Shown in pieces: positions 1 through 64,000 of a stretch of DNA of 64,000 nt. The notes under the pieces are model-generated. The model worked only from the letters and a program-made list of their open reading frames with translations, ran no database searches and was not told where the DNA came from. The first letter of the stretch is position 1; every line of letters begins with the position of its first letter. A program made the position numbers and the translations under genes. The DNA is from Planctomycetia bacterium (GTDB lineage: Bacteria; Planctomycetota; Planctomycetia; Gemmatales; Gemmataceae): assembly GCA_005808665.1 (NCBI GenBank), contig SYLG01000163.1, positions 1-64,000 of the forward strand, read 5' to 3'.

Positions 1-406
1 ATCGTCCATGGCTGACAAATCCTTTTGTCTGGATGCGAAGTTAGGCAACCCAGGCAAGAATCATGACAGCTGTCATTACGAAAGGAAAGACCGAAAACAG
101 CGTTTTCCCCCGGGATAATCAACCGGCCGGGAATTGCTGGGACATCAGCCACTTTGTAACCCTGATTGCTGGCTTTCATCCCGATTTCCCAAGGTTTAAA
201 GGAAAATCATTAGAGCCGGTTGCCCGTCAAAAAGGTGATTAACCGACTTTTAAGAAGGAAAGGTAAGAAAATTATTTTCAAAAAATAATCCATTTGCCAT
301 GGAAAATGACTTGCCGTAAAGAAAAGGCTGTCTAGGAAAATTCTATACCTCTTTCGGAGGTCTTTTATTCTCAATGTAGCCGTTACCTTTTTCAAGGAGT
401 TTTGGG

Positions 407-748
407 ATGAAAGTGATTCGATTAACTGCTCTAACCGCACTGATCGCATCGATCGGATTTGGGGTGATTTTTGCCCAGGATACAGGCAAAAAGAAGGGGA
501 TTTTGCCTCCCAACTACGGAAAAATCGGCCTCACGGATGAGCAAAAACAGGATATTTACAAAATCCTGGCAAAATACAAAGGGGAAGGGGATGAATTGAG
601 CCTTAAACTTAAGGAACTCAATATCAAACGGTCCCTGGAGATTGAAAAGATATTGAACGAGGACCAGAAAAAGGCCCTGAAAAAACTCAACGATGCCAAA
701 ACCAGGAAAGCGGAAGAGCCTAAGAAAAGCGATCCACAAACCAAATAA
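407..748 (+). CDS. Small secreted protein, hypothetical (signal peptide, Lys/Glu-rich)
   Basis: 113-aa ORF with an AAGGAG-like upstream sequence, hydrophobic N-terminus and charged C-terminus. Confidence 0.65.
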   Translation: MKVIRLTALTALIASIGFGVIFAQDTGKKKGILPPNYGKIGLTDEQKQDIYKILAKYKGEGDELSLKLKELNIKRSLEIEKILNEDQKKALKKLNDAKTRKAEEPKKSDPQTK

Positions 749-904
749 TGCCCGGAAAAACAGTCCATTAGGGACTCTCCAAATCCCTAATGGGTTGCAA
801 GCATTAGGTTTTTCAGACTAATGGATTGAGTCACTCCGTTACTTAACTGCCTGAAATGTTCCCTTAATGGTTCATTACTCGCCCCTTTGAAAGAGGCGTT
901 TTCC

Positions 905-1516
905 ATGGTCATTAAATATTTCCTGATTATCGTTGGTTTATCCCTTTTGGGAACCACACGAGCCGATCCGGTGGGGATTCGCCCTACCGTAACCCCCAGT
1001 GTGGCGAGTGCCTTAGGCCAGAATTTTACCTTTAGTACAACCGGCTTAAGTGGATCCAAAATCAGGGGGATTGGCCTTTACCGAATTGAAGGGTCGGAAA
1101 GCAAATCTCTTACCTTGACTTTAACGGATGAAAATAGCTTCGCAACCCAAAGTGGTACTTTTGCAATTGCGGCAGGATCCATTGGAGTTGAAAACATTAT
1201 AGCATGGAATAATTCCTTTAGCCTTACTGCATCCACTAATTATTCTCTTACCGTTGGATTTGGGGTTTCTGGTTTAGCGGAAGGTAATTTTCAGCAACTA
1301 CTAAACCCGGAGAGTCCCTATTTTGTGGAAACCGAAATTTCAAACTACTGGGCCTCGCCCAATACTACGACCATCACCAACATGGCTCTAGTCCTCTATT
1401 ACGATCCAACCTCCATCCCCGAACCTGCCACGCTAATTCTGACCGTTTCCGCTTTGGCAGCTGGGGCCATGGGGTCATACCTTCACCGTCGGCGCAAAAA
1501 CCAGATTGGGGCCTAG
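905..1516 (+). CDS. PEP-CTERM sorting domain protein
   Basis: Signal peptide (MVIKYFLIIVGLSLLG) and C-terminal IPEPATLILTVSALAAGAMGSYLHRRRK, a PEP motif + TM helix + basic tail; start chosen at the internal ATG of ORF 887..1516. Confidence 0.8.
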   Translation: MVIKYFLIIVGLSLLGTTRADPVGIRPTVTPSVASALGQNFTFSTTGLSGSKIRGIGLYRIEGSESKSLTLTLTDENSFATQSGTFAIAAGSIGVENIIAWNNSFSLTASTNYSLTVGFGVSGLAEGNFQQLLNPESPYFVETEISNYWASPNTTTITNMALVLYYDPTSIPEPATLILTVSALAAGAMGSYLHRRRKNQIGA

Positions 1517-2101
1517 ATATTTCAGCCCTTTTGTTTTACGGGGGAAATCTCGCTGCAAAATGGCTTTGGTGTTTTGGATTCGTCAATCAAATAAGCAGGT
1601 GCCCTTGGGCTGATTGGGGCCACGGAAGGAATGATTTGCCCCCAAGGGGCCGGGCCGATCCAGTTAGGACATAGACCGAAGGAGCAATAACCCATTCCCT
1701 AATTTTTTGGTCCACCCTTGCGTCCGAATTGTAACCATTGGTCCCTCAGGTGTACGGGTGACCAATAATTGGGGCAAATAGCCAATTTTCGACCGGCAGG
1801 AACTTTCTTGAGACTTCTAAGGATGGTTAGGGCTTTGGCCCTATTTGTTGCCTGAGAATTCAATTAATAACACCTAAGGCAATGCCAAAACCCCTTCCCC
1901 TCCGGGGATATTCCTGGACTAACAGAGCCTTGAAGGCTCCTCAAGGAATGGCTCATGATCCATCCTATTCTATTATCACCAAAGAAGTTATGGGGTGCAC
2001 CAAATAGTGGATTCCGGCGGTTATGAAACGAATAGGCTTGCAATTCCCCATACCAATGAGTTATGCGATGAAACTCGATTGGACTTTGGGGGATTGATTG
2101 C

Positions 2102-2740
2102 GTGGATATGGGTTCTGTGTTGGGAAATTGGATGCCCATTGGCATCTTTCTTGCGGAATTGATGGTAGTTACACTTTCCACCATTCGCATTATTTTTGTG
2201 TCCCGTGGGCAAAAAATCCTGGCATCCTGTTTAGGTTTTTTTGAGATTCTCCTTTGGTTAATGGCCATTGGTCAAATCATGAAAAATCTCGATTCTCCTT
2301 TGTGCCACCTTGCCTTCGCCTGCGGCTTCACCATGGGAAATTATTTGGGTATTTGGTTTGAGGGAGTATTAGCCATGGGCAAACTGGGATTGAAAATCGT
2401 TTCCCCACAGACCGCCAATCCCTTGGCAAATGTCCTTTTGGAAAGGGGCTTTGGCCTTACCCTTACGGATGGAATGGGTAATCAGGGACCTGTTCAGGTC
2501 ATCAGCATGATCATAAAGCGCCGAGACCTGAAATTCGTTTCCAATTTGATTAAAACGGTGGATTCTCAGGCATTTGTTGCCATTTCGGAAGTGCAAAATA
2601 CGGAACGCGGAGTGTTTCCGGCGACCCAGGGCCTATTATCACCCCTTTTTGATCGACTAAGGTGGTTAGGGTTAAATCCTGGAACAATATCCGGAAATAC
2701 TGTTTGTAATCAAACCACACCAATAACAATGGGATCGTAA
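2102..2740 (+). CDS. UPF0316/DUF2179-like membrane protein
   Basis: MVVTLSTIRIIFVSRGQK...CGFTMGNYLGIWFE resembles the UPF0316 family, with a soluble C-terminal domain. Confidence 0.75.
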   Translation: MDMGSVLGNWMPIGIFLAELMVVTLSTIRIIFVSRGQKILASCLGFFEILLWLMAIGQIMKNLDSPLCHLAFACGFTMGNYLGIWFEGVLAMGKLGLKIVSPQTANPLANVLLERGFGLTLTDGMGNQGPVQVISMIIKRRDLKFVSNLIKTVDSQAFVAISEVQNTERGVFPATQGLLSPLFDRLRWLGLNPGTISGNTVCNQTTPITMGS

Positions 2741-3307
2741 CCCAAACTCCCGGCAGAGAAGGCGTAGCAATCCCTTTTTTATGAAAATGGGAACATGCAA
2801 TTCCCTTGGAATTGTTTCGGTTGCCAGACCCAATGCGGGGACGGATGCCAAACGGTTCGAAGATATTGGTTTGGTTAAACGATAAATCCCTGGCATGGGC
2901 CTTGAGCCATTTCTTTGGGAAAACAGGTTTGTGGTTTTCCAGAAGGAATTTCATTGCCTTGTCCAAAGGTTTTACCCGAGGAATTTTTTCTTGTCCTTTC
3001 GCAATTTTTCACGGAAGGGTTTACCCCGAAAGGAATGCCCTTGGGTTAATCCCCCTTGAAGCCACCTGTCGCTTTTTCTTTTAGAACGAGTACAAAAACG
3101 AAAATTAATACTGCGAAAACATCACTTTAAATAATTACAACCTAAAATGACATTTTATGATATCTCTCCATTGGAATCCAATGCCAATGTGCTCCATATT
3201 TTGAAACCATAAAGATATTTAACTTGACTTCATTGTTTCGAAGTGGGCTAATATAATCTATCCCAATATTTGTCGAAAGAACTTTTTGGATAGGAACTTA
3301 AGAAGAA

Positions 3308-3380
3308 TGGACAGAGCCGGGCTTGAACCGGCGACCCCAGCCTTTTCAGGGCTGTGCTCTACCAACTGAGCTATCTGTCC
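3308..3380 (-). tRNA. tRNA-Phe (GAA)
   Basis: Minus strand GGACAGATAGCTCAGTTGGTAGAGCACAGCCCTGAAAAGGCTGGGGTCGCCGGTTCAAGCCCGGCTCTGTCCA; 7-bp acceptor stem, anticodon loop CTGAAAA (GAA), GGTTCAAGCC T-arm; CCA not encoded. Confidence 0.96.
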
Positions 3381-3480
3381 TCCTTTCATTATTCTAAAAC
3401 CCCTTAGGTTAAGCGTCAACCGAATTTGTCATGAACCATCATATTGAACCGGAGACTTAGGCCTTTTAACCTAAAAGGGG

Positions 3481-4227
3481 ATGAAGCCATTTGGCCAAGA
3501 CGGATACCCAATGACGATTGCAGATGAAAGTGGCCCCTTGCTCGAACGGTGTCAACAGCGCCTGGGATATTTTTTTTCCCGTCCTGACCTTTTGGTTTGT
3601 GCCCTCACCCATAGTTCCTTTGCTACGACCAGGGTCCAATCCTACGAGAGGATGGAATTTTTAGGCGATGCCATTCTGGGCCTACTGGTCTCGGAATATC
3701 TTTTTGAAAAGCATCCCAACCAATTTGAGGGGGACCTTACCCACCGGAAATCTGCCTTGGTTAGCCGGGATATGTGTCTGCTTTGGAGCCGTGAATTGGG
3801 TTTGGAAGATTTTGTTATGGTGGGAAAAGGTGTAAAATCCTCAGGAATACCTTTGAATATCCTTGGTGATGTATTTGAGTCCGTCCTGGCGGCAGTCTAT
3901 TTGGATGGTGGAATGGACGCGGCCCGGAACTTTTTCCTCGAAAAAGTGGAATTGGTGGCCGAGCGGCAAGGGGATCAGGAAAACACTTCCCAGCAAAAAA
4001 ATCGGCTCCAACAATATTGTTTACAGGAAAAAGGCACCACCCCTTTGTACCTGTTGTTGGATGAACAGGGGCCGGATCATTGCAAATGCTACAAGGTATC
4101 GGCAAAGGTAGCGGATCGCATATTTTCCCCGGCCTGGGCCAACACAAAAAAAGAAGCTGAACTAAGGGCAGCGGCAAATGCCCTTTCCGAATTGGCAGGA
4201 GGTAATGCTCCTTATGGAGACAATTGA
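3481..4227 (+). CDS. rnc: Ribonuclease III
   Basis: RNase III signature ERMEFLGDAILGLLVSEYLF and a C-terminal dsRBD. Confidence 0.95.
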   Translation: MKPFGQDGYPMTIADESGPLLERCQQRLGYFFSRPDLLVCALTHSSFATTRVQSYERMEFLGDAILGLLVSEYLFEKHPNQFEGDLTHRKSALVSRDMCLLWSRELGLEDFVMVGKGVKSSGIPLNILGDVFESVLAAVYLDGGMDAARNFFLEKVELVAERQGDQENTSQQKNRLQQYCLQEKGTTPLYLLLDEQGPDHCKCYKVSAKVADRIFSPAWANTKKEAELRAAANALSELAGGNAPYGDN

Positions 4228-4591
4228 ATCCCAAAATAAAAATAACGGGGATTCTGCAAACCCTTCGGGGATGTACTTCCCATATCGTATCTATTGTCAG
4301 GGCAAGCCCTGTACTTGTGAGGCTTTGTACAAGGTTGCCTCAAGGTGGAGTGATGGTTTCGCCTGGGAATGGAAGACCTATGGGCTTTTTTGTGAAGCTT
4401 GTGTCTTGAAAGGTTTTGCCAGGGGGTTAGCCCACCAAAAAATTTGTGCCTTTGCCCGAGGGGAAAACCTGGATAAACCCATGATCCTCGAACTTTCACC
4501 GGGTCAACCAAGCATTCAAATGGTGCGTCGTGTCGATTTGGAACGGTTATCAGAAACAGGGCAAACCCAGCCCGGAGAGGTTAGGTCGTGA
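4208..4591 (+). CDS. Hypothetical protein
   Basis: ORF overlapping the rnc end and the next gene start (translational coupling); contains several Cys. Confidence 0.6.
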   Translation, partial: LLMETIESQNKNNGDSANPSGMYFPYRIYCQGKPCTCEALYKVASRWSDGFAWEWKTYGLFCEACVLKGFARGLAHQKICAFARGENLDKPMILELSPGQPSIQMVRRVDLERLSETGQTQPGEVRS

Positions 4592-6705
4592 TGTTTCAAA
4601 AAAAAGTCCGGTTCTTGGGAATAATGTTTGGAGTGTTCATGGTAATTGCATCGGACCTTAGTGCCCAAATGGAAAAAGTGTTACCAAAACCAATCGAGGT
4701 GGCTGACCTTTTCAAAATGGTCCGGATCACCGAACCGCAGGTTTCGCCTAATGGACAAACCGTGGTTTGGGTGGAAACCCGGGTGGATTTAGAGGGAAAC
4801 AAAAGTAGCTCATGCCTTTGGGTATCCCCGGTGGGAGGAGGAAAAGATCCGATCCAGTTGACTTTTACCGATAAGAAGGACCGACATCCCAGGTGGAGTC
4901 CCAATGGCAAGTGGATACTTTTTGAATCCACCAGGACCGGAGATTCCCAGATTTGGGGTTTACCCATGGGTGGTGGAGAGGCCCGTCAACTCACCATAAT
5001 CTCAACGGGTGCCACCAATGCCCTATGGTCAGACAATGGCAAAAAAATCGCCTTCGTGTCCACCGTCTACCCGGAATTCTCAACTCTTCCGTTTAAAGAA
5101 AGTGATGGGAAAAACAAAATAAAAGAAGAGGCAAAGAAGGCCAACCCGGTTAAGGCCAAAGTATTCAGCAAACTGTTTTATCGTCATTGGGACGAATATG
5201 TGGAAGACAAACGGCAGCACCTTTTCGTAATGGATTTTGAGCCTTCCGGCAAGTCGGAACCAAAGGATGTAACCCCTGGAGACAGGGATGCCAATCCAAC
5301 TTCGTCAACCTTTTCGGTTGGGGATGATTTCACCTTTAGTCCCGATTCGAACCACCTCATTTTTACAGCGGTTCCGGCTACGAAAGAGGCGTGGAGTACC
5401 GATTTTTCCTTGTGCAAAGTCCCTGTAACAGGAGGCACCGACAAATGGGAAGAACTCTTTTCCCACAAGGCGGCAGAAGGATCACCACAGTTTTCTCCCG
5501 ATGGTAAAACGCTGGCTTTTCGGAGGCAGATGAGGCCAGGCTTCGAAGCGGATCGGTGGACACTTTGCAGTGTACCCTGCTCACCCAATGGTAGTCCCAC
5601 CGGGGATATTACAAATCACACCAAGGAATTGGACCGCTCCATAGATGAATTTTCATGGCTACCCCAAAATGATGGCTGGTTGGCTGCTTTTGATGAAAAC
5701 GGTTATAAACCAGCGGTGGGAATCAGCCTCAAAGGGGAATTGCACTACGCTCCCGGGGTTAAAGGAAAAGGATCCTATTTCAGCGTTCATGCATCCGGCA
5801 AGTCCGCCGTTGCCCTCCGAACTGGCATGAACCACCCAGGTGAAGTGGTTCGAATAGGTGGTCCCACCCCTGAAATCCTGAGCCCAGCCAATAAAGTCCT
5901 ACTCTCCCAAATCAGCCTTCCCCGCCCAGAATCGGTAAATGTCCCTGTCGAAGGGGGAATGATGCAGATGTGGATATTGAAACCTCCTGGTTTCGATGAA
6001 TCAAAAAAATGGCCTTTGGTATATTTGGTACACGGCGGTCCTCAAGGTGCTTGGGAGGACGGGTGGAGTTTTCGCTGGAATCCCCAGATTTGGGCAGCCC
6101 GCGGCTATGTGGTGGCTGCCCCAAATCCCAGGGGATCAACCGGCTTTGGCCAAAAATTCTGTGATGAAATATCAGGGGATTGGGGTGGAAAATGTTATGA
6201 GGACCTGATGAAGGGCATGGACCATTTGGAAAAACTCCCCTTCGTGGATACCCAGCGAATGGCCTCAGCCGGGGCAAGTTTTGGGGGGTACATGATGAAC
6301 TGGTTTCAAGGCAAAACCAAACGCTTCAAGACCTTGATCACCCATTGTGGGGTGTTTAACTTTGAAAGCATGTATGCGACCACCGAAGAACTCTGGTTTG
6401 ATGAATGGGAACATGGTGGGCCTCCCTGGGGGACCAACAAACACTCGTACGAGAAGCAATCTCCCCACAAATTGGCTGCCCAGTTTTCGACCCCAATGCT
6501 CATCATTCATAATGACCTTGATTTCCGGGTTCCAGTTAGCGAAGGCCACCAGCTATTTACTACCCTCCAAAGGCTTGGCGTGAAAAGCCGTTTTGTAAAT
6601 TTTCCCGATGAAGGCCATTGGGTGGTAAAGCCAAAAAATAGTGAATATTGGCACAAGGAAGTCTTTGATTGGTTGCAATGCCATGTTGCTCCCGGACCAA
6701 GGTAA
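4588..6705 (+). CDS. S9 family (prolyl oligopeptidase-type) peptidase, secreted
   Basis: Signal peptide, WD40/TolB-like repeats, GASFGGYM nucleophile motif, DEGHW His motif. Confidence 0.93.
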   Translation: MMFQKKVRFLGIMFGVFMVIASDLSAQMEKVLPKPIEVADLFKMVRITEPQVSPNGQTVVWVETRVDLEGNKSSSCLWVSPVGGGKDPIQLTFTDKKDRHPRWSPNGKWILFESTRTGDSQIWGLPMGGGEARQLTIISTGATNALWSDNGKKIAFVSTVYPEFSTLPFKESDGKNKIKEEAKKANPVKAKVFSKLFYRHWDEYVEDKRQHLFVMDFEPSGKSEPKDVTPGDRDANPTSSTFSVGDDFTFSPDSNHLIFTAVPATKEAWSTDFSLCKVPVTGGTDKWEELFSHKAAEGSPQFSPDGKTLAFRRQMRPGFEADRWTLCSVPCSPNGSPTGDITNHTKELDRSIDEFSWLPQNDGWLAAFDENGYKPAVGISLKGELHYAPGVKGKGSYFSVHASGKSAVALRTGMNHPGEVVRIGGPTPEILSPANKVLLSQISLPRPESVNVPVEGGMMQMWILKPPGFDESKKWPLVYLVHGGPQGAWEDGWSFRWNPQIWAARGYVVAAPNPRGSTGFGQKFCDEISGDWGGKCYEDLMKGMDHLEKLPFVDTQRMASAGASFGGYMMNWFQGKTKRFKTLITHCGVFNFESMYATTEELWFDEWEHGGPPWGTNKHSYEKQSPHKLAAQFSTPMLIIHNDLDFRVPVSEGHQLFTTLQRLGVKSRFVNFPDEGHWVVKPKNSEYWHKEVFDWLQCHVAPGPR

Positions 6706-6738
6706 ACCAGTCACAATTTCCCAAGGGATTTCCATAAA

Positions 6739-9700
6739 TTGTTTATTGTAGTTCCCCAGGTCCTGGTTCAAAAACTTCAGGATGAGGTAGGATCACAGGC
6801 TTTATTGGGTTGGATGCAACTATCTGGAGGAAAGCCTTCCGATAAGTTTCGTTTGTCCATGGCCAAGGCTTGGACCATTTTGAAATCGGAAGGCTCAGAT
6901 CCGGTTTGGACCAGGCTTTTGTGGTGGTTGGACAACGAGTGGAATACCTTACCCAGAGTATTGAATAAAACCACCGGCATTTTTACCGGACCGCCGATTG
7001 CAAGTGCTGCTATACTCGGAGCGGGTATCTTCATTGAAGCTACCTTAAAAAATAAAAGCATTTTGTTGGGTCACCCGGATCAGGATAGTGTTGCTGGCCC
7101 CTTCTGGATTCCCCATTTATTGGAATATTTGATCGCCCTGATTCCCCATGACGAGATCCCGAAATCCTCGGTCGATGGGGGTGGAATGGCCTTGGACGAT
7201 TTACCCTGGTTGATGCCCTTTGTCATCCGGGCACTCCGGACTTTTCATGATTTTGTGGGCTATCGCCCTGTACCTGTCCTCGAAATGAACCAAAAGGTCA
7301 GGGTCCGGAATGGGGAAAGGCATCGTCCGGGAATCCTTTGGTGGCCCAGGGTGGGTGTTGCTCCCATTCCTCAGGCTCCCCTTGTCAAAAGGGCCATTTT
7401 TTGGCTGGAACACGCCCCTGCGGACATTCTCGAAGAATCAGGCTTTTCCCTGGGGTCACTTACCGAACTCTCCCTGGACTTACGGGAATATGATCATTCC
7501 TTACCTGCAGCCCAACGGCCAAACCATCTTTTTGGCGAATGGGATCCAGAACGCATTGACAACAAAGGGCGATACTGCCGGTTGGTAGTCCGGTCGATGG
7601 TTTTGCGACTCCTTTGGGATCAAGTGGTTAACCCTGGCCCTGGGGATCCAGTGGACAGGAATGAACGCCTTGAAGAGGGTGCAATCCTTCTTGCCGGGGT
7701 GATTCTCATGTCGGCTGGGGTACTCGGTCAGGGCCCCGAATCGGTGGACCCAACCAAAAGCCTTAGTTTAATCATTCCCCGGATCGCCAATTACCGGGAT
7801 GCCTTTTATGGTCAAGTTTTGACCATGCTTCCCTATTCCCACAAATCCAGGCTCGAGGCGGAAGCCAGACTGCTCAAACAGCCCTTTGGGCGAGTCCGTC
7901 AAACCCTTAATCGGTCCATTTCGGCTCTTAGGGCAACCCAACTCCAAAACCGCCTTTTGGCCCGTTTGTTTGGGAGACTGGGACTGAGTGAATTGGCTCA
8001 GGAACGCATTGCCTCAATTGCGGTCCCATCCGTACGGTTAATGGTTGAATTTGAAAGCTTGATCCAAGGGTGGGCCGATGCCAACCATCCCCCCCTGGAC
8101 CACTATCGTTGGTTGCTAAGGGCATTTCGGGTTTTGAAAAAAGGGGTTTCCTGCGGGGCCTTTGCCGATCCTTGGAACCTCATCGGATTTCAGGGACTTT
8201 ATCCGCTTGGCCCCGCACGGGAAGACGCTATTCCCGATGAGAGGTTAAACGACCTCAGGTGGATGGTTTCATCTCTCCTTTCCGAATGTAGCAGGGCCTA
8301 TGCCACCGCCTCTGCCCAGCCAGATAAAAAAATGCGCCTTCGCTTTAAGGATCTTTTGGGCCGTGTAAGCGAATGGTGGTCGCATTTCCCCCCCATGGGT
8401 GTGGATGACCCCGACCATCCTGACGCAGGATCAGAATATCGGTCTGCTCTCAGGGTGGCGAAGGCATTGGGAATATGGCGATCCAGGGGAGAGGCAACGG
8501 CCGATCTCCCCTTCTGGAAAAAAGTTCTATCAACACTTGAAACCGGTGAAGCGGTCGCGGAAATCTTCCATGTGCTGTTGGCCCACGGGGATTTACAAGG
8601 TGCACTAGCCATCCTGATTTATTGGATTGATGCTTTTGATACCCATAGTATCGCAGAAGGTCGAACGGAACTCTCCACTTTGCTTACCCTTTGGGAAGTG
8701 GCATGGGAGGAGCAATTGCCTCCCGAAAGTTCGGGAAAAGACCGAAGCGATCATTTCAAATTATACCGCAAGGCGATTGATTGGATTGACGCCAATCTGG
8801 TTGAGGATGCGGCGGATAGTTTTATTTCGGATGAAATGGTTGATAATGAAGGGGAATCAGGGGAGTCCGCGGAAGAAAAAGCATGGGAGGAAAAGGACGA
8901 GGAGGAGAATGAACAATGGGATGAAGAGGACAAAAATGGTGGCTTGGATGATGGGGTCCCCTTGGTGGATTTTCCTGCAGAAGGAGCCCTTTTTGATTTG
9001 GGATATCATTTGGGCCAATTTGACGCATGGGTCTGGTTACTGGAACAGGCCCTTGCAAAACCGGAACGAATGAGCTTGGCTCTTGGAAGCGTCGAAGCCA
9101 TTTTGGCCAGAGCGATTCAATTTCGAAATCTGATGGTCCATGTTTCCCGGATTGTTGTTCCCTTACCAGGTTCCCAGGTGGATTCAGTTCTGGAATTTGA
9201 ACGGTGCAGGGCCTTAAAGTTTCACGCTTTGGAAAGTGCTGGGGGGATCCTATTTCGTCTTGAAGCCTTGCTTTGCCTGGTCGGTAGTCCGAGGGAGGAA
9301 ACCGGGGCCTTGAAACTCAGTGAAGGGTTTGCCCCATTTCTTGACTTGAAGCCAGGTTTTCCGGGAAAAGCCCCAACAACGACAAGTTCTGGTTCCAAAC
9401 GAAAAATCACAAAAAAATACATTATTGATAGTCCAACCAAATCCTTGATGATGGTAAAGGAATGGACCAATCGATTAATCGGACGGGAACTATTACATCG
9501 ACCCATCCCTGCTGGAGGTAACTGGCAAGATTGGATTTCCAACCGGATGTCACTCTGGTTTGTCCAAAGGACCCTAATCTCTTTGGCCCGGGTGGGGGAT
9601 TTTTCCGGGATCGTTCGTTTTTTGGTAAAGGCCCATCAGGCAGAATTGACCTCGACATTGCCTGCCCCAAGGGTTAGTGATTTTCATCACTATTTTGAGA

Positions 9701-10770
9701 TTGCTTTTGTAGAAAGTTTTCGGGCTGTATTTCGGGTGGTTAGCGATTCAAGTCCGGGAAAAATCCGCTCCGCAGGTCTTTTCCGGGGCCTCATGCGCCT
9801 AATGGAAAGATTCCGGACGATTTGGCTTGATCAAGGAAGGCAAACCCGGTTGAGCGTCCTGGATGCCGTTGATGATCGAATGATGGAGACGCTTAGGGGG
9901 TTCATCAGGCATTTTGGCAGAGAGTTATTTCCTGCAAGGCTCATGGGATTTGGCAATATCCGGGGGACGCTGGATCAGGGAATTGAACAATATTTGACAA
10001 AGATGATTGTAGACAGGGATCCGTTGGACAGAAACAAACTTCTGGACGAACTCGGCAATTCCATTTCTCTGGAGGATGCGGCGGGAAAATTGGATTTGAT
10101 CCTCCGCGCGGTTGCCGAAAACTATGACTGCTTCAAGGATTATAAATCGACTACCACGGTTTCCGATTATGGCGAAAACCTTCATGTCCTTTTGGACTTT
10201 TTGAGGGTAAAGACTGCCTTTTCAAGGGAAGTATGGAACAGGGGACCTTGGTATCTTTTGCATCGGGAGATGCTTGAAGCTGGACTTCGGGGAACCCTGG
10301 ATGATTGGATCGGCGAGGTGATGTCCGAGTTTCGTCCCATTGCGGATAAATACCTTGAAAAAATCTCGGAATTGGAACAGCGCCACGGCATAAGGCTTTT
10401 AACCGTTCGGCAGGAGATTGAAGAAGGGCTTTGGATGCCCATGGAAAATGATAGTTTGCATTATCACCTTCAGGACCTTTGTGAAGTAAAAGAGACAGAT
10501 GATGCCAATGCCTACAAGGTGGGGTTAGGTCAATTTAAAAAGGAATTAGCCAAATGGGTGGAGAAACCATGGGGTGTTGGCCGGGATGCTCCAGACTGGA
10601 TTCGGAAACTGGAAGAAAAGAGCTTGGCGGAGGATAACCCCATCCTTAGGTTCGGACCTTTGGACCCTGTTCCCCAGAGAGCCTGGCAGGATAATTCCAT
10701 GGTCTACGGGGTCCTTACACTGGAAATTATTCGCGAAAAACTCAAGGAATTAGAGTCCCCCGTGAATTGA
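6739..10770 (+). CDS. Large uncharacterised protein (1343 aa) with an acidic segment
   Basis: Single long open frame; acidic stretch EGESGESAEEKAWEEKDEEENEQWDEEDK; no family recognised. Confidence 0.8.
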   Translation: MFIVVPQVLVQKLQDEVGSQALLGWMQLSGGKPSDKFRLSMAKAWTILKSEGSDPVWTRLLWWLDNEWNTLPRVLNKTTGIFTGPPIASAAILGAGIFIEATLKNKSILLGHPDQDSVAGPFWIPHLLEYLIALIPHDEIPKSSVDGGGMALDDLPWLMPFVIRALRTFHDFVGYRPVPVLEMNQKVRVRNGERHRPGILWWPRVGVAPIPQAPLVKRAIFWLEHAPADILEESGFSLGSLTELSLDLREYDHSLPAAQRPNHLFGEWDPERIDNKGRYCRLVVRSMVLRLLWDQVVNPGPGDPVDRNERLEEGAILLAGVILMSAGVLGQGPESVDPTKSLSLIIPRIANYRDAFYGQVLTMLPYSHKSRLEAEARLLKQPFGRVRQTLNRSISALRATQLQNRLLARLFGRLGLSELAQERIASIAVPSVRLMVEFESLIQGWADANHPPLDHYRWLLRAFRVLKKGVSCGAFADPWNLIGFQGLYPLGPAREDAIPDERLNDLRWMVSSLLSECSRAYATASAQPDKKMRLRFKDLLGRVSEWWSHFPPMGVDDPDHPDAGSEYRSALRVAKALGIWRSRGEATADLPFWKKVLSTLETGEAVAEIFHVLLAHGDLQGALAILIYWIDAFDTHSIAEGRTELSTLLTLWEVAWEEQLPPESSGKDRSDHFKLYRKAIDWIDANLVEDAADSFISDEMVDNEGESGESAEEKAWEEKDEEENEQWDEEDKNGGLDDGVPLVDFPAEGALFDLGYHLGQFDAWVWLLEQALAKPERMSLALGSVEAILARAIQFRNLMVHVSRIVVPLPGSQVDSVLEFERCRALKFHALESAGGILFRLEALLCLVGSPREETGALKLSEGFAPFLDLKPGFPGKAPTTTSSGSKRKITKKYIIDSPTKSLMMVKEWTNRLIGRELLHRPIPAGGNWQDWISNRMSLWFVQRTLISLARVGDFSGIVRFLVKAHQAELTSTLPAPRVSDFHHYFEIAFVESFRAVFRVVSDSSPGKIRSAGLFRGLMRLMERFRTIWLDQGRQTRLSVLDAVDDRMMETLRGFIRHFGRELFPARLMGFGNIRGTLDQGIEQYLTKMIVDRDPLDRNKLLDELGNSISLEDAAGKLDLILRAVAENYDCFKDYKSTTTVSDYGENLHVLLDFLRVKTAFSREVWNRGPWYLLHREMLEAGLRGTLDDWIGEVMSEFRPIADKYLEKISELEQRHGIRLLTVRQEIEEGLWMPMENDSLHYHLQDLCEVKETDDANAYKVGLGQFKKELAKWVEKPWGVGRDAPDWIRKLEEKSLAEDNPILRFGPLDPVPQRAWQDNSMVYGVLTLEIIREKLKELESPVN

Positions 10771-10905
10771 TTTTTCATTTGGTTTTTTACCACAAATAAC
10801 CCACAAGGAATGGTTTTCCTTTCTTGCCAGGTTTTGCCAATGATGAAAGTGAGCGCCCGGTGGGACAACCTCAAGCCAGGCACCCAAAACTCGGTTTTTG
10901 TAAGT

Positions 10906-12402
10906 TTATTTGCCAAGGGCCATATAAACGGTTTTAACCTCGGTGTAATTCTGGAGGGCATACTCCCCAAGTTCCCTGCCAAGGCCCGACATCTTGAAAC
11001 CACCGAATGGTGCGGCGGCATCAAAAACATCATAACAATTGACCCAAACCGTCCCTGCCCTGAGTTGGTTGGAAACTTTGAGCGCCTTGTTAATGTCCCT
11101 TGTCCAAACCGCCGCAGCCAGTCCAAAGAAATTGTTATTTCCCCGCCTGATAACCTCATCGGCATCTTTGAATTTAAGAATATTCATAACAGGACCGAAA
11201 ATCTCATATTTGGCGATCCTCATGTGGTCCTCGACGCCTGTAAACACCGTCGGTTCGATAAAATAACCCGGGCCCTGGGGCCTGCCTCCACCAGAGAGGA
11301 GGTGGGCTCCTTCTGCCTTGCCGGAATCAATAAACCCCATGATGCGATCCCTTTGTCCGGCGCTGACCTGGGGGCCCTGGGTAACGCCTTGATCAAAGGG
11401 ATCCCCCATTTTCTGGGCCTTAACTTTGGCAAGCATTTTTTCCACGAATTGGTCATGAACTTTGTCTTCAACATAAAGGCGGCTACCCGCACAGCAACAT
11501 TGCCCTTGATTGAAAAAAAGGCCAAACCAGCTTCCCTCGACCGCATCGTCAATATCCGCATCCGAAAAAACAATATTTGGACTTTTGCCACCTAGCTCGA
11601 GGGTAACCCGTTTGAGGTTGCTCCGTGCTGCACCCTCCATAATGAGTTGACCGGTGGTGGTCTCACCAGTAAAGGCAATTTTATCGACATCCATATGGGA
11701 GGTTAAGGCTGCACCCGCTGTGGGTCCGAAACCGGGCACCACATTGATTACTCCGTGGGGAATTCCCGCTTCATGAGCCAGTTTGGCGACCGCAAGTGCG
11801 GAAAGTGGAGTTTGTTCCGCGGGTTTGAGAACCATGGTGCAACCAGTTGCAAGGGCTGGGGCCCATTTCCAAGCTTGCATGAGTAACGGGAAATTCCAAG
11901 GAATGATTTGCCCAACAACCCCAACCGGTTCATGGCGGGTATAACAGAAGAAATCACCCTCAACAGGAATTGTTTTCCCATGGTTTTTATCCGCCCAGCC
12001 TGCGTAATAGCGATAACATTTGATGACCAAAGGCAAATCCGCAGCTAGAGCATCCGCCAAAGGCTTACCGTTGTCGAGACTTTCCAAGGCAGCAAGCTCA
12101 AGCATGTTTTTTTCGATAAGGTCAGCCAATCGGTAGAGAATACGACCCCGTTCGGCGGCACTCATCGTTGACCAGGGACCTGTTTCAAAAGCTCGCCTTG
12201 CTGCGGCAACAGCCAGATTGATGTCTTCCTTATCGCCTTCGGCAACCCGACAAATAACCTGCCCGGTGGCAGGATTGACCGTATCAAACATTTTTCCCGA
12301 AACACTATGGCACCATTTCCCATCAATAAGCATGAGCTGATCAACAACTTTGGGTTTCGCAATTTTCGGTTGAGAGGAAACAGCAGTCATGGTTGGCTCC
12401 AT
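10906..12402 (-). CDS. Aldehyde dehydrogenase (NAD-dependent)
   Basis: [18 protein letters not shown] and [20 protein letters not shown] signatures. Confidence 0.95.
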
Positions 12403-12609
12403 AAAAGGAAAGTAGAGGCTGGAATCGAGCAGAACAACACTAGCAGTATTGTCGGTAACCTTCCCAAGCTTTCAAGGATCTCCTGTTATTGAATTCCTTG
12501 GCCAACCTTTTGGGATTGTTAATGTCCTTCCATCCCATTGGGTTTATCCCTTTCAATTGATAGAAAACGAGGAGGTCATTTCCTCGCCCCATTCTGGAAG
12601 GAGTTTTTT

Positions 12610-13923
12610 ATGAATCAGTCTCTTCGCGGATGCCTTTCCCGTCGTGGTTTTGTTCAAAAATCCTTGGGAGCTTTGGGAGTTGCGGGCCTCCCTGCTTGGT
12701 ATGCCAAGGAAATTATTGCCTCCCAGGAGGAAATTATCGGAAAAAGACCAAGCGATGTTGTTCGGATGGGTGCCATTGGAATTGGCAGCCCCCAAAGTCG
12801 GGGACGGGCCATTTATGGGGATGCCAAACGGCAAAAGGGTCGCTACGTAGCTGCTTGTGATGTGGATTCCAGCCATTTGAAAAACGCCTTGGAAATGATG
12901 AAAAGGGATGGTTTTTCCGAGGCAACCGGCCATGAAGATTTCCGTGACCTGTTGGCACGAAAAGATATCGATGCGGTCACCATTGCTACCCCGGACCAGT
13001 GGCATGCCTTGGTTGCCATTGAAGCCCTGAAAAGGGGCAAGGATGTTTATTGTGAGAAACCCCTTACCTTGACCATTGAAGAAGCCTATGCGGTGGAAAA
13101 GGTTGCCAAGGAAACGGGCCGTGTTTTTCAAACGGGGAGCCAGCAACGCTCCGATGCACGGTTCAGGCTTGCATGCGAATTGGTTCGCAACGGCCGCATT
13201 GGCAAAATCAAAACCGTTGAGGCCCGCATCGGCCGAAACCCTACGGGAACTTTTAAAACAGCTCCGGTTCCTTCAACTCTCAATTGGGATTTTTGGCAAG
13301 GTCCCTGTGAAAAGGTCGAGTACATCACCCAACGCTGCCACTATGAATATCGTTGGTGGTATGAGTATTCCGGCGGTAAAATGACTGACTGGGGAGCTCA
13401 CCATATCGACATTGCCCAATGGGCCTTGGGTCGCGACGGCAGCGGTCCTGTTACCATTGAAACCGAGGCAACAGCTCCGGCAAAGGATGGCAAATCCTAC
13501 AATTGTCATCCCATCTTCAAGGTCAGCTATACCTACGATGATGGGGTGGTGCTTAACACCATGTCCGATGGGGAGAATGGCATCTTTTTCACAGGCGAAA
13601 AGGGTACTATTTTTGTAAGCAGGGGAACCATTAAAGCCTCAAATGAACAAATCCTCAAGGAACCCTTAGGCCCCGATGCTGTACGGCTTGAAGTATCCAA
13701 CAATCATATGGGGAATTTCTTTGATTGCATGAAAACCCGAAAGGCCCCCATTTGCAATGTTTCGGTGGGCACCAGTTCGGTGGTCGTCTGCCATTTGGGA
13801 GTTATTGGACTAAACTTGGGCAAAAAATTGAATTGGGATCCCAAAGCAAAAACTTTTGCCGAGGCCGAAGCCAATGCCCTGATTGGTCGACCCATGCGGG
13901 CTCCATGGAAACTCCAAGCCTAA
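12610..13923 (+). CDS. Gfo/Idh/MocA family oxidoreductase (Tat-like leader)
   Basis: [21 protein letters not shown] leader, [13 protein letters not shown] motif, [19 protein letters not shown]. Confidence 0.93.
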
Positions 13924-14438
13924 ATTCAGGCCAACGAAATCTTTGGCTTCTTGGGGACGATAAGAAACTCCTCCATCAGTGCAGCATTGATACCTACCGG
14001 GCAAGTGGTCCCGGTGGGCAAAAGCGGAATAAAACCAGTTCTGCAGTTCGACTGAGGCACCATCCTTCGGGTTTAATTGTCATTTCCGAGGATAGTCGAT
14101 CCCAACACGAAAACAAAGCATTGGCCCTCAAACGCTTGCGGCGTGAAATATGCCTTGGGCTCCGCGAAAAATTAAATGTGCCCTTTGTTTTGGAGGTACA
14201 ATTCAAAGCCCTGATTTCGCCTGAGGGCATCTCTGTTTCTGCAAAAAACGAAATTTTTTTTCCGTTTTGCGGAGTGATTCTGGACCTGGTTGAAAATCAA
14301 CATGGGTGCGTTTCCCCGGTTGGAATCCTCCTTGGAATTAGCACCGCACAAACATCGGCATTCCTTACTTGCGAAAAGCACCTCCTCGATCAAGCCAACC
14401 GGATTCGAAGGCGTTTTGGGCATCCACCACTAAGATGA
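13905..14438 (+). CDS. Peptide chain release factor-like protein (RF-1 domain, GGQ)
   Basis: [31 protein letters not shown] motif; start chosen at the internal ATG near 13905. Confidence 0.8.
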
Positions 14439-14493
14439 AGGAAATTGTGGATAACCCGTAAACCGGATTGGAAAGGGCCAGGGACGAATTCCA

Positions 14494-14948
14494 TGGGTAG
14501 GCCAATGAATTTTTCCTGGGTGGAGCCAAATCTTTTGGCCGGTTTGGCCTATCCCAATGGACCTGAAGATTTGCAATGGCTTCGAAATAACGGGATTCAA
14601 ATTTTACTCACCCTAACTGAGGAACCCCTGCCGAAATCAAGTATTGATAATGCAGGTTTACTGTCCGTACATGACCCAATTGTGGATTACCATGCTCCCA
14701 CTCCTAAACAATTCGATCGGTGTGTGGGATTAATCCGTTCGGCCCATGAGAAAAATATGGCAGTTGGGGTCCATTGTGCCGCAGGAATAGGGCGAACCGG
14801 CACCATTATCACAGCCTGGTTGATTTCTACAGGGCTATCCCCTGAGGAGGCGTTAAATAAAATCCGTACCCTACGCCCCGGATCGGTGGAAACTTCCCTC
14901 CAGGTCGAATCCCTCAAGCAATGGGCCAAAAACCGAAATGGAGATTAG
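14494..14948 (+). CDS. Dual-specificity protein phosphatase family protein
   Basis: HCAAGIGRTGTIITAWLI, the HCx5R(T/S) catalytic loop. Confidence 0.9.
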
Positions 14949-14966
14949 TTGAAGGGGACAATGTCC

Positions 14967-16028
14967 TTAGGGAATGACTTCCAAACCGGGTTTTCCCCCT
15001 TCCAAAACCTCACCGATTACCGATTGGCAAATCGTCCCAGCCGTTTTCAATGCTTCCAAAAATCTGGGTGCGTCCGCCTTTGGCAAGGCAAACAGCAACC
15101 CCCCAGAGGTTTGGGGATCAAAAAGAATTTCCTTCCGAATCGGGTCCAATGGGTTAGCCAAAGTAAGGTACGATTGGGCATATTCCCGGATACTTTTGTT
15201 GGCACGGGTGAAAAATGAACTTTGGATCAAGCCTGCTACACCGCCAAGCAAAGGAAGGTCGCCCAATTTCAGCCGAATGCGTTGTCCGCTTCCCAGAGCC
15301 ATTTCCAATGCATGTCCGGAAAGGCCAAACCCGGTAACATCGGTGCAGGCATGTATGGCAAAGTTCATGGCAACAAGTGCCGCGGATTTATTAAGATTTG
15401 CCATACATTTTATGGCATCCACAAGGACGCTATCTGGACATTTGCGAGCCCTGTTAGAGGTGGTTATGAATCCCGTCCCAAGAGGCTTTGTCAAAACAAG
15501 CACATCTCCAGGCAGGGCACCAGCATTGGTCCAGATTTTTTGGGGATGAACAATTCCGGTAACAGATAAGCCGAATTTGATTTCCTGGTCGCGGATGGTG
15601 TGGCCTCCCACTACCGTACAACCGGCCTCATTGCACTTTTCCCCCGACCCTGCAAGAATAGGCCCAAGCCAGGTGAATTGAGGATCTTTATCGTCAGGGT
15701 AACCAAGCAAATTAAGGGCGGTTTTGGGGATACCCCCCATGGCATAAACATCGCTCAACGAATTAGCGGCGGCAATCTGACCATAAGCAAAGGGGTCATC
15801 CACAACGGGCGGAAAGAAATCCACAGTTTGTACAAGAGCAATATCCTCCGAAAGGCGATAGACTCCCGCATCATCGGAGGTATCCGTTCCCACGAGGAGA
15901 TTTGGGTCCCGGACGGAGGGCCTGGGAAGGTGGCGCAAAACTTGAGCAATTCCTTCCTGTGGGAGTTTTCCTGCTCAGCCGGCGCAGCTTGCATAATCAA
16001 TTAGGCGTTTTTTTCGGCCCCAGAGCAA
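14967..16028 (-). CDS. selD: Selenide, water dikinase, probable selenocysteine-containing form (UGA at 15975..15977)
   Basis: ORF 14967..15938 is SelD (NLLVGTDTSDDAGVYRL, SDVYAMGGIPKTALNLLG). Reading upstream through TGA gives LLWGRKKRLIDYASCAGUAGKLPQEGIAQVLRHLP, restoring the SelD catalytic-loop region; TTG start at 16028 with upstream GGGAG. Confidence 0.9.
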
Positions 16029-16122
16029 TGTTTACACTCCCAATGAAAAGGAACCCCAGTCCACTAACAAGGTCCACGGTCCATTCTATGAACCGGAATG
16101 TTGCCTCAAATGGAGACCCAAT

Positions 16123-18642
16123 TTACTCCGTCGATTTGTCCACCTTTTTCATGAAGAATGCCGCCCTGACGGGGGCTGGCATGGGGTTATTATCTCCTTT
16201 TACCGAACGCCAAATCACCTCATTCAACAATAGGTCATCCGCCGCATCCTCTTTGGTAAAGTCAAACCCGGCGGAGAGTTTGGCACCCCAAGCGGTTGCT
16301 TGATTTTTTGCGTCCAAATCAACCCGGGCCGATTCGTGAATATAGGGTGTTGGATCGCATTTTGGTCCAAAGGAGGCAAACATTGGTGTTGCTGCCGCAT
16401 CAAATTGGCTCATCGGTTTCAAGCCCAGAATCAGCTCCATGGTCCGAAGCATACTTGATGTCGAATACATCGTTGAATCAACCATTCCTTTTTTTGTGTA
16501 AGGGCTGATCACCAGGGCAACCGCCCTGTGGGCATCCACATGGTCGGATCCGTTTTGGGCATCGTCTTCCACCACAAAAATTGCGGTTTCCTTCCAGAAC
16601 TTGCTATTGCTGATCCCTTCCACCAAAAGCCCAAGGGCAAGGTCATTTTCAGCTACCATAGCCGTTGGTGTGTGTTTTCCCACACTTGTTCCCGAGGTAT
16701 GATCGTTGGGGAGTCGGACCACTTGCATCCGGGGCATATCTCCTTCTTTTTCAAAGCGGCCAAGTTCCGACAAGAATCTTTCAGCCCTTTTGACATCGGG
16801 ATAATCCAAATCATAGCCCCAGAAGTAGGGATCTATCCTTCCTTCAAGGGATTTGACACTGGGAGTGGCTGGATCCCCAAATTTTTTCGGATTTCTAACC
16901 CATTCCCCATAGCTTCTGTAGCTTACTTTGGCTTCGATGCACCGGTCCCAAAGGTAGCCACCGGCCGGTCTGGCAATCGAGTCCCGATTTCCCTCTGCCG
17001 GATAACCCGACAGTTTTCCCAAAACACTACCCCGATAGCTTTGAGGCCAAGCCTTTTCCACATAATCCGTGGCATAGGCTCCCATGGTCCACTCATGGCC
17101 ATCCGCAGATACCTCTCCCTCCACATAAAAATTGTCAAGCAGCACATAGTCCCTGGCGATTTTGTGATGGTTGGGGGTTACCTTTTCGCCAAAAAGGCAA
17201 AGGTTGGCGTCACCATTCCCGCGTTTTACATCCCCAAAAACCTGATCGTATGTGCGGTTTTCCTTGATAATATAAATGCAATATTTGATCGGGCTTGGGT
17301 TTCCTACCATTCCCGGAATCGGACTATCCACAGGCCGGACACCATTGGGCGATCCATCCTCTTTTAGGGGGCTGCATAATTTGGCTTGTCGTGTATACTC
17401 GGCCATACTTTCCGGGGTGGGCATGGGAATGCGGGAAACGGCTCCTGTGTAAAGCCCCCCAATGTACTGTTCTGTGGGATTTCTTTTCAAAAGGGGATTG
17501 GGTCCCTGAACATTGGATTTTGATCCCAGCCCTTTGCCATTTGTTACATAGATGGCCTTTTCCTCGGCATGGTAGCGAACACTGGTGGGATACCAACCGG
17601 TTGGAATGAAGCCCAGGCTTCTCGACCTACCCGGTTCATCTACCCGGAAAACCGCAATGTTATTGTTGTCCGAATTGGTTACAAAAAGAATCGCCCCATC
17701 CGGGGACAGGTCCAGGCTGGAAGGAGTATTCCCGGAAGGAACCCCAGGATAAAGGGAACAGGAGAGCGATTCGGTTTGGGCACCGGTGGTAGTTTCCAAA
17801 ACACTTACAATTTTGGAATTTGCACAGGAAACGAAAAGTCTTTTTCCATCAGGAGAAAGAACCATCTCTGTCGGGTGACTCGCCGTGGTCCAAATCGCCA
17901 GAACTGTGCCCTCTTTCTTATCCAGAACCGCCAGTGAGGATTTGCCCCATTGACTGACATAAACCCGGTTCGACTTGGAATCCACCAAGCAGCTATAAGG
18001 AAAAGAATCAGGAGCAAGAGCTACAATTTGGGGAGTTTGGGGATCCTTTCGGGAGACAATACTCACCGAATGATTCCAGGATCCTGCCACAAAAAGCCTG
18101 TCTCCATCCACCGCTATTCCCGAGGTTACAAAGGTGGATTTTTGTGGGGCGACAGGAATAACCTTGGCTTTTGACAAAAATCCTTCGTGGAAAGGATATT
18201 CCTCAACCGTTGCGTATTCTCCACCGCTAACCAAAAGGGTATTCCCACTATCGGCCCAGGCAATACCATAAAAGGCATGAGGCAAAGTGATCCTGGAAAT
18301 AATTTTTGATTTTTTTCCCGTCGAAAGGATTGCCAATTCATGGGCTCCATACCCGGCATGAAGGACGGCGATGAATTGGCCTTTGGGGTGGATAAGGGCT
18401 TGTACTGGTAAGTCTCCAACCATTACATGCCCTCCGGCCGGGCGAAGGGACCATTGGTTGGGTAGCTGCATATAGCCATCTTTGGCCCCGGGAAGTATCC
18501 TTAACCCCGGAGTTTCCGGGGTTTTAACAGCTACAGGTGGGGATTTTTCCCCATTGTTGGAATTTTGCCCAAGGGTTGGAGCAGCTAGTGCCATCAGGGA
18601 ACCAAATCCCAAGGTCCATTGCAAAGAAGTAATGCGTAACAT
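16123..18642 (-). CDS. Bifunctional YncE-like beta-propeller / alkaline phosphatase-superfamily phosphoesterase
   Basis: N-terminal signal peptide and propeller (LDLSPDGAILFVTNSDNNNIAVFRV), C-terminal ENRTYDQVFGD...VVEDDAQNGSDHVDAHR. Confidence 0.88.
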   Translation of the reverse strand: MLRITSLQWTLGFGSLMALAAPTLGQNSNNGEKSPPVAVKTPETPGLRILPGAKDGYMQLPNQWSLRPAGGHVMVGDLPVQALIHPKGQFIAVLHAGYGAHELAILSTGKKSKIISRITLPHAFYGIAWADSGNTLLVSGGEYATVEEYPFHEGFLSKAKVIPVAPQKSTFVTSGIAVDGDRLFVAGSWNHSVSIVSRKDPQTPQIVALAPDSFPYSCLVDSKSNRVYVSQWGKSSLAVLDKKEGTVLAIWTTASHPTEMVLSPDGKRLFVSCANSKIVSVLETTTGAQTESLSCSLYPGVPSGNTPSSLDLSPDGAILFVTNSDNNNIAVFRVDEPGRSRSLGFIPTGWYPTSVRYHAEEKAIYVTNGKGLGSKSNVQGPNPLLKRNPTEQYIGGLYTGAVSRIPMPTPESMAEYTRQAKLCSPLKEDGSPNGVRPVDSPIPGMVGNPSPIKYCIYIIKENRTYDQVFGDVKRGNGDANLCLFGEKVTPNHHKIARDYVLLDNFYVEGEVSADGHEWTMGAYATDYVEKAWPQSYRGSVLGKLSGYPAEGNRDSIARPAGGYLWDRCIEAKVSYRSYGEWVRNPKKFGDPATPSVKSLEGRIDPYFWGYDLDYPDVKRAERFLSELGRFEKEGDMPRMQVVRLPNDHTSGTSVGKHTPTAMVAENDLALGLLVEGISNSKFWKETAIFVVEDDAQNGSDHVDAHRAVALVISPYTKKGMVDSTMYSTSSMLRTMELILGLKPMSQFDAAATPMFASFGPKCDPTPYIHESARVDLDAKNQATAWGAKLSAGFDFTKEDAADDLLLNEVIWRSVKGDNNPMPAPVRAAFFMKKVDKSTE

Positions 18643-18814
18643 GCTAAAATTCCTCCGGTGAGTCTTGGCATCCCCTGAGAATGCTAGGAATTAACCGTGG
18701 AGTCCATCCAATGAATTATTGGGGAAATTTGCACCTTTTAACCATCAATCAGGCCATCTGGAAATATCCAATGGACTTCCCGGTTCAAAGGGAATGCTCA
18801 TTTAAGGTGAAATA

Positions 18815-20134
18815 ATGACCGAAGCATGGTTAGCAATTCTCTGTATTGCACTAAGCCCGTCGGAACTACCTGAGGCTAAACTCCCAAGCAATTTCCTTAC
18901 CCATTCCCAGGGGTTTGCACTCTTCCCCAAGGGAATTGTTCGCCTCAAGGAACCGCTGCTTGTGGACCTGGCACAATTGGGCCGGATTCACCTGGTGGGA
19001 CAAGGCACCCAAATCATCATGGAGGGGCCAGGCCCTGCGATCCGCTTTGTTGGTTCCTTTGTGACGGGGAACGCAGAACCCAAAAATGTTCCCATCACCG
19101 TACGAAATGCTGAAAGGGGGTGTTCCCTGGCGGGGCTGGATATTGTGGGGGGCCATCCCGATGCAAGCGGCATCGAAATTTCAGGGACCATGGCTATGTC
19201 CCTTCTGGGTGTTTCCGTCCGGAATGGAAAACATGGGGTACACCTGGTCAAACTCAATCGCAACCTTCTCATTAGCGATTGCCATTTTTATGACAATTCG
19301 GGATGTGGCATTTTTTACGACAAGGTCAACCTCCACCAAAGCAACATTACCGAGTGTCACATCAGCTATTGCCGGGGCGGGGGTATTGTTTCCAGAGGTG
19401 GGGATGTGCGAAACATCCAGATTGGCAACTGCGATATCGAATCCAACATGGATACCTCTGCCCTCCCAACTCCAACCGCCAACATTGACCTAGATTCCAC
19501 AGGCGGATCGGTTGCCGAGGTGGCCATAACAGGCTGCACCATTCAACATGCAAATGGTAAAGGGTCGGCAAATATCCGTATCAAAGGCAACGGGGACGGG
19601 GGCCACCTTGGGCCAACTCGTGAGGGCCATTTTGCCATTACCGGAAATGTCCTGTCCGATGTGGAAATCAATATCGACCTTGCCGATTGCCGGGGGGTAA
19701 CTCTTACGGGAAACACTTTCTGGATGGGATATGTCCATAATATAAAAGCAGAACGGTCTTCCCATATCGTCCTTGGTCCAAACTCAATGGACCGAAATCC
19801 CCGCTATGACTATGGCAAAAGTAAAGAGGCCAGCAATTCCGTCCTATTCCAACGCTGTGATAACTGCACGATCCAAGGTTTGAATCTTTCCCAGTCAAAC
19901 AAAGCAAAAGCTGGTTTGGTCATTGAGGATAGCATTGGCTTCACCATTTCCGGTTGTTCGATTGTCGATTGCCAACCAATCGGATTGATGTTGATTCGGG
20001 TCAGGGAAAGTCTTATTTCCGGGTGTCGAATCAAGGTCGAAAATACCAAAGCCCCTCCTTTTGTAACTATTGGTTGCGACAACCTTGTCTTTTCCGGAAA
20101 TAATTTTTTCCACCAAGCCGGACCAACCAAATGA
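18815..20134 (+). CDS. Right-handed parallel beta-helix repeat protein
   Basis: Repeated I/V-x-G-C/N motifs (FTISGCSIVDC, LISGCRIKVEN, VTLTGNTFW) typical of pectate-lyase-like folds. Confidence 0.8.
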   Translation: MTEAWLAILCIALSPSELPEAKLPSNFLTHSQGFALFPKGIVRLKEPLLVDLAQLGRIHLVGQGTQIIMEGPGPAIRFVGSFVTGNAEPKNVPITVRNAERGCSLAGLDIVGGHPDASGIEISGTMAMSLLGVSVRNGKHGVHLVKLNRNLLISDCHFYDNSGCGIFYDKVNLHQSNITECHISYCRGGGIVSRGGDVRNIQIGNCDIESNMDTSALPTPTANIDLDSTGGSVAEVAITGCTIQHANGKGSANIRIKGNGDGGHLGPTREGHFAITGNVLSDVEINIDLADCRGVTLTGNTFWMGYVHNIKAERSSHIVLGPNSMDRNPRYDYGKSKEASNSVLFQRCDNCTIQGLNLSQSNKAKAGLVIEDSIGFTISGCSIVDCQPIGLMLIRVRESLISGCRIKVENTKAPPFVTIGCDNLVFSGNNFFHQAGPTK

Positions 20135-20673
20135 AGGATGCTGATTTTTCAACGAAACCCCCACAAATGGGCCTACCTCCTTTGGTTCAAACGGGATTCC
20201 ATGGCCCCCAGGATGGTCAGGAAAGAAAAACCCTCATTCTGAGGGATCGGCGGGAACGAAAAAGTCGCTGTACCATTTGGCCTTTGCGAAATCATCCGGC
20301 CCTGCGGGTGATTCATTACCCTTGGACTCCCCCCCCGGATTTAACCAATTATTTTCTTTTATGGCCTAACACCACGGAACTTTCTCCGGCGGATGAAAAC
20401 AAAAACCTCCTTTTGGTGGATGGCAGTTGGCGGTGGGCAGAAAAACTCTCCCTACCCCTTTCCGGGATTCCCAAAAGGTCCCTTCGGGGAATTCGGACCG
20501 CATACCCTCGTTCCAGCAAATTATTTGAAGATCCCGAGTACGGATTGGCAACGGTAGAGGCTCTTTTTGCTGCTCACTTTTTATTAGGCAAAGATATCCA
20601 TGGATTGCTTGACCATTACCATTGGGCCGAAGAATTCCTAACCGCAAATCCAATTCTTAAACCAATTCCCTGA
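20131..20673 (+). CDS. TDD superfamily (Tsr3/DTW-like) aminocarboxypropyltransferase-like protein
   Basis: LLLVDGSWRWAEKL...YPRSSKLFEDPEYGLATVEALFAAHFLLG resembles the DGTW / STxEA motifs. Confidence 0.65.
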   Translation: MKDADFSTKPPQMGLPPLVQTGFHGPQDGQERKTLILRDRRERKSRCTIWPLRNHPALRVIHYPWTPPPDLTNYFLLWPNTTELSPADENKNLLLVDGSWRWAEKLSLPLSGIPKRSLRGIRTAYPRSSKLFEDPEYGLATVEALFAAHFLLGKDIHGLLDHYHWAEEFLTANPILKPIP

Positions 20674-20751
20674 CATTGCGCTTGTCTTGGTCCAACTGTA
20701 AAGTAGATTGAATAGTTCAGGCAGCGACTTTTGACAAAGGTGAATCCAGTC

Positions 20752-21012
20752 ATGGCGAAAAAGTGCGATTATTGTGGCAAGAAGCCGAACATCGGGAACA
20801 GCTATACCAAAAGCGGTAAACCCAAGTATTTGGGGGGTAACGGTGTCAAGGTCAGAGGTATTGCCAAGCGAACCTTTGAACCCAATATTCAAAAGCTTCA
20901 GGTTCAGGTCGGCGGAAATGTCCAACGCAAAAAGGCTTGTGTGCAATGTATCCGATCCGGATATGTTCTCAGGCCGACCAAGCGCAAGCCCTTCCAAGTA
21001 GGTGCCATCTAA
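20752..21012 (+). CDS. rpmB: 50S ribosomal protein L28
   Basis: MAKKCDYCGKKPNIGNSYTKSGKPKYLGG...KACVQCIRSG. Confidence 0.92.
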   Translation: MAKKCDYCGKKPNIGNSYTKSGKPKYLGGNGVKVRGIAKRTFEPNIQKLQVQVGGNVQRKKACVQCIRSGYVLRPTKRKPFQVGAI

Positions 21013-21028
21013 TCGGGGTGACGGTTCC

Positions 21029-21316
21029 ATGTCCCTCACCGCCGACCAGGTTCGCTGGGTAGCCCACCTTTCAAGGCTCAAACTTTCCGAGGCGGAAGTC
21101 GCCCAGATGACCCCTCAGCTTGCGTCTATTGTGGGCTATGTCGATCAACTTCAAAAAATCAACACGGAGGGCGTAAAACCTCTATACCATGCATTGGAAC
21201 AGGTCAATGTTTTCCGGCCGGATGCGCTTGGAACTTCGCTTAGTCCAGAGGAAGCCTTAGCCAATGCCCCCGAACGCCTGGGAAATTTTTTCCAGGTCCC
21301 TGCCGTCCTTGATTAA
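21029..21316 (+). CDS. gatC: Asp/Glu-tRNA amidotransferase subunit C
   Basis: VRWVAHLSRLKLSEAEVAQMTPQLASIVGYVDQL. Confidence 0.93.
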   Translation: MSLTADQVRWVAHLSRLKLSEAEVAQMTPQLASIVGYVDQLQKINTEGVKPLYHALEQVNVFRPDALGTSLSPEEALANAPERLGNFFQVPAVLD

Positions 21317-21342
21317 CAATTTTCCCTTTGGATTTTCTTCCC

Positions 21343-22815
21343 ATGAGTTCGCCTCTTGCCGAGCGTCCCGTCCGAGAGTTAAAGGGGTTGCTGGATTCCG
21401 GGGCCATTACCTCCGAAACCCTGGTTATTGACTGTTTGGTCCACATTTCCCAAAGAAATCCAGCGATTCATGCCTTTCTAAGGGTAAATCCCGAGGCTGC
21501 TTTGGCCCAAGCCAAAGCCATTGATCTGAAACGCAAAACCGGACAGGCAATTGGGCTTTTATCGGGTATCCCAATTGCCTTGAAAGACAACATCTGTACC
21601 AAGGGTTTGACTACCACCTGCTCAAGCAAGATCCTTGAACATTTCATCCCGCCCTACAATGCCACGGTGGTGGAAAAAATCATTTCTGCCGACGGGATTC
21701 CCATTGGTAAAACCAATCTTGACGAATTCGCAATGGGATCATCGACAGAAAACAGTGCCTTTGGATCCACCCGCAATCCATGGGACCTTGATCGTATTCC
21801 GGGCGGTTCCTCCGGAGGATCTGCGGCGGCCGTAGCAGGTTCCCTGGTTCCCCTTGCCCTTGGATCGGATACGGGTGGCTCCATACGCCAACCCGCCAGT
21901 TTTTGCGGCATTAATGGGCTAAAGCCATCCTATGGCCGCGTTTCTCGCTATGGCCTGGTTGCTTTCTCCAGCTCCCTCGATCAAATTGGGCCTTTTTCCA
22001 ACGATCTTTTTGGCACTGCCTTGTTGCTTCAGGCCATCGCCGGACACGATTCAAAGGACACCACTTCAATAAATCAATCTGTACCAACTTATCTGGAAGA
22101 ACTTGACCAACCCATTCCCAGCCTTCGTATTGGCATTGCCAAAGAATTCTTTGCCACCGGTCTGGATAGTGAGGTGGAAAAAGCGATTCAGGATGCCTTA
22201 ATGGTTTTCAAATCCTTGGGTGCAAAAGTGGTCGATGTTTCATTGCCCCATTCCCCCCACGCCATTGCTACCTACTATCTGGTCGCCACCGCCGAGGCAT
22301 CCAGTAATCTGGCTCGTTTTGATGGAATGCACTATGGCCATAGATCCAAGGAAAAATCGTCCCTGATTGACACCTATTGCAATAGCCGGGGTGAAGGGTT
22401 CGGGCCGGAAGTCAAACGCCGCATTATGCTTGGAACCTATGCCCTCTCAAGCGGTTATATTGACGCATATTATGCCAAGGCACTTGGGGTTCGTCGGCTG
22501 ATTCTCAATGACTTTAACAATGCGTTTGAAACCTGTGATGTGATTATTGGCCCAACAGCTCCCACTGCCGCATTTAAATGGGGGGAAAAAAGTTCCGACC
22601 CGCTCGCCATGTACCTTAGCGACATTTATACCATTGGGTGCAACCTTGCCGGCATTGCGGGAATCAGCATTCCTTGTGGATTTACGACAAAAGGGCTTCC
22701 CATTGGCTTGCAGCTTCAATCGGCCTCACTCACCGAATCCAAGCTTTTGCGTGCGGCCAGGATGTTTGAAAACATCACTCCTTGGCACACAAAACGGTCT
22801 CCCACCTTCTCCTAG
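21343..22815 (+). CDS. gatA: Asp/Glu-tRNA amidotransferase subunit A
   Basis: Amidase signature GGSSGGSAAAVAGSLVPLALGSDTGGSIRQPASFCG. Confidence 0.96.
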   Translation: MSSPLAERPVRELKGLLDSGAITSETLVIDCLVHISQRNPAIHAFLRVNPEAALAQAKAIDLKRKTGQAIGLLSGIPIALKDNICTKGLTTTCSSKILEHFIPPYNATVVEKIISADGIPIGKTNLDEFAMGSSTENSAFGSTRNPWDLDRIPGGSSGGSAAAVAGSLVPLALGSDTGGSIRQPASFCGINGLKPSYGRVSRYGLVAFSSSLDQIGPFSNDLFGTALLLQAIAGHDSKDTTSINQSVPTYLEELDQPIPSLRIGIAKEFFATGLDSEVEKAIQDALMVFKSLGAKVVDVSLPHSPHAIATYYLVATAEASSNLARFDGMHYGHRSKEKSSLIDTYCNSRGEGFGPEVKRRIMLGTYALSSGYIDAYYAKALGVRRLILNDFNNAFETCDVIIGPTAPTAAFKWGEKSSDPLAMYLSDIYTIGCNLAGIAGISIPCGFTTKGLPIGLQLQSASLTESKLLRAARMFENITPWHTKRSPTFS

Positions 22816-22895
22816 TTCCCATTCGCCCCCGGGCAAACCCGTTGTGCAGGTTGCATGGGCTCACAGATTGGCAAACCGTGCAGTAAAGGATACAT

Positions 22896-23681
22896 TCAAG
22901 GTGGGAAAAAACCTTTTTCCCCTTCGTAAACCCGGATCTGGTTACGAAGGGTTTCGACAAACAAGAGGTATTTTTCCTGGTTCCATCCGAGTTCTTTAAC
23001 AACCCTAAGGGCGAGTGGGGATGTGTCCGCTCCGAAAGCCCCTCCCGAATCGTGAAACCCCTGTGTTACAACTACCGCTGCACCAAAGCCAATGATCCGT
23101 TCGGCAAACCGTTCGGGGTTTTCCAATGGTAGAACTGGGGTTATGCAAATCCCAATTTTTATCCCTGCCTCTTTCAATTGTTGGCTGGCCAGCCAACGGC
23201 TTTCATACGGAGGTGATTTGGGTTCAAGGAGTTTCCGGACGGTTTCGGAATCACTTCCCAAAGTGATGTTGACCCTCAGGTTTTGAAAGCGTGCCAGAAT
23301 ATCCACATCCCTGGTGACCATGGAACCACGGGTCTGAATGACCACTCGTGGCTGATACCGCAACATTTCCCCAAGTATGCCACGGGTAAGGCACATTTCC
23401 CTCTCGGCCGGTTGATAGGGATCGGTTACACTTGACATATAAACCGCTTTCCCGACTGTTTTCCCGGCTTCTTTTCTGGCTAACCCGATGGCGTTTTTTT
23501 TGGCTGTAAACCATTTACCCCATAACTCCCTGGGATATTTGTTTTGGGGCAAAAACTTGGCATAACAATATTTGCAGCCAAAGGTGCAGCCAAGGTAAGG
23601 ATTGCAAGTAAAATCAAATCCACCCCGGCGGATGAACCCGGTTGCCGGGCTGAATATGCTGCTTGATTCAATCGTTTTCAT
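22896..23681 (-). CDS. Radical SAM protein (SplB-like/Rv2578c-like)
   Basis: CNPYLGCTFGCKYCYAKF. Confidence 0.88.
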   Translation of the reverse strand: MKTIESSSIFSPATGFIRRGGFDFTCNPYLGCTFGCKYCYAKFLPQNKYPRELWGKWFTAKKNAIGLARKEAGKTVGKAVYMSSVTDPYQPAEREMCLTRGILGEMLRYQPRVVIQTRGSMVTRDVDILARFQNLRVNITLGSDSETVRKLLEPKSPPYESRWLASQQLKEAGIKIGICITPVLPLENPERFAERIIGFGAAVVVTQGFHDSGGAFGADTSPLALRVVKELGWNQEKYLLFVETLRNQIRVYEGEKGFFPP

Positions 23682-23779
23682 GGTTTGCACCAGTCTGTGG
23701 TTCAGGATGTGTCAAAAATCCCTTGCCAGCCATAAAACAATTGCAGTTACCCTTTATCATTTTATACGGAGTTACTTTC

Positions 23780-24622
23780 ATGAAGATCGGTATGAACCTG
23801 CTCCTTTGGACCGCTCATGTCACCGAGGCCCAATTTCCTTTGCTTGCCGCTTTGAAAAATGCCGGCTTTGACGGTGTCGAACTCCCCCTTTTTGAAGGCG
23901 ATGCTAACCATTACAAACAGATTCACAAAGAATTGGCAAATCAGGGACTGGGTGCCACAACAGTCACGGTTGTCAATTCGGATACCAATCCCATCGACCC
24001 GAGTCCAACCGTTCGAAACAAGGCCCTTGACCGGATCAAATGGGCTATTGACATGACCCATGAGTTGGGAGGGTCGGCCCTTGCCGGGCCTTACCATTCC
24101 GCAATTGGGGTATTTAGTGGAAACCCACCTACTCCACGGGAAAAAGCTCATGGAGTTGAGGTTTTGCGCCAAGCCGCTGAACACGCACAACAGGCCAATG
24201 TCAAACTCACCATTGAATATTTGAACCGTTTTGAATGCTATTTCCTTACCACTGCGGCCCAGGCCGCCGAGCTGGTGGATGCGGTTGACCATCCATCGTT
24301 TATGTGCATGTATGACACATTCCATGCCCACATCGAGGAAAAAAGTCAAGCGGCGGCCATTGCCACCTTGTGGAAGCGATTTGGCCATGTTCACATTAGC
24401 GAAAACGACCGGGGTGTACCAGGATCGGGTCAGGTGCGTTGGACCGAAGCATTTTCTGCATTGAAACAATCCGGGTACGACGGTTGGCTGACCATTGAGG
24501 CTTTTGGCCGGGCACTACCCGACATTGCTGCGGCAACAAAAGTTTGGCGCGACCTCTTTGCCCAACCTGAGGATGTGTACCTGAAAGGGATAGATTTCAT
24601 CCGGAAAAACTGGCACGGTTGA
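23780..24622 (+). CDS. Sugar phosphate isomerase/epimerase (D-tagatose 3-epimerase-like)
   Basis: MKIGMNLLLWTAHVTEAQFPLLAALKNAGFDGVELPLFEGD...HVHISENDRGVPGSGQV TIM-barrel pattern. Confidence 0.88.
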   Translation: MKIGMNLLLWTAHVTEAQFPLLAALKNAGFDGVELPLFEGDANHYKQIHKELANQGLGATTVTVVNSDTNPIDPSPTVRNKALDRIKWAIDMTHELGGSALAGPYHSAIGVFSGNPPTPREKAHGVEVLRQAAEHAQQANVKLTIEYLNRFECYFLTTAAQAAELVDAVDHPSFMCMYDTFHAHIEEKSQAAAIATLWKRFGHVHISENDRGVPGSGQVRWTEAFSALKQSGYDGWLTIEAFGRALPDIAAATKVWRDLFAQPEDVYLKGIDFIRKNWHG

Positions 24623-24768
24623 TCTTCCCCGGTTTGGATGACCGGGCAAACCGAACACCAAACGCTCGCCTGGATATGGATCGGCCGAATATCCCAGGTG
24701 GGCCTCCCCTGCCTTACTGGGGCAACCGTTTTCCCTCGGGTTGATTCCCTAATTGGTTTGGGTTGGAT

Positions 24769-27700
24769 TTATTTGGTTTCAACCCCTGAGGGTTCTGAGA
24801 TTTCGAGCTTTTGATTGGGGGCAATGGGTCCCAACTTTTGCACAATGCCAGAGGGCCAAAGAATCTCCAGGGAATCCACTTTTTGAGCGTCCCCCAGGCC
24901 AAAATGAATTTCGCAAGGAGCCTGGGAACAATAAGTATTGACGGGATAGAGTTCACGGACAAGTGTCAGACCATTGACCCTGGCGATAAGCCTTGCTCCG
25001 ATCCCTTGCTTGTTGCTTTTCTTGCCTTTCAAGGATATGCGTAACCAACCCTTCGGTTCCATCCTGTTTTCATAATAAAGGAGTGCCCCGCCCCCACATT
25101 GACGAACAACCAAATCCATCATGCCTGAATTCCGGAAGTCTGCCGCAAGAACGCTGCGACCATCGCCATCGTTGTCTGCCCCAGTCAGGTGGCTAATCTC
25201 AAGAAAGTCTTTTCCCCTGCTGTTCAGGAAAACCCGATTTCTTTCAAAACAACTCAGGTTGTGCCCCTCGGTGGCAATGCGCCACGGGTTTTCGACCCAA
25301 AATTCCTTTAAGGTGCTGTCAAGCGATCCTGGCAGAGGAACCTTTGCACCACGATTCGAAGGCTGTGACACGACAGCCAGCCAAACGCAATTTCAGCCAT
25401 CTGGCTCGGTGCGATCCTTGCTGCAATAACCGGCATTTGCATAAATGTCTAGCCAACCATCGTTATCCAGGTCTGCAAGGGATACCCCATAGGCCCAACC
25501 AACGGCGTTTGCGTGCATGGATTTTCCAGCTTGTGTAAACCTTCCCTTGCCATGGTTCAGGTGAATCTGGCTACCTGCCACAAACTGCCTCATCTTTTCC
25601 ATAACTTTTTGGGGAAAGGCGTTTGGATCCAGGTTTCCCATGACCCTGGTCCCCGCCTTGGAATACATATTGGAACAATAAAGATCAATATTGCCATCAT
25701 TGTCAAGGTCACCCGCTGCCAATCCCATGGTGCCAAAATCGGCAGGCCTGTTTGCAAGGGTTTTTGATTGGAATGTGCCATCCTTATTGTTGAAAAAAAG
25801 TGTACCATCCCCAAACTCGTTGGGTACATGGAGATCCGGCCAGCCATCATTGTCCGCATCGAGCCACGCCGCTGTAAAAGTGGAAAGGCGGTTCCCGCCG
25901 ATCCCGGCTTTGAATGTGGTGTTTTCAAACTTCCAACCACCAAGGTTTCGGTAAAGGATGTTGGTGCGATGATCATCACTTTGCCCTTCCAGCCAGGAAC
26001 TTGCCCCGGGTCTGCCCGTGCGGGTAAAGTACAGATCGGGTAGGCCATCCTTGTCGTAATCGCCCACTACGATATTGATGTATTCCTCCGGTATTCTCGG
26101 CCGCAAAACCTGGGTCATGTTCGTGAAGCCCGTGCCGGAATCGTTTCGGAAGACCGATTGTTCCAAAATAAGATCTTCATAACCGTCCTGGTCAATATCC
26201 ACCCAAGCACCGAATTGGGCCTGAGCCAAAGCATTTTGCAAGTTCATGGATTGGGTAACATCGGCAAATGTGCCTGGCAATCCATCCTTGCCCTGTCCAC
26301 CCCGATAAAGACTGCCGCCCTTTACATCGGTTACCAAAAGATCCAACCAACCATCATGGTCAAAATCGCAGGCATGAATCCCACCGGTTATGGGTAAAAA
26401 AGCATCCCCTTTCCAATGGTCGTACAGTTTGTCAGAATTCAATCCTCTTTTGGTCGCTGATTCTACAAATAAAGGCTGTTTTCCCAAGGCGGTACTGACT
26501 TCAAGTATTTCCGCCTCCTGAATCCAGAAACCCTTGGCCATGGTTGTTCGGGTCGGGGCTTTTATTACAAGTCGAACCATTAAAACGACTTCGATTGGGG
26601 AACCCTTTTCCGATGCCCCATGAAGGCGAAGTTGGCCCCTGGCTTCAAATAGACCATTGAGGATCGTCCTTTGCTGTGGAGATAAATGGGTAATTGCCAT
26701 CCTGATCGTTGGAATGGCTTTTCCAAACAAGGATCTAAACGAACACAAAGAGTCCACAAAAACCTGGTCATCCACGAAGGGACTTGTCCCCAATGGAGGC
26801 CCCTGTCTTTTCACAGAAAACGATGGACGAATCTCGACGCTTTCAACCTTATCTGAAACCAATTTTCCCTTGAAAGAGGGAGAAAACAGTTTCAGTAATG
26901 CGGTTTTGTCGCCAATTGCCAAGGCATTGGAAAAAGGACCAAAGCCATCCTTTATGAGTATGTTTCCCTGATGCTCAATGTCCCAAATGCGTATTCGTTC
27001 CGTTTCCGGAAGGACCAGTTCCTCCTTTGTTTTGGCCAATGCCATCGGAGCTATTCCCCCGGCACCAACCTGGGAAAGGGCTTCCTCGGCATCCTGGACA
27101 AAAGGCCAATCCGGCAGATTGGCGGTTGACTGGATCAAGGCTGCGATTTTTGGGTCCTGGATTCCGGACATTCCCAAACCCCGAATGGCGGAATTTTTGA
27201 TTTCATGGGTTGGGCCGCCCTCCAATAATTGAACCAATTGTGCGATCCCAATGGTTTTTTGTTGGGGGGTAGACCCGGAAATGGCACGGCCGAGGACAAG
27301 GATAAGGGTCTCCTGGATTGTGGTTGTAAACCCAACATAGGCTTGGTTTTCACGGTTTTGGACCGCAGCCAGGATGGGATCAAAGCATTTTGAAGTAGCT
27401 GGCCCTAATCGCAAAAGGCACCTGGCCGCATTCGCCCTTACCAACAGTTCTTCATCGTCAAGGGCCTTGGCCAATTGGGGCAAACATTCCTCCGAAGGAA
27501 TGGACATTTTTGAAAGTGCCTGGGAGGCAAGAATGCGTAATGCATCCGATTTTTCCGTGTTAAGAAGCTGCCCTAGCCGTTTAGCTTGGGAACTGGCCAT
27601 TTCTGGCATAAAACCCAAGGCCTCGAGGGATTTTCCTCTCGTGGCATCGTCGTTTGAACCAAGCCCCTGGACCCAATATTTTGCAGTTTTTCCTTCGTAG

Positions 27701-27852
27701 GATTCGGTGGAGAGAAACCATTGGGTAATAAAAAAGGGACTTGACGGAATCAAAAATGCCAAAATCAAAAGAAGTAGGCAAAGCAATCCCGATTTCACAA
27801 ACCATGGCCTGTGTAAAAGCCAATCCCTTCCCTGAAGCTTGGACCGTTCCAT
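24769..27852 (-). CDS. HEAT-repeat / FG-GAP (VCBS) / ASPIC-UnbV protein; candidate selenoprotein with UGA at 25393..25395
   Basis: ORFs 25393..27852 and 24769..25371 are in the same frame, separated by one TGA; upstream half has TM + HEAT + FG-GAP, downstream half is the ASPIC/UnbV domain. Junction reads ANAGYCSKDRTEPDGUNCVWLAVVSQPS. Confidence 0.8.
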
Positions 27853-27996
27853 GGTGGAATCCTTGGGGTTGCGCCTATCCCCTGATTGCTTGGTTCACCC
27901 CAAAGGCCCCATGTTGAAAAAACATGCGGGTTTCGTGTTGCGGTTGGGTGTCTCAAAAGGGAATTGAATTTCAAGTAATGGTTAGCCTTGGAAAAA

Positions 27997-28920
27997 TCAC
28001 TTGGGGTCCTTGCCATCGCCCGGGGTGGTTTTCCTGCTATCACCCTTTTTAAAGCCACCTTTTCCCCCTCCGGGGCCTCCCATGGGGCCACCCTTGCCAC
28101 CACCAGGGCCCATTTGCGGAGGAAGGGCATCAAACACAAGTTCCGATTTTTCTGCGGGATCACCAATTCGTTCAAGGGCATCAAATGCCTCTTGGCGAAG
28201 TTCATTCGGGCTGGCCTTATCCTTCAGGATTTTTCGAATTTCCCCGGCAGCCTCCTTGGCGGGAAGGCCGACCTCGGCCAGCCCACGCATGGCGGGAAGA
28301 CGAAGGTTTGGTTTTTCCGGATTATTCAGGAAGCCAAGCAACATGGGAACAGATTCGGAAGTCCCGGCACTGGCCCGGCCAATGGCGACAAGAAGTGTTT
28401 CTTGAAGGGTCGTAGTGAAGCCGGTAGCCCTTTCCTGATTGATGGGGAGATTGGCGGCGGCCACAAGGGCTTTGAGGGCTCCTTTGGAATCGGCCTTGAG
28501 GCGCATGATTGCAAAAAGGGAATTCATTCGGACCACCGCATCCTTATCATCCAGCCCTTTGATCAAACTGTCCATCACCGAGAGGGACTCTGGAGCCATT
28601 TTGGAAATGGCAAGCGATGCCTCGATTCGTAAGCCTTCATCCGGGTCAAGGGTCATGATTTTTGCCAACTCGGGTAGGGCTGATTTTGCACTTATGCTCA
28701 AAGTCCCCAAGGCTTTGAGGGCCAAAATCCTTGTTTGCCTGTCTTTGGATTGAAGGTCACCGATCCATTCTGTCACCGTGCGCCCGTCATGTTGGGGCGT
28801 GAATAACTTGTCATTCATTATAAAGCGGTCAAGGATATAGGTGGGGCTTCCGGGAACGATCAGGGCGACCACCAAAAGAACTACTATTGAGCCGAGGATC
28901 CAGGCCGTCGATTTTTTCAT
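27997..28920 (-). CDS. HEAT-repeat membrane-anchored protein, Gly-rich C-terminus
   Basis: N-terminal TM then HEAT-like repeats; similar to the N-terminal part of the neighbouring UnbV protein. Confidence 0.8.
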   Translation of the reverse strand: MKKSTAWILGSIVVLLVVALIVPGSPTYILDRFIMNDKLFTPQHDGRTVTEWIGDLQSKDRQTRILALKALGTLSISAKSALPELAKIMTLDPDEGLRIEASLAISKMAPESLSVMDSLIKGLDDKDAVVRMNSLFAIMRLKADSKGALKALVAAANLPINQERATGFTTTLQETLLVAIGRASAGTSESVPMLLGFLNNPEKPNLRLPAMRGLAEVGLPAKEAAGEIRKILKDKASPNELRQEAFDALERIGDPAEKSELVFDALPPQMGPGGGKGGPMGGPGGGKGGFKKGDSRKTTPGDGKDPK

Positions 28921-29116
28921 ATTAGTGCTTTCAGGGGGAAATGAGTCGGACCGCTATTTCATTGCTATTTGGTCTTGGATTTATTCTAACCCAACTTGGG
29001 TTTAGGGAAAAGTGGGATTCATTGAAGAAATCAGGTGCCATTTGTCCTCGGCATGGACATTGGTCTGGTTTTGCTTGAACATACCAGAAAGGGTGCTATT
29101 GCAAGAACCCGTCAGA

Positions 29117-29902
29117 TTAGGACCCAATGCCAGTGGCCCTTCTCATGGGCCAACAAAGGGTTTGAACCCCTGGGGAAAATAGCAGGTGGGGTTTTTGATC
29201 CGGCAATAAAAGTCCAAAGGGCCTTACCATATCCTGAGCTTCGATTTTGGCCTTGGCTTGTTGTAATGGCCAAGGTGGGTGGTGAACATCCACCCGCATC
29301 AAGGATCCTTTTCGTTGCTTGGTGAAAAGACAATAACGCTCCGTGAGAAAATGTTCCAAGGTTCCAGGATTGGCGAAAAACAGATCACCAACGGGTTCAT
29401 ATAGCGCCTTGAAAATCAGTTGCGGTTTGGCCCGCCCACAAATCGCTTCTACCTGAAACGAGGGTGAATTATCCCCAGTAGGGAAGGTTTTGTGAGTTAC
29501 TTTGGACCAATAATAGGGCAAATGATAACTCCACCATGCTCCGAAGGCCGCCAAAGAATTGGATCCGTCCAGACTCAAAAAGTAGACTCCCGGTTTATCA
29601 CGAAACCGGACATAGAGGCGGACATTGAGTTCAGGAAAAGCGGATATCCAAGGCAAGTGAAAGTGGCGAAACCTGACCCCTTCCATGCGAAAAGGCACCA
29701 CCCCAATCCAGGAGGTCCCATCAAATTCTTCAAGTTCCAACTCAAAAGGGACGAAAGGGCGAAGGAACTTGCTTGGAATGGGCCAATGGGCAAAAAGCAG
29801 GTCCATCCATGCCTGCCTCATATTCCATGGGCCAATAGGCAAAGGCCAAGGGCGATGGTCCACCTTTTCAAGCAAGGGATTCATGAGGATGGATCCATCC
29901 AT
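29117..29902 (-). CDS. DUF2071 family protein
   Basis: MRQAWMDLLFAHWPIPSKFLRPFVPFELELEEFDGTSWIGVVPF pattern. Confidence 0.85.
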   Translation of the reverse strand: MDGSILMNPLLEKVDHRPWPLPIGPWNMRQAWMDLLFAHWPIPSKFLRPFVPFELELEEFDGTSWIGVVPFRMEGVRFRHFHLPWISAFPELNVRLYVRFRDKPGVYFLSLDGSNSLAAFGAWWSYHLPYYWSKVTHKTFPTGDNSPSFQVEAICGRAKPQLIFKALYEPVGDLFFANPGTLEHFLTERYCLFTKQRKGSLMRVDVHHPPWPLQQAKAKIEAQDMVRPFGLLLPDQKPHLLFSPGVQTLCWPMRRATGIGS

Positions 29903-29961
29903 TTGGAAACAGGGAATGCTGTATTCAGAACCGGTTTAAGGTTGGTATAATTCTTTTAAAA

Positions 29962-29998
29962 CGAAAAAAGGCGTAGGGGTAAGACCCCTACGCCTTTT
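29962..29998 (-). terminator. Probable Rho-independent terminator of the DUF1501 gene (possibly bidirectional)
   Basis: GGCGTAGGGGT..ACCCCTACGCC inverted repeat with a T-run on the minus strand (and TTTT on plus). Confidence 0.85.
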
Positions 29999-30027
29999 GG
30001 AAAATCTTTGTAACCTTGGCGGTTGCT

Positions 30028-31347
30028 TTAAACAAGGCCTTTGAGGATTTTGCCTTCGGCAATCGGCATGGGACGGCCGATATTATCCCGGATTTGGGTG
30101 GCGGGGTCGAGACCCAACCCTTTGTACACGGTGGCGAACAGGTCTCCGATGGAGCAACCGTTGTCCTTGATGTCCATGCCATCCGCACTGGTGGCCCCGT
30201 AAACCTGGCCACCTTTAATGCCACCCCCACCCATAACCACCGACCAACAACGGGCCCAGTGATCACGGCCGGTGTTTTGGTTGATGCGAGGAGTTCGGCC
30301 GAACTCACCCATCCACATGACGACTGTGTTTTTCCAAAGGCCCCGTTCCTTGAGATCGCCAACCAAGGCACTGAACCCCTTGTCGAGGCGCGGCCCGTTT
30401 CCATTTTTTATGGTCGTAAAGATGTTGGCGTGGTTGTCCCACCCTCCCAAATCGACTTCCACACAGGAAACCCCCTGTTCAACAAGTTTGCGAGCTAAAA
30501 GACAACCCATGCCGAATTGGTTTTGTGTGCCCCCATAAGCATCAATCACCGATCTGGATTCTTTGGCCACCTCGAATACGGTCCGGAGAGGGGAAACCGT
30601 CAGGTCAAAAGCCTTTTTGTAGATCGAGGAATGAGCCTGGGCGGCGGAGCCGGATGCTTCGCGATCTTCGGGTTTTTTCAGGTGGGGGAAGGTGCCTTCC
30701 GCAAATTGATCTTCCACCGCATAGAAAAGCCTCTGTCGACGACGAACCCTGTCCTCGGTTTCCGAGGTGGTGCTTCCCAAACCACCAGGATTACGAATAT
30801 TTTCCGGAGGCTGGCCAGCATTCTGGACCGTAAAAGGAGCATTGATCATTCCCAAAAAGCCGGGGCCGACCCGCTGGGCGGTCCCACCTACTCCAATGAA
30901 ACCTGGCAGAGGGAGCTCTTTGGGGGTAATCAAAGAGGAAACCACGGCCCCAGCCGCAGGGTAGGTTACCACAGGGTTGGGAGGACGGCCGGTGTTCATG
31001 AGGGTGGTTCCCCGTTCATGGCTACCCTCATTGGTTACCAGGGACCGGACGATGGCAAGGTCCTTGAATTCCTTGGCCAAACCGGGCAAAACTTCCGATA
31101 TTTGAACTCCCGGGGCGGTTGTGTTGATCGGCTTGAACTCTCCCCCGGTGCTTGAACCCGGTTTGAGGTCCCAAAGGTCCATGTGGGAAGGCCCGCCTCC
31201 CATCCACAGAATAATGAGGCTCTTTTTGTCTTTTTTGAGGGTGGATTCAGCTGCTCTAAGGCCATTCCAAAATTGGCTTCCCGCCCCGGAAAGGGCACCT
31301 AAGGCCGCAGCATGTTCCAGAAAATGGCGTCGATCTATCCGACTCAT
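30028..31347 (-). CDS. DUF1501 domain-containing protein (planctomycete sulfatase-like)
   Basis: MSRIDRRHFLEHAAALGALSG leader, LIILWMGGGPSHMDLWDLKPG, GEFGRTPRIN..GRDHW. Confidence 0.95.
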   Translation of the reverse strand: MSRIDRRHFLEHAAALGALSGAGSQFWNGLRAAESTLKKDKKSLIILWMGGGPSHMDLWDLKPGSSTGGEFKPINTTAPGVQISEVLPGLAKEFKDLAIVRSLVTNEGSHERGTTLMNTGRPPNPVVTYPAAGAVVSSLITPKELPLPGFIGVGGTAQRVGPGFLGMINAPFTVQNAGQPPENIRNPGGLGSTTSETEDRVRRRQRLFYAVEDQFAEGTFPHLKKPEDREASGSAAQAHSSIYKKAFDLTVSPLRTVFEVAKESRSVIDAYGGTQNQFGMGCLLARKLVEQGVSCVEVDLGGWDNHANIFTTIKNGNGPRLDKGFSALVGDLKERGLWKNTVVMWMGEFGRTPRINQNTGRDHWARCWSVVMGGGGIKGGQVYGATSADGMDIKDNGCSIGDLFATVYKGLGLDPATQIRDNIGRPMPIAEGKILKGLV

Positions 31348-31564
31348 GGCAATTTCTCCCTAAAAACAAGAGCAATCGGCGAGGGATTGTCCCAATTATA
31401 CTTCTGAAACTTACCCTTATATCGTCCTATCACTATGGTTTAGACGAAAATACCCTAAAGTGGTTCCAGAAATCCAAAATAAATTCTAAAAAACCCAAAG
31501 GTAGGCCGGGACAGCACACCTGTTTCCCAATCTCTGACCCCAAAAAGGTTCCAAAGGTTCCTCA

Positions 31565-32836
31565 ATGGACAAGAAAACCGATCATTCCGACCCTTCTGAA
31601 GCGGATTGGCTTGGGTGGCGTGGTAAAATGATGATAGACCAATCCTCTATCAATTTGAATACAGGTTCTTATGGGCACACCCCAAAAAGCGTTTTCAGCC
31701 ATGCAGAGGCAATCCGTAAACAAATTGCCATTCAACCGATGGATTTTTTGATTCGCCATCTTCCCCAAAAATTATTTCAAGCCCGCTTTGATTTGGCTAA
31801 CTTTCTTAATGGCTCCTTTGCTTCCACCGTTTTTTTCCCAAATGTTACCCTTGCTTTGAATGTAGTTATCCATTCCATTCCCAAAATAATTGGCCCCAGT
31901 ACCGATTTGGCAACCGTTGAAATCCTCCTTAGCGACCTGGAATATGGATCTTTGGTTTGGGCTTGGGAAAAAATAGCGAAACAAACTGGCCTAAAATTAA
32001 TTTGGGTCCGCATGCCAAGGAGGCCAAAGTCGCCCGATGAAATTCTTGACGCCTTTCAACATCATCGAACCGCAGCCACCCGGGCCATTTTCTTCAGTCA
32101 TATCACCTCCCCAACCGGCATGATTCTACCTGCTAGGGAAATATGTGCTTGGGCCAAAACCCACTCAATCGTCTCCATTGTGGATGGGGCCCACGCTCCG
32201 GGGTTTGCCCCTTTGGATTTGCAAACCGTTGGAGCTGATTTCTATGGTGCCAATTGCCACAAATGGCTTTTGGCACCGATAAGTTCAGGTTTTTTATGTG
32301 CCTCGCCGGATTGGCTGGAACGGTTGGATCCACTTTGGGTGAGTTGGGGTTATGAAATGGATCCAAATCTGGGAATCCATCAAACGGATGATTTGGGATC
32401 GACCCCAGCCATTAGGCGCCTGGAATGTGCGGGAACAGTTGATCCTTCCCCCTATTTGGCGGTGGGATCTGCCATCGAATTTCACCAGGAGATTGGTTCT
32501 GCCGCCATTTGGGCCCGTCAAGCAAAACTCAATAAACGAGTCAGGGAAATCGTTTCCGAGGTGGTGGACTGGGACATTCAGACGCCCCCTTTGGGTGAAA
32601 TGTCAGGGGGCATGGTGGCCTACCGACTTCCCTACCGGGGCCCTATCCCTCCCTTACGGAAATTTCTTTGGGACCGATTTCGATTAGAAGTAAATTTCAT
32701 TGATCGTGAAGGTGATCCCCTCATGATTCGGTTTTCAACCCATTTTTATAACACCATGGAGGAGGTGGAGATTCTTCGGGACGCCGTCCCAGCTCTCCAA
32801 AATTATCTTTCAACATTAGGTGGTCTATGCCCCTGA
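31565..32836 (+). CDS. Class V aminotransferase family PLP enzyme
   Basis: VDGAHAPGFAPLDLQTVGADFYGANCHKWLLAP (PLP-Lys region). Confidence 0.92.
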   Translation: MDKKTDHSDPSEADWLGWRGKMMIDQSSINLNTGSYGHTPKSVFSHAEAIRKQIAIQPMDFLIRHLPQKLFQARFDLANFLNGSFASTVFFPNVTLALNVVIHSIPKIIGPSTDLATVEILLSDLEYGSLVWAWEKIAKQTGLKLIWVRMPRRPKSPDEILDAFQHHRTAATRAIFFSHITSPTGMILPAREICAWAKTHSIVSIVDGAHAPGFAPLDLQTVGADFYGANCHKWLLAPISSGFLCASPDWLERLDPLWVSWGYEMDPNLGIHQTDDLGSTPAIRRLECAGTVDPSPYLAVGSAIEFHQEIGSAAIWARQAKLNKRVREIVSEVVDWDIQTPPLGEMSGGMVAYRLPYRGPIPPLRKFLWDRFRLEVNFIDREGDPLMIRFSTHFYNTMEEVEILRDAVPALQNYLSTLGGLCP

Positions 32837-34200
32837 CCCGCTACCAAAACCCATTGGACCGGGAGGTCATTGAATGGATTTTTCAGGCAGGAATAGATGC
32901 GGTTGATCCCCAAAAGTTGGTAAAAAATGCCATTACCCGTGACCTATTAGGCCCTAACCAACCCCAAGGCGTGGTGGTATTGGGCGCGGGAAAAGCCGGT
33001 GCCAAAATGGCTCGTGGTTTGGTGGAAGGACTTTGGGGGAAAGTTCCCTGCCGAGGTCTGGTGCTGGTTCCTTCCGGCATGGAAGGATTATTTGGCAATG
33101 TAGAGGTCCGGGCAGTCCGACCTGGGGCAAGCAACCTCCCAACCCAAAAAGCCTTGGAAGGGACCCAAAGCCTATTGGATTTGGCACGAGGGGTAAATCC
33201 AATGGAACAGGTGGTAGTTCTCCTTTCCGGTGGGGCTTCCGCCTTAACCCCGGCACCCGTATTTGGGATCACCCTCGAGGAGAAAATCCAAACTACCTCT
33301 CTTTTGGCTAGTGCCGGTGCCAGCATTCAACAACTCAATGGGGTCCGAAAACACCTCAGTCAATTCAAGGGAGGAGGCCTATTGCAGGAATTTTGCCCTG
33401 CGCCCCCGCAATTTCCCCTGATCGCCTACATCCTTTCGGATGTAGTTGGAGATCCGGTTGAGGTGATAGGTTCCGGCCCGACGGTGGCCGATTCGAGTAC
33501 ATTTGCCCAGTGTATATCGGATTGTCAAAGCCTTGGGGTTTGGGACCAGCTTCCCAAAGCGGTCCAGGATTACCTTGGAAAAGGAAATTTCAAAAACGAG
33601 ACTTTGAAACAGACTCCACCTTGGGTAAATAACCAAATATTAGGGAGCAATAAGATTGCCTTGGAAGCTTGTTCCCAAAAGGCCCGTTCTCTTGGCTTTA
33701 AAACCATTCAACTTGGTTCGGGTTTCGAGGGCGACTCCCTGGCTTTGGCAAGGGACCATTTGGAAATCATTCGGAGCATTAGACAGCGGTCGATTGAAGG
33801 AAATTTCAAAGCCGGTACTCGGCCTATTTGTATTCTTTCGGGCGGTGAAACAACCATGCGCCTTGTCACCCATCCCGGGCCGGGGGGGCGAAATCAGGCT
33901 TTTGCTTTGGAATTGCTCCTGGCGTTGGGATGTGAGGAGGTGAAACGACTTTGTTTATTGAGTGCGGGGACCGATGGGGAAGATGGTCCCACCACCGCAG
34001 CTGGTGGATGGGTTGATGCCATGGCTTGGCAAAAGCTCCATGATTGGGTCGATAGGAACCCCCAGAAAGCGGAACAATTATTGGCAAGCCAATCAAACCA
34101 TCAGCTTTTGGAGTATGCCGGCGCCCTTTTTTCACCAGGGCCCACTGGAACCAATGTAATGGATGTTAGACTTGGGGTATTTTTGCAAGAATCTTTGTAA
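32827..34200 (+). CDS. Glycerate 2-kinase family (DUF4147/MOFRL)
   Basis: VLLSGGASAL, LSDVVGDPVEVIGSGPTVADSSTF, LSAGTDGEDGPTTAAGGWVD. Confidence 0.92.
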   Translation: MPLTRYQNPLDREVIEWIFQAGIDAVDPQKLVKNAITRDLLGPNQPQGVVVLGAGKAGAKMARGLVEGLWGKVPCRGLVLVPSGMEGLFGNVEVRAVRPGASNLPTQKALEGTQSLLDLARGVNPMEQVVVLLSGGASALTPAPVFGITLEEKIQTTSLLASAGASIQQLNGVRKHLSQFKGGGLLQEFCPAPPQFPLIAYILSDVVGDPVEVIGSGPTVADSSTFAQCISDCQSLGVWDQLPKAVQDYLGKGNFKNETLKQTPPWVNNQILGSNKIALEACSQKARSLGFKTIQLGSGFEGDSLALARDHLEIIRSIRQRSIEGNFKAGTRPICILSGGETTMRLVTHPGPGGRNQAFALELLLALGCEEVKRLCLLSAGTDGEDGPTTAAGGWVDAMAWQKLHDWVDRNPQKAEQLLASQSNHQLLEYAGALFSPGPTGTNVMDVRLGVFLQESL

Positions 34201-34575
34201 ATCTGACAACAAAAACACAAGGATACGGGGCTGAAATCAGAAGGAGTGGGAACAGTTTTTTTATTTAAATGCATATTAGTAAATAGGTTAGGGAACCTCA
34301 TGGTATTGGTTTTATTCGATTGGCATGGTAGGTGCGGTACTAAATAATTCGTTAGGATTGGTTTTTGGGGCTGGAACCAAGAAAGAGGCCCAATCCTTAA
34401 CCTCCGACCCGCTTGCCGGGTCCAAACCACCAGAAACAAGGCTGATTGGGGCAACCCAACCAGCCTTGTTGGTTATTGAGTTTGTGTTTTCCGGTTGCTT
34501 CAGAATACGGTCTTTTTACCTACCTCGGTCCAATGATTATGCCAACCCGGTTAACAATCGGTTTCGCCCCATTCC

Positions 34576-35919
34576 CTATCCTTTGGACGATTTTAACTGT
34601 ACACAATAGATTCGGTTGGCGGTCCTTAGGAGAAGGCGATTCCCCGCCAAGGCTGGAGTAGCCATGCACATTTCTCCATCGAGTTGGTTGGTGTGAAGAA
34701 GTTTAAACTTGTCCCCAGCCAAAAGGACAAAACAAATACCATCCTCGTTCAGGCAAAAAATCTTGCCATTGGCAGCCCAAGGGGAGGAGGTAAAGGCGAG
34801 GCCTTTGGGAAGTCGCTCCCTTTCGTAACGCATTTCCCCGGTCTTGGCATCGTAACAACTTACCAGACCCCTGTCATGCAGGACATACAACCGCCCTTCA
34901 TAGGTAACTGTACCAGGGTTGTAGGGTGCGGCAGTGGGATGGCTCCAAGCGATATGGGAATTGGTCGTTTCTCCCGCTTTTAAAGAAATATCCCCTTTGG
35001 CACCAGGGCGGATGGCATAAAGGGGGCGAGATTTGTCCATTACATAACCGGAACTGATATAAAGCAGGCCATTGGCCTCATAGGGCGTGGCAATGGTGAT
35101 CGAGGACATCCCACGAAGCGACCAAAGGAGCTTGCCATCCAGGTCATAGCTGGCGACCCTGCCACTACCGGGGGTAATGATTTCCATTCGTTTGTCATTT
35201 TCCCAAACGAAGGGGGTGGCCCAGTTGCTTTTTTCATCCCGGGGAACGCACCATATTTCCTTGCCCGTTCGTTTATCCAAAGCTAGCAGTTCGGATTGTT
35301 TATCGTTGTCGTTTACAAAATAGATTCGGTCGCCGTGAATCACGGGGGAAGCCGCCGGCCCCCAGCCGAATCGGGTGGGCCTGGGTTCAAGGGGCCGGGA
35401 CCAAAGCTCCTTGCCATCCAAATCAAAGGCAAACAAGCCAATGTTGCCAAAGACACAATAGACCCTCTCACCATCGGTAACCGGAGTTTCGGAGGCGAAG
35501 CTATTTTTGATATGAATCGAGGTGGGAGGTGGACCTTTTTTGACGGTTTTTTCCCAGTTGATTTTGCCTGAATTCAAGTCCAGGCAAAAGACTTTCCATT
35601 GGTGTTCGGTTTTGGGGGGCGTAAGGCGTTCCCCGCCAAAATAGAGCCCCTTCTTTGCCGGTTCCGTTATCCCCTGGTTAATCACAGAAGTTAGAAAGAG
35701 TTTGTTACCCCACACGATGGGTGAAGACCATCCTCGGCCGGGAATGTCCGTTTTCCATGCTACATTTTCCGTAGTCGACCAGCGGTCAGGAGGATTGGCT
35801 CGCTCGGCGATTCCTCGCGCCCCGGGCCCCCGGAATTGGGGCCAGTTATCGTCCGATGAAAAGGCATTTCCGCAAAATAAACCGCAAAGGACAAATAAAG
35901 AGGTCGTTGGTTTCATCAT
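34576..35919 (-). CDS. PQQ-binding-like beta-propeller protein, secreted
   Basis: Signal peptide, WPQFRGPGARGIAERANPPDRWSTTENVAWKTDIPGRGWSSPIVWGNKLFLTS. Confidence 0.92.
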   Translation of the reverse strand: MMKPTTSLFVLCGLFCGNAFSSDDNWPQFRGPGARGIAERANPPDRWSTTENVAWKTDIPGRGWSSPIVWGNKLFLTSVINQGITEPAKKGLYFGGERLTPPKTEHQWKVFCLDLNSGKINWEKTVKKGPPPTSIHIKNSFASETPVTDGERVYCVFGNIGLFAFDLDGKELWSRPLEPRPTRFGWGPAASPVIHGDRIYFVNDNDKQSELLALDKRTGKEIWCVPRDEKSNWATPFVWENDKRMEIITPGSGRVASYDLDGKLLWSLRGMSSITIATPYEANGLLYISSGYVMDKSRPLYAIRPGAKGDISLKAGETTNSHIAWSHPTAAPYNPGTVTYEGRLYVLHDRGLVSCYDAKTGEMRYERERLPKGLAFTSSPWAANGKIFCLNEDGICFVLLAGDKFKLLHTNQLDGEMCMATPALAGNRLLLRTANRIYCVQLKSSKG

Positions 35920-36174
35920 TTTTTCCGCAACCTGGGATGGACTAAACCAGTCTTGACTTAAGTCCTTGTTCGTTTCCTATGAAGCTTGCAAACCGGATGG
36001 AATCCTTGGCAGGGTTAATATTCATGAAACCTTAACTAAAGTCGAATAATTCAAAAGGGTTCATGGTGACCAAAAGGGTGCCAACTCCCTAGCATCACCC
36101 ATGGAATGATTTTCCCTGCCAGGGATGGTTGTCATTCTTTCCATGGCTTATAAAGCCCCTTATTCCTTTCACAA

Positions 36175-37617
36175 TTGATGGAGACCTTTCCAATGCTCTG
36201 GATTCGTTCCGGTCTGGTTCTTGCCGGTGTTTGGTGCTGTGGCTTGACCGCCTCTGTTCAAGCCGAGGTGAAACTTCCCAAAATATTCAGCAACCACATG
36301 ATCCTTCAGCGTGATCGGGACATTCCCGTTTGGGGCTGGGACACCCCGGGGACGGAGGTGGAGGTTAACTTGGGAGATTCCACCGCCACTGCCAAGGCCG
36401 ATGATAAAGGGAAATGGTCAGTAAAACTGCCACCTCGAAAGCCCGGGGCTCCTCTGACTCTTTTGGTGAAAGGAACGACAACAGTCAAGTACGAAGATGT
36501 CCTTATGGGAGAGGTTTGGCTTTGTTCTGGTCAGTCCAACATGGAATGGACAGTCAATATTTCAAACTATGCGTCCTCTGAAATTGCGGCCGGCAACCAC
36601 CCTAAAATCCGTCACATCAAGGTTCCCCACAACCCCAAGGATAAACCCCAAGAAGACATGAACAGTTCCGGGTGGGAGGTTTGCTCCCCTAAAACCGTTG
36701 GGAATTTCACCGCTGTGGGGTACTATTTTGCCCTAAGCCTGCAAGCAGAATTGCATGTTCCCGTTGGCCTGATCGGTTCCAATTGGGGCGGCACCAGGAT
36801 TGAACCCTGGACCACGCCTGATGGTTTCAAAAATGTTCCCGCCCTTAAAGATATTTCGGATAAAATTGATACCTTTCCCCTTAAAAATGACAAGGGACAA
36901 GTCAATCATCAAACTCCCTTGGCACTATACAATGGCATGATTGCCCCGTTGGTCCCCTATGGAATTCGGGGAGCCCTTTGGTACCAAGGGGAATCCAACA
37001 ACGGGGAAGGAATGCTCTATTTCGAGAAACAAAAAGCCCTGATTGAAGGTTGGCGCAAACTGTGGAACGACCCCCAAATGCCTTTTTTGTTCGTTCAACT
37101 TGCCCCATTTGACTATACGGGAAATTCCGCTTCCACCAGTGGATTGCCTTTCCTTTGGGAGGCCCAAACGGCAACCTTGAAAATACCCAATACGGGTATG
37201 GCGGTTACCGTGGATATTAGTGCCCTTAAGGACATCCATCCCAGAAACAAACAGGATGTGGGCAAGCGCCTTGCCCTCTGGGCATTGGCAAATACCTACG
37301 GCAAAAAAGGTTTTGCCTATTCCGGGCCTCTTTACAAAAGCATGGTCAAAGAAGGGGATGCTATCAAAATCACTTTCGATCATGCCAATGGGGGCCTCAT
37401 TAGCCGTGACGGCAAGCAACTCAGCCACTTTACCATAGCGGCGTCCGATAAAAAGTTTGTTCCCGCCGTTGCCCAAATCCGGGGCAATGAAGTCCTTGTC
37501 AAGGGTGTGAAGGATCCGGTGGCGGTTCGCTTTGGTTGGGATGAAGAGGCGGAACCGAATCTGGCCAATCGCGATGTATTGCCGGCCTCTCCCTTTCGTA
37601 CAGACGATTGGAAATAA
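36175..37617 (+). CDS. Sialate O-acetylesterase-like SGNH hydrolase
   Basis: GQSNMEW, GLIGSNWGGTRIEPW, ALWYQGESN motifs. Confidence 0.93.
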   Translation: MMETFPMLWIRSGLVLAGVWCCGLTASVQAEVKLPKIFSNHMILQRDRDIPVWGWDTPGTEVEVNLGDSTATAKADDKGKWSVKLPPRKPGAPLTLLVKGTTTVKYEDVLMGEVWLCSGQSNMEWTVNISNYASSEIAAGNHPKIRHIKVPHNPKDKPQEDMNSSGWEVCSPKTVGNFTAVGYYFALSLQAELHVPVGLIGSNWGGTRIEPWTTPDGFKNVPALKDISDKIDTFPLKNDKGQVNHQTPLALYNGMIAPLVPYGIRGALWYQGESNNGEGMLYFEKQKALIEGWRKLWNDPQMPFLFVQLAPFDYTGNSASTSGLPFLWEAQTATLKIPNTGMAVTVDISALKDIHPRNKQDVGKRLALWALANTYGKKGFAYSGPLYKSMVKEGDAIKITFDHANGGLISRDGKQLSHFTIAASDKKFVPAVAQIRGNEVLVKGVKDPVAVRFGWDEEAEPNLANRDVLPASPFRTDDWK

Positions 37618-37632
37618 CCAGCGGCCAAACCC

Positions 37633-37668
37633 TTCCAACCCGGGTTCGTTTTATGAACAGGGTTGGAA
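37633..37668 (+). terminator. Stem-loop downstream of the sialate esterase gene
   Basis: TTCCAACCC...GGGTTGGAA 9-bp inverted repeat; only a weak, delayed T-run. Confidence 0.5.
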
Positions 37669-37709
37669 GAGTCTGTTTTCCTTTTGAAGGATGAGGCAGG
37701 AGGGATGAT

Positions 37710-39020
37710 TTGTCACCACCTGGGTCTCAACCCACCAAGGCGAGGTTAATCCTGGCGTTGTGGTTGTGCGGGCTAACCGGGGTCCTTTACCTTGACCGCA
37801 TTTGTATGGCTCAGGCAATTGTTCCTATCCAGCGCGACCTAAACCTTTCCAACACGCAAATCAGTATTGTGGGAATGGCCTTCACCCTTGCTTATGGGTT
37901 ATTTGAAATCCCTTCAGGGCGATGGGGTGATCGATTCGGTTCCCGAATCGTTTTGACGCGAATTGTGGTCTGGTGGTCGATTTTCACGGCTTTTACAGGG
38001 ATTTGCAACGGGTTTTATGCTTTGGTTTTGATGCGGTTTATGTTTGGGGTGGGCGAAGCTGGAGCCTTCCCCAACGCAGCAAGGGTGATCACCCGTTGGT
38101 TTCCCAGTTTTGAAAGGGGAAGGGTGCAAGGAATAATGCTTGCAGCCGCCCAGTTTGGGGCGGTCCTTGCCCCTGCCGTTACCGCCCATCTCATCGAACG
38201 CATTGGTTGGCAATGGACCTTTGCCGTATTTGGGGTGATAGGCATCCTTTGGGCATTGGGGTTTTGGTGGTGGTTTCGGGATGACCCTGGCCAACATTGG
38301 GGTGTAAACGGAGAGGAATTGGATCATATTCGTGGTGGAATTGGGGAATCCAATCCGCCTATCCATGGCCCCATTCCCTGGAAAGCGGCCCTCTCCAATC
38401 GGGGCGTGCTTTCCCTTTGCTGCATTATGATCCTGGGCGCTTTTTATACCTATTTGATCTATGTTTGGTTTCCCAAATATTTGCAAAACGCCCGCGGACT
38501 GGACAATATCCGGGCGGGTAATTTGACTTCGTTGGTAATTGCGGGGTCTGCATTGGGGATGCTCCTGGGGGGGTGGTTGGGCGACCAATTGGGAAAATGG
38601 ACCTGCGATACTGTAACTGCCCGACGCTACTTGGGCATGTTTTGCTACCTATCCGCTGCAGGTTTTCTTTTCCTTGGCACCAGGTGTGATGACCCATTGG
38701 TCTTTTCACTCTTTTGGGGTCTATCTTTTTTTTCAATGCACATCACGCTTCCCAATTGGTGGTTGTTGGCCATGCCTCAATGTGGTGCGCATGTCGGATC
38801 CCTTTCCGGTTTGATGAATGGTATTGGTTTTTTAGGGGCCATAAGTTCCCAGTGGTTTGTTGGGGTCTATACCGACAGCCGCAAAGCAGCCGGCTTTCAG
38901 GGTCGTGCCCAATGGGACCCAATGTTTGATGTCTATGTGGTGGTGTTGTTAATCGGAGCCATAGCCTGGTGGAGTTATCGCTATCGCCCTGTAGAGAGTA
39001 ATGAATCCCAACCGGCATAA
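37710..39020 (+). CDS. MFS transporter (ACS-like)
   Basis: Multiple TM helices; GLFEIPSGRWGDRFGSRIVLTRI signature loop. Confidence 0.9.
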   Translation: MSPPGSQPTKARLILALWLCGLTGVLYLDRICMAQAIVPIQRDLNLSNTQISIVGMAFTLAYGLFEIPSGRWGDRFGSRIVLTRIVVWWSIFTAFTGICNGFYALVLMRFMFGVGEAGAFPNAARVITRWFPSFERGRVQGIMLAAAQFGAVLAPAVTAHLIERIGWQWTFAVFGVIGILWALGFWWWFRDDPGQHWGVNGEELDHIRGGIGESNPPIHGPIPWKAALSNRGVLSLCCIMILGAFYTYLIYVWFPKYLQNARGLDNIRAGNLTSLVIAGSALGMLLGGWLGDQLGKWTCDTVTARRYLGMFCYLSAAGFLFLGTRCDDPLVFSLFWGLSFFSMHITLPNWWLLAMPQCGAHVGSLSGLMNGIGFLGAISSQWFVGVYTDSRKAAGFQGRAQWDPMFDVYVVVLLIGAIAWWSYRYRPVESNESQPA

Positions 39021-39044
39021 ATGGGTTTTATTTAAGCAAATCGA

Positions 39045-40163
39045 TCAAGGCGCTGCGAACCGTTCAAGGGCATCGCGATTGAGTTCAACACCAAGGCCCG
39101 GGCCCTCGGGAAGTGTTAAAAAGCCCTCGGCATCGGGCTTGAACGGAACTTGGATCAATTCATCCATATAGGGAGACGGAGTGAGAAACTCAACATATTT
39201 CGCAACAGGCATGGCACAGGAGAGGTGGATATCCGCCGCCAAACCAAGGGCGGTGTTCCAACCATGGGGTACCCATTGGATGTTGTGGTCATATGCGGCC
39301 CAGGCAATGCGCCACGCCTCGGTTAATCCTCCACATTTGGTGCAATCCGGCTGGATAATATCCACTGCCCTTTGGTGAAACATGGGGAGGAAACTTTGCC
39401 TTCTGGTAAGGACTTCCCCTGTAGCAATAGGCACCGGGGAGTGCCGCCTTAACTCGGCAAAACCGGCAAAATCGTCTGGATGGAGAGCCTCTTCAAACCA
39501 GGTGACATCATAACGGTATAGCATCTGGGCCGTCCGAAGTGCCCATTTGTAGCCATGGGGCCAGAACGCATCACTTCCACCCGCATCGACCATAATTTCC
39601 ACATCGGGACCCACGGTTTCCCGAGCTGTCTGGATGAGCAACTCATCCATTTTGTGACTAACTCGCCCAAAAGGTGTCCAACCAAGCTTTATCGCCCGGA
39701 AACCACGCCCCACGGCCATTTTCAGTTTTTCCCGAAGGGCATCCGGTTCTGCAAATAGGAGCGAACCATAAGGCTTGATTTTATTTCGGTATATTCCTCC
39801 CAAAAGACGGGCAACCGGTTGGTTGGTGATTTTTCCAAACAGGTCCCAAAGGGCAATGTCTATCCCGCTGATGGCATGTTCTACCGACCCTCCCCGACCT
39901 TGCCAAAAGGTGTTTTGCCTCAGTTTTTCACTCACCCTTGCCGGTTCATCTGCTCGTTCCCCTATCAGGAAAGGGCTTAATAATTTTGCCGCCGCTTTGA
40001 CCAAATGGCTGCTGGTGAAAGTACTTCCCACACCAACCCTTCCATCCTCGGCGCTTACCTCAACAACGGTATGAACATTATCTTCAGGCGTAAGCTCCTT
40101 GGCCCATCCCCCCTCAACGGTACCCCCGGAAAGGCCAGTAACCTTTAGATCCACAATCTTCAT
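39045..40163 (-). CDS. Mandelate racemase/muconate lactonizing enzyme family protein
   Basis: Enolase-superfamily layout: AIKLGWTPFG, IMVDAGGSDAF, WFEEALHPDD, PIATGEVLTRR, DIIQPDCTKCGGLTE. Confidence 0.93.
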   Translation of the reverse strand: MKIVDLKVTGLSGGTVEGGWAKELTPEDNVHTVVEVSAEDGRVGVGSTFTSSHLVKAAAKLLSPFLIGERADEPARVSEKLRQNTFWQGRGGSVEHAISGIDIALWDLFGKITNQPVARLLGGIYRNKIKPYGSLLFAEPDALREKLKMAVGRGFRAIKLGWTPFGRVSHKMDELLIQTARETVGPDVEIMVDAGGSDAFWPHGYKWALRTAQMLYRYDVTWFEEALHPDDFAGFAELRRHSPVPIATGEVLTRRQSFLPMFHQRAVDIIQPDCTKCGGLTEAWRIAWAAYDHNIQWVPHGWNTALGLAADIHLSCAMPVAKYVEFLTPSPYMDELIQVPFKPDAEGFLTLPEGPGLGVELNRDALERFAAP

Positions 40164-40196
40164 TGCGCAAAAACTCCAAAATGGATGGAATATCGT

Positions 40197-41111
40197 TTAT
40201 GAACCAAGGGGCCGCTGGCCCCAGGGCATAGGCATGCTTGGGGCATGACGATGGAAATCGTGGCGAAAATCTTTGGGGCGATCTTTAAACCAACTCACCA
40301 ATCGAACGAGCTGTTTAACACTTTCTACATAGACCTCCTCACCCTTGGCGGAGGTTGCCAGTTCCGCATCGCCAAGTACCCCCGTATCCGAGTAGCTGCT
40401 GGTCCAGGAAACCACCGTGGCCGGGCCTGCCCCGAAAAGGTCCACCCACTGGAACGGATTATTTTCGTTGTTAAAACAAATGGTACCGCTCTTGATCAGG
40501 TCTTTCCTTACATTGTCCCCGTCCAGGTATAGGTAAAGGCTTGTTTCCAATTCGCAGGCGTGGGAACATCCTCCGGGAAATTTGCTTTGCCGCCACCGGG
40601 GCAAAAATTCTTTGTCCACCGTGAGCAGGTTCCACCAGGCCGCCACACAACATTCGGCATCCGTTTCCAGATTGGTACGCCTTGCAACAAGATCAAGGTT
40701 GGGCATGTTTGACCCGTGACCGTTGAGCAATATTATTTTTTTGAAACCGTGATAGGCAAGGGATTTGGTGATATCCAGGACATGATGAATGAAATGTTCA
40801 AAATCCTGGTTGATGGTTCCAGGAAAATCCATCACATGACCTGTATAACCATAGGCAACCACCGGTAAAATAAGGATTTTTTCGGCAATTTCGCGTCCTG
40901 CGCCCTGGGCGATTCCCACCGGGCAAACAAGGTCAACATCCAGGGGCAAATGGGGACCATGTTGTTCCACAGCACCACAGGGAATGATGCAAACCTTGCC
41001 AAGGTCAACCGCATCGTTGATCTCGGGCCAGATCAGTTTTTCATACCGGTACTCGGTTTTGGCGCGACTCATGTTTTCCCCTGAAAGTGGTTTACCGGGA
41101 TTCTGAAACAA
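40197..41111 (-). CDS. Creatininase family amidohydrolase
   Basis: VCIIPCGAVEQHGPHLPLDVD; LLNGHGSN; GGCSHACELETS. Confidence 0.92.
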   Translation of the reverse strand: MFQNPGKPLSGENMSRAKTEYRYEKLIWPEINDAVDLGKVCIIPCGAVEQHGPHLPLDVDLVCPVGIAQGAGREIAEKILILPVVAYGYTGHVMDFPGTINQDFEHFIHHVLDITKSLAYHGFKKIILLNGHGSNMPNLDLVARRTNLETDAECCVAAWWNLLTVDKEFLPRWRQSKFPGGCSHACELETSLYLYLDGDNVRKDLIKSGTICFNNENNPFQWVDLFGAGPATVVSWTSSYSDTGVLGDAELATSAKGEEVYVESVKQLVRLVSWFKDRPKDFRHDFHRHAPSMPMPWGQRPLGS

Positions 41112-42210
41112 GGAATTTATTCACAAATGTTTCGTCGAGTTCTACCCCAAGCCCAGGGCCTTCGGGAATTTCAATCCAACCCTTGTTGGACTGGACCTTT
41201 TCAAGTGTCAATTCGTGACGAAGGGGGGAATCCTCGACACAATCTTCAAAAAGGAAGGCATCCCGACAGGTAGCCAACCAGTGAAGGCTGGCCGCTACCG
41301 TCAGTGGACTGGTGTAACAGTGGTTGCATAGCCTACCCCCAATTTCTTCCACCCGGGAACGAATGTAGGAAGCATCCGTAAAACCGCAGCGTGATATATC
41401 TACCTGGTACACATCCAAGGCACGGCGATCGATAAAGGGTCGAAACGATTCCCGGCCGCATTCGCCTTCACCGGCTGCAATGGGAATGGGCGAGCGGTCC
41501 CTTAACCAAACATAGCCTTCGATGTCGTCCTCCCGAAGAGGTTCCTCAAACCATTCCGGTGAAAATTCGGCAAAGGCCACGGCTCGCCGTAACGCCGTTC
41601 GGGCATCATAAACGCAACCAGCATCAATCAAAAGGGTAGCGGAACCCAACCCTTCCCTAGCACCTTTGACAAGGTCGATATCGACTGCTTCGGAGGTTCC
41701 CATGGGTTCCCAGCCAAATTTTACCGCGGTATAACCTGCTTCAACCCATTTTTGCGCAATGTCGGCGGTTTCCTTGCCGTCGCGTCCAAAAAGGATAGAC
41801 GCATATCCTCTCAGTTTTTTCTGGTGGGCACCCCCCAAAAGGCAGTGGATAGGTTGACCAAAGGCCTTTCCCTTCAAGTCCCAAAGGGCCATATCCACCG
41901 CTGCCATAGCGGTAATTCCAGCTCCTTTCCGGCCAAAATACATCGTTTGTCGATACATCTTGTTCCATAACCGTTCCGTTTCAAGTGGATTTTCACCAAG
42001 GAGGATCTTTCTTAGGCCACATGCTATGTTGTGGCTAAAGGGGGCATCCACGATTGCTTTGACTACTTCAGGGGAGGAATCAGCCTCCCCAATTCCCTCC
42101 AACCCGCTATCTGTCCTGATCCTTACCAGGACAGAATCCTGGCTGCTGGCTGTTTTTGCCTGTATGTTTGGAATGCGTAATATTTGGCAAACAACTTCGG
42201 TTATCTTCAT
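41092..42210 (-). CDS. Mandelate racemase/enolase superfamily protein
   Basis: AVKFGWEPMG, LLIDAGCVYDA, WFEEPLREDD, PIAAGEGECGRESF, DVYQVDISRCGFTD. Confidence 0.93.
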   Translation of the reverse strand: MKITEVVCQILRIPNIQAKTASSQDSVLVRIRTDSGLEGIGEADSSPEVVKAIVDAPFSHNIACGLRKILLGENPLETERLWNKMYRQTMYFGRKGAGITAMAAVDMALWDLKGKAFGQPIHCLLGGAHQKKLRGYASILFGRDGKETADIAQKWVEAGYTAVKFGWEPMGTSEAVDIDLVKGAREGLGSATLLIDAGCVYDARTALRRAVAFAEFSPEWFEEPLREDDIEGYVWLRDRSPIPIAAGEGECGRESFRPFIDRRALDVYQVDISRCGFTDASYIRSRVEEIGGRLCNHCYTSPLTVAASLHWLATCRDAFLFEDCVEDSPLRHELTLEKVQSNKGWIEIPEGPGLGVELDETFVNKFLVSESR

Positions 42211-43220
42211 GGGAGCTTTCTTGGATCTACTTCATGGGCTATACATGCAACACAGTCACCCTGACTTACCACCGAGGGTGCCCGTGTTGCAACCAGGATT
42301 CCATCGGATTGAGCCTGGATATTCACACAGGGCTTGTCAGGACATTCCAAAAAATGAATCGCTCCCAATGTTTCCCCTGCCCTCACTTTTGTACCAAGGG
42401 GAACGATATTTTCAAAAATACCAGACTCAGGAGCAAATCGATAGTCTTCCCAGTCAAGGGCCTGTACCCACCGAGTGGGATTCAATCCCAAAGATTCCCG
42501 GGTGGTCTTTATCCCCTCCAGAATTCCGGAATGGACAAGGACATTTCGTAGGCCACCCTGGGTTAGGGAGTGAACCTTGGCTGTGACATTTTCGCTGCCT
42601 CCCATTTCCGTGGTGATTACCACCTTTCCCTGACTTTCTGCCTCGACGGGAAGGAGTCCAGTTCCCGCAATGTCTGCATAAAGGAAGCAAAAATCGGTAT
42701 TCCACGCTTCCGCTCCCAAAAGCATGGCATCCCTTTGGGACCCTTTCGGGACCAGGTGCATGTGAGCACAGGGGACGAAGTCCACACCTCGCCCACCGGT
42801 GTGAATATCAACCACAATATCAGCAAGGGGAAACAATACGGTAGTTAGATAATGGGCCAACGCCTCACAGGGAGTTCCCATGGGATTCCCTGGAAAGCAG
42901 CGGTTAAAATTTTTGCCATCAAGGGGTGAAAGTCGGGTTCCAGCTTTGGCCGCAGGCATGGTCAAGGTTGGGATAAGGATGAGTCGACCATGAATTTGGC
43001 TTTGATCCAGTTCCCTCATTAGCCGCATTATCGCCACCTGCCCAGGGTATTCATCGCCGTGATTCCCCGCCATCACCAAAGCTGTGGGGCCGGTACCCCG
43101 TTGCAAAATGGTAATGGGTACCATGAGGTTTGCCCAACCCGCCAAGTTATAGGAATAGGGGATATACAAATGGCCGGTTTGTTTACCCGTTTTCGAATAA
43201 TCAACGGTGGAGCGAATCAT
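42207..43220 (-). CDS. Succinylglutamate desuccinylase/aspartoacylase family protein
   Basis: AGNHGDEYPGQVAIMRL, DIHTGGRGVDFVP, Zn-carboxypeptidase-like motifs. Confidence 0.9.
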   Translation of the reverse strand: MIRSTVDYSKTGKQTGHLYIPYSYNLAGWANLMVPITILQRGTGPTALVMAGNHGDEYPGQVAIMRLMRELDQSQIHGRLILIPTLTMPAAKAGTRLSPLDGKNFNRCFPGNPMGTPCEALAHYLTTVLFPLADIVVDIHTGGRGVDFVPCAHMHLVPKGSQRDAMLLGAEAWNTDFCFLYADIAGTGLLPVEAESQGKVVITTEMGGSENVTAKVHSLTQGGLRNVLVHSGILEGIKTTRESLGLNPTRWVQALDWEDYRFAPESGIFENIVPLGTKVRAGETLGAIHFLECPDKPCVNIQAQSDGILVATRAPSVVSQGDCVACIAHEVDPRKLP

Positions 43221-43608
43221 TTGCTTGCACTTTCTTGAGAATACATGTTTTAAATAGGCTGGGTGGGAGGGTACTCGGGTAATTATGGTTCATGGATTAA
43301 GCCACTTTACCTCGAGTAGGTTTTATAGGGGTTTTCCCAAAATTGCTTTGCCCTTGCCATGAAAAAGCTCTAAAAAAGCGACTCGTGTCAGTAGCTAGGC
43401 AACGAGGGGAAACAGTCCGCCCCTTGCCACTTTTTTGTCCTTGAATGTGGAAATCCATTTTCATTCCTGAGACCAAGTGAGGCCTTTTTTTGCCCTAGGC
43501 AACAGTCCTAAACCCATCCATTTTGCGATATTCAGGGCGATTGCCTTGTAAGTTTCCCACCTGATCCGAAAATAGGATTTGGCCTTGCTTGTAAATTTCC
43601 GGTGATTC

Positions 43609-45990
43609 ATGACAACGCCAAAGCCAGAAGATACCAATAATTTGAATTTCCCTGCTGTCAAGCAGAGTGGCCCTGATTTCAATGAGACGACGAACCTGAA
43701 AGAGGGAACCTGGCCAACGGATTCCACCACCAGAACCGATCCGGAACTATGGGTGGGCCGAAGGCTTGGAAAATATGAAATACTTGGGGTACTTGGCGTG
43801 GGTGGAATGGGGGTCGTCCTTAGGGGACATGACGCTTCCATTGAACGAGATGTTGCGATCAAAGTATTGCCGGTAGAATTTTCCTCCGATAAAGTGGCAA
43901 TGAATCGGTTTTTGGCGGAGGCCAAAAGTTCCGGGAAACTCAATCACCCGAATGTTGTCACCATTTACGAGGTGGGCCAACATGAATTGACCCATTTTCT
44001 GGTAATGGAAATAGTTGCTGCGGGTAGTGCTGAAAGTTTTCTAAAAAAGGATGGCCCTTTTACGGTCAATGAAGCCACGCGCATCACCATTGAGACTTGC
44101 CAAGGGCTCGCCGCCGCCCACAAGGAATCCTTTGTCCATCGGGACATTAAGCCTGCCAACTTGTTGTTGACCGAAAACCTTAGCGTGAAAATTTCCGATT
44201 TTGGGTTGGCAAAACGAACCCAGGGCAATACCCTCCAAATGACCCAAGAGGGCCAAATGGTTGGGACCCCTTATTACATGAGCCCGGAACAGTGCGAATC
44301 CAAGACCGTGGATGCGCGATCTGACATCTATTCACTCGGTGCTACTTATTACTCTTTGTTAACCGGCAAGTTCCCCTATGCGGATAGTGCAAGTGTTATG
44401 CAAGTGATGTTTGCCCACTTCAACAAACCACCACCCGATCCCCGACTTGTCCTACCGCAAATTCCCGCCGAATGTGCCCAAGTGATCCAAAGGGCAATGG
44501 CCAAAAACCCGACCCACAGATACAAGTCGGCGGATGAAATGAAGGCCGACCTGGAGAACCTCCTGGGTAAGGGTTCCCCGACTATCGGGGGACAAACGAC
44601 TACAAGCATTGTCAAACCTTTTTTAACCCAAGGTCCAATTGGTGGACCAAAGAAGCGATTAATGGTTGGGTTGGTTGCCGGGATTGCCATAGGATTTGTG
44701 GGACTATTATTTACCATATTGGCTTTTTCGGGAGTCTTCTCAGGGGACCATACCACTTCCCCCCCAACAAAAAGCCTTAGTGCTGGTCCTGTTGCCCCAG
44801 GAATTACCCCTCCCACTGGAGAACCAATCAAAGTGGGAATTTTGCATTCCCTATCGGGTACCATGTTGGCCAGTGAGTCGCCGGTGGTAGACGCAACCCT
44901 TTTGGCGATTGACGAAATAAACAAAAAAGGTGGTTTGTTAGGCCGTCCAGTAGAGGCCGTGATTGTGGATGGACGATCCGATCCAACCGCATTTGCCAAA
45001 GGTGCAATTCGACTGGTTAAGGAGGAAAAGGTATCCTCGGTGTTTGGTTGTTGGACTTCGGCAAGCCGGAAAACGGTAGTGCCAATTTTTGAGGAAGGGA
45101 ATAACCTCCTTATTTACCCGGTTCAATACGAGGGAATCGAAGAATCACCCAATGTGATTTACACCGGAGCTGCTCCCAATCAACAAATCATTCCCGCAGT
45201 CCAATGGGCTTATATTACCCAGAAACGAAGGCGTTTTTTCCTCGTTGGATCCGACTATGTTTTCCCCAGGGTTGCCAATGTTATCATAAAGGATCAACTA
45301 AAGATTTTGGGAGCTGATGTGGTTGGCGAAGAGTATATCCCCCTTGGCGAGGGGGATGTATCCGCCATTATCACCAAGATACAGGCTTCCAAACCTGATG
45401 TCATCCTAAACACTTTAAATGGGGATAGTAATTGGCCGTTTTTTGCCGGCTTACGAAAAGCCGGATTTACACCCGAAAAGTTACCAACGATTTCCTTCAG
45501 CATCGGGGAGGAAGAGCTTAGGCATATTGATGTCTCCACCATGGCTGGCGATTTTGCGGCATGGAACTATTTCCAAAGCCTGGAATCTCCTGAGAATGTG
45601 GAATTCGTAACCAATTTTAGAACAAAATACGGCCAACAGCGACTGGTTACCGACCCAATGGAAGCCGCCTATATTGGGGTTAAACTGTGGGCAATGGCCG
45701 TTCAGGAGTCCGGAAAGACCGACGCCGCCGAGATTCGACGAGCCATGCGCAACCTCCAAATCAAGGCACCGGAAGGCGATGTGCGTATCGATGCCGGGAC
45801 TCAACACACCTACAAGTTGCCAAGGATCGGCAAAGTATTAGCGACTGGCCAATTTGAGGTGGTCTGGACAGCGGCCAAGCCAGAAGCCCCACAACCCTAT
45901 CCCATTTCCCGAACCGCGGAACAATGGCGTGCCTTATTGCATGACCTCTATACAGGCTGGGGCAATCAATGGGCTGCACCCAAGAAATAA
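43609..45990 (+). CDS. Ser/Thr protein kinase fused through a TM helix to a UrtA-like solute-binding domain
   Basis: HRDIKPANLLLTENLSVKISDFGLAKR kinase; TM VGLVAGIAIGFVGLLFTILAF; C-terminal PIKVGILHSLSGTMLASESPVVDATLLAIDEINKKGGLLGRPVEAVIVDG...MEAAYIGVKLWAMAV. Confidence 0.92.
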   Translation: MTTPKPEDTNNLNFPAVKQSGPDFNETTNLKEGTWPTDSTTRTDPELWVGRRLGKYEILGVLGVGGMGVVLRGHDASIERDVAIKVLPVEFSSDKVAMNRFLAEAKSSGKLNHPNVVTIYEVGQHELTHFLVMEIVAAGSAESFLKKDGPFTVNEATRITIETCQGLAAAHKESFVHRDIKPANLLLTENLSVKISDFGLAKRTQGNTLQMTQEGQMVGTPYYMSPEQCESKTVDARSDIYSLGATYYSLLTGKFPYADSASVMQVMFAHFNKPPPDPRLVLPQIPAECAQVIQRAMAKNPTHRYKSADEMKADLENLLGKGSPTIGGQTTTSIVKPFLTQGPIGGPKKRLMVGLVAGIAIGFVGLLFTILAFSGVFSGDHTTSPPTKSLSAGPVAPGITPPTGEPIKVGILHSLSGTMLASESPVVDATLLAIDEINKKGGLLGRPVEAVIVDGRSDPTAFAKGAIRLVKEEKVSSVFGCWTSASRKTVVPIFEEGNNLLIYPVQYEGIEESPNVIYTGAAPNQQIIPAVQWAYITQKRRRFFLVGSDYVFPRVANVIIKDQLKILGADVVGEEYIPLGEGDVSAIITKIQASKPDVILNTLNGDSNWPFFAGLRKAGFTPEKLPTISFSIGEEELRHIDVSTMAGDFAAWNYFQSLESPENVEFVTNFRTKYGQQRLVTDPMEAAYIGVKLWAMAVQESGKTDAAEIRRAMRNLQIKAPEGDVRIDAGTQHTYKLPRIGKVLATGQFEVVWTAAKPEAPQPYPISRTAEQWRALLHDLYTGWGNQWAAPKK

Positions 45991-46236
45991 CGGGTTTTCC
46001 ACCCATACAAACCAATGGTTGAGAGCCACATTTTAATGGTACAAAAACATGAAATACATCAAAGGGAAAGCCACCCCTGACAGGATTGGAGTTGCTTTTT
46101 TATTCCGGGATAAATGCTGTCCAATTTATAGACAATTGCTTGGCTGGCATTAAAATCGGGAGCAGTAACTTTGGCCTTGGCCCTATTTTCCCTTCCGTTT
46201 TTGGAAAAGTACTTTTCGCCTATTGGAGGATGGATC

Positions 46237-47529
46237 ATGAATCGTCGTTTTTGGTTAACTGGTATTATGATTCCTGCCCTGGTTGCCCTTTTCTCCGTCC
46301 TTACTCCAAATGGGGCGAGCGGGCAAGCCAACGAATTGGCGTTTGTCAAGGGAGAATTCAACCTTCATAAATTGTTAAAGGTGATTAGGCCCCAGGCGGA
46401 CGAGGATTCCTTCGACACAATTCCTTGGCAGATTTCTCTTTGGAATGCCAGAATTCTTGCTGCAAAGGAAGGCAAACCCATTTTGCTTTGGGAAATGGAC
46501 GGCCATCCGCTTGGCTGTGGTTGAAACAATGTCATTGTGGGCCGTGTGTCCGCATTCGCAGATCCTGAAATCATTAAGCTTGCCACCGAAAAATTTATTC
46601 CGGTTACAGTTGATGATTGGTATCAGAGAAGGCGTCAGGATGCCGAAGGTCGGTTTTTCATCAAGGTTGCCAACCAGGGACCCCGGAAAGGCCAAGGCGG
46701 CTCTACCCGCCAAGGCATTTACTGTTTGACTGCGGATGGGGAATTGCTTGCGTACAAAAATGCGGGCAATTCCAGCGAAGCCACTCGCGAACAATTATTA
46801 CTAGCTTTGGCAAAATTTGAAAAGCTTCCAACCAACCGTCGGTTACCTGGTGCCGTGGCCATTGAACCCTTTGGCAAACCAGACGCAAATTACCAGAGAA
46901 CTCCACCTGAGAATGGACTTATCCTTCGTGTTCACGGTCGCATACTTGACAAGAAGGCAGGGGAAATTTGCAACGCTTCGTGCGATTTTCCCGGGGGAGG
47001 TAAGGCAAGCCGGGATTTCCTTTGGTTAACTGCCAAGGAATGGAAGGCCCTCATTCCAAAACCGGAATTGGGTTTTTCTTATTCTTTGCCGGTATCGGTG
47101 ACAAAACGGATTGCACGATTTTGCCTCATTGATAATACCCGAGGCGAACCCGAATTTTGGAAAGGGACCGATGTTAGGAAGGCAGATTTTGGCTTAAAAG
47201 TAACCTCGATTACCCCAGAAAAAATCGAAGTATCCCTTGTGGGGAACGCACTCCTTGCCGATGAGGCCGACCTAATTGCTTCCAAAAGGGGTTACGAATG
47301 TTCCCTGATTGGTCGACTTACCTTTGATATTGCCAAAGGAAAATTTACCAACATTGATGCCGTGGCTCTTGGGGAGTACTGGGGAGCAACAACCTATACC
47401 CAAAAAGGGGTTCGACCGGGAAAAAACTTGTATGGGGTCGCATTTAGTTTACCTCCAATGGACCGCCCAGGGGACAGGGTTTCCCCGCAAGCCGCCCGTG
47501 AATGGAATGAATATCTGAGGCCAAATTAA
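46237..47529 (+). CDS. Secreted thioredoxin-like protein; candidate selenoprotein with UGA at 46522..46524
   Basis: ORFs 46171..46524 and 46537..47529 are in the same frame, separated by one TGA. Joined read: signal peptide ... GKPILLWEMDGHPLGCGUNNVIVGRVSAFADPEIIKLATEKFIPVTVDDW, a Trx-like beta-strand / redox site / helix layout. Confidence 0.75.
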
Positions 47530-47712
47530 ATGCGAAGTCCCCTAGGCGCTTGGCGTTTGGTCCGTTAGGGTCAAGGAATTACTTCCAAGCGTCACATTGA
47601 ACAATGGGGACCCGGACCCAGGGTTTGGTTTTACTGTAAGGAAGTGTTGGCCGCACCAAAGGCCCGCCAGGAATCCTTGTTCCCTTTCCATTACTGGTAG
47701 AAAACGGATCCC

Positions 47713-50493
47713 TTAAGCTACTACCAAATTAACCAATTTGTCCAGGACGATAATGGCTTTTTGGATCGATTTGCCGATCATAAGGGCCTGAATCTTGGGG
47801 TCAGCAAGCGCGGCAGCCTTAAGTTCCTCATGGGATAGGCCAGGCGGAACGGCAAGGCGGGCCCGAATCTTACCAGCAATTTGGACAGGAATCTCAATGG
47901 TATCCGCCACTAATAGTGTCCTATCGGCTTTGGGCCATGGCTCATATGCCAAAGACTTTTGATTACCTACCAGGCTCCACAATTCCTCGGCAAGGTGGGG
48001 GGCATACGGAGCTAAAAGAAGGATAAATGGCTCAAGAGCTGCGCGCGGTTTGGAGGCCAATGGGGTCAGGTAATTGGTGTATTCCATCATTGCCGAAATA
48101 GCGGTGTTGAACCGCATTCCGTCCAGGTCGTCGGTCACCTTTTGAATTGTCTTATGAAGGAGGCGCAAGGTCTCCTTTTCAGCAGGTTCGGAATTTACAG
48201 CCGGGGAAAGTCCGACGGATTCGGCTCGTTCATCCACAAAAAGCCTCCACACCCGACCCAGAAACCGGAACACCCCTTCCACGCCCCGCATCGACCAAGG
48301 TTTGGTGGCTTCCAGCGGCCCCATGAACATTTCATAAAGCCTAAGGCTATCTGCACCAAAAGCGTTGACAACCTCGTCTGGATTGATGACATTTCCTCGG
48401 CTTTTTGACATTTTGTAGGCACGAGAGTCAATTCGAATGTTGACATCCTCCCTTAAAACAAAGAATTCCCCTTTTTTTTCAACCATTTCCTCGGCAAGGC
48501 GGATTTTGTCGGTTTCTATATGTTTTTTTTTGAGGCGTGCGACCCCACCATCGAAATCAACTTCCTTGGCCGATACCCAAGCCCCATTTACCTTGAATCC
48601 GGTATATTCTGTTTCACCTAGAATCATGCCTTGGTTAACGAGTTTTTGGAAGGGTTCAGCATGGCTGACATACCCCCTGTCATAAAGGAGTTTGTGCCAA
48701 AACCTGGAATACAAAAGGTGCAGGACGGCATGTTCGGCCCCACCCACATAAAGGTCAACCGGCATCCAATGTTTTTCTTCCTCCGTTTCAAGGAAAGCAT
48801 TCGGATTTTGGGGATCGATAAAACGCAAATAATACCAGCAAGAACCCGCCCATTGAGGCATGGTGTTGAGTTCCCTGCGGTATGACCTCCCCTTTTTGGT
48901 AACCACAACCCAATCGATTGCCTTACCAAGAGGTGGCTCGGGGCGTCCGGAGGGTTTGTAATCCTCCAATTCCGGCAATTGAAGGGGAAGGTCCTCAATA
49001 TCCACAGGGTCAATGCGACCCGTGTAATTGCCCGCCTGGTCAATCTCGTGCATCAAGGGAAATGGTTCCCCCCAATAGCGTTGACGACTGAATAGCCAAT
49101 CCCGCAACTTGTAATGGATTCGTTTTTTGCCCAGCCCTTTTGCGGCTAACCAGTCTGTGATTCTTGCCTTGCAGGTTAGGGAGTCAAGCCCATTGAATTC
49201 TTCCGAGGCGATAACCTCACCCATTTCCGAATAGGCCTCGGTAAGGTTTTCTCGGGTGGAACCGGTTTTTTCCAACCAGGCTTCTGTTGGCTGGACAACC
49301 GTTACGATATTCAGTCCAAATGTTTGGGCAAATTCAAAATCGCGCTCATCATGGGCAGGGACTGCCATGATTGCCCCTGTTCCGTAACCGGAAAGGACAT
49401 AATCGGCAATCCAAATTGGGATTTTTACCCCGTTTACCGGATTTTGGGCAAAAGCACCCGTGAATACTCCGGTTTTTGTTTTGGCAAGGTCGGTCCTTTC
49501 CAAATCGCTTTTCCGGGAGGTCTGTTCCCGGTAGGTATTAACAATTACCTTTTGACTGGGATAGGTAAGAGAATCCACGAGCGGATGTTCAGGTGCCAGA
49601 ACCATATAGGTGGCCCCGAATAGGGTGTCCGGCCGGGTGGTGAATACCCGAATGGTTTCGGTTTGGCCCAACGGCCCAAGTGCGGGAAAAACCACCTCGG
49701 CACCATCGCTTTTGCCTATCCATTCCCGCTGCATCTTTTTAACCGAATCCGGCCAGTCCACCAAGTCGAGGTCATCGATTAGCCTTTCTGCATATTCGGT
49801 AATCCGAAGTTGCCACTGTTTAAGGGGAATCCGAATTACCGGGTGGCCTCCCCTTTCGGACCGGCCGTCAATGACCTCTTCGTTGGCAAGGACCGTTCCC
49901 AAGACCTGGCACCAGTTTACCGGAATTTCCGCCTGAAAGGCCAATCGCTTTGAATCAATGAATTGGCGAACGGCACAATCCCCCTCGGCGGCAACGGTTG
50001 GTGGGATGGGCAATTCGGAAATAGGGCGGCCTCGTTTTCCGGCCTGGTCATACCAGGTTTCATAAAGCAATAAAAAGATCCATTGAGTCCATTTATAGTA
50101 GCCTGGATTTGTGGTATCTACTTCCCGGTCCCAATCGTAGCTGAACCCAAGCGATTGGATTTGCCTCCTGAAATTGTTGATGTTCCGTTCGGTGGTCGCC
50201 CTTGGGTGAGTGCCCGTTTCGATGGCAAATTGTTCCGCGGGTAGTCCAAACGCATCCCAGCCCATGGGATGAAGCACATTAAAACCCAACATCCGCCTGT
50301 ACCTGGCAAGAATATCGGTGGCAGTATACCCTTCCGGATGCCCGACATGGAGACCGGCACCGCTTGGATAGGGAAACATATCGAGGATATAGTACTTTGG
50401 TTTGGTGGCGTCGGTTACGGTCTTGAAAGTCTTATTCGACTCCCAAAAGGCTTGCCATTTGGGCTCAATCGACGCAGGAAGGTAACTCGGCAT
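47713..50493 (-). CDS. leuS: Leucyl-tRNA synthetase
   Basis: [22 protein letters not shown] (HIGH-type) and KMSKSRGN. Confidence 0.97.
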
Positions 50494-50813
50494 TGGAGGA
50501 ATTGCCTCAAATTAGGTCAAACTGCTATTTTCCGGATTGAACCGGGGAAATCTAGTGGAATTTACAGCATTAAGGGACAGACCCTTAGCGATGGATAAAA
50601 CCGATTGACCAGATTTTTGGTCCCATTTCAAATTATGGAAAGACCCCCTCTTGGAAGAAAGGGGAAGTTTTGGCAAATTAGCATGGGGCCCAGCCTTTTT
50701 TTAGGCCAAAAATGGCCAATTTTCGGTGCCGATTATGCCGATAAAAGGGATAGTAGGGTCTTACCATACTTAGGCAATTGGACAAAACCAAAACGAAAAC
50801 CAGGGAAAGGGTA

Positions 50814-52361
50814 ATGCTACCAACGGGGATCTATCGAAGGAACCTTTTCCGGTTTTCCCTTGGTCTGGTTGGTGTTTGGTCCCTGGTTTTGTTGGGTTGT
50901 TCCGCAAGGCAAAATAATATTGAATTCCCCCCTGGGGAAAAGGTCCAAAAAAAATTCCCATCTTCGCTTCACCACCAGATTTCCACCACCCAACCGCCGC
51001 TCGTTTCCGAGGCATTTCTTAACCAAACGGCATTTACAGATTTGCAAAGGGATGGAGGAATTACACCCGTTACCCTGGAAATTGATCCCAACCAACCCAA
51101 TAGATCGGGAACACCAGAACATTTACGGAAGCGGTCGGTGGGCGAAAAACTTTCTATTGACGAGGTTATAAACGCCGTTTTGATTAGTGATCCAAGGCTC
51201 ATGGCCGGATTTCAAAGCATCAACCAGGCAAGTGCGGATGCCCTTACGGCCTCTTTGGTTCCCAACCCAACGGTATTGGCAGATGTTTTGATGTTGCCAT
51301 TGGCAAGGCCATTTTCACCAAGTCGAACAGGGGGACCACCTCAACAAGATGTCATGGTGTCTTATCCGATTGACTGGTATGTATTTGGAAAACGGGCAGC
51401 GCAAATGGCGTCCGCATCGGCCATGGTCAAAGTAAGTGAGGCGGATTTCGCCAACCTGGTACGAATCCGAATTACGGAAGGTGCTCTTGCCTATTGCGAT
51501 GTCATGGAAGCTAAAGTGCTTTTGGACCTGGCCCATCAGAATCTCTCGATTCTGATCAAGGTGGAAGCGGCACTGATCAAGGCTGTGGAAGCAGGAGGCC
51601 GACCAAAAGTTGAAATCAACCGTATTCGTTTGGACCTACTCCAGAATCGGCAATCGGTTCGGGATTTTGAAACAACTCTCGTTGCCGCCAAGGCCCGCTT
51701 GCGGGCCATAATGGGACGGTCGGATCGCGATATTGAATTTGATATTGATGGAAACCTGGAAGCTCCCTTGACAAACTATTCCCTCGGGCCAGACGAAGCA
51801 TTCGAATTGGCGGTGGATAATCGGCCGGATGTCCAAGCCATTAGGGCAAAAATGCTTCATACCGAGGCTAATGTGATTGTTGAAGATCGAAAGAAGTATC
51901 CCGAACTCATACCCATGGTGGGCTGGACCCGACAATATCAGGTGGCGGCGATGGGGCAACCGGATGCCGGATCATGGAATGCCTCGCTTACGACCCAATT
52001 ACCCCTCTTTAACCGCAATCAGGGAAATCGGGCCAAGGCATCGTCCTATGCGGTTCAGGCAAAAGTCGAATATGAGGCAACACTTGTGTCTTTGCGCGCC
52101 GAAATTGAAACGACCTCCCAGGAACTAAAAGCGGCCAGAAATAATGCCGAAGCCGTTGCCGGAGAACAACTTCGCCTTGCCAACGAAGTGTTGCAAAGTA
52201 TCACGGATGCCTACGAAGCTGGGACTCGAACTTTGGTGGAAATGCTGGATGCCCAGCGGAATTTTCGGGAGACGAACAAATCCTATTACTCCATGAGGGC
52301 AAGCTATTGGCGTGCTTTATACAGGTACTACTCCGCAATAGGAAAACAGGTTCACCAATAG
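50814..52361 (+). CDS. TolC-family outer membrane efflux protein (lipoprotein-like leader)
   Basis: Leader VWSLVLLGCSA; duplicated coiled-coil pattern (RIRLDLLQNRQSVRDFETTLVAAKARLRAIMG...EAGTRTLVEMLDAQRNFRETNKSYYSM). Confidence 0.88.
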   Translation: MLPTGIYRRNLFRFSLGLVGVWSLVLLGCSARQNNIEFPPGEKVQKKFPSSLHHQISTTQPPLVSEAFLNQTAFTDLQRDGGITPVTLEIDPNQPNRSGTPEHLRKRSVGEKLSIDEVINAVLISDPRLMAGFQSINQASADALTASLVPNPTVLADVLMLPLARPFSPSRTGGPPQQDVMVSYPIDWYVFGKRAAQMASASAMVKVSEADFANLVRIRITEGALAYCDVMEAKVLLDLAHQNLSILIKVEAALIKAVEAGGRPKVEINRIRLDLLQNRQSVRDFETTLVAAKARLRAIMGRSDRDIEFDIDGNLEAPLTNYSLGPDEAFELAVDNRPDVQAIRAKMLHTEANVIVEDRKKYPELIPMVGWTRQYQVAAMGQPDAGSWNASLTTQLPLFNRNQGNRAKASSYAVQAKVEYEATLVSLRAEIETTSQELKAARNNAEAVAGEQLRLANEVLQSITDAYEAGTRTLVEMLDAQRNFRETNKSYYSMRASYWRALYRYYSAIGKQVHQ

Positions 52362-52392
52362 CAAAAATCTGGCGAAGGCAAAGGATGATTCA

Positions 52393-54309
52393 TCAAGGCT
52401 TTGTGGCCCATTGGGGCCTGATTCTTTGGATTGCCTGGAGAAGTGCGTGATCAGATAGGGATTTACCTAACACCTCTTCGACTCCAGATTCCCGAACCCG
52501 ATTGAGCAGTTCGGTTTCGGTTTCTCCTGTTATCATGACCAGGCCCGAGTCGGCATGGAGCCGTTCCGCCCGAATCCTCAATGCCAATTCATCACCTTGC
52601 ATTTTTGGCATTTGCCAATCGGTGGTTATGAAATCGAAAGATCGTTTTTCCAAAAGCTCCCAGGCATCCGTGCCATCACAAGCTTCTGTAAAATTCCTGG
52701 CACCAAGGAAGGAAAGGAGCGATCGTATTCGCTTCCGGGCAAAAGCGCTATCATCCACTATCAGGATCGTTGCCCTTGACCAAGCACTGACCTTGCGATT
52801 TCCAAGGAATGGGGCATCTACCACGGTGGTATTTCCCTGCTCGCTTGAATGGCAAGCTTTGGCAGCATCCAAGGCCTTGACCAGGGAATGGGAAGAGAAT
52901 GGTTTGACCAAATAGGGTATCCCGGCTGCCGTTATTGCTGGCAAGGATTCATGATTGATATCCGAGGAAATGACAACACATGCTGGTGGCCCGGTTGGGC
53001 ATTCAGGGAGAATTCGTTCGATGAGTTGAAGTGCGCTGCCATCGGGCAACAAACACCCAATAATGAGAATGTCTGGCTGAAAGTCAAAGAAACATTCAAG
53101 ACCCATGGCCATATTTTCGGCAAAATGAATCTTTTTATAGCCCAATTCGCCTAGCATTTTTGAGGTAATGGTGCGTTGAAATTCGGAAGGATCTACCAAC
53201 AGGATTTCCTGGGTGTCTGCGGCAAAGGTTCCTCCAAAAACCGTTTGAGCCTCTGGTTGGCTAGGGTGTGGGGGAATGGGAATGGATAACCCCAGAACCC
53301 GGTTTGAAGGAATAGGGGTTGTCCCGAGGATGTTATCAAGGTCCTGAAGTGCTGCATCAAGGGTTTCATGCCGATGTTCGGGTCGTTTGGCAACCATTCG
53401 ACCCCACCAATCCTCCAATGGAGGCCCTAAATCTGGTGAATAGGGACCGATTTTAGGGATCGATTTTGTAGCATGAGCTTTGATTTTCAAAACAAGGTTG
53501 CGTTCGGGGTAAAGGTGCTGGCCGGAAAGTAAATACCAAAGGGTGCAACCCAAGCTGTAAATGTCCGCCCGATGGTCCGCAATCCCTGTGTCTTCGGCTT
53601 GTTCCGGGGCCATATAATCAAAGGTCCCACAAATACCCATGGTAAGTGGGGAGGTGGACTGGCTACCAGGCTCGCTCATTTCCTCGATACCATGAAGCCT
53701 GACAAGGCCCAAATCGGATATTTTGATACCGCCTCCATGGGATTTAAGGAGGTTTGCCGGCTTGATATCACGATGGGTTAAACCCTGTTTGTGGATATAC
53801 GAAAGGCCTTGAGCCGCATCCCGAAAAAAACCAATGGCTTCTTCCCAAGGGAGGCGACCATGCCTGGCGACCAATTGGTGAAGGTCGGTTCCATCGACAA
53901 ATTCCATAATGAGGAAATGTCCTTGAGGGCAATCCCCGGCATCATACGCCATCACCACATTGGGGTGGCTTAGCCTTGCAATTACCTCGATTTCCCGCTG
54001 AAATCGTTGGACTCCCTCCGTTGAGTTCATGAGTTCAGGAGCAAGGATTTTTATGGCAGAAATACGACGCATGCGTCGGTGTTTGGCCTTGAAAACAGAC
54101 CCCATTCCCCCCGATCCCAGTTTATCCAAAATAACATAGTTCCCAACGATTAAATCACCCAGTTTTCCCTGAATGATTTTGGAAGCTTGAAAAGCACTAA
54201 TGGTTCCCTGATGAACCAATTCCTCCAAAGTAATGGTTTTCACTGAACATGATGCCGGAATCAGTCCGGATTGAATAAGTTCTTCCCGTTGAATCGGGCT
54301 GATATCCAT
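52393..54309 (-). CDS. Ser/Thr protein kinase with two C-terminal response-regulator receiver-like domains
   Basis: HRDIKPANLLKSHGGGIKISDLGLVRL; then ILLVDPSEFQRTITSKMLGELGY and ILIVDDSAFARKRIRSLLSFLGA...FITTDWQMPKMQGDELALRIR. Confidence 0.92.
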   Translation of the reverse strand: MDISPIQREELIQSGLIPASCSVKTITLEELVHQGTISAFQASKIIQGKLGDLIVGNYVILDKLGSGGMGSVFKAKHRRMRRISAIKILAPELMNSTEGVQRFQREIEVIARLSHPNVVMAYDAGDCPQGHFLIMEFVDGTDLHQLVARHGRLPWEEAIGFFRDAAQGLSYIHKQGLTHRDIKPANLLKSHGGGIKISDLGLVRLHGIEEMSEPGSQSTSPLTMGICGTFDYMAPEQAEDTGIADHRADIYSLGCTLWYLLSGQHLYPERNLVLKIKAHATKSIPKIGPYSPDLGPPLEDWWGRMVAKRPEHRHETLDAALQDLDNILGTTPIPSNRVLGLSIPIPPHPSQPEAQTVFGGTFAADTQEILLVDPSEFQRTITSKMLGELGYKKIHFAENMAMGLECFFDFQPDILIIGCLLPDGSALQLIERILPECPTGPPACVVISSDINHESLPAITAAGIPYLVKPFSSHSLVKALDAAKACHSSEQGNTTVVDAPFLGNRKVSAWSRATILIVDDSAFARKRIRSLLSFLGARNFTEACDGTDAWELLEKRSFDFITTDWQMPKMQGDELALRIRAERLHADSGLVMITGETETELLNRVRESGVEEVLGKSLSDHALLQAIQRIRPQWATKP

Positions 54310-54419
54310 GGAACCTGTTCCGGGGATTGGGGGAATATATCAAATTCATTTTACAATATCGGAATTGAAGAGAGACTTTTGATCGGGTAATACAAAAAAA
54401 ACCTGATTTCAACGAAATA

Positions 54420-54451
54420 GCCCTGCTTCAGGAAACTTCCCAAGGCAGGGC
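54420..54451 (-). terminator. Stem-loop downstream of the EF-hand gene
   Basis: GCCCTGC...GCAGGGC inverted repeat; weak T-run context. Confidence 0.4.
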
Positions 54452-54483
54452 TTCTACCACCAAACGAGAGGTTTTGTTTGCGA

Positions 54484-55932
54484 CTAGAAACCCCTTCTCG
54501 CTTTCTTTTCCCCTCGGTCTTCACTCGATTTTGCCCCCTCGGGACCTCCGCGGAGCCCGCCATCAGCCCCCCCTCGCCCTGGTCGTTCAAAGCCACTTGG
54601 AGCACCACTTTTATCGCCATTTCCCTTAAACATTTTGGCCCAAGGATTTTCCTTTTTATCCATTCCCGAAGGCATTCCAAAGGAGGTTTTTGTGGCGGAG
54701 GCTACCGTATCGGTTCGCACCGGAACACCCGCTTTTTTAGCCATAATGCGATTGTTTCTCAAGGATTCATCAATGGTTATGAAGCCATCCCCATTAAAAT
54801 CGAGTTGGCGAAAATCTTCCAATGTTCGGGAATCTGCCTTCCATTCATAAAGGCCAACCTGACCATCCTTGTCGCGGTCTAGTGATTCAAACCAACTGGG
54901 TAAATCCTTGGGAAGTTTGCCCGCGCGAAAAATGGTGGGCCGTTTATCCAGTTCGTCCTCAATAGTACCTGGACCGCCCATATCAGGCAACGCCCCTTGG
55001 GAACCCATACTGGCAAATTGGGTTTTGAAGAATTCCTTATATTCGTCAAATTCTATGTTGCCATTTTTATTTCCATCAAATTTGATTAACTCCGACTTAA
55101 TAGCTTCAGGCTGTTCATCAGGTTGAAGGATGCTGTCGGCATTTTTATCAAATTGTTTAAACCGTTCTCTTGCAAGTTCTTCCGGATTGGGTACCGGACC
55201 ACCAGGCACTGGAAATCCTCCCGGGCCACCAGGCCCTGGAAATCCTCCCGGACCCCCGGAACCAAAGGACATCATTACTGGCCCGCCACCCCCCGGTCCT
55301 CCTCTTTCAGCCATTCTTTGGCTCATTCGCTCGTTCATGTAATCGGTAAATTGCTCGCGGTTGATTTGGCTTCCGGCAATTCCTTTTTTCGCCATATATT
55401 CTTTGAGTTTTGTTCCAGCTTGAGGGTCCATCTGGCTTGAAAAAGTGTTGACATCAATGGTTGATTTCCCGTTTGCACTCCGGTCAAACAACATTCCCAT
55501 ATCGAAGCCGCCTTTGCCAAAATTTCCCCGGTCACCACGGCCCATTCCACCGGGTTGTCCCCCGAACCCACTTGATGGAGATCCAAAACCGCCTGGCTGG
55601 GAACCGAAACCACCAGGTTGGCTACCAAAACCACCAGGCCTTCCACCGTAACCACCGGGTTGAGAACCGAAACCACCAGGTTGGGCGGTGAAAACAGGCT
55701 GAGTTCCATTACCACCAGGTTGTGCCATGAAAACAGGCTGAGTTCCATTACCACCAGGTTGTGCCATGAAAACTCCAGGCTGCGTACCGTACCCACCGGG
55801 GGTGGCGGGGGCAGGGGACCCACCTTTTATTTCAAATCTAAATTGGGCACTAGATTCTGCCGTTCCGAGAACAAACAGGAGCGTAACAACAAAACTGGTT
55901 AAAGCAATCCTGACCAAGGTCAACCGGTTCAT
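54484..55932 (-). CDS. EF-hand domain protein with Gly/Pro-rich repeat region, secreted
   Basis: Signal peptide, QPGGFGSQPGGFG repeats, EF-hand loops DKNADSILQPDE, DGNKNGNIEFDEY, DRDKDGQVGLYEW, DFNGDGFITIDE. Confidence 0.9.
   Translation of the reverse strand: MNRLTLVRIALTSFVVTLLFVLGTAESSAQFRFEIKGGSPAPATPGGYGTQPGVFMAQPGGNGTQPVFMAQPGGNGTQPVFTAQPGGFGSQPGGYGGRPGGFGSQPGGFGSQPGGFGSPSSGFGGQPGGMGRGDRGNFGKGGFDMGMLFDRSANGKSTIDVNTFSSQMDPQAGTKLKEYMAKKGIAGSQINREQFTDYMNERMSQRMAERGGPGGGGPVMMSFGSGGPGGFPGPGGPGGFPVPGGPVPNPEELARERFKQFDKNADSILQPDEQPEAIKSELIKFDGNKNGNIEFDEYKEFFKTQFASMGSQGALPDMGGPGTIEDELDKRPTIFRAGKLPKDLPSWFESLDRDKDGQVGLYEWKADSRTLEDFRQLDFNGDGFITIDESLRNNRIMAKKAGVPVRTDTVASATKTSFGMPSGMDKKENPWAKMFKGNGDKSGAPSGFERPGRGGADGGLRGGPEGAKSSEDRGEKKARRGF
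55691..55768. repeat. Two identical consecutive 39-bp direct repeats (13 aa) in the Gly-rich region
   Basis: aaaacaggctgagttccattaccaccaggttgtgccatg twice, in frame. Confidence 0.95.
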
Positions 55933-56195
55933 GATCCAGACCCTCCCCCCCTATTTATGGCATGTTGGCAATGAAGAGGCGATGAGATTTTAAGAAAATA
56001 TTCGAGTCAATTCAATCATGTCGACGCCCTTGGGCAGATTGTGAAGGAAATATTCCAAAATCTTTCAAAAAATCCAATAATAAGGTCCCCACCGAAGCTT
56101 TAATTTGGTAGTATACTATTGAAGGGAGTCAGATTTTGGTATTATTTGCCGGATTAACCCCAAATTCTGTACCTTTCACGGTCGGAGAATCCCGC

Positions 56196-56975
56196 GTGTT
56201 GGTTGAAGAACGCCGTCAACGGGTTTTGGATTGGATCAGTTCCAAGGGATTCGCCTCTTTGGGGGACCTCTCCAAGGAATTGGGTGCATCCGAATCCACC
56301 CTTCGCCGTGATTTGGACCATTGGCACCATCAGGGTTTGGTCCGTCGAACACATGGTGGAGCTGTTTTTGTTGCCGATGCCACACCTCTCCCCACTTTAG
56401 AGGAACGATCCAGCCGTCAGCTGGAAGAAAAGAAATTGATTGCGAAGGCAGTTTCCAATCACATCCGGGATGGGGATACGGTGCTTCTGGATGGGGGGAC
56501 CACAACCCTGGAGGTCGCAAAACGGTTGGTAGGGCGACCCGTCCAGGTGGTTACCAACAGTATACCCATAGCACAACTCTATTCTGGGTGCAGGGATACA
56601 GACCTTGTGCTTTTGGGTGGTTATGTCTACCCAAGAACGGGGGTCGCCCTTGGCCCGCTCACGATTCGAATGCTGGAAGACCTTCATTTTCGACTGATGG
56701 TAATGGGTGTGGAAGGCATTACGGACAAAGGCCTTTTTAACGGCAACCTTCTTTTGGTGGAAACTGAAAGGGCAATGATGCGTCGTGCCGATGAATTGGT
56801 GGTGGTTGCGGACCATACCAAGATCGGGCGACCTGGCTTGGCGTGGCTTTGTGAGTTGCGAGATGTGGACACCCTTGTTGTGGATCCCGCAATCAAGCCA
56901 GACGCACGAAAAACCATTATCGAGGCAGGGGTTCGGCTCATTGTTTCAGGGGAACCCGGAGGATTTGGCGAATGA
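56196..56975 (+). CDS. DeoR/GlpR family transcriptional regulator
   Basis: RRQRVLDWISSKGFASLGDLSKELGASESTLRRDLDHWHHQGLVRRTHGGAVFV HTH; GTG start inside ORF 56136..56975. Confidence 0.93.
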   Translation: MLVEERRQRVLDWISSKGFASLGDLSKELGASESTLRRDLDHWHHQGLVRRTHGGAVFVADATPLPTLEERSSRQLEEKKLIAKAVSNHIRDGDTVLLDGGTTTLEVAKRLVGRPVQVVTNSIPIAQLYSGCRDTDLVLLGGYVYPRTGVALGPLTIRMLEDLHFRLMVMGVEGITDKGLFNGNLLLVETERAMMRRADELVVVADHTKIGRPGLAWLCELRDVDTLVVDPAIKPDARKTIIEAGVRLIVSGEPGGFGE

Positions 56976-57667
56976 GCATCCTGATGGCAAACCGGGGGTC
57001 CATTGATCGGGCCTTGGTTGAAAAAATGGTTAGGGATAGTCTCCTTCGAGGGATAAATCCTACTGCCCATCCTGCTTTGCTTGGCAAAAATTCCGCACCA
57101 AAGCTTGTGGTTAATGTTTCGGCCCGGCATGCTCATGTTACCCAAGCGGACCTCGAACTCCTTTTTGGAAAAGGACATCATTTAACCCCTTATAAAATGC
57201 TATACCAGGATGGTTATTTTGCTGCGGAAGAATCCCTTACTATTGTGGGCCCTCGCCAAAGGACAATTACCAACCTACGCATCCTTGGTCCTTGTCGGGA
57301 TCATAGCCAAGTCGAACTTGCTTTCACAGATGCCATAACCTTGGGTATTGATCCACCTGTCCGCAAAAGCGGAGACCATCGCAACTCTCCGGGCTGCTAC
57401 CTCATCGGTCCAAGGGGAATGATCCAGTTGGAAAAAGGCGTGATCCGTCATGAAAGGCATGTTCATTTGTGTGCAGAAGAAGCCGCCCACTTCGGAGTCA
57501 AGGATGGGGAAAGGTTAAACCTGCGCGTTAGGAGTGATTGCGCTGCGGTCTTGGAAGACCTTTTGGTTCGGGTGTCGAAAGGAGCCAAACTGGAGGCCCA
57601 CATCGACACGGACGAGGGCAACGCCTGTAACCTTGCCAAGGCGACCCACATGGAACTATTCCGTTGA
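56972..57667 (+). CDS. pduL: PduL-type phosphotransacylase (phosphate propanoyltransferase)
   Basis: VNVSARHAHVTQADLELLFGKGHHLT, RHVHLCAEEAAHFGVKDGE; EP-like N-terminal helix. Confidence 0.92.
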   Translation: MSILMANRGSIDRALVEKMVRDSLLRGINPTAHPALLGKNSAPKLVVNVSARHAHVTQADLELLFGKGHHLTPYKMLYQDGYFAAEESLTIVGPRQRTITNLRILGPCRDHSQVELAFTDAITLGIDPPVRKSGDHRNSPGCYLIGPRGMIQLEKGVIRHERHVHLCAEEAAHFGVKDGERLNLRVRSDCAAVLEDLLVRVSKGAKLEAHIDTDEGNACNLAKATHMELFR

Positions 57668-57778
57668 AGCCAAAAGGGGTACATTTGCGTTCCTTGGTGG
57701 AGTGAAGGGCATTGGATTTTTGTTTTGTGACTTTTCAACGGCCCACGGGGGTCAAACACCTGTGAAAGGGGGTTCGGT

Positions 57779-58069
57779 ATGGCGGGATCTTTGGAAGCCT
57801 TGGGAATGATTGAAACCCGAGGACTAACCGCGCTGGTGGAAGCCAGCGATGCGATGGTGAAAGCTGCCAATGTTCGGTTAATTGGTTGGCAAAAAATTGG
57901 CAGCGGCCTTGTTACCGCCATGGTGGTTGGTGATGTGGCTGCTGTAAAAGCGGCAGTGGACGCCGGTTCTGCGGCTGCAAGCCGGGTCGGTGAGGTTGTG
58001 GGCATCCAGGTGATTCCACGACCCCATGGCGACCTTCAAACAATCCTCCCCAAGGCCCCATCGGCCTAA
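57779..58069 (+). CDS. BMC-H shell protein
   Basis: [60 protein letters not shown]. Confidence 0.96.
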
Positions 58070-58104
58070 AAACCCACACCCCCTCATACATAGGAGACTA
58101 AGTT

Positions 58105-58386
58105 ATGTCAGTTAGGCCAGAAGCCTTGGGAATCGTTGAAACCAAGGGTTTGATTTCGGCGATTGCCGCCACCGATGCCATGTGCAAAGCAGCAAATGTC
58201 AGCTATGCCGGGCAAATCCAGATTGGCAACGCATTTGTTGCCACCTTTGTCCGGGGCGATGTCGGCAGCGTTCGCGCTGCGGTCGACGCCGGCGGCAAAG
58301 CAGCATCCGAACATGGTGAACTGGTAAGTGCCCATGTCATGCCGCGCCCGGACCCCTCCGTTGTGGCGGTTTTTTTGAACAACTAA
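58105..58386 (+). CDS. BMC-H shell protein
   Basis: RPEALGIVETKGLISAIAATDAMCKAANVSYAGQIQIGNAFVATFVRGDVGSVRAAVDAG. Confidence 0.96.
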   Translation: MSVRPEALGIVETKGLISAIAATDAMCKAANVSYAGQIQIGNAFVATFVRGDVGSVRAAVDAGGKAASEHGELVSAHVMPRPDPSVVAVFLNN

Positions 58387-58464
58387 ATAGGGTAGAGGTT
58401 CGGGCGGCCTGGTCATAGGTCGTCCGAGACATCTCTTCCCAATTTAACACTGACTGGTCCATTC

Positions 58465-59676
58465 ATGAAAATCCTTGTGGCAAACCTGGGAAGCACTAGC
58501 TTCAAATACAAGCTTTATGAGCTTGCCGATACACAGGGAGGTGCCAACCCCCAAGGCGAGCGAATGGTCGCAAAAGGTGGGGTTGAGCGGATTGGCTCGG
58601 ACAGCTCGAAGGCCTTCGTTGAAGCCAACGGCCGTCGTGAGGATATGGTTATTGAAGCCCGTGATCATGCCGCAGCGGTAAACCTTTGTCTTGGCCAACT
58701 AGCCAATCCTGCCTGGGGATGTTTGAAAACAACCTCCGAATTAGCCGCCATCGGTTTCAAAGCTGTTATGGCTCGTGGTATCAGCGGGGTGCGCCTGGTT
58801 AACGATCTGTTATTGCGTGCCATGGAGGATTGCAATGAAATTGCCCCGGCACATAACCCTCCTTATGTTGCGGCCATGCGCTTGCTAAGTCAAAAGCTCC
58901 CCGACATTCCTTTGGTTGCCGCTTTCGAAACCGGGTTTCACCAAACCATTCCGGACAGCCGAAAAATCTATGCAATCCCACTGGCATGGTCAGAAGCTTA
59001 TTGCGTCAAGCGTTGGGGTTTTCATGGAGCATCGCATCGATACATTGGCCAGCGTACCGCCGAAATATTGAATCGGCAGGACCTGAAAGTGATTTCATGC
59101 CATTTGGGTGGTTCGAGTTCGCTTTGTGCCATGATTGGGGGCAAATCCTTGGCGAACAGTCTGGGAATGAGTCCCCAGTCCGGGATTCCGCATAACAACA
59201 GAGTTGGGGATTTTGATCCTTTCGCCCTCCCCTTGATTATGAGGGGAACCGGAAAAACCCTTGAACAGGTTTTGGCCGATTTGGCCACTAGGTCTGGCCT
59301 TGAGGGGATTTCCGGCCATAACGACCTTCGTGACATCGAAATGGCATCCGCCAAGGGTGAGCCCAGGGCAAAACTGGCATTGGATATCTTTATCGAGGCT
59401 GTTCGGCATTACCTTGGATCCTACCTGGTTGCCCTGGGAGGAGCCGATGTCATCGTCTTCACTGGGGGTATTGGCGAAAATTCAACCCTGGTGCGCGAAG
59501 CCATTTGTTCAAACCTTGGATTCCTTGGAATTTCCGTGGATGCCAAGGCCAACCTTGGGGCCAAAGGTGAAGCTGCGTTTCACGCCCAGGATAGCAAGGT
59601 AGAGCTTTGGACCATGCCCACCAATGAAGAATTAATGGTTGCCAGACAAACAAGAGACCTATTGCTGGCAAACTAG
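58465..59676 (+). CDS. ackA: Acetate/propionate kinase
   Basis: ILVANLGSTSFKYKLYEL, AFETGFHQTIP, FHGASHRYIGQRTAEIL, VFTGGIGENSTLVR. Confidence 0.95.
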   Translation: MKILVANLGSTSFKYKLYELADTQGGANPQGERMVAKGGVERIGSDSSKAFVEANGRREDMVIEARDHAAAVNLCLGQLANPAWGCLKTTSELAAIGFKAVMARGISGVRLVNDLLLRAMEDCNEIAPAHNPPYVAAMRLLSQKLPDIPLVAAFETGFHQTIPDSRKIYAIPLAWSEAYCVKRWGFHGASHRYIGQRTAEILNRQDLKVISCHLGGSSSLCAMIGGKSLANSLGMSPQSGIPHNNRVGDFDPFALPLIMRGTGKTLEQVLADLATRSGLEGISGHNDLRDIEMASAKGEPRAKLALDIFIEAVRHYLGSYLVALGGADVIVFTGGIGENSTLVREAICSNLGFLGISVDAKANLGAKGEAAFHAQDSKVELWTMPTNEELMVARQTRDLLLAN

Positions 59677-59726
59677 GGAATCCGGATGGCGGAAACCACC
59701 CGGGGTTTATGAAAAGGAGATTTCAA

Positions 59727-59960
59727 ATGAAAGTGGATATTACCTACTGCACCTCCTGAGGATACAGGCAATTTGCCACCAGTTTGGTGGCAGCGATCCG
59801 GAAGGCCCATGGCACGGTTGTTTCTACAGAAACACATATGGGTTCAGGCGGTGTATTTGATGTTCAGATTGATGGGGAAAAAGTGTTTAGCAAATTTGAT
59901 GCTGGACGATTCCCAACCAATAGCGAGATTCTGGCTTTTATAGACGCCAAGGGCAAGTAA
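59727..59960 (+). CDS. Rdx/SelW-like family protein, candidate selenoprotein with UGA at 59757..59759
   Basis: Not in the ORF track. ATG with AAGGAGA SD; translation MKVDITYCTSUGYRQFATSLVAAIRKAHGTVVSTETHMGSGGVFDVQIDGEKVFSKFDAGRFPTNSEILAFIDAKGK: N-terminal CxxU plus the Rdx-like tail GSGGVFDVQIDGEKVFSKFDAGRFP. Confidence 0.88.
59774..59792 (+). promoter_or_regulatory. Candidate bacterial SECIS hairpin for the SelW-like gene
   Basis: TGCCACC-AGTTT-GGTGGCA: perfect 7-bp stem, GU-containing loop, beginning 15 nt after the UGA. Confidence 0.75.
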
Positions 59961-59990
59961 GTCAGGTAATCCCCTGGAGGGAGTGGGCCA

Positions 59991-60311
59991 ATGTTTCTGG
60001 CACGAGTGACCGGAGTTGTGGTATCCACCCAAAAAGCGGTAGCCATGAAGGGGCATAAGCTCCTCCTCGTGGAACCGCTCCGGGTGGATCCGAATTTGCG
60101 TGACAGGCTTATTGGCACAGGCCGAAGCCTTATTGCCGTGGATCCATTAGGTGCCGGGGCAGGTCAGGTGATCCTGATGGTACAGGGATCAAGTGCCAGG
60201 CTAATGCCGGAAACAGACAAATTGCCTATCGATGCCGCCGTGATCGGTTTGGTGGATGAGGTTCGGGTGGGCGACACGATCATCAAAATGGATGATAGCC
60301 AACCGTCTTAA
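59991..60311 (+). CDS. BMC-P (EutN/CcmL) vertex protein
   Basis: MFLARVTGVVVSTQKAVAMKGHKLLLVEPL...VDPLGAGAGQVILMVQGSSAR. Confidence 0.95.
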   Translation: MFLARVTGVVVSTQKAVAMKGHKLLLVEPLRVDPNLRDRLIGTGRSLIAVDPLGAGAGQVILMVQGSSARLMPETDKLPIDAAVIGLVDEVRVGDTIIKMDDSQPS

Positions 60312-60342
60312 GCTATCTCAATAGGTGTATAAGAAGAGGCAA

Positions 60343-61782
60343 ATGGCGATGACAGTCAAATTTAGCGATGATGTGATCCGGGGTGTGATCCATCAGGTGT
60401 TAACCGAACTCCGTGGTCCGGGAGTTTCAATTCCCCCAATGACCCAGCAAGGGGCCTCTTCCGGCGATGGTGTGTTTCCCACGATTGACCAAGCTGCCAA
60501 CGCAGCCGCATTAGCCCAAAAAGAATTCAATCGTAGGGGAATCGAAGACCGTGCCTTGGCTATTGCCCGTATCCGGAAAATATGCACCGATCAGGCTGAA
60601 ACTCTTGGTCGGGAAGAGTTCGAGGAAACCAAAATCGGCCGCCTTGTTCACAAAATTGAAAAACTACGGATTGTTGCGGATCGAATCCCGGGAACCGAGT
60701 TTTTACGAACGGATGCCTTTTCGGGAGGCAATGGCGTTTCACTACAGGAATATGCACCCTTTGGCGTCATTGGGGCCATCACACCGGTAACCCATTCTCT
60801 CCCTACCTTGGCTTGCAACGCTATCAATATGCTCGCCTCCGGTAATGCCGTGGTTTTTAATGCTCATCCTTCCGGCGCAAATATAGCGAACAAAGGCGTT
60901 CGCCTTTTTAACCGTGCAATTCGTGAAGCCATTGGAATCGACAACCTGCTAACAATTGTCGAAACCCCTACCCTTGAAACCGCTCAGCAACTTTTCGATC
61001 ACCGGGAAGTGAAATTGATTTGTGTTACCGGAGGGCCTGCGGTTGCAAGAGCTGCCCTTCGTAGTCCAAAAAGGGCAATTGTTGCCGGCCCTGGTAACCC
61101 ACCCGTCGTGGTTGATGAAACCGCCGATATCAAAAATGCAGCGCTTTCAATTATTGCCGGGGCTTCCTATGACAACAACCTCCTGTGCATCGGTGAAAAG
61201 GAAGTTTTTGCGGTCGCTTCAATAATGGATGAACTCCTCAATGAAATGGCAAACGCCGGGGCGATTCGGCTGGATCGGTCCCAAACCGAGGCACTTACCC
61301 GAGTCGCCTTCATGGTAGGAGAAGGTGGAAAAACCATTCTGAACAAGGAATTGATCGGCAAGGACCCTGCTGTGTTGGCAAGGGCCGCGGGATTCCAGGT
61401 ACCCGATAAAACCGAGCTTCTTTTCGCCGAAACGGGTACGGATAATCCCTTCGTCGATCATGAACAAATGATGCCCTTTGTTCCCTTTGTTCGAACCAGG
61501 GATGTCCATGAAGCCATTGCTTTTGCAAAAAAATTCGAACATGGTTACCGCCACACTGCGGTCATCCACAGTCGCAATATCGACACCATAACCCGAATGG
61601 GACGGGAAATGGATACCACCCTTTTTATTCAAAATGGGGCCAGCTTGGCCGGTTTGGGTTCTGGGGGTGAAGGCTACTTGAGCTTCTCCATCGCCACCCC
61701 AACCGGCGAAGGGGTTACAACGCCCCTTACCTTTACCAGGCAAAGGCGCTCCACCACGGTAAAAGCGTTGCGAGTCCTATAG
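60343..61782 (+). CDS. CoA-acylating aldehyde dehydrogenase (EutE/PduP-like), BMC-associated
   Basis: EYAPFGVIGAITPVTHSLPTLACNAINMLASGNAVVFNAHPS, SYDNNLLCIGEKEV; N-terminal helix DDVIRGVIHQVLTEL resembles an encapsulation peptide. Confidence 0.94.
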   Translation: MAMTVKFSDDVIRGVIHQVLTELRGPGVSIPPMTQQGASSGDGVFPTIDQAANAAALAQKEFNRRGIEDRALAIARIRKICTDQAETLGREEFEETKIGRLVHKIEKLRIVADRIPGTEFLRTDAFSGGNGVSLQEYAPFGVIGAITPVTHSLPTLACNAINMLASGNAVVFNAHPSGANIANKGVRLFNRAIREAIGIDNLLTIVETPTLETAQQLFDHREVKLICVTGGPAVARAALRSPKRAIVAGPGNPPVVVDETADIKNAALSIIAGASYDNNLLCIGEKEVFAVASIMDELLNEMANAGAIRLDRSQTEALTRVAFMVGEGGKTILNKELIGKDPAVLARAAGFQVPDKTELLFAETGTDNPFVDHEQMMPFVPFVRTRDVHEAIAFAKKFEHGYRHTAVIHSRNIDTITRMGREMDTTLFIQNGASLAGLGSGGEGYLSFSIATPTGEGVTTPLTFTRQRRSTTVKALRVL

Positions 61783-61838
61783 GACATTTCCTTTTTAATG
61801 AGTGGTTGTTGGGAAGATATAAGGGGGTTGGCAGGGCA

Positions 61839-62105
61839 GTGCAAATTGGGCGGGTGGAAGGATTGGCAACCTCAACCGTGAAGCATAAAAGTTTCACAGG
61901 AATGCGGCTACTAGTCGTACAACCCCTTGATATTATTGGCAAGGAGGAGGGTGAACCTCTATTGGTTATTGATCAATTGGGGGCATCCCGTGGGGATCGA
62001 GTCATTCTCTCTAGCGACGGCGCTGCGGCCAGAAAAATGGTGGGCGACAGGAGCTCCCCCGTTCGATGGATGGTAATGGGGCTTTGCGATCTGGGAGGGG
62101 TTTAA
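61839..62105 (+). CDS. BMC-P (EutN/CcmL) vertex protein
   Basis: QIGRVEGLATSTVKHKSFTGMRLLVVQPLD...VIDQLGASRGDRVILSSDGAAAR; GTG start with upstream AAGGGGG. Confidence 0.92.
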   Translation: MQIGRVEGLATSTVKHKSFTGMRLLVVQPLDIIGKEEGEPLLVIDQLGASRGDRVILSSDGAAARKMVGDRSSPVRWMVMGLCDLGGV

Positions 62106-62560
62106 TGCCATCTCTTATGCCAAAGGTACCCGATTCCATGCCCTGTTCCCTGGTTTTAGCCCGCAATGGTACTACCGACCAGAGGGAGATTCTCGAAGCG
62201 GCACGACTTTCATGGAGGAAGCGAGGCATCCCGGTCGAGGAAATCAAGGCAGAACCTTCGGCCGTGATTTCCTTGGCGGCGGAACTTGCCTCCGCAGGCT
62301 TGGTTTGGTGCATCCTGAGGTTGACCGATCATCCGGAATGGGAAACGGCAAGTTTCAACCGGTTGGATGGGGTGAGGGCAGCCCAAGTGTTCAGGGTGGA
62401 GGGCATGACTCGGGCTTTAAGGACACTAAAACCCCAAGTTTTGGTAACCGAAGGTCGAAGCGCCACGATCTATGAAATTATTCGGTTTGGGGCTGACCTT
62501 TGGCAGGCCAACCGCCAGGGATTATTAGCAAAAACCCCGATTGGGAGTACGGCAAATTGA
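62105..62560 (+). CDS. Conserved-looking hypothetical protein within BMC operon
   Basis: ATG overlaps the upstream stop (TAATG); 151-aa ORF, family not recognised. Confidence 0.8.
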   Translation: MPSLMPKVPDSMPCSLVLARNGTTDQREILEAARLSWRKRGIPVEEIKAEPSAVISLAAELASAGLVWCILRLTDHPEWETASFNRLDGVRAAQVFRVEGMTRALRTLKPQVLVTEGRSATIYEIIRFGADLWQANRQGLLAKTPIGSTAN

Positions 62561-62562
62561 GA

Positions 62563-62859
62563 ATGGGTTCCGTGGTGGGAAATGTAACACTCAAAAGGGT
62601 TCACCCGATTTTGACCGGGGCCCGTTGGATACTTGTTTCCCCTATGTCACTAAATGCCTTGAAATCATCCTTGGCTTGCGGAGAACCAGCGGGGGATGGT
62701 GAGGAAATCGTGGTTTACGACGATTTGGGTGTAGGAGTTGGGCAGTTGATCGCATTTAGCGAAGGTGGAGAGGCGGCAGCACCGTTTATCCCTGAAAAAG
62801 TGCCTGTTGACGCCTTTTGTGGGCTTTTATTGGACAAAGTGGTTTTAGAGGATAGATAA
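62563..62859 (+). CDS. BMC-P (EutN/CcmL) vertex protein
   Basis: MGSVVGNVTLKRVHPILTGARWILVSPM...VVYDDLGVGVGQLIAFSEGGEAAAPF. Confidence 0.9.
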   Translation: MGSVVGNVTLKRVHPILTGARWILVSPMSLNALKSSLACGEPAGDGEEIVVYDDLGVGVGQLIAFSEGGEAAAPFIPEKVPVDAFCGLLLDKVVLEDR

Positions 62860-63782
62860 TGAGCCAGAATGAACAAAACCTTAAAGAATTCATGTGCGAA
62901 ATCGGTCGAAGATTGTACGATCGGCAATTTGCCGCCGCAAACGATGGCAACATAACCGTTCGACTCAATGACCGGGAATTCTTGTGTACACCCACCATGG
63001 TATCAAAAGGGTTCATGACCCCCGATGACATCTGCAAGATTGATATCAATGGCACCCAGATCGCCGGCCAACGCAAACGATCCTCGGAAGTTTTGCTACA
63101 CCTCTCGGTTTACAAGGAACGGCCAGATGTAAATGCGGTCGTTCACTGCCATCCACCTCATGCGACAGCTTTTGCCGTCGCCCACGAGCCAATCCCCAAG
63201 TGCGTCCTTCCTGAAGTGGAAGTATTTTTGGGAGAAGTGCCCATTGCGGTTTATGAAACCCCAGGGGGGCAAAAGTTTGCCGACACCATCTCTCCCTATG
63301 TCAAAAGTTGCAATACCATTTTGCTTGCAAACCATGGGACAATCACATTTGGTCCCAATTTGGAAAATGCCTATTTCAACACGGAAATCATCGATGCCTA
63401 TTGTCGCATACTAATCCTGTCCCGGCAACTGGGACGGGTCAATTATTTTAGCGACCAGCAAACAAAAGAGCTTTTGGATCTCAAAAAGCGCCTTGGATAC
63501 GATGATGTTCGGTTCCAAAAAACCAACCCTCCCATGTGTGGGGAAAGCTCCTTCGACAATGAATACTCACCCTTTATACCCCGACCATTTGCTTTTCGAA
63601 GGGAAATGGAACCAGCAGGAGTGGGTGAATGCCAATGCAAAGCACCTGCCCAAGGGTCAACTTGTGGAGGTGTCACCCGGGTTTCCCCCGAAAATCCACC
63701 GCCTTATCTCCGGTCCGATACAGATTTGGAAAAATTGGTTCAAACCATCACCAACCAGGTGATGGGGGCCCTGGGGGGTTAA
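62859..63782 (+). CDS. Class II aldolase (L-fuculose/L-rhamnulose-phosphate aldolase-like), BMC cargo
   Basis: AANDGNITVRLND, HCHPPHATAFAVAHEP, LANHGTITFG; C-terminal extension ending TDLEKLVQTITNQVMGALGG resembles an encapsulation peptide. Confidence 0.93.
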   Translation: MSQNEQNLKEFMCEIGRRLYDRQFAAANDGNITVRLNDREFLCTPTMVSKGFMTPDDICKIDINGTQIAGQRKRSSEVLLHLSVYKERPDVNAVVHCHPPHATAFAVAHEPIPKCVLPEVEVFLGEVPIAVYETPGGQKFADTISPYVKSCNTILLANHGTITFGPNLENAYFNTEIIDAYCRILILSRQLGRVNYFSDQQTKELLDLKKRLGYDDVRFQKTNPPMCGESSFDNEYSPFIPRPFAFRREMEPAGVGECQCKAPAQGSTCGGVTRVSPENPPPYLRSDTDLEKLVQTITNQVMGALGG

Positions 63783-63841
63783 TGACAGTATTTCGTCAGG
63801 GATTCTCCCTTGCCGTAAATCCCAAACCAGGAGGTGCAGGG

Positions 63842-64000
63842 TGCTTAGGATAAATTGGAAACGGGATTGGGTGGGTTTTCTCAATACTTGGGTATTAATC
63901 GGAATCGGGGCAGGTTCCCTTATTGCGGTCTTGATCCTTTTTATCATTGGCCTTTGTGCAGGGGATTGGGAAACCTATTTTCTCCCAATAAAAATCATCA
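63842..64000 (+). CDS. Membrane protein, 5' fragment cut by window end
   Basis: GTG start followed by VLRINWKRDWVGFLNTWVLIGIGAGSLIAVLILFIIGLCAGDW. Confidence 0.45.

Follow-up and report, generated by a model that had tools for sequence, protein, structure and literature searches.

A small selenoprotein of the SelW/Rdx family is encoded in the middle of a sugar-microcompartment operon of the PVM type in the window, the whole 64,000-nt stretch of planctomycete DNA that was analysed here, and we give an even chance to the complete reading, in which this protein keeps the thiols of the PVM pathway reduced. The genome to which the window belongs (G000) is 100% complete, and what is said below about whole genomes rests on profile searches.

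The selW-like gene and its operon

The gene lies on the plus strand, from an ATG at 59727 to a TAA ending at 59960, and is interrupted at codon 11 by an in-frame UGA (59757-59759). With this codon read as selenocysteine, the product is a protein of 77 residues, MKVDITYCTSUGYRQFATSLVAAIRKAHGTVVSTETHMGSGGVFDVQIDGEKVFSKFDAGRFPTNSEILAFIDAKGK, whose active site C8-T-S-U11 is a CxxU motif. The start codon is preceded by a Shine-Dalgarno sequence AAGGAGA (59714-59720), with similar sites in orthologous loci, and the gene is separated by 50 nt from the end of ackA (59676) and by 30 nt from the start of a BMC-P gene (59991). On re-reading of the sequence, the coordinates, the UGA codon, the Shine-Dalgarno site and the two spacings are as an earlier note on this DNA gave them; its remark that a standard ORF track misses the gene also holds, the gene being absent from the standard-code ORF list of the window.

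The surrounding operon is co-directional. It begins with a DeoR-family regulator (56136-56975, Pfam), the first gene of the PVM locus, followed by a PduL-type phosphate acyltransferase (56972-57667, Pfam and NCBIfam), two BMC-H shell proteins (57779-58069 and 58105-58386, both Pfam) and the acetate/propionate kinase AckA (58465-59676, Pfam and NCBIfam), which is the upstream neighbour of SelW. Downstream of SelW come a BMC-P (EutN/CcmL) shell protein (59991-60311, Pfam), a CoA-acylating aldehyde dehydrogenase (ALDH; 60346-61782, Pfam and NCBIfam), a second BMC-P protein (61806-62105, Pfam), a third BMC-P-like protein (62500-62859, assigned from position and homology rather than a Pfam scan), the class II aldolase that is the signature enzyme of PVM loci (62859-63782), here with a C-terminal linker that lacks the usual CxxC, and finally a lactate/malate-type dehydrogenase, a label that comes from reading the sequence and not from a family scan. 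BMC-H, BMC-P, class II aldolase, acylating ALDH, PduL, ackA and DeoR genes are thus all present, as in a PVM locus. The published description of such loci lists the class II aldolase, the DeoR regulator, acetate kinase and the lactate/malate dehydrogenase, makes no mention of SelW, and assigns the compartments to the degradation of L-fucose and L-rhamnose through lactaldehyde (PMC4207490). Two further genes of the area can be mentioned: a conserved gene, coding for about 415 aa, that follows the dehydrogenase (L035:9552-10799 and homologues) and travels with many PVM loci of the class, and a 164-aa ORF (62066-62560, plus strand) between two BMC-P genes, which overlaps the ends of its neighbours, is conserved in the genus of the window (g1) and has no Pfam match.

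The product almost certainly belongs to the SelW/Rdx family, as the earlier note had proposed. In profile searches with the joined translation, for which position 11 was set to Cys, it matches Pfam Rdx PF10262 with E=5.1e-17 (62.3 bits, cut-off 22.6) and NCBIfam TIGR02174 with 5.5e-17 (61.8 bits, cut-off 34.2); its score of 69.9 falls short of the 88 needed for the narrower equivalog NF041051. Among PDB entries, human MIEN1 (2LJK, 1.6e-14) is its top profile hit, with bacterial SelW-like proteins next. The AlphaFold2 model is of high confidence (mean pLDDT 95.1) and has the SelW-type thioredoxin-like fold, being matched by Foldseek to the bacterial SelW structures 2OBK, 2FA8, 2OJL and others with TM up to 0.93. 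The C8-T-S-U11 motif follows the first strand in all 14 aligned rows.

Selenocysteine decoding

The genome contains the complete set of selA, selB, selC and selD, as expected of a bacterium that makes selenoproteins. The tRNA-Sec gene (selC) is found on the same contig, 3 kb past the end of the window (C155:67074-67167; L035:11071-11168, minus strand), 275 nt downstream of the last gene of the PVM operon and on the opposite strand, while selA and selB adjoin each other on contig C22. In the same genus tRNA-Sec is also near the PVM locus in G069 (L036:664-761), and on another contig in G070. The selenophosphate synthetase gene selD lies in the window itself (14967-16031 as stop-to-stop extent, minus strand) and has its own in-frame UGA at 15975-15977. 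Its product carries SCAGUAGK and so is Sec-containing, which makes it a second UGA-interrupted gene in the window that is truncated by standard ORF calling. A formate-dehydrogenase-like alpha subunit, whose gene has a single in-frame UGA (C35:6301-8172, minus strand), is a third candidate selenoprotein of the genome and is shared with G058, G069 and G070. Global recoding of UGA was considered and rejected, since two genes of this operon, deoR and pduL, have UGA as their ordinary stop codon.

Shortly after the UGA the mRNA would form a SECIS-like hairpin (59775-59791, plus strand), starting 15 nt downstream of this codon, with the stem GCCACC/GGTGGC, the loop AGTTT and a G close to where the apical loop begins. 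Folded by itself, the window sequence of this region has an unremarkable local fold energy (z -0.23), and for this reason we turned to covariation. The 6-bp stem occurs at the same register in 34 different SelW sequences, both BMC-linked and not, with loops AGTTT, AGTCT or GGTCT. Of all cells, 92.2% are paired, a share that drops to 13-57% if the partner strand is shifted by 1-3 columns, and in 23 cells both partners have changed, where shuffles give 6.9 on average. Since the region is coding, codon usage adds to the conservation of the hairpin, with no obvious contribution to compensatory change.

Cysteine takes the place of the UGA in homologues from Obscuribacterales (ITYCTSCGYR). The earlier note would have given up the selenoprotein reading if there were no homologue with Cys at this position or no sel genes in the genome; such homologues exist, and selA, selB, selD and tRNA-Sec are all there. 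It is therefore only very remotely conceivable that translation stops at the UGA and the frame is a pseudogene in decay, or that it is recoded by another route. Ordinary gene finding does end at codon 10, but the UGA is kept in 15 of 15 loci under dN/dS of 0.05-0.19, the Sec machinery is complete, the pairs of the hairpin covary, homologues with Cys are known, and neighbouring genes use UGA as a normal stop. Judged from the sequence, the gene is that of a genuine selenoprotein, the UGA falling on the second of the active-site positions in CxxU.

Conservation and origin

A close homologue is found in 15 genomes from five genera of the order, the window genome and 14 others at 53-88% identity, and the UGA is present in every one of these BMC-linked genes. 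The location inside the microcompartment operon, which the earlier note had seen in this one sequence, is conserved throughout: SelW stands directly before BMC-P in 15/15 and after ackA in 14/15, that is, wherever the contig reaches. Eight pairwise comparisons of BMC SelW give dN/dS values of 0.05-0.19, indicating purifying selection, and these values, together with the E-values of the Pfam and TIGR02174 matches and the recurrence of the same UGA frame in 15 genomes, exclude a chance frame.

The gap between ackA and BMC-P is 257-341 nt in the 14 Rdx-containing loci where it was measured. No Rdx gene was found between the two in 64 other planctomycete PVM loci that have both genes on the contig, and in 58 of these the gap is 113 nt or less, which is too short for a SelW gene. 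Poor sensitivity is an unlikely cause, since the same profile finds divergent non-BMC SelW proteins at 38-59 bits. In a tree of PVM proteins the Rdx-containing loci form one clade (SH-aLRT 96) and call for one change. Since the slot is the same in all 15 genomes of the clade and empty in the 64 other loci, the sequences indicate that the gene was inserted once and then retained in every sampled locus of the clade. Two genomes of genus g36 (G081 and G083) have neither the PVM dehydrogenase nor the BMC SelW, a co-loss. A motif scan over ~85,000 GTDB species returned only 13 planctomycete loci, among them one of Gemmataceae bacterium Baikal-deep-G173, and four of Obscuribacterales-type Cyanobacteriota.

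The nearest relatives found outside Planctomycetota are the Cys-form Rdx proteins of Obscuribacterales (L080-L083), at 39-44% identity, while the usual non-BMC SelW of the lineage, which has UGA in all but a few copies, is ~30% identical to BMC SelW. In 10 of the 24 loci of the order that were examined (L016, L017, L023, L024, L029, L194-L197 and L199), this usual SelW adjoins selD. In the SelW tree (midpoint root, 77 columns) the BMC SelW forms its own clade (98/92), apart from other planctomycete SelW, and groups with the Obscuribacterales Cys forms (99/97). An origin by duplication of the resident SelW is thus disfavoured by the tree, though 77 columns resolve little, and the gene may have been acquired horizontally from a distant source. 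In genus g1 no Rdx protein was found besides the BMC SelW; the other 12 genomes with BMC SelW also keep a second, non-BMC SelW.

Proposed function

Rdx proteins are regarded as thiol oxidoreductases of which the exact functions are unknown (PMC10650576). We tentatively propose thiol/selenol redox maintenance of the PVM cargo, a role to which, reasoning from sequence, we would give slightly less than an even chance. SelW would be a small selenol/thiol oxidoreductase holding thiols of the PVM pathway reduced, with the catalytic cysteine of the acylating ALDH, cysteines in PduL and the aldolase, and perhaps CoA as its clients. Virtually all loci retain a Cys near position 282 of the ALDH; it is probably the catalytic one and would then be a natural client. 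The overall Cys content of the PVM cargo enzymes is not raised in Rdx-containing loci relative to the others. For redox change of a BMC lumen, carboxysomes appear to offer a precedent, at least in one account (PMC12935002).

SelW would draw its electrons from thioredoxin/thioredoxin reductase and not from glutathione. A thioredoxin reductase homologue is present in the genome, and the profile search of the genome gave no strong match to glutathione synthetase: domain matches are at 40-48 bits, and the domain profile also matches archaeal control genomes. We take these matches to be RimK-type paralogues. With a reductase present and a glutathione synthetase not convincing, thioredoxin is the likelier electron source.

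Where would SelW act? Inspection of the sequence and the model by eye revealed no terminal encapsulation peptide, with nothing beyond the Rdx domain in the 77 residues; a helical N-terminal segment of the ALDH appears to resemble such a peptide. Since SelW lacks an extension of this kind, a location in the lumen is unsupported, and action in the cytosol during assembly, or on cargo accessible from the shell, would be likelier than a role as tethered cargo. The same lack fits an explanation that we hold possible, if less than probable, namely that SelW is a general cytosolic antioxidant with no specific BMC client, placed in the PVM operon only for induction under the oxidative or aldehyde stress of sugar catabolism. 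As the sole Rdx found in genus g1 it may also do the housekeeping job of SelW there. However, all 12 of the other BMC-SelW genomes keep a non-BMC SelW as well, and the g36 genomes without the PVM dehydrogenase are also without the BMC paralogue; the retention of a second SelW and this co-loss argue that the BMC SelW is specialised and not redundant.

The aldolase raises a further point. The comparison of the window enzyme (62859-63782) with the PVM aldolases of L084-L121 and L160-L190 showed that a CxxC between the aldolase domain and the C-terminal peptide is present in 36/36 outgroup loci and 24/26 Rdx-free loci of the same order, but in 0/14 Rdx-containing loci. Genera g1, g26 and g35 lack the first Cys, g27 and g36 the second, a difference that suggests that the motif was lost twice once SelW had been inserted. 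A phylogenetic test of CxxC loss against Rdx has one independent pair, so that with a single origin of Rdx the association is not statistically claimable. The motif could be seen as a redox or metal switch of the aldolase that SelW replaced or now regulates, the CxxC no longer being needed after the operon had gained a CxxU protein. We find this improbable: the CxxC is present in 60 of 62 Rdx-free loci and broken in 14 of 14 with Rdx, yet two Rdx-free relatives (L162 and L163) have also lost it, Rdx has one origin only, and the aldolase model, with a pLDDT of 54, is too poor to place the motif. The most far-reaching version, in which SelW specifically controls PVM thiol redox (ALDH, aldolase and CoA), has taken the place of the CxxC in the aldolase and defines a PVM metabolosome subtype that depends on selenium, seems to us unlikely.

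Comparison with known systems

The placement of SelW in the PVM operon suggests that the organelle acquired a dedicated redox helper. SelW is widespread, and a SelW fixed in an operon gives a short list of candidate physiological partners. If true, the proposal would tie sugar catabolism in an organelle to the supply of selenium and give the PVM parts list a redox component. It would also show that within well-surveyed BMC loci there is a class of genes invisible to ordinary annotation. The main texts of two BMC surveys (PMC4207490, PMC8217296) mention neither selenium nor Rdx, and we found no selenoprotein in a BMC locus in the open-licence literature, while an earlier mention elsewhere is possible.

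With bacterial SelW-like proteins (PF10262/TIGR02174) the window protein shares the fold, the length, the CxxU motif, a GGxF before the third strand and the UGA with a nearby hairpin; unlike other bacterial SelW-like selenoproteins, it is encoded inside a microcompartment operon and forms its own clade. Human MIEN1/C17orf37 (2LJK) and mouse SelW (2NPB) have the same fold, but are eukaryotic and come from an unrelated context. The Cys-form Rdx of Obscuribacterales resembles it in the active-site region noted above but has Cys for Sec and no PVM genes nearby. The operon itself has the gene set of the PVM locus (LoClass cluster 4.1) in its usual order: DeoR, PduL, two BMC-H, AckA, BMC-P, ALDH, two further BMC-P, aldolase and dehydrogenase. 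It differs from described PVM loci in having a Sec-containing SelW between ackA and BMC-P and in lacking CxxC from the aldolase linker. What is new here is not the protein family, which is known, but its constant position in a BMC operon.
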